14,864 bases of DNA, taken from Methylophilaceae bacterium UBA5127 (GTDB taxonomy: Bacteria; Pseudomonadota; Gammaproteobacteria; Burkholderiales; Methylophilaceae). Each line of letters opens with the position of its first letter. Positions within the stretch are counted from its first letter, which is position 1. Under the pieces are notes generated by a model. The model was not told the origin of the DNA, searched no databases, and saw nothing but the letters and a program-made list of their open reading frames with translations. Shown piece by piece: positions 1 through 14,864 of the stretch. The DNA lies in assembly GCA_002414145.1 (NCBI GenBank), contig DHYP01000059.1, forward strand, positions 63,224 to 78,087, given 5' to 3'. A program made the position numbers and the translations under genes.

Positions 1-1014
1 GTTTATAACCACTACAAGCGTTTGGGACATAACCACATCACAGATAACACCTCTAAAGATGATGTAGAGATTCAAAAAAGCAACATCTTACTTATTGGAC
101 CTACTGGATCAGGCAAGACTTTGCTAGCACAAACATTGGCGCGCCTTTTGGATGTGCCGTTTGTGATGGCAGATGCGACTACTCTTACTGAGGCAGGCTA
201 TGTAGGTGAGGATGTAGAAAACATTATGCAAAAATTACTGCAAAAATGTGACTACGACGTAGAAAAGGCGCAGCGTGGTATCGTTTATATTGACGAGGTA
301 GATAAAATCTCACGTAAGTCTGACAACCCATCTATTACGCGTGATGTATCAGGGGAAGGTGTGCAACAGGCTTTGCTTAAGCTGATTGAAGGCACGATTG
401 CATCTGTGCCTCCACAAGGCGGACGTAAACATCCAAATCAAGAGTTTGTGCAACTGGACACTAAAAACATACTGTTTATTTGTGGCGGTGCTTTTGACGG
501 ATTAGAAAAAGTAATTCGTCATCGCTCTGAAAAAGGTGGTATTGGCTTTGGTGCAGAGGTCAAAAGTAAAGATGACATTCGGCAAGTGGGTGAAGTACTT
601 AGAGATGTAGAGCCTGAGGACTTAATTAAATTCGGCTTGATTCCAGAATTTATTGGACGTTTGCCAGTGGTCGCTACTTTAGAGTCATTAGATGAAAAAG
701 CACTCATGACAATATTGGTTGAGCCTAAAAATGCGCTGACTAAACAATATGTTAAGTTGTTCAAAATGGAAGGTGTAGATCTGGAGTTTAGAGAAAGCGC
801 ACTATTGCTTATTGCTAAAAAAGCGCTGGATCGTAAAACAGGTGCACGTGGATTGCGTTCCATAATGGAACATTCTCTGCTAGATATCATGTATGAGCTA
901 CCCTCTATTGAGAATTTAAGCAAAGTGGTTATTGATGAAGGCGTCATAGTGGGACAGTCTCCGCCAATACTGATTTATTCAGAAACGAAAAAACGTGCAG
1001 AAAGTGCCAGTTAA
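1..1014 (+). CDS. clpX: ATP-dependent Clp protease ATP-binding subunit ClpX (5' end cut off by the window)
   Basis: AAA+ unfoldase of the cytoplasmic ClpXP protease; it unfolds tagged substrates and threads them into ClpP. The reading frame is open from base 1 (VYNHYKR), so the N-terminal zinc-binding domain and roughly the first 85-90 residues lie upstream of the window. Visible motifs in order are Walker A GPTGSGKT (nt 97-120), the GYVGED pore loop, Walker [10 protein letters not shown], the GGRKH loop, the IGF tripeptide in IGFGAEV that docks on Clp[10 protein letters not shown] with the arginine finger, and the sensor-2 motif GARGLR. The stop is TAA at 1012-1014. The match to the family is near-complete to the C-terminus, so this is an intact gene truncated only by the window. 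clpP is expected just upstream. Lon follows after 147 bases under its own promoters. Confidence 0.98.
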
Positions 1015-1038
1015 TCTTCAAATTGCCTTGTTAGGCTA

Positions 1039-1066
1039 TTGATATACTGTGCAAATAGTATATATT
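1039..1066 (+). promoter_or_regulatory. Candidate sigma70 promoter for lon
   Basis: TTGATA (1039-1044) and TATATT (1061-1066) are each 5/6 to consensus, with a 16-base spacer. An inverted repeat, ATATACT (1042-1048) and AGTATAT (1057-1063), lies across the spacer and could be an operator, or a weak AT-only end to the clpX transcript. Predicted by eye only. Confidence 0.5.
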
Positions 1067-1078
1067 TAAGCTTGAGTA

Positions 1079-1107
1079 CTTGAACTACCAAAGAATGTTC
1101 CCATTTA
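1079..1107 (+). promoter_or_regulatory. Candidate sigma32 (RpoH) heat-shock promoter for lon
   Basis: CTTGAAC (1079-1085) and TCCCATTT (1099-1106) are separated by 13 bases and closely match the RpoH consensus CTTGAAA / CCCCATNT. lon is a classical sigma32-dependent gene in E. coli, so position and identity agree. Transcription would begin near 1113-1116, about 48 bases before the ATG. Confidence 0.7.
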
Positions 1108-1161
1108 ATTGCTATGGCGTATGAGTAATAGAATCGCCCTAGCTATCAATTGAAAGAATAT

Positions 1162-3600
1162 ATGACTGAACAAACTTTGCCAGAGTCTTCTGAAAACACC
1201 TTAGAGCTTACACCATTGCTCCCGTTGCGTGATGTGGTGGTATATCCACATTTGGTGATACCTCTTTTTGTCGGGCGTGCAAAATCCGTAAAAGCGCTAG
1301 AAATCGCCTCAGACACAAATAAGCAAATATTGCTTGTTGCGCAAAAATCTGCCAATAAGGATGATCCTGAAGCCGATGATTTGTATGAAATTGGCACCAT
1401 GGCAACTGTGTTGCAAATGCTTAAGTTGCCTGATGGCACAGTAAAAGTACTGGTAGAAGGTCTGTATCGTGTACGTGTTTCAGCTTTTGTGGAAACAGAA
1501 GAATGTTTCATGGCACATGCTGAAAAAGTAGAACAGCATGATGATAAGGATAGTGAGGCTGAAGCACTCATGCGCACTGTGTTTACGCAGTTCGATCAGT
1601 ACGTGAAACTCAATAAAAAAATTCCCCCAGAGATTTTAACTTCTCTCGCCACCATTAACGACCCAGGTCGCTTGGCAGATACTATTTCTGCGCATTTAAC
1701 GCTGAAGTTGGAAGAGAAACAAAAAACATTAGAAATGTTGAGTGTGATTGAGCGCTTGGAACATTTACTCTATTTGATGGAATCGGAAATAGACATTCTT
1801 CAAGTAGAAAAACGTATCCGCGGCCGCGTTAAACGCCAAATGGAAAAAAGCCAGCGTGAATACTATCTCAATGAGCAGGTGAAAGCGATTCAAAAAGAGC
1901 TTGGCGAGCATGATGAAAATGCTGAGATGGAAGAGCTGGAGCAGCGTATTAAAGATTCAGCGATGCCTAAAGAAGCGTTGGCTAAGGTTAATGCTGAATT
2001 GAAAAAACTTAAAATGATGTCACCAATGTCTGCTGAGGCTTCCGTAGTAAGGAATTACATTGATACATTAGTGAACTTACCTTGGAAGAAGAAAACAAAA
2101 ATCAGCAAAGATCTTAAGGCGGCTGAGGCTGTTCTTGATGCGGATCACTATGGCTTAGAGAAAGTAAAAGAACGCATTGTAGAGTATCTAGCTGTGCAGC
2201 AGCGCGTAGGGAAGCTTAAAGCGCCTATTTTGTGCTTGGTTGGGCCTCCAGGTGTAGGTAAAACCTCTTTAGGACAAAGTATTGCTAAAGCAGTGAACCG
2301 CAAGTTTGTACGTATGGCACTGGGTGGCGTGCGTGATGAGGCTGAAATTCGTGGGCATCGTCGTACTTATATTGGCTCGATGCCAGGCAAAGTATTACAA
2401 AGCATGACCAAGGTGGGTGTTAAAAATCCATTATTCTTACTCGATGAAGTGGATAAAATGGGTCAGGACATGCGTGGAGATCCTTCATCGGCCTTGCTAG
2501 AGGTGCTGGATCCTGAGCAAAATCATACCTTTGCTCATCATCACGTGGAAGTTGAATATGACTTATCAGACGTGATGTTTGTAGCAACTGCCAATACGAT
2601 GAATATCCCTGCGCCACTTTTGGATCGTATGGAAATCATTCGTCTGGCAGGTTATACAGAAGATGAGAAGGTCAATATTGCGCAACGATATTTGTTACCT
2701 AAACAGCTTAAAACACATGGATTAAAAGCGACAGAAATTAATGTGCCAGAAACGGTTTTACGCGATATTGTGCGTTATTACACACGCGAGGCAGGCGTAA
2801 GACGCTTGGAGCAAGAAGTTGCTAAGATTTGCCGTAAGGTAGTTAAGGAACTGTTGTTGAGCAGGGACAAAACCAAGGCAGCTATTAAAAAAGTGAATGT
2901 AACTGTTAAGAATCTAGACAAATATTTAGGTGTTAGACGGTATGACTTTGGTGTGGCTGCTAAAGAAAATCAAATAGGACAAGTTACAGGACTTGCTTGG
3001 ACTTCTGTTGGAGGGGAGTTATTAACGATTGAGACAGTTCTGTTACCAGGTAAAGGGAAAACGATTACCACTGGCAAGTTGGGTGATGTCATGCAAGAGT
3101 CCGTGCAAGCTGCCATGAGCGTAGTGAGAAGTCGTGCAAGTGGCCTAGGCATCAGTGATGATTTTTATGAGAAGAAAGACATTCATATTCACTTGCCAGA
3201 AGGGGCTACCCCTAAAGATGGACCAAGTGCTGGTATTGCACTTACTACAGCACTTGTTTCAGTACTGACGGGTATTCCTGCCAGGTCTGATGTTGCGATG
3301 ACAGGAGAGATTACCTTGCGTGGAGAGGTGCTAGCGATTGGTGGGCTCAAAGAAAAGCTACTGGCAGCACATCGTGGTGGAATTAAAACTGTATTAATCC
3401 CTGAAGCTAATCAAAAAGATTTAGTAGACATCCCAGATAACATTAAAAACTGTATGACAATTCATCCAGTAAAATGGATAGATCAGGTCTTGGATTTGGC
3501 TCTAGAAACAGCGCCCAAACCTTTAGAACATACATCTGAGCCAATACCTAGTGTAGCAAAAGAAGCGGCAGAAGACGCAAATTTATTAACTACACACTAA
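1162..3600 (+). CDS. lon: ATP-dependent serine protease Lon (LonA type)
   Basis: Cytoplasmic AAA+ protease that degrades misfolded and short-lived regulatory proteins. From the ATG at 1162 it has 812 residues (E. coli Lon has 784). The N-terminal substrate-binding domain begins with [13 protein letters not shown], followed by a long helical segment around residues 190-290. Walker A GPPGVGKT is at 361-368, with Walker [10 protein letters not shown] and sensor regions after it. The C-terminal protease domain carries the Ser-Lys dyad: Ser689 in PKDGPSAG and Lys732 in GGLKEK, 43 residues apart as in E. coli (Ser679/Lys722). A TTG at 1150 would add four residues (MKEY), but it has no ribosome-binding site. 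The ATG has a weak GAAAGAA at 1152-1158, so it is preferred. The last ~30 residues extend beyond the conserved domain and look unstructured. Two candidate promoters lie upstream, one of heat-shock type. Confidence 0.98.
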
Positions 3601-3637
3601 ATTAGGAATAAATATTATCAATTTAATCGCGAAGTTC

Positions 3638-3667
3638 TTGACATAGCCTTTTATCACTTGATATAAA
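3638..3667 (+). promoter_or_regulatory. sigma70 promoter of hupB
   Basis: A perfect -35 TTGACA (3638-3643) and a -10 TATAAA (3662-3667), separated by 18 bases, lie 55 bases before the hupB start. Transcription would begin near 3674, exactly where a small stem-loop starts: TACAGG-AAGG-CCTGTA at 3673-3688, followed by six T at 3692-3697. That hairpin could be a 5' UTR structure or a weak lon terminator. Confidence 0.75.
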
Positions 3668-3721
3668 GCTAATACAGGAAGGCCTGTAACATTTTTTAAC
3701 AATACCTTTGAGGGGATATAC

Positions 3722-3994
3722 GTGAATAAATCAGAATTGATTGATCAAATAGCTAAAGCAGCAGACATTTCAAAAGCTGCCGCTGGCCGCTCTCTAGACG
3801 CTACAACAGAAGCAATTACAAAAGCACTTAAAAAAGGTGATATAGTAACTTTGATAGGTTTTGGATCTTTTTATGTAGGCAAACGTGCGGCACGCTCAGG
3901 TCGTAATCCACGTACAGGTGCAACAATCAAAATTAGTGCTGCAAATTCTCCTAAATTTAGGGCTGGTAAAGCACTTAAAGATGCTGTAAACTAA
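3722..3994 (+). CDS. hupB: DNA-binding protein HU-beta
   Basis: Small nucleoid protein that binds and bends DNA as a homo- or heterodimer. It is 90 residues, the standard HU length. The N-terminal helical dimerisation part begins [11 protein letters not shown], followed by the conserved core around LIGFGSF and the DNA-binding beta-arm [14 protein letters not shown] with the intercalating proline. It ends in the usual [14 protein letters not shown]. The start codon is GTG, fixed by a strong ribosome-binding site GAGGGG at 3710-3715, six bases upstream. A dedicated promoter precedes it. The position between lon and a tRNA-Val/tRNA-Asp pair is the usual place of hupB in betaproteobacteria. Confidence 0.97.
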
Positions 3995-4002
3995 TGGTCT
4001 TT

Positions 4003-4024
4003 GTTGGTTAAGCAATTAATCAAC
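4003..4024 (+). other. Stem-loop with GCAA tetraloop after hupB
   Basis: GTTGGTTAA (4003-4011) and TTAATCAAC (4016-4024) form a 9-pair stem with one G-U pair, closed by a GCAA (GNRA-type) tetraloop. No T-run follows, so it is not a standard intrinsic terminator. It may protect or define the 3' end of the hupB mRNA, or be a processing point ahead of the tRNA. Confidence 0.45.
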
Positions 4025-4058
4025 CAGTACTGCAAGTGTTAGTTTGTTAAGTGATGCA

Positions 4059-4134
4059 GGGTGCTTAGCTCAGTTGGTAGAGCGTCGCCCTTACAAGGCG
4101 AATGTCAGCGGTTCGACCCCGTTAGCACCCACCA
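4059..4134 (+). tRNA. tRNA-Val (anticodon UAC)
   Basis: The acceptor stem GGGTGCT (4059-4065) pairs with AGCACCC (4124-4130), followed by discriminator A and an encoded CCA at 4132-4134. The anticodon stem TCGCC/GGCGA encloses the loop CTTACAA with anticodon TAC. The T-arm carries GGTTCGACCCC. Length is 76 bases. No clear promoter is visible directly upstream, so it may be read through from hupB. Confidence 0.97.
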
Positions 4135-4164
4135 AAACTCGCAAACATATCGCCTAAAACAAAT

Positions 4165-4199
4165 AGAGAGTGCTATTAGTCTTAGCGCTCTTTATTTTT
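4165..4199 (+). terminator. Possible weak terminator or processing hairpin between the two tRNA genes
   Basis: AGAGTGCTA (4167-4175) pairs with TAGCGCTCT (4183-4191) with one wobble, around a 7-base loop, and runs into TTTATTTTT. The T-tract is interrupted. Only 26 bases separate it from tRNA-Asp, with no promoter seen there, so complete termination would leave tRNA-Asp unexpressed. Partial termination or a processing role is more likely. Confidence 0.4.
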
Positions 4200-4225
4200 G
4201 GTACAAGCAAAAATAGTAAGAAACT

Positions 4226-4302
4226 GGAGTGGTAGTTCAGTTGGTTAGAATACCGGCCTGTCACGCCGGGGGTCGCGGGTTCGAGTCCCGTCCACTCCGC
4301 CA
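4226..4302 (+). tRNA. tRNA-Asp (anticodon GUC)
   Basis: The acceptor GGAGTGG (4226-4232) pairs with CCACTCC (4292-4298), followed by discriminator G and an encoded CCA at 4300-4302. The anticodon stem CCGGC/GCCGG encloses the loop CTGTCAC with anticodon GTC. The T-arm has GGTTCGAGTCC. Length is 77 bases. The gene is intact, and no copy of its 3' end was seen elsewhere in the window. Confidence 0.97.
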
Positions 4303-4340
4303 CCTAATAGTTAAGTTGTTAAGTGTTGACAGCTTAACTC

Positions 4341-4376
4341 AAAAAACCCCGCCAATAGCGGGGTTTTTTCTTTTTA
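4341..4376 (+). terminator. Strong rho-independent terminator after tRNA-Asp
   Basis: CCCCGC (4347-4352), loop CAATA, GCGGGG (4358-4363), then TTTTTT. The stem is preceded by six A, so the signal could also work on the opposite strand. A weaker dyad AGTTAAG/CTTAACT (4309-4315, 4333-4339) lies just before it. It closes the hupB-tRNA block. Confidence 0.9.
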
Positions 4377-4566
4377 GATAATCTATAGTCAGAATTTCTG
4401 CATAGTTTCTTATTTATTCCTTTACTGCTAAAAAGTAAAAATGGGTAGACTGGTATGCCCACAGGGGAGTAAGTGAAAAATGTAGGTTAAGCAGCCAATT
4501 TTTAAAAGCCTCAACAAGAAAACCTGCTAACTAATGCTAAGAGTTTTGGTTGAATATAACCATAAA
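4377..4566 (+). other. Non-coding stretch with no recognisable gene
   Basis: Between the tRNA terminator and the PepSY-gene promoter region I see no open frame with a ribosome-binding site, no RNA gene and no convincing regulatory motif. A short dyad TGGG...CCCA near 4441-4460 is too weak to call. Confidence 0.5.
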
Positions 4567-4627
4567 TGTAAAAAATATGTAAAAATATCAACAACATATG
4601 GCATGTTTTAATACTGGAATCTATAAT
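4567..4627 (+). promoter_or_regulatory. Candidate promoter of the PepSY gene with an upstream 11-base direct repeat
   Basis: The -10 TATAAT at 4622-4627 is perfect; the -35 ATGGCA at 4598-4603 is 4/6 with an 18-base spacer. Upstream, TGTAAA occurs at 4567-4572 and 4578-4583, exactly 11 bases apart. That is the half-site spacing used by OmpR/PhoB/PhoP-family regulators, and the position (about -67 to -51) suits an activator. The region is A-rich, so the repeat may be chance. Confidence 0.5.
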
Positions 4628-4658
4628 ATCTTCTCAAATTATCTAAGAGGAGATTTAT

Positions 4659-5186
4659 ATGTTACGTCATTCAATTAACATCAGTGTACTGATTGCTGCC
4701 TTATTTTCTGGAGTTGCATTTGCAGATCACGATTCTTTTACACCTAAAAAATATGATAGTTTAGGCATTTGCCTAAAATCAGCGCTTAATAAACATGATG
4801 GAAAAGTTGTTAAAGTTGAGTACAAGTCAGAAAAAAAAGTTGGTGTATATGAGTTTGATGTCGAAACGCCAGATGGTAAGGCTTGGGATATTGAGTGCGA
4901 TGTTAAATCAGGCAAAGTGACTGAGGTAGAAGAGGAAGTCAAAGCTAATGAGGCTAGATTTGCTGCCTTAGCTAAGGTGACTGAGGCTGATGCAAAAGCA
5001 ACAGCTCTAGCAGCACACCCTGGTACAGTTGTAGAAGTGGAGTATGAGTTAGAGCCAGATGGCAAAGCTTCATATGAGTTCGATATTTTAGAGGCTGATA
5101 AAGAAGAGATTAAAGTAGAGGTTGATGCTACTACAGGTAAAATTGTAGAAGTCAGCTATGAAAACTATCAAATCGGTCAAGAGTAA
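4659..5186 (+). CDS. Secreted acidic protein with two PepSY-like domains
   Basis: Exported protein of unknown specific role; 175 residues. A Sec signal peptide spans residues 1-22 with probable cleavage after AFA (A22). The mature part is very acidic and made of two similar units. Unit one is about 35-93 and unit two about 100-170; both show VVxVEY...YEFD...D.xSGK/TGK..EV, the PepSY pattern. Unit one alone has two cysteines (C38, C80) that could form a disulfide after export. The start is fixed by AAGAGGAGA at 4645-4653. It has its own promoter and terminator, so it is a single-gene unit. PepSY proteins are often linked to two-component systems or to protease inhibition; a sensor kinase gene lies 265 bases downstream, but a functional link is only a guess. 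Confidence 0.85.
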   Translation: MLRHSINISVLIAALFSGVAFADHDSFTPKKYDSLGICLKSALNKHDGKVVKVEYKSEKKVGVYEFDVETPDGKAWDIECDVKSGKVTEVEEEVKANEARFAALAKVTEADAKATALAAHPGTVVEVEYELEPDGKASYEFDILEADKEEIKVEVDATTGKIVEVSYENYQIGQE

Positions 5187-5206
5187 TTACTTAGATTAGC
5201 TTGACT

Positions 5207-5237
5207 TCAAAAAGCCCTCTCTCGAGGGCTTTTTTAT
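5207..5237 (+). terminator. Rho-independent terminator after the PepSY gene
   Basis: GCCCTC (5214-5219), loop TCTC, GAGGGC (5224-5229), followed by TTTTTT at 5230-5235, with five A before the stem. It lies 21 bases after the stop codon. Confidence 0.9.
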
Positions 5238-5346
5238 TGCTGTAAATTACTTTGATGTATGCTCCCACCACCACATTGGTTATTAGTAGCCATTTCTAAT
5301 AAAGTTCGTTTTTAAATATTTATTTATATTCAATGACTTGAGTTAT

Positions 5347-5375
5347 TTTAAAACTGGTATGCAGATTGCTATATT
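5347..5375 (+). promoter_or_regulatory. Candidate extended -10 promoter of the sensor-kinase gene
   Basis: TATATT (5370-5375) is preceded by TGC (5367-5369), giving an extended -10, with TTTAAA (5347-5352, 4/6) 17 bases upstream. The predicted start near 5382 falls directly before the 9-base inverted repeat at 5385-5406. Confidence 0.45.
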
Positions 5376-5384
5376 ACTGTCTTG

Positions 5385-5406
5385 CAACGAAAGGATGCTT
5401 TCGTTG
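5385..5406 (+). repeat. Perfect 9-base inverted repeat upstream of the sensor kinase
   Basis: CAACGAAAG (5385-5393), spacer GATG, CTTTCGTTG (5398-5406). No T-run follows, so it is not a terminator. It lies 46 bases before the kinase ATG and just after the predicted transcription start. It could be an operator, perhaps for autoregulation, or a 5' UTR stem-loop. Confidence 0.6.
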
Positions 5407-5451
5407 AATTGAATGAATAAGCATTATTTTAATGAATTTTAAATCATATCT

Positions 5452-6795
5452 ATGAGCTTAAAGCTTAGACTCAACATTATGATTACCTGCTTGCTATTGA
5501 TTGTATTAATCATAGGCGCATGGTTTATGTTGTTAAATGCACGCGAAAATGTACGTGCGGAAATTGAATCAACAGCCAGTCTTACATTACATTTGTTGGA
5601 TAGAGAGATACTATCCTTCTCGGAGACTCCGATTGGTGGTCCCGAAGTGATGCCGTTTCAGTTGGCTAACTTAAGCCATATCAGACATTTACGCATAGAG
5701 TTCTTTGATACTGCAGGCAAACTACGTGATACCAATCAATTACCAAAAACGACAGATAACCAAAGTATATCGCCTAAGTGGTTTGTAAGATTAATGACTG
5801 TAATGTCTCCTATGGAGTTTACTTCACGTGTCGTTATCTTTGGCGGCAAGCCTGTGGGGCAGTTGGTGATTACACCAGATCCTTCCTATGAAATTGAAGA
5901 AATATGGGATGACACTAAAGACTTGCTTGCTTTAGTGTTTATTTTCTTTATCGCGGTCAACATGCTCGTCTATGGCGCTATTGATCGGGCATTAAAACCT
6001 GTGAATAGTATTTTAGCTGCGCTTACTGATTTAGAACATGGCAAGCTTGATACGCGATTACCAGCGTTTGAATTGCCTGAACTCGCTAGTATTGGTACTA
6101 AATTTAATGGTATGGCAGAAACACTAGAACTGAGCATTAAACGAAATTTAGGTTTATCTAGGCAGATTATTAGTCTAGAAGAGGTTGAACGTAAAAGCTT
6201 GGCGCGTGATTTACACGATGAAATTGGGCAAAGTATTACCGCGATACATATTGATGCTCAAGCCATTTTAAACATTAGTGAATTCAATCAAATGTCTATC
6301 GACAATCTAAGAATAAGTGCTCAAGCGATTATAAATGTAACCAAGAAGATGATGGGAATCACCCATCAAATACTAGAGCGCTTGCGCCCCGATACCATTG
6401 ATAAGCTAGGTCTTAAGACTGCATTAGAAGACTTGGTGTCGTCTTGGCAGCCTAAGCTGGGTAAAGCCATTTGCAGTCTCAATATTTCTGGTGAGCTGGA
6501 AGGTGTAGCTGAAACTGTAGCGATTACAGCATATCGGGTCATTCAAGAGAGTATGACCAATATTGCACGTTATGCTCAGGCAGAAAGGGTCTCTATAGGC
6601 ATTTTGCAAGAAGATGAAGTTTTGGTGTTAATGGTAGAGGATGATGGACTTGGATTTAACACAGAGGACATGACAAATGGTTTTGGTTTAACTGGCATGC
6701 GTGAAAGGGTAGAGGGTTTAGGTGGTGAGTTTGAACTGGATAGTGCAATAAATAAAGGTACGCGTCTGGTAGTGAGATTGCCACTTTTAGGGTAG
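5452..6795 (+). CDS. Membrane sensor histidine kinase, NarX/LiaS (HisKA_3) type with a LapD/MoxY-like N-terminus
   Basis: Inner-membrane kinase of 447 residues. TM1 is about 9-28, a periplasmic sensing region about 29-155 and TM2 about 158-178. A HAMP linker follows (179-228, beginning DRALKPVNSI), then the HisKA_3 dimerisation helix with phospho-accepting His255 in ARDLHDEIGQ, and an HATPase_c domain with N-box Asn370, DDGLGF at 397-402 and GFGLTGM from 410. The opening MSLKLRLNIMI and the short periplasmic part resemble the LapD/MoxY N-terminal family, which includes the methanol-utilisation sensor MoxY; this assignment is from memory and moderate. The ATG at 5452 has no clear ribosome-binding site, but it places TM1 correctly. 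Its partner regulator gene follows after 37 bases. The signal sensed cannot be read from the sequence. Confidence 0.93.
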   Translation: MSLKLRLNIMITCLLLIVLIIGAWFMLLNARENVRAEIESTASLTLHLLDREILSFSETPIGGPEVMPFQLANLSHIRHLRIEFFDTAGKLRDTNQLPKTTDNQSISPKWFVRLMTVMSPMEFTSRVVIFGGKPVGQLVITPDPSYEIEEIWDDTKDLLALVFIFFIAVNMLVYGAIDRALKPVNSILAALTDLEHGKLDTRLPAFELPELASIGTKFNGMAETLELSIKRNLGLSRQIISLEEVERKSLARDLHDEIGQSITAIHIDAQAILNISEFNQMSIDNLRISAQAIINVTKKMMGITHQILERLRPDTIDKLGLKTALEDLVSSWQPKLGKAICSLNISGELEGVAETVAITAYRVIQESMTNIARYAQAERVSIGILQEDEVLVLMVEDDGLGFNTEDMTNGFGLTGMRERVEGLGGEFELDSAINKGTRLVVRLPLLG

Positions 6796-6832
6796 GAATA
6801 GAGTTAATACATTAATTAATATAAAGATAAAA

Positions 6833-7477
6833 ATGAGCAAAGATGTAATAAAAATCATGTTGGTTGATGATCACGCTGTTGTACGTTCAGGTTTGCGAAG
6901 GTTAATGGAGAATCAAGCGAATATAGTAGTCACAGTCGAAGCTGAGAACGGTCAGCAAGCCTATCAATTATTTAGCTTATCCAAAGTGGATGTGATTGTG
7001 ATGGATTTGTCCATGCCTGGCATGGGTGGATTAGAGTCTGCAAGACGAATTATTGGGCGCTATCCATCAGCAAAAATTATCATATTTTCTATGCACGATA
7101 ATGCCACATTTGCATCGCAAGTGCTTAAGGCTGGAGTAAAAGGCTATGTGACGAAAACAGGTGCAGATAGTGACTTAATTAAGGCTGTGCAAGAAGTAGC
7201 TAAAGGCAAAACATATTTAAGCCCAGAAGTCGCTCAAAAAATAGTGATGGAAAATATGGTGGGTGAAGATAATCCACTTAACGTGCTCTCTGCGCGTGAG
7301 TTTGAAGTATTTAGATTGCTTACCGAAGGTGTGACTACTGAAGGTATTGGTACAAGACTCAAAATCAGCCAGAAAACGGTAGCAAACTACCATACCATGA
7401 TTAAACAGAAGTTAGGTGTCAATAGCCCCATCGAAATGGTGAGGCTTGCACTACGATTTGGTGTGATTGAAAGTTAA
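6833..7477 (+). CDS. Response regulator, NarL/LuxR family
   Basis: Cytoplasmic DNA-binding regulator of 214 residues, partner of the kinase 37 bases upstream. The receiver domain (about 5-120) has the acidic pair Asp12-Asp13, phospho-acceptor Asp58 in VMDLSMPGMGG, switch Ser86 and Lys108. The LuxR-type helix-turn-helix (about 150-210) contains LSAREFEVFRLL, then TTEGIGTRLKISQKTVANYH and the dimerisation end. Everything needed for phosphorelay and DNA binding is present. The ribosome-binding site is weak (AAAGAT at 6823-6828), suggesting coupling to the kinase gene. If the kinase is MoxY-like, this would be the MoxX-like partner. Targets are unknown; the downstream pilin cluster is one candidate. 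Confidence 0.95.
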   Translation: MSKDVIKIMLVDDHAVVRSGLRRLMENQANIVVTVEAENGQQAYQLFSLSKVDVIVMDLSMPGMGGLESARRIIGRYPSAKIIIFSMHDNATFASQVLKAGVKGYVTKTGADSDLIKAVQEVAKGKTYLSPEVAQKIVMENMVGEDNPLNVLSAREFEVFRLLTEGVTTEGIGTRLKISQKTVANYHTMIKQKLGVNSPIEMVRLALRFGVIES

Positions 7478-7561
7478 TAATATAAACAATAGCTTAAAGT
7501 TTATATTTAATGTTAATTATTTTAATTTTGATGTATTTTTAAACCCCTAATAATTACATAT

Positions 7562-7585
7562 ATCGGGAAAAATTCCCGATGTTTT
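7562..7585 (+). terminator. Probable terminator of the two-component operon
   Basis: ATCGGGAA (7562-7569), loop AAA, TTCCCGAT (7573-7580), then GTTTT. The stem is perfect but the T-tract is short. A second copy TCGGGA at 7585-7590 can pair with TCCCGA at 7574-7579 instead, giving an alternative hairpin. Confidence 0.5.
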
Positions 7586-7662
7586 CGGGACAAAAGACCA
7601 AGCCTAAATATGATGCCTTCGATAATATGGACACATCACTTGCATATGTGAAAAGTTGAGAC

Positions 7663-7709
7663 TGCCACCATAGCAAAAATACAATGTAACTATGGTGGCA
7701 AATTTTTTT
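7663..7709 (+). terminator. Terminator-like hairpin just upstream of the PglL-like gene
   Basis: TGCCACCATAG (7663-7673) and CTATGGTGGCA (7690-7700) form a perfect 11-pair stem around a 16-base loop, followed by AA and seven T (7703-7709). It ends 30 bases before the chosen ATG of the glycosyltransferase. Either it stops upstream transcription or it acts as an attenuator for the downstream gene. A small dyad ACCGCA-G-TGCGGT follows at 7710-7722. Confidence 0.6.
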
Positions 7710-7739
7710 ACCGCAGTGCGGTGGTCAGATATAAGATTT

Positions 7740-9485
7740 ATGCCTAATAATTTATTTGTAAGCTTACAAAAACATTCGGTTTTAGCTTTAACTTCCCTCG
7801 CTCTCACCGCGCTGATGTGCGCGGTGCCTTTTTTGCAAAGTTTTCAACTTGATTTAATTTATTCCTTTAATGTTCAAATGTGTAGTGCAGCACTGGGCTT
7901 GCTTGCTTGCTTGGTGTTATTGCGTCCGATATTCTGGCGTCCGCTTTATTTTCCTGTGATTGCTTTAGTTCCTGTAGGGTTAATACTGATACTTGCATTA
8001 CAAGTATGTTTTGGTTTGATGAGCTATTGGCAGCAACACTTTTTAATAGGTCTGTATTTATTTTGGACGTTATTAATGATGCTGTTGGCTATAGCGCTAT
8101 GTCGAGAGTTTGAATTAGCTAAAATTGTTCCCGTACTGGCTTGGGTGGTATTTATTGCTGGAGTGACCAGTGCTGTGATTACAGTAGCAAAACCGATTAG
8201 TGTTAGTCTAGGTGTTGTAGAGTCCTTAAATCAATCTAAGCAATTAGCCAATTTTCTAGCGTTATCTCTGGCTTCATTACTCTACTTATTAAATACAAAA
8301 CGCGTTCCTATCAGTGTTGCTATGATGGTAGGCACGCTGCTTTTATTAGCACTTGTTATCAGTCATCAATATTTGAGTTGGTTGTATCTTGCCATATTGT
8401 CAGTTGCAACATGGTTACCCATAAAAGATAAGAGAATGTTGCCTTGGCAATCGGTATGGCTGATTACAATTTTTGTTATATGGCAGTTGCTATTGCCCCA
8501 AATCAGCATTCTTGGAGATCATGTTTTTTCAAAGGAAGTTCATCCAGCCAGTTTAGACTTGTATTGGCAATATTTAGATGAAGCATGGCAGATATTCTTA
8601 AATTATCCGTTACTTGGTGCGGGTTGGGGGCAGTTCGGCTGGCAAGACTTTCAGCTTGCTGAGGCTTATCCGCAGCATACAGGATGGATTAAGCACCCTC
8701 ATAATTTAATTCTTCAACTACTTGCCGAAACTGGATTGGCAGGCACGGTTATCTTTATTTTGGGCTTAGTGTTTTGGTTAAAACGCGGGTTGCAAGAGGA
8801 TGTAAGTGCAGAACGCAGATGGATATACACCGCACTTAGCTTGTTGTTTGTGTATGCGATGTTCGACGATGGGTTGAGTGACTTACATGTGTTAGGCTTG
8901 TTTGCTTTGATGTTAGGCTTGTTAGAGGCGCGTGTTTATAAAGTATTGCTTGAGTGGGGACATTTGATTGCAGGGTTGGTGATTGTATTGAGCGGTTTTG
9001 CTTTATATCAGCACACTACACATTATAAAAAACTGCAATATTGGTATGCGCAGAATAGTTTCGAACGCATTACTGATAATCAGGCAAGACCCATGTTAGC
9101 GCAAATGGGCGAGTTGCGTCATCAATCACTTTTAACCCCTTATATTGATTTAGCCATTGTGCGCGCTTTGCCAAACAGCCCAACCTTAGTCAGTGATAAG
9201 CTTAGTCTGAATACGCAGTTAATCCAGCATAGTCCGAATGCGCAAGAGGTCTATACTCAGGCCGAATTACTTGCGTTAGCGGGTAAAACAATACAAGCCA
9301 AACAGCAATTACAGCGTGCACTGATCAGGCACCCAGACCATCTTTACCATTTTACGATGCAATTGTTAAAAAATCAGACCAAAGAGACATTGCCATTGCT
9401 GCATATGATAGTGAGGCATAACCGTCAGTTTATGCAAGACCAAAAGAATCAGAAAAATCCCAAAGTCAGCGGGAAAAACTCCTAA
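7740..9485 (+). CDS. O-oligosaccharyltransferase / O-antigen ligase family protein (PglL/WaaL, Wzy_C type)
   Basis: Polytopic inner-membrane enzyme, 581 residues from ATG 7740. Members move a lipid-linked glycan to pilin Ser/Thr (PglL, TfpO) or to lipid A core (WaaL). About a dozen hydrophobic segments are visible. The diagnostic part is the large periplasmic loop and Wzy_C motif: GAGWGQFGWQDF, then KHPHNLILQLLAETGLAG, with candidate catalytic His319 and His321. A soluble C-terminal region (about 420-581) contains a helical, TPR-like stretch near AEVYTQAELLALAGKT-type sequence. An in-frame ATG at 7692 would add 16 residues but lies inside the 3' arm of a hairpin, so 7740 is preferred; neither start has a good ribosome-binding site. 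The prepilin gene 215 bases downstream argues for a pilin-glycosylation role rather than LPS. This is inference from context. Confidence 0.85.
   Translation: MPNNLFVSLQKHSVLALTSLALTALMCAVPFLQSFQLDLIYSFNVQMCSAALGLLACLVLLRPIFWRPLYFPVIALVPVGLILILALQVCFGLMSYWQQHFLIGLYLFWTLLMMLLAIALCREFELAKIVPVLAWVVFIAGVTSAVITVAKPISVSLGVVESLNQSKQLANFLALSLASLLYLLNTKRVPISVAMMVGTLLLLALVISHQYLSWLYLAILSVATWLPIKDKRMLPWQSVWLITIFVIWQLLLPQISILGDHVFSKEVHPASLDLYWQYLDEAWQIFLNYPLLGAGWGQFGWQDFQLAEAYPQHTGWIKHPHNLILQLLAETGLAGTVIFILGLVFWLKRGLQEDVSAERRWIYTALSLLFVYAMFDDGLSDLHVLGLFALMLGLLEARVYKVLLEWGHLIAGLVIVLSGFALYQHTTHYKKLQYWYAQNSFERITDNQARPMLAQMGELRHQSLLTPYIDLAIVRALPNSPTLVSDKLSLNTQLIQHSPNAQEVYTQAELLALAGKTIQAKQQLQRALIRHPDHLYHFTMQLLKNQTKETLPLLHMIVRHNRQFMQDQKNQKNPKVSGKNS
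7805..7834 (+). other. Terminator-like hairpin inside the 5' coding region of the PglL-like gene
   Basis: CACCGCGC (7805-7812), loop TGATGT, GCGCGGTG (7819-7826), then CC and six T (7829-7834). The 8-pair GC-rich stem with a T-tract looks like an intrinsic terminator although it is translated. It could also pair with GTGCGGTG at 7716-7723 (one wobble), which would prevent it forming. Confidence 0.4.
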
Positions 9486-9552
9486 CTTAATTCGGGATAA
9501 CTTGAGTATCGAGAGATTAGGCCACTCTTTAATATAGCTCCCACACATGCAG

Positions 9553-9580
9553 AACGGGTTTGATGAACATTCAACCTGTT
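9553..9580 (+). other. Imperfect inverted repeat between the PglL-like and first prepilin genes
   Basis: AACGGGTT (9553-9560) and AACCTGTT (9573-9580) pair over eight positions with one wobble around a 12-base loop. No T-run follows. The 215-base gap holds no promoter I can call with confidence. A weak TTGATG at 9560-9565 lacks a good -10. Confidence 0.3.
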
Positions 9581-9700
9581 TACTAGATACAGCCATAAAT
9601 ACAAGTGGTAGAGGCTAGAGGCATGTAGGAGGGTAAAGCGAGCTAAGTTTAGTTTGCGATACTTAAAAGTGTTTAATTAAATATTTTGGAGAAGTAAAAA

Positions 9701-10615
9701 ATGAAAAGATCAATGTTTGATAAAAAACAAAAGGGTTTTACCCTTTTAGAGCTGCTAGTGGTCATTACACTGCTAGCTATCTTATCAGTAGGTGCATTAG
9801 TGGCTTATGAAGGTATTGGCGATAACGCACAGGCAACAGCAGCAGCAAATAACACCTCTGGTGCGGACCGTGCCATTCGTAACTTCCGTGCAGTGACACA
9901 GAACTATCCTAACCAATGGGATAATTTGGTGACTGATGCAGGTGCAAAACCAGCTTTCTTAGCTGCCGACACAGCAGCTGCATTCTCTAACTGGGCTATC
10001 CCAGCACCAGCTACAGCTTTCCGTACTGCGCTTGATGCTGCGTTTGCTAAGGTAGGTATTACTTCGATTCAACAGCGTACTGTAGCAACAACTACAGCAG
10101 GTGTTGAACCAAACTTACAACATAATGAAGGCGCTGTTGGTGGTGATGCTGTTGAAACAGTTGTTACAGCAGCTACATTCGATAACGTTGCAATCTTGCC
10201 TACATTTGGTACTGCGGCCTGCTCTGTAGCTGGTGTTGCTTTGCCTGTTACAAAAATTGACGGTACAACTGCGGTTGCCGCAGCTGATGGCGCTCGTCAA
10301 AACGTCATTAACGATAATTTGGAAAGTAATGAATGTAACTTGGTTATTGCGCTAGGTTTTGGTCACGATGCTGCACATAGCACATCAGGTACATCAGTAG
10401 CGATTTCTACAGCGCCTACATTTGTAAGCAAAGACATCAATCCTAACAACGCTTATGCACGCTATATTGCACTATTCCATGTGGGTGCTGATGGCAATGC
10501 GGATAATAACATTACAGATGCTGAAGTTTTCACAACACCGCGTCTTTTAGCTGTAGTTGATACAGAAGGTCATATGATTGATGAAAACATTGCTGCGCAA
10601 AATCCAGTTAACTAG
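9701..10615 (+). CDS. Type IV prepilin / major pseudopilin-like protein
   Basis: Filament subunit of 304 residues. The prepilin site is classical: short basic leader MKRSMFDKKQKG, cleavage after Gly12, then FTLLELLVVITLL with Glu at mature position 5. The hydrophobic N-terminal helix runs about 13-40. The large C-terminal head is rich in Ala and Thr and has only two cysteines, C174 and C212, which could form one disulfide. Segments rich in Ala/Pro (near WAIPAPAT) and Ser/Thr (near STSGTSVAISTAPT) are plausible O-glycosylation zones for the transferase encoded just upstream. The start is fixed by GGAGAAG at 9688-9694. Strong ribosome-binding site, short leader and first position suggest the major subunit; the head is not recognisable as a known pilin class. 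Confidence 0.88.
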   Translation: MKRSMFDKKQKGFTLLELLVVITLLAILSVGALVAYEGIGDNAQATAAANNTSGADRAIRNFRAVTQNYPNQWDNLVTDAGAKPAFLAADTAAAFSNWAIPAPATAFRTALDAAFAKVGITSIQQRTVATTTAGVEPNLQHNEGAVGGDAVETVVTAATFDNVAILPTFGTAACSVAGVALPVTKIDGTTAVAAADGARQNVINDNLESNECNLVIALGFGHDAAHSTSGTSVAISTAPTFVSKDINPNNAYARYIALFHVGADGNADNNITDAEVFTTPRLLAVVDTEGHMIDENIAAQNPVN

Positions 10616-10625
10616 AAGTTAATGT

Positions 10626-10651
10626 AACGCACTGATTTAAATTAGTGTGTT
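10626..10651 (+). repeat. 26-base imperfect palindrome after the first prepilin gene
   Basis: AACGCACTGATTT (10626-10638) and AAATTAGTGTGTT (10639-10651) are fully complementary if two G-U pairs are allowed. It lies 10 bases after the stop codon and directly before the larger hairpin. Confidence 0.45.
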
Positions 10652-10657
10652 CATTAA

Positions 10658-10696
10658 ACACCAACAAGGTGGCGTCTCAGCGCTACCTTTTGGTGT
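10658..10696 (+). other. Long stem-loop between the two prepilin genes
   Basis: The arm at 10658-10674 pairs with 10681-10696 over 16 positions, with one G-U pair and a single bulged C (10665), around the loop TCTCAG. No T-run follows. The likely role is mRNA 3'-end protection or partial termination that raises expression of the first prepilin over the downstream genes. A poor T-tract argues against a simple terminator. Confidence 0.6.
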
Positions 10697-10733
10697 ATCT
10701 AATAATAAGTAAAGTAGTAGAGGGGTTAAATCA

Positions 10734-11834
10734 ATGCTTAAGTTTTATCTAAGCCTACCATTGCACCATATTGCCCAACAGCGATATGGCTTTTTGCCTT
10801 GTGGGCATTTAGCTAAGCCTTTTGCTGGGTACTTAGGTCAAGCAAAGTGTCAGCAAGGTTTTAGCTTGTTAGAGTTGCTGGTGGTGATTAGTTTGCTAGG
10901 TATCGTAGGGCTTACTGCTACTACTTATATTATCGACACAGGTGAAATCAAGCGCCAAGATGAAACTACCCAACGTTGGGATGCCATACGCAAAGCCATT
11001 ATTGGCGAACCCAATTTAAGTTTAAACGGCTCACCTTATGTGAGTGGTTATGTGGCTGATATGGGACGTTTGCCTAGTAATATTCAAGAGTTGTTTGTGC
11101 AAGGGTCACAGCCTGCTTGGACAGAGATTAATTTATATACTGCTGGTACTGGTTATAGCGCAGCCCTTGGTGGTGGTTGGCGTGGTCCATATTTATATAC
11201 AGCGGGTAGTCGGTTTTATCGGGATGGGTGGAATAACGAGGATGGTAATGCAGCAAACGATACGATTAACTTTGGCTGGAATGTCACTTTAACTGGAACC
11301 GCGCCTGATTATACGGATATTGCGATACAAAGCTTAGGTGATGATAACCTAACAGGCGGTATTGAGTTTAATGAAGACTTTCCATCAAATGCCGCACAAA
11401 ACATGGTGAGTTACAACGAATGGACGTTAAGTACAGCGCCTATAACCTTCAACATAAATTTTAATAAAGCTGTTACAAGCATCCCTCTTGATACATCTTC
11501 AAGCCTACAGTCATTTGAATTGAGAATTTATCGCTATGTAGATGATGGCGGTAACACGGCTGATATTAATGATGTTGATATTACGTCTGCTGATAGCACT
11601 TTTACATTAACTCCAAATGCAACCTCTGCGCCAACACAAACGCTTACTCCTACTGCAAACTTACCAGTGGGTAGAGTAGCGGCGGTAATCTGGTGTACTA
11701 ATAATACCCCAACGGTAACTACAGATGATGCTATTTATGATGGTGACTGTGATACCACTTATCAACATGCTCCAGTTTACTTCACGCTAAACCATAATAC
11801 CTCTCAAATCACAATAACTTGGAATCTCCCTTAG
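10734..11834 (+). CDS. Second prepilin-like protein with an unusually long leader
   Basis: Filament or minor pseudopilin subunit of 366 residues. The prepilin motif QQG then FSLLELLVVISLLG is clear, with cleavage after Gly42 and Glu at mature position 5. The 42-residue leader is much longer than the usual 6-30 and contains Cys23 and Cys39. The start is nevertheless well supported: GAGGGG at 10720-10725 sits eight bases before the ATG, and the alternative TTG at 10794 has no ribosome-binding site. After the hydrophobic helix comes a GspG-like part (LPSNIQELF, GWRGPYL, FYRDGWNNED). A Thr/Ser/Asn-rich, probably beta-sandwich C-terminal part follows, with two cysteines near the end (VIWC, DGDC). 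It lies 10 bases before the PilM-PilN-like gene and is probably co-transcribed with it. Confidence 0.85.
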   Translation: MLKFYLSLPLHHIAQQRYGFLPCGHLAKPFAGYLGQAKCQQGFSLLELLVVISLLGIVGLTATTYIIDTGEIKRQDETTQRWDAIRKAIIGEPNLSLNGSPYVSGYVADMGRLPSNIQELFVQGSQPAWTEINLYTAGTGYSAALGGGWRGPYLYTAGSRFYRDGWNNEDGNAANDTINFGWNVTLTGTAPDYTDIAIQSLGDDNLTGGIEFNEDFPSNAAQNMVSYNEWTLSTAPITFNINFNKAVTSIPLDTSSSLQSFELRIYRYVDDGGNTADINDVDITSADSTFTLTPNATSAPTQTLTPTANLPVGRVAAVIWCTNNTPTVTTDDAIYDGDCDTTYQHAPVYFTLNHNTSQITITWNLP

Positions 11835-11844
11835 AAAGTAGGGC

Positions 11845-13641
11845 ATGCTGTTGAATCAATACTTAGAAAAAATCCCATTTTTGAATTCAGTAAATGATGT
11901 GATGGTGTGTGAGGCAGATGCCATTGGTATGCGTGCAGCCGTATTTCACCGTAACCGAGATGTGTTGACGATTGCTTTAGAGGCGCATGCCGATGCTATT
12001 GATTTAACCAGTGCTGTTGCTGAGTTAGTACAACAATTACGCAGACAAGGTTGGGTTGGCAAGCAGGCTTTGCTGTTAAACCCTGCAGTGGTACAAAGTT
12101 TAATTGAGTTACCTATTCCACCAAAAAACAAATTGTCGCCTCAACAAATCGCAGAATCGGTACGTTGGGAGTTAGAGCCTTATTTAACGCAACAATTACG
12201 TTATTTGAGTATTGGTCAAATTTTATTGCAAAACAGGTTTATTAAGCAGGAGCAGATTGAAGAGATTTTAGCGCAGCAAGAAATGACTAACGTAAGTAAA
12301 GACCGAGAAGTGCTTTATAAACGCTTTGGTGAGTTGGCAATAGCGCTGGGTTATGTAACGCAGTCACAGCTTGATAAATGTTTATTAAAACAAGCTTGGT
12401 TTATGACTAAAGGGGACGATATTCAGTGCGGTTGGGCGTCGCAATCGCAACAAGCTAACCCTGAAACCAATTTATTCGCATGGCTCGCCGTGGGGATGAA
12501 TAAAAACTTATTACGTCAATGGCAGGCAGCGTTTTCATCACAAGGCGTAAAGCTCAACTATTGTTATCCCATGTCAGGTAATGCATTTGCTGTTGTTGAA
12601 AAGTCTAAACAATCTTCCAAGCGACAAGAAGATACTACGCAAGATGATTTAGTGTTTGAGGTGCACGAATCATTAATCACTGAGATACATCTGCAAAATG
12701 GGCAGTTAAAAAGTCTGCAACACCTTGCCTTACAGGCAGAGCAAGCATTGAGTGTGATCAGTGATTATTACCACCAATTAGGATTGGAGAGCATAAACAG
12801 CATTAGTTTAATTGATGCGTTTAGCAGAAGTGAGCAAGAGGTCGCGCAGCTAGCTGCAGACTTACAAAATGTGGTGTCTCAACCTGTGAGTACTTATGGC
12901 AGATTAGGACATAGTGCACATTTAGGTTTTAAGGCAGTAGCACTACACTTTATGCAGCCCAAATTGGCTTTATCTGTTGCCGCAGTGCCTGTAGACGAAG
13001 TGCAACCACCCTTAATGCAACGTCCTGTGGTGCGTAGCATATTAGCAAGCTTAATCATGCTCAGTTTATTAGGGCTAGCGGAAGGTAGCTTGCAAGTCCG
13101 TCAATATATGATTGAGTCAGAAAAAGTGCAGGTAGACCGAGACTTGGCAAAAATCAATCAAGCAATTGCGCGTGTGCAAGCAAAAGTGGATAAGGTTAAG
13201 AAGCTCAAAGTGAGTATTAAAGAAAAACAAGAGGAAATCAAAGAGCTTAATAACTCAATTGATCTGCTTTCTATACAGTTACCCAATAGAAATCAATCAC
13301 TTACAAACTTATTAAATGAGCTGAATAGAACCGTCTCTGAGGATGTGGTGATTGATAAGATTGCTGAAGACACTATTTTGGGATTTAGCATGAATGCATG
13401 GTCTATTAATGAAAAGTCTGCCCAAGAGTTCATTAAAAGCTTACAAATTGCAATTCATCCATTAGGTTATAAATTAAAAGATATTACCGTGACAGAGCAA
13501 ACTGGTCGGTTAGGATTATTAGGATACGCAGTCAACTTTAATATGACTTCACTTAATGATGAGGCGTGGAATAAGGCGAAGCTTCAGTCTGGAGTAGGCT
13601 CAGTTTCAACAGCCAATAGTGCAACTATAGGGAGCAGATAA
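11845..13641 (+). CDS. PilM-PilN (GspL-like) fusion protein with an inserted MshEN/T2SSE_N-like motif pair
   Basis: Inner-membrane platform protein, 598 residues. Residues about 10-120 resemble the PilM/GspL cytoplasmic actin-like fold (SLIELPIPPKNKLSPQQIAE, then VRWELEPYL). Residues 122-145 and 160-183 form two 24-residue helical motifs with the pattern of MshEN/T2SSE_N domains. The actin-like part seems to resume to about 385. A single transmembrane segment (about 396-413) is followed by a Lys-rich coiled coil (421-475) and a PilN/GspL-like periplasmic domain (476-580). The stop overlaps the next start (TAATG), so the two are translationally coupled. The start is slightly uncertain: AGAAAG (11833-11838) fits ATG 11845, whereas AGGG (11840-11843) better fits the TTG at 11851, two codons later. 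Separate pilM and pilN genes are the norm in type IV pili; fusion is GspL-like. Confidence 0.82.
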   Translation: MLLNQYLEKIPFLNSVNDVMVCEADAIGMRAAVFHRNRDVLTIALEAHADAIDLTSAVAELVQQLRRQGWVGKQALLLNPAVVQSLIELPIPPKNKLSPQQIAESVRWELEPYLTQQLRYLSIGQILLQNRFIKQEQIEEILAQQEMTNVSKDREVLYKRFGELAIALGYVTQSQLDKCLLKQAWFMTKGDDIQCGWASQSQQANPETNLFAWLAVGMNKNLLRQWQAAFSSQGVKLNYCYPMSGNAFAVVEKSKQSSKRQEDTTQDDLVFEVHESLITEIHLQNGQLKSLQHLALQAEQALSVISDYYHQLGLESINSISLIDAFSRSEQEVAQLAADLQNVVSQPVSTYGRLGHSAHLGFKAVALHFMQPKLALSVAAVPVDEVQPPLMQRPVVRSILASLIMLSLLGLAEGSLQVRQYMIESEKVQVDRDLAKINQAIARVQAKVDKVKKLKVSIKEKQEEIKELNNSIDLLSIQLPNRNQSLTNLLNELNRTVSEDVVIDKIAEDTILGFSMNAWSINEKSAQEFIKSLQIAIHPLGYKLKDITVTEQTGRLGLLGYAVNFNMTSLNDEAWNKAKLQSGVGSVSTANSATIGSR

Positions 13642-14393
13642 TGGCATTTGAAAAGATGACAAATCGGGAGCAAGTGCTGGTATTTATTGTAGTGGGTATA
13701 TTTGTGCTAGGTGCATACGGCTTAGTACGTTACCTGCCTGTCAACAAGAGCATTAATGAGTTAAATGCCAGTTTGGAGAAAAATAAACAGCAAGTGAAAG
13801 CCCCCAAGATTCCTGATGAACCAGTGGAGTATCCAGAAGATTTACAAGAGCGTGAGGCATTATTAGAGCAGCAGTTAGTGACTTTACGTAACAATATGGA
13901 TACCTATGAAAAAAATCTAGCGCCTATTGGAAGCCAAGATATGGTGCTCAAGATTTCTGAAGCAGCACGAGCAGCTAATGTAAAGGTGATTGAAAGTGTG
14001 CCTTACATAGTGCAACGTGCAAATGGTGAAGCTACCACTACACAAAATAAACCTAAGCTATCGAAACGCGCACAAAGGAAATTAGATCGTGAAGCGTACA
14101 AAAAAGCACGTAAGACAGGAAGTGTTGTTACCAGCGGTCCTACAGCTACGCAGGGTGCTATCCCTAAAGAAGGTGAGTTAATCTTTCATTTGGTGAATGA
14201 CTTTGAAGAAGCTAGGCCTTTACAAAAAATCAGCGTGGAAGGCATATTTTCTGACTTGCAAAATTTTATGCAAGCCATTTCGAATATGCCTTATCAAACC
14301 ACGATAGTGAAGCTTGATATTGATGTGAAGATTCAAACACCACCCCAAGGTGTTCCACAGCCGCTAATGGCCCGTATGATTATTGCAATGTAA
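13641..14393 (+). CDS. PilO/GspM-like inner-membrane platform protein
   Basis: 250 residues: a short cytoplasmic N-terminus, one transmembrane helix (about 9-32), a coiled coil (about 36-95), and a periplasmic domain ending IVKLDIDVKIQ, typical of the PilO/GspM ferredoxin-like fold. PilO pairs with PilN across the periplasm and links the platform to the secretin. An odd feature is a very basic stretch at about 137-160 (Lys/Arg about half of the residues) inside the periplasmic part. The ATG overlaps the stop of the previous gene by one base, and GGGAG at 13630-13634 gives good spacing. Assignment rests on architecture and gene order; sequence identity in this family is always low. Confidence 0.8.
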   Translation: MAFEKMTNREQVLVFIVVGIFVLGAYGLVRYLPVNKSINELNASLEKNKQQVKAPKIPDEPVEYPEDLQEREALLEQQLVTLRNNMDTYEKNLAPIGSQDMVLKISEAARAANVKVIESVPYIVQRANGEATTTQNKPKLSKRAQRKLDREAYKKARKTGSVVTSGPTATQGAIPKEGELIFHLVNDFEEARPLQKISVEGIFSDLQNFMQAISNMPYQTTIVKLDIDVKIQTPPQGVPQPLMARMIIAM

Positions 14394-14398
14394 TAACG

Positions 14399-14864
14399 AT
14401 GGCATTTAGCGCAGAACAACTTATTGATGCAGGCTTAAGGCAAAACATGATTCAAGCCGATATGCTGAATCAGTTACGCACTGAGGCCAGACGTAAACGC
14501 ATTGATGTATTGGATGCCGTTTGCGCGCATTACCGCTTGCCTATGAACTCATTCTATCGAGCAAGCGCGGAATCCAGAGGGCTGCCATTTATTGAGTATG
14601 AGCAGATGCAACTAGTTGATTTGGAAGCGCTTAAAAAAATTCCACAGGCATTAGTTAAACGTAAGGGTTACCTGCCAGTAAAGCTAGATAATGATCTAAT
14701 ACTAGCAACATTAGATCCTGATGATCGCGCGAGTATTGATACTGTGAGACGTGTTTTAGGTAAGCCATTTTCTGTGGCGATGGCAGAACCCAATACGCTC
14801 AATGCAATGTTAAATCGTGCTTATGACGCTATGAATATTAGTAATGCTGCTATGCCAACAACTA
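14399..14864 (+). CDS. PilB/GspE-type assembly ATPase, N-terminal part (runs off the window)
   Basis: An open frame of 155 codons from ATG 14399 to the window end without a stop. Residues about 1-50 are helical (EQLIDAGLRQNMIQADMLNQ). From about 58 a T2SSE_N domain is recognisable: ESRGLPFIEYEQM, LKKIPQALVKRKGYLPVKL, LATLDPDDRASIDTVRRVLG, then ANPNTLNAMLNRAYD-like sequence. This is the N-terminal module of the cytoplasmic hexameric ATPase that drives pilus or pseudopilus assembly. The Walker motifs would lie beyond the window, so ATPase activity is inferred. It starts five bases after the PilO-like stop and has no clear ribosome-binding site, so coupling is likely. Confidence 0.88.
   Translation, partial: MAFSAEQLIDAGLRQNMIQADMLNQLRTEARRKRIDVLDAVCAHYRLPMNSFYRASAESRGLPFIEYEQMQLVDLEALKKIPQALVKRKGYLPVKLDNDLILATLDPDDRASIDTVRRVLGKPFSVAMAEPNTLNAMLNRAYDAMNISNAAMPTT

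What the first reader, a model, noticed from the sequence alone, without database searches (positions are those of the whole stretch)
12208..12393. MshEN/T2SSE_N-like tandem 24-residue motifs inside a PilM-PilN fusion
Residues 122-145 and 160-183 of the PilM-PilN-like protein each span 24 residues with the pattern x-x-G-(x)6-x-x-I/V-(x)4-I/L-(x)3-L-(x)2-Q. The second keeps Arg1, Gly3, Gly10, Leu17, Leu21 and Gln24 of the pattern I know for MshEN c-di-GMP receptors. The first is degenerate (Ser at position 1, Arg at position 10), and the spacer is 14 instead of 5 residues. MshEN normally sits at the N-terminus of the ATPase, not in the PilM/GspL partner. If real, the module may let the platform protein sense a nucleotide or mimic the ATPase's own N-domain.
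Basis: partly seen in the sequence, partly recalled or inferred. Interest (0 to 1): 0.7.

Follow-up and report, generated by a model that had tools for sequence, protein, structure and literature searches.

The report
c-di-GMP sensor domain inside pilus stator
A protein that anchors the motor of a bacterial pilus-like machine carries, spliced into its middle, a small domain that in other bacteria senses the signalling molecule cyclic di-GMP and usually sits on the motor itself, so this machine may be controlled from its anchor rather than its motor.

The parts
11845..13641 (+). PilM-PilN (GspL-like) fusion, 598 aa: actin-like cytoplasmic domain, MshEN_N-type insert, membrane helix, PilN-like part
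12208..12279 (+). repeat I, residues 122-145 (Ser1, Gly3, Arg10, Ile17, Leu21, Gln24): degenerate at positions 1 and 10
12280..12321 (+). 14-residue spacer, residues 146-159 (11-19 in the family)
   Evidence: model block 151-160 has pLDDT 69.
12322..12393 (+). repeat II, residues 160-183 (Arg1, Phe2, Gly3, Gly10, Leu17, Leu21, Gln24): near-canonical
12205..12417 (+). approximate extent of the insertion, residues 121-191, between helix 99-120 and strand 193-199 of the actin-like domain
   Evidence: gap in the insert-less related proteins.
13641..14393 (+). PilO/GspM-like protein, 250 aa (assignment weak)
   Evidence: every match is under its cut-off; best DivIC E 0.00087, then T2SSM E 0.032 and PilO E 0.055; position in the operon.
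14399..14863 (+). N-terminal 155 residues of the partner GspE/PilB-type ATPase: MshEN_C part present, first ~60 residues without the c-di-GMP motif
   Evidence: (MshEN PF05157 at 61-144, E 1.5e-14).
9701..10615 (+). type IV pilin-like protein of the same cluster
   Evidence: N_methyl E 4.1e-10.
10734..11834 (+). second type IV pilin-like protein directly upstream of the PilM-PilN fusion
   Evidence: N_methyl E 4.3e-7.

Best explanation
The segment is an MshEN_N module (the 53-residue four-helix c-di-GMP-binding half of MshEN, without MshEN_C) inserted in the cytoplasmic actin-like domain of a PilM-PilN/GspL-type stator. Shown here: homology to the MshEN_N family, its nature as an insertion, its presence across the family, and the absence of the motif from the partner ATPase. 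Inferred: it binds c-di-GMP, with Gly3/Gln24 of both repeats and Arg1 of repeat II making most contacts and repeat I giving a weaker half-site. Binding would then shift the actin-like domain that docks the ATPase, so that c-di-GMP gates filament assembly through the stator instead of the motor.
Against: Arg1 of repeat I is absent in 47 of 47, and the published relaxed motif [RKPN]hGxx... is met by repeat I in 0 of 47 and by repeat II in 30 of 47. The other ligand-side positions are not specially conserved (information ranks 122: 354, 138: 395, 142: 298, 176: 225, 180: 159 of 598). In a Thermus PilF GSPII-A reconstruction, Ser at position 1 of motif II gave complete loss of binding (PMC12002112, passages). 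Ser1-Ile-Gly-Gln4 fits the N-cap rule quoted there, which could occupy amides that guanine needs (inference). On the other side, changing Arg9 of MshE cost no more than about fivefold, and Leu at this place in PilF GSPII-B gave KD 2 nM. Position 10 is Arg in this protein. The whole-protein NF053729 score is under its cut-off. Foldseek E-values are weak (best 0.28) and the insert-alone model has mean pLDDT 71.9. I have no binding or regulation datum for this family.
Confidence: 0.53

Rival explanations
1. The insert is an MshEN_N fold that has lost ligand binding and serves only as a docking helix bundle, for example taking over the place or the contacts of the ATPase's own ND0 sub-domain.
For: Arg1 of repeat I lost in 47 of 47 and position 10 of repeat I not Gly in 12 of 47. 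Six of 18 unnamed-genome loci lack at least one of the four Gly3/Gln24, one nearly the whole pattern, yet keep the segment. Ser at the matching place of motif II kills binding in a PilF GSPII-A construct. ND0 domains without the c-di-GMP residues are described for Xanthomonas PilB and XpsE.
Against: In the 47-row alignment the two glutamines with a direct ligand role rank 40 and 52 and the two Gly3 rank 34 and 29 of 598 positions; described non-binders lost Gln24.
Confidence: 0.32
2. The module binds a cyclic dinucleotide other than c-di-GMP, or binds asymmetrically (3',3'-cGAMP or a half-occupied site), because the two half-sites differ in a fixed way.
For: Repeat I is uniformly non-Arg at position 1 while repeat II keeps Arg/Lys in 39 of 47. 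MshEN itself binds cGAMP with KD 3.3e-4 M (PMC5013675, passage).
Against: The genome has 20 GGDEF matches; I did not search for cGAMP synthases. The exclusion of adenine in MshEN is ascribed to backbone amides that are still expected here.
Confidence: 0.1
3. Chance resemblance: two amphipathic helix pairs that belong to the actin-like fold.
Against: 0 of 20,000 shuffles give two matches. NF053729 in 45 of 47. The aligned related PilM-PilN proteins lack the segment. MshE is first among all PDB chains.
Confidence: 0.03

Closest known systems
MshEN domain of V. cholerae MshE (PDB 5HTL) and Thermus PilF GSPII-B (8PDK)
   Same: Two 24-residue repeats forming a four-helix bundle; Gly3 and Gln24 in both; repeat II near-canonical.
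   Different: Inserted in a PilM-type protein, not at the N-terminus of the ATPase; no MshEN_C follows; spacer 11-19 instead of 5 residues; repeat I lacks Arg1.
PilM (2YCH, 5EOU) / GspL (1YF5, 4PHT) stator proteins
   Different: About 70 extra residues with the MshEN_N module between helix 99-120 and strand 193-199.
Insert-less PilM-PilN fusions P0048-P0055 (incl. Desulfoluna sp. and a Deltaproteobacteria MAG) and locus L082
   Same: Alignable on both sides of the insert (profile comparison with P0051 E 7e-4, probability 26%). By my reading of the translations, L082 has a PilMN, a PilO-like, a short and a secretin-like gene in a row.
   Different: No MshEN_N block; 0 of 8 hit NF053729 at E<=0.1.
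NfrB and EpsG-type proteins (MshEN_N fused to other enzymes)
   Same: Use of the module outside pilus ATPases; TIGR03029 (EpsG, E 2.6e-4) and NF008411 (c-di-GMP-activated NfrB, E 0.006) match the 86-aa piece weakly, far under their cut-offs.
   Different: Tyrosine kinase or glycosyltransferase outputs, not a secretion stator.

Membership tests
MshEN_N c-di-GMP-binding domain (NF053729) | Profile match | tested here: met
   E 2.4e-8 whole protein (33.6 bits, cut-off 38); 39.3 bits for the 86-aa piece; 39.9 bits in the own-genome search; 45 of 47 family members at E<=1e-3.
MshEN_N c-di-GMP-binding domain (NF053729) | Two tandem 24-residue motifs in a four-helix bundle | tested here: met
MshEN_N c-di-GMP-binding domain (NF053729) | Position 1 Arg (or Lys/Leu, extended consensus of PMC11731258, passage) in both motifs | tested here: not met
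   Repeat I: 0 of 47 Arg; Ser in this protein (25 of 47 Ser). Repeat II: 36 Arg plus 3 Lys of 47. So membership in the fold family is claimed, not membership among proven binders.
MshEN_N c-di-GMP-binding domain (NF053729) | Gly3 and Gln24 in both motifs | tested here: met
   Met in this protein; all four in 43 of 47 family members and 16 of 16 named full-length loci, but 12 of 18 unnamed-genome loci.
MshEN_N c-di-GMP-binding domain (NF053729) | 5-residue spacer | tested here: not met
   14 residues; 11-19 in 47 family members.
MshEN_N c-di-GMP-binding domain (NF053729) | Measured c-di-GMP binding | not testable with these tools
   Needs ITC, DSF or DRaCALA.
PilM/GspL-type stator | Actin-like fold of PilM/GspL | tested here: met
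PilM/GspL-type stator | Encoded near the motor ATPase of a pilus/secretion cluster | tested here: met
   Window 13641-14863; the ATPase starts about 0.7-1.0 kb after the PilMN stop in the 16 genome-contig loci with a full-length PilMN, and follows the partial match in the other 2 of 18.
PilM/GspL-type stator | Physical binding to the ATPase | not testable with these tools
   Known for PilM and GspL (passages), not for this family.

The most novel reading that the evidence does not exclude
In this clade of pilus-like machines the c-di-GMP switch sits on the stator instead of the motor: the PilM-PilN protein is the c-di-GMP receptor, its ATPase's N-domain is blind, and an asymmetric two-half-site pocket (Ser-type and Arg-type) sets a different affinity or ligand choice from the MshE-type ATPase in the same cell, so two pilus systems answer different signal levels.
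Probability: 0.4. Interest if true: 0.75.

Novelty: new variant of a known kind. Interest (0 to 1): 0.58.

Why it matters
c-di-GMP control of type IV pilus assembly is described at the motor ATPase (MshEN) or through FimX/PilZ (review PMC11656802, passages). A receptor built into the stator would let one ask whether the PilM/GspL docking step alone can gate a pilus or type II secretion machine. The family occurs in methylotrophs such as Methylomonas, Methylobacter and Methylotenera (record titles; that these are culturable and harmless is recalled), so a test is practical. Prior mention is not excluded. My searches for the pairing (one search listed 20 of 50 papers) gave listings in which no title or abstract start points to MshEN in PilM or GspL. 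I read passages of seven papers, none in whole, and could not read the supplementary domain tables of PMC5013675.

Tried and rejected
Single-sequence scan of genome contigs found no relative; the alignment scan gave 18 loci, 16 with a full-length homologue. The scan of 369 class genomes gave 24 with a match, of which 5 (G000, G160, G119, G247, G052) at E below 1e-60; of the other 19, 18 are matches to the insert stretch or to the coiled part alone and one (G221) is the insert-less relative. In the family, 41 of 187 genomes matched, 14 at E below 1e-100. Five profile-only hits on the minus strand (L027, L029, L036, L043, L049) were translated on the wrong strand by my script and give no information. 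A first pattern reading of 9 unnamed regions found the insert in 4; a proper alignment of 18 loci then found an aligned segment in each, with all four Gly3/Gln24 in 12. L050 and L054 lie on contigs of the same length as L003 and L004 and are probably the same records, and L021 is the window's own locus.

A strict swap (insert gained as the ATPase motif was lost) was considered and not claimed: ATPase N-domains without the motif occur elsewhere, and the ATPases of the insert-less loci were not recovered (contigs C37 and C154 of G221 end too early).

A mirror arrangement in the same genome (motif on the ATPase, none on the stator) was considered. The ATPase half holds. The stator half does not: the 532-aa neighbour at L106:12547-14145 is placed as PilM/GspL-like only by position and by eye, has no Pfam match, and a profile comparison with this family gives nothing (probability 0.4, E 0.17).

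A pattern search for a GGDEF protein beside the cluster found one in 14 loci scanned (L012), so no local cyclase is a conserved neighbour by this test. SHS2_FTSA (E 0.11) and FumaraseC_C matches in the insert were judged chance. The 3 in-frame TGA that one search gave for the G160 homologue were not seen when I translated L022: the frame ran open. That the strand-helix-strand-strand order around the insert marks the 1C/SHS2 subdomain of PilM/FtsA is my recollection applied, not a test.

Full report
What was claimed and whether it is there. The finding points to two 24-residue repeats in the ORF 11845-13641 (+, 598 aa). Coordinates, residues and pattern are exact. The pattern occurs twice in the protein and nowhere else in six frames of the window; in 20,000 shuffles of the protein 172 had at least one match and 0 had two.

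Profile evidence. No Pfam model reaches its cut-off on this protein, and Pfam's MshEN model (PF05157) covered the later part of the domain on the two ATPases scanned. NCBIfam's NF053729, a 53-position model of the MshE-type c-di-GMP motif, matches residues 123-183 at E 2.4e-8 (33.6 bits against a cut-off of 38); the 86-residue piece reaches 39.3 bits and the own-genome search 39.9 bits. The protein search (about 5.8 billion sequences; 7,995 candidates scored) gave 47 family members, the window protein included; 45 of these 47 match NF053729 at E<=1e-3.

It is an insertion. Eight PilM-PilN fusions (P0048-P0055, 33-92% identical to their query L026) align on both sides and have a gap where the module is; the two that I scanned hit Pfam PilN over its cut-off, and 0 of 8 match NF053729. 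The relation is distant: 13-16% identity of the eight to the window protein, profile comparison with P0051 at E 7e-4, probability 26%.

Conservation of the ligand residues. In the 47 rows: repeat I position 1 is Ser 25, Ala 8, Thr 6 and never Arg; Gly3 44; Gly10 35; Gln24 47. Repeat II: Arg1 36 (plus Lys 3), Gly3 47, Gly10 35, Leu21 45, Gln24 46. All four of Gly3/Gln24 are present in 43 of 47, hydrophobic residues at 2, 17 and 21 of both repeats in 44 of 47, and in the 16 named loci the four are complete in 16. By weighted information both Gln24 and both Gly3 rank within the top 52 of 598 positions, while other ligand-side positions rank lower (84 to 395, except 161 at rank 13). Against this, the published relaxed motif is met by repeat I in 0 of 47 and by repeat II in 30 of 47, and among 18 unnamed-genome loci the four residues are complete in 12: three distant members lack Gln24 of repeat I, two lack Gly3 of repeat II and one has lost nearly everything.

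What published mutants say. In MshE, G11L and G40I showed poor if any binding, and changes of Arg9, Asp12 and Gln32 cost no more than about fivefold (PMC5013675 section 10). In PilF GSPII-B, Lys at position 1 of motif I can be Leu with KD 2 nM, and the double Gln-to-Glu change abolishes binding (PMC11731258 passages). In a PilF GSPII-A reconstruction, Ser at position 1 of motif II abolishes binding (PMC12002112 passages). So Ser in repeat I may weaken or cancel that half-site; the kept Gln/Gly of the window's own clade argue that a ligand still matters.

Partner ATPase. The ATPase two genes downstream keeps MshEN_C (PF05157 E 1.5e-14), but its first 60 residues have no c-di-GMP motif: 0 of 19 ATPase N-termini (window plus 18 loci, 155 residues each) match NF053729 at E<=0.1, and the own-genome search does not list it. 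The same genome holds a second, MSHA-like cluster (by my reading of the translations) whose ATPase has the intact motif (RLGDLMVQQGLISQDQLRIALIEQ..., 63.1 and 59.2 bits). Thus in one cell the motif sits on the motor in one machine and on the stator in the other. Whether the second cluster's stator lacks the module is not settled, because the candidate neighbour could not be confirmed as PilM/GspL-like.

Mechanism proposed. PilM/GspL docks the motor and, with PilN, stimulates it about twofold in Thermus (PMC6325625 passages; PMC8389850 passages). A c-di-GMP-responsive bundle in the actin-like domain could change docking or the coupling to the fused PilN-like helix. With 20 GGDEF matches in the genome the signal is likely to be made. 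The binding and the coupling are inference.

Limits. No binding datum, no complex model, unnamed G genomes, and supplementary tables of the defining paper unread. Literature searches for the pairing were judged from listings plus passages of seven papers (PMC5013675, PMC12002112, PMC11731258, PMC6325625, PMC8389850, PMC8092324, PMC11656802).

Noticed in passing
L106:8291-14759 (G000:C38): Own genome has an MSHA-like cluster (my reading) with a canonical-motif MshE-type ATPase; the 532-aa neighbour at L106:12547-14145, a candidate stator by position only, has no c-di-GMP motif match.
   Followed up: partly
window 7692-9485: Wzy_C plus Wzy_C_2 membrane protein (O-antigen ligase / pilin oligosaccharyltransferase type) directly upstream of two pilin-like genes, suggesting glycosylated pilins in this system.
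   Followed up: no
window 5452-7477: A histidine-kinase-like and a response-regulator-like ORF lie just upstream of the pilus cluster (read from the translations only).
   Followed up: no
G000:C59:3004-4981: Another motor ATPase frame (655 aa) has an NF053729 match and is partly masked.
   Followed up: no
P0025, P0026, P0028: Three family members have Ala instead of Gly at position 3 of repeat I; in PilF GSPII-A constructs Ala at this position of motif II lowers and alters binding, so a natural sub-clade may have lost the half-site.
   Followed up: partly
L062:1501-3159 (G491), L023, L024, L025: Distant members keep the inserted segment but have lost part or nearly all of the ligand residues, a natural series for testing decay of the site.
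   Followed up: partly
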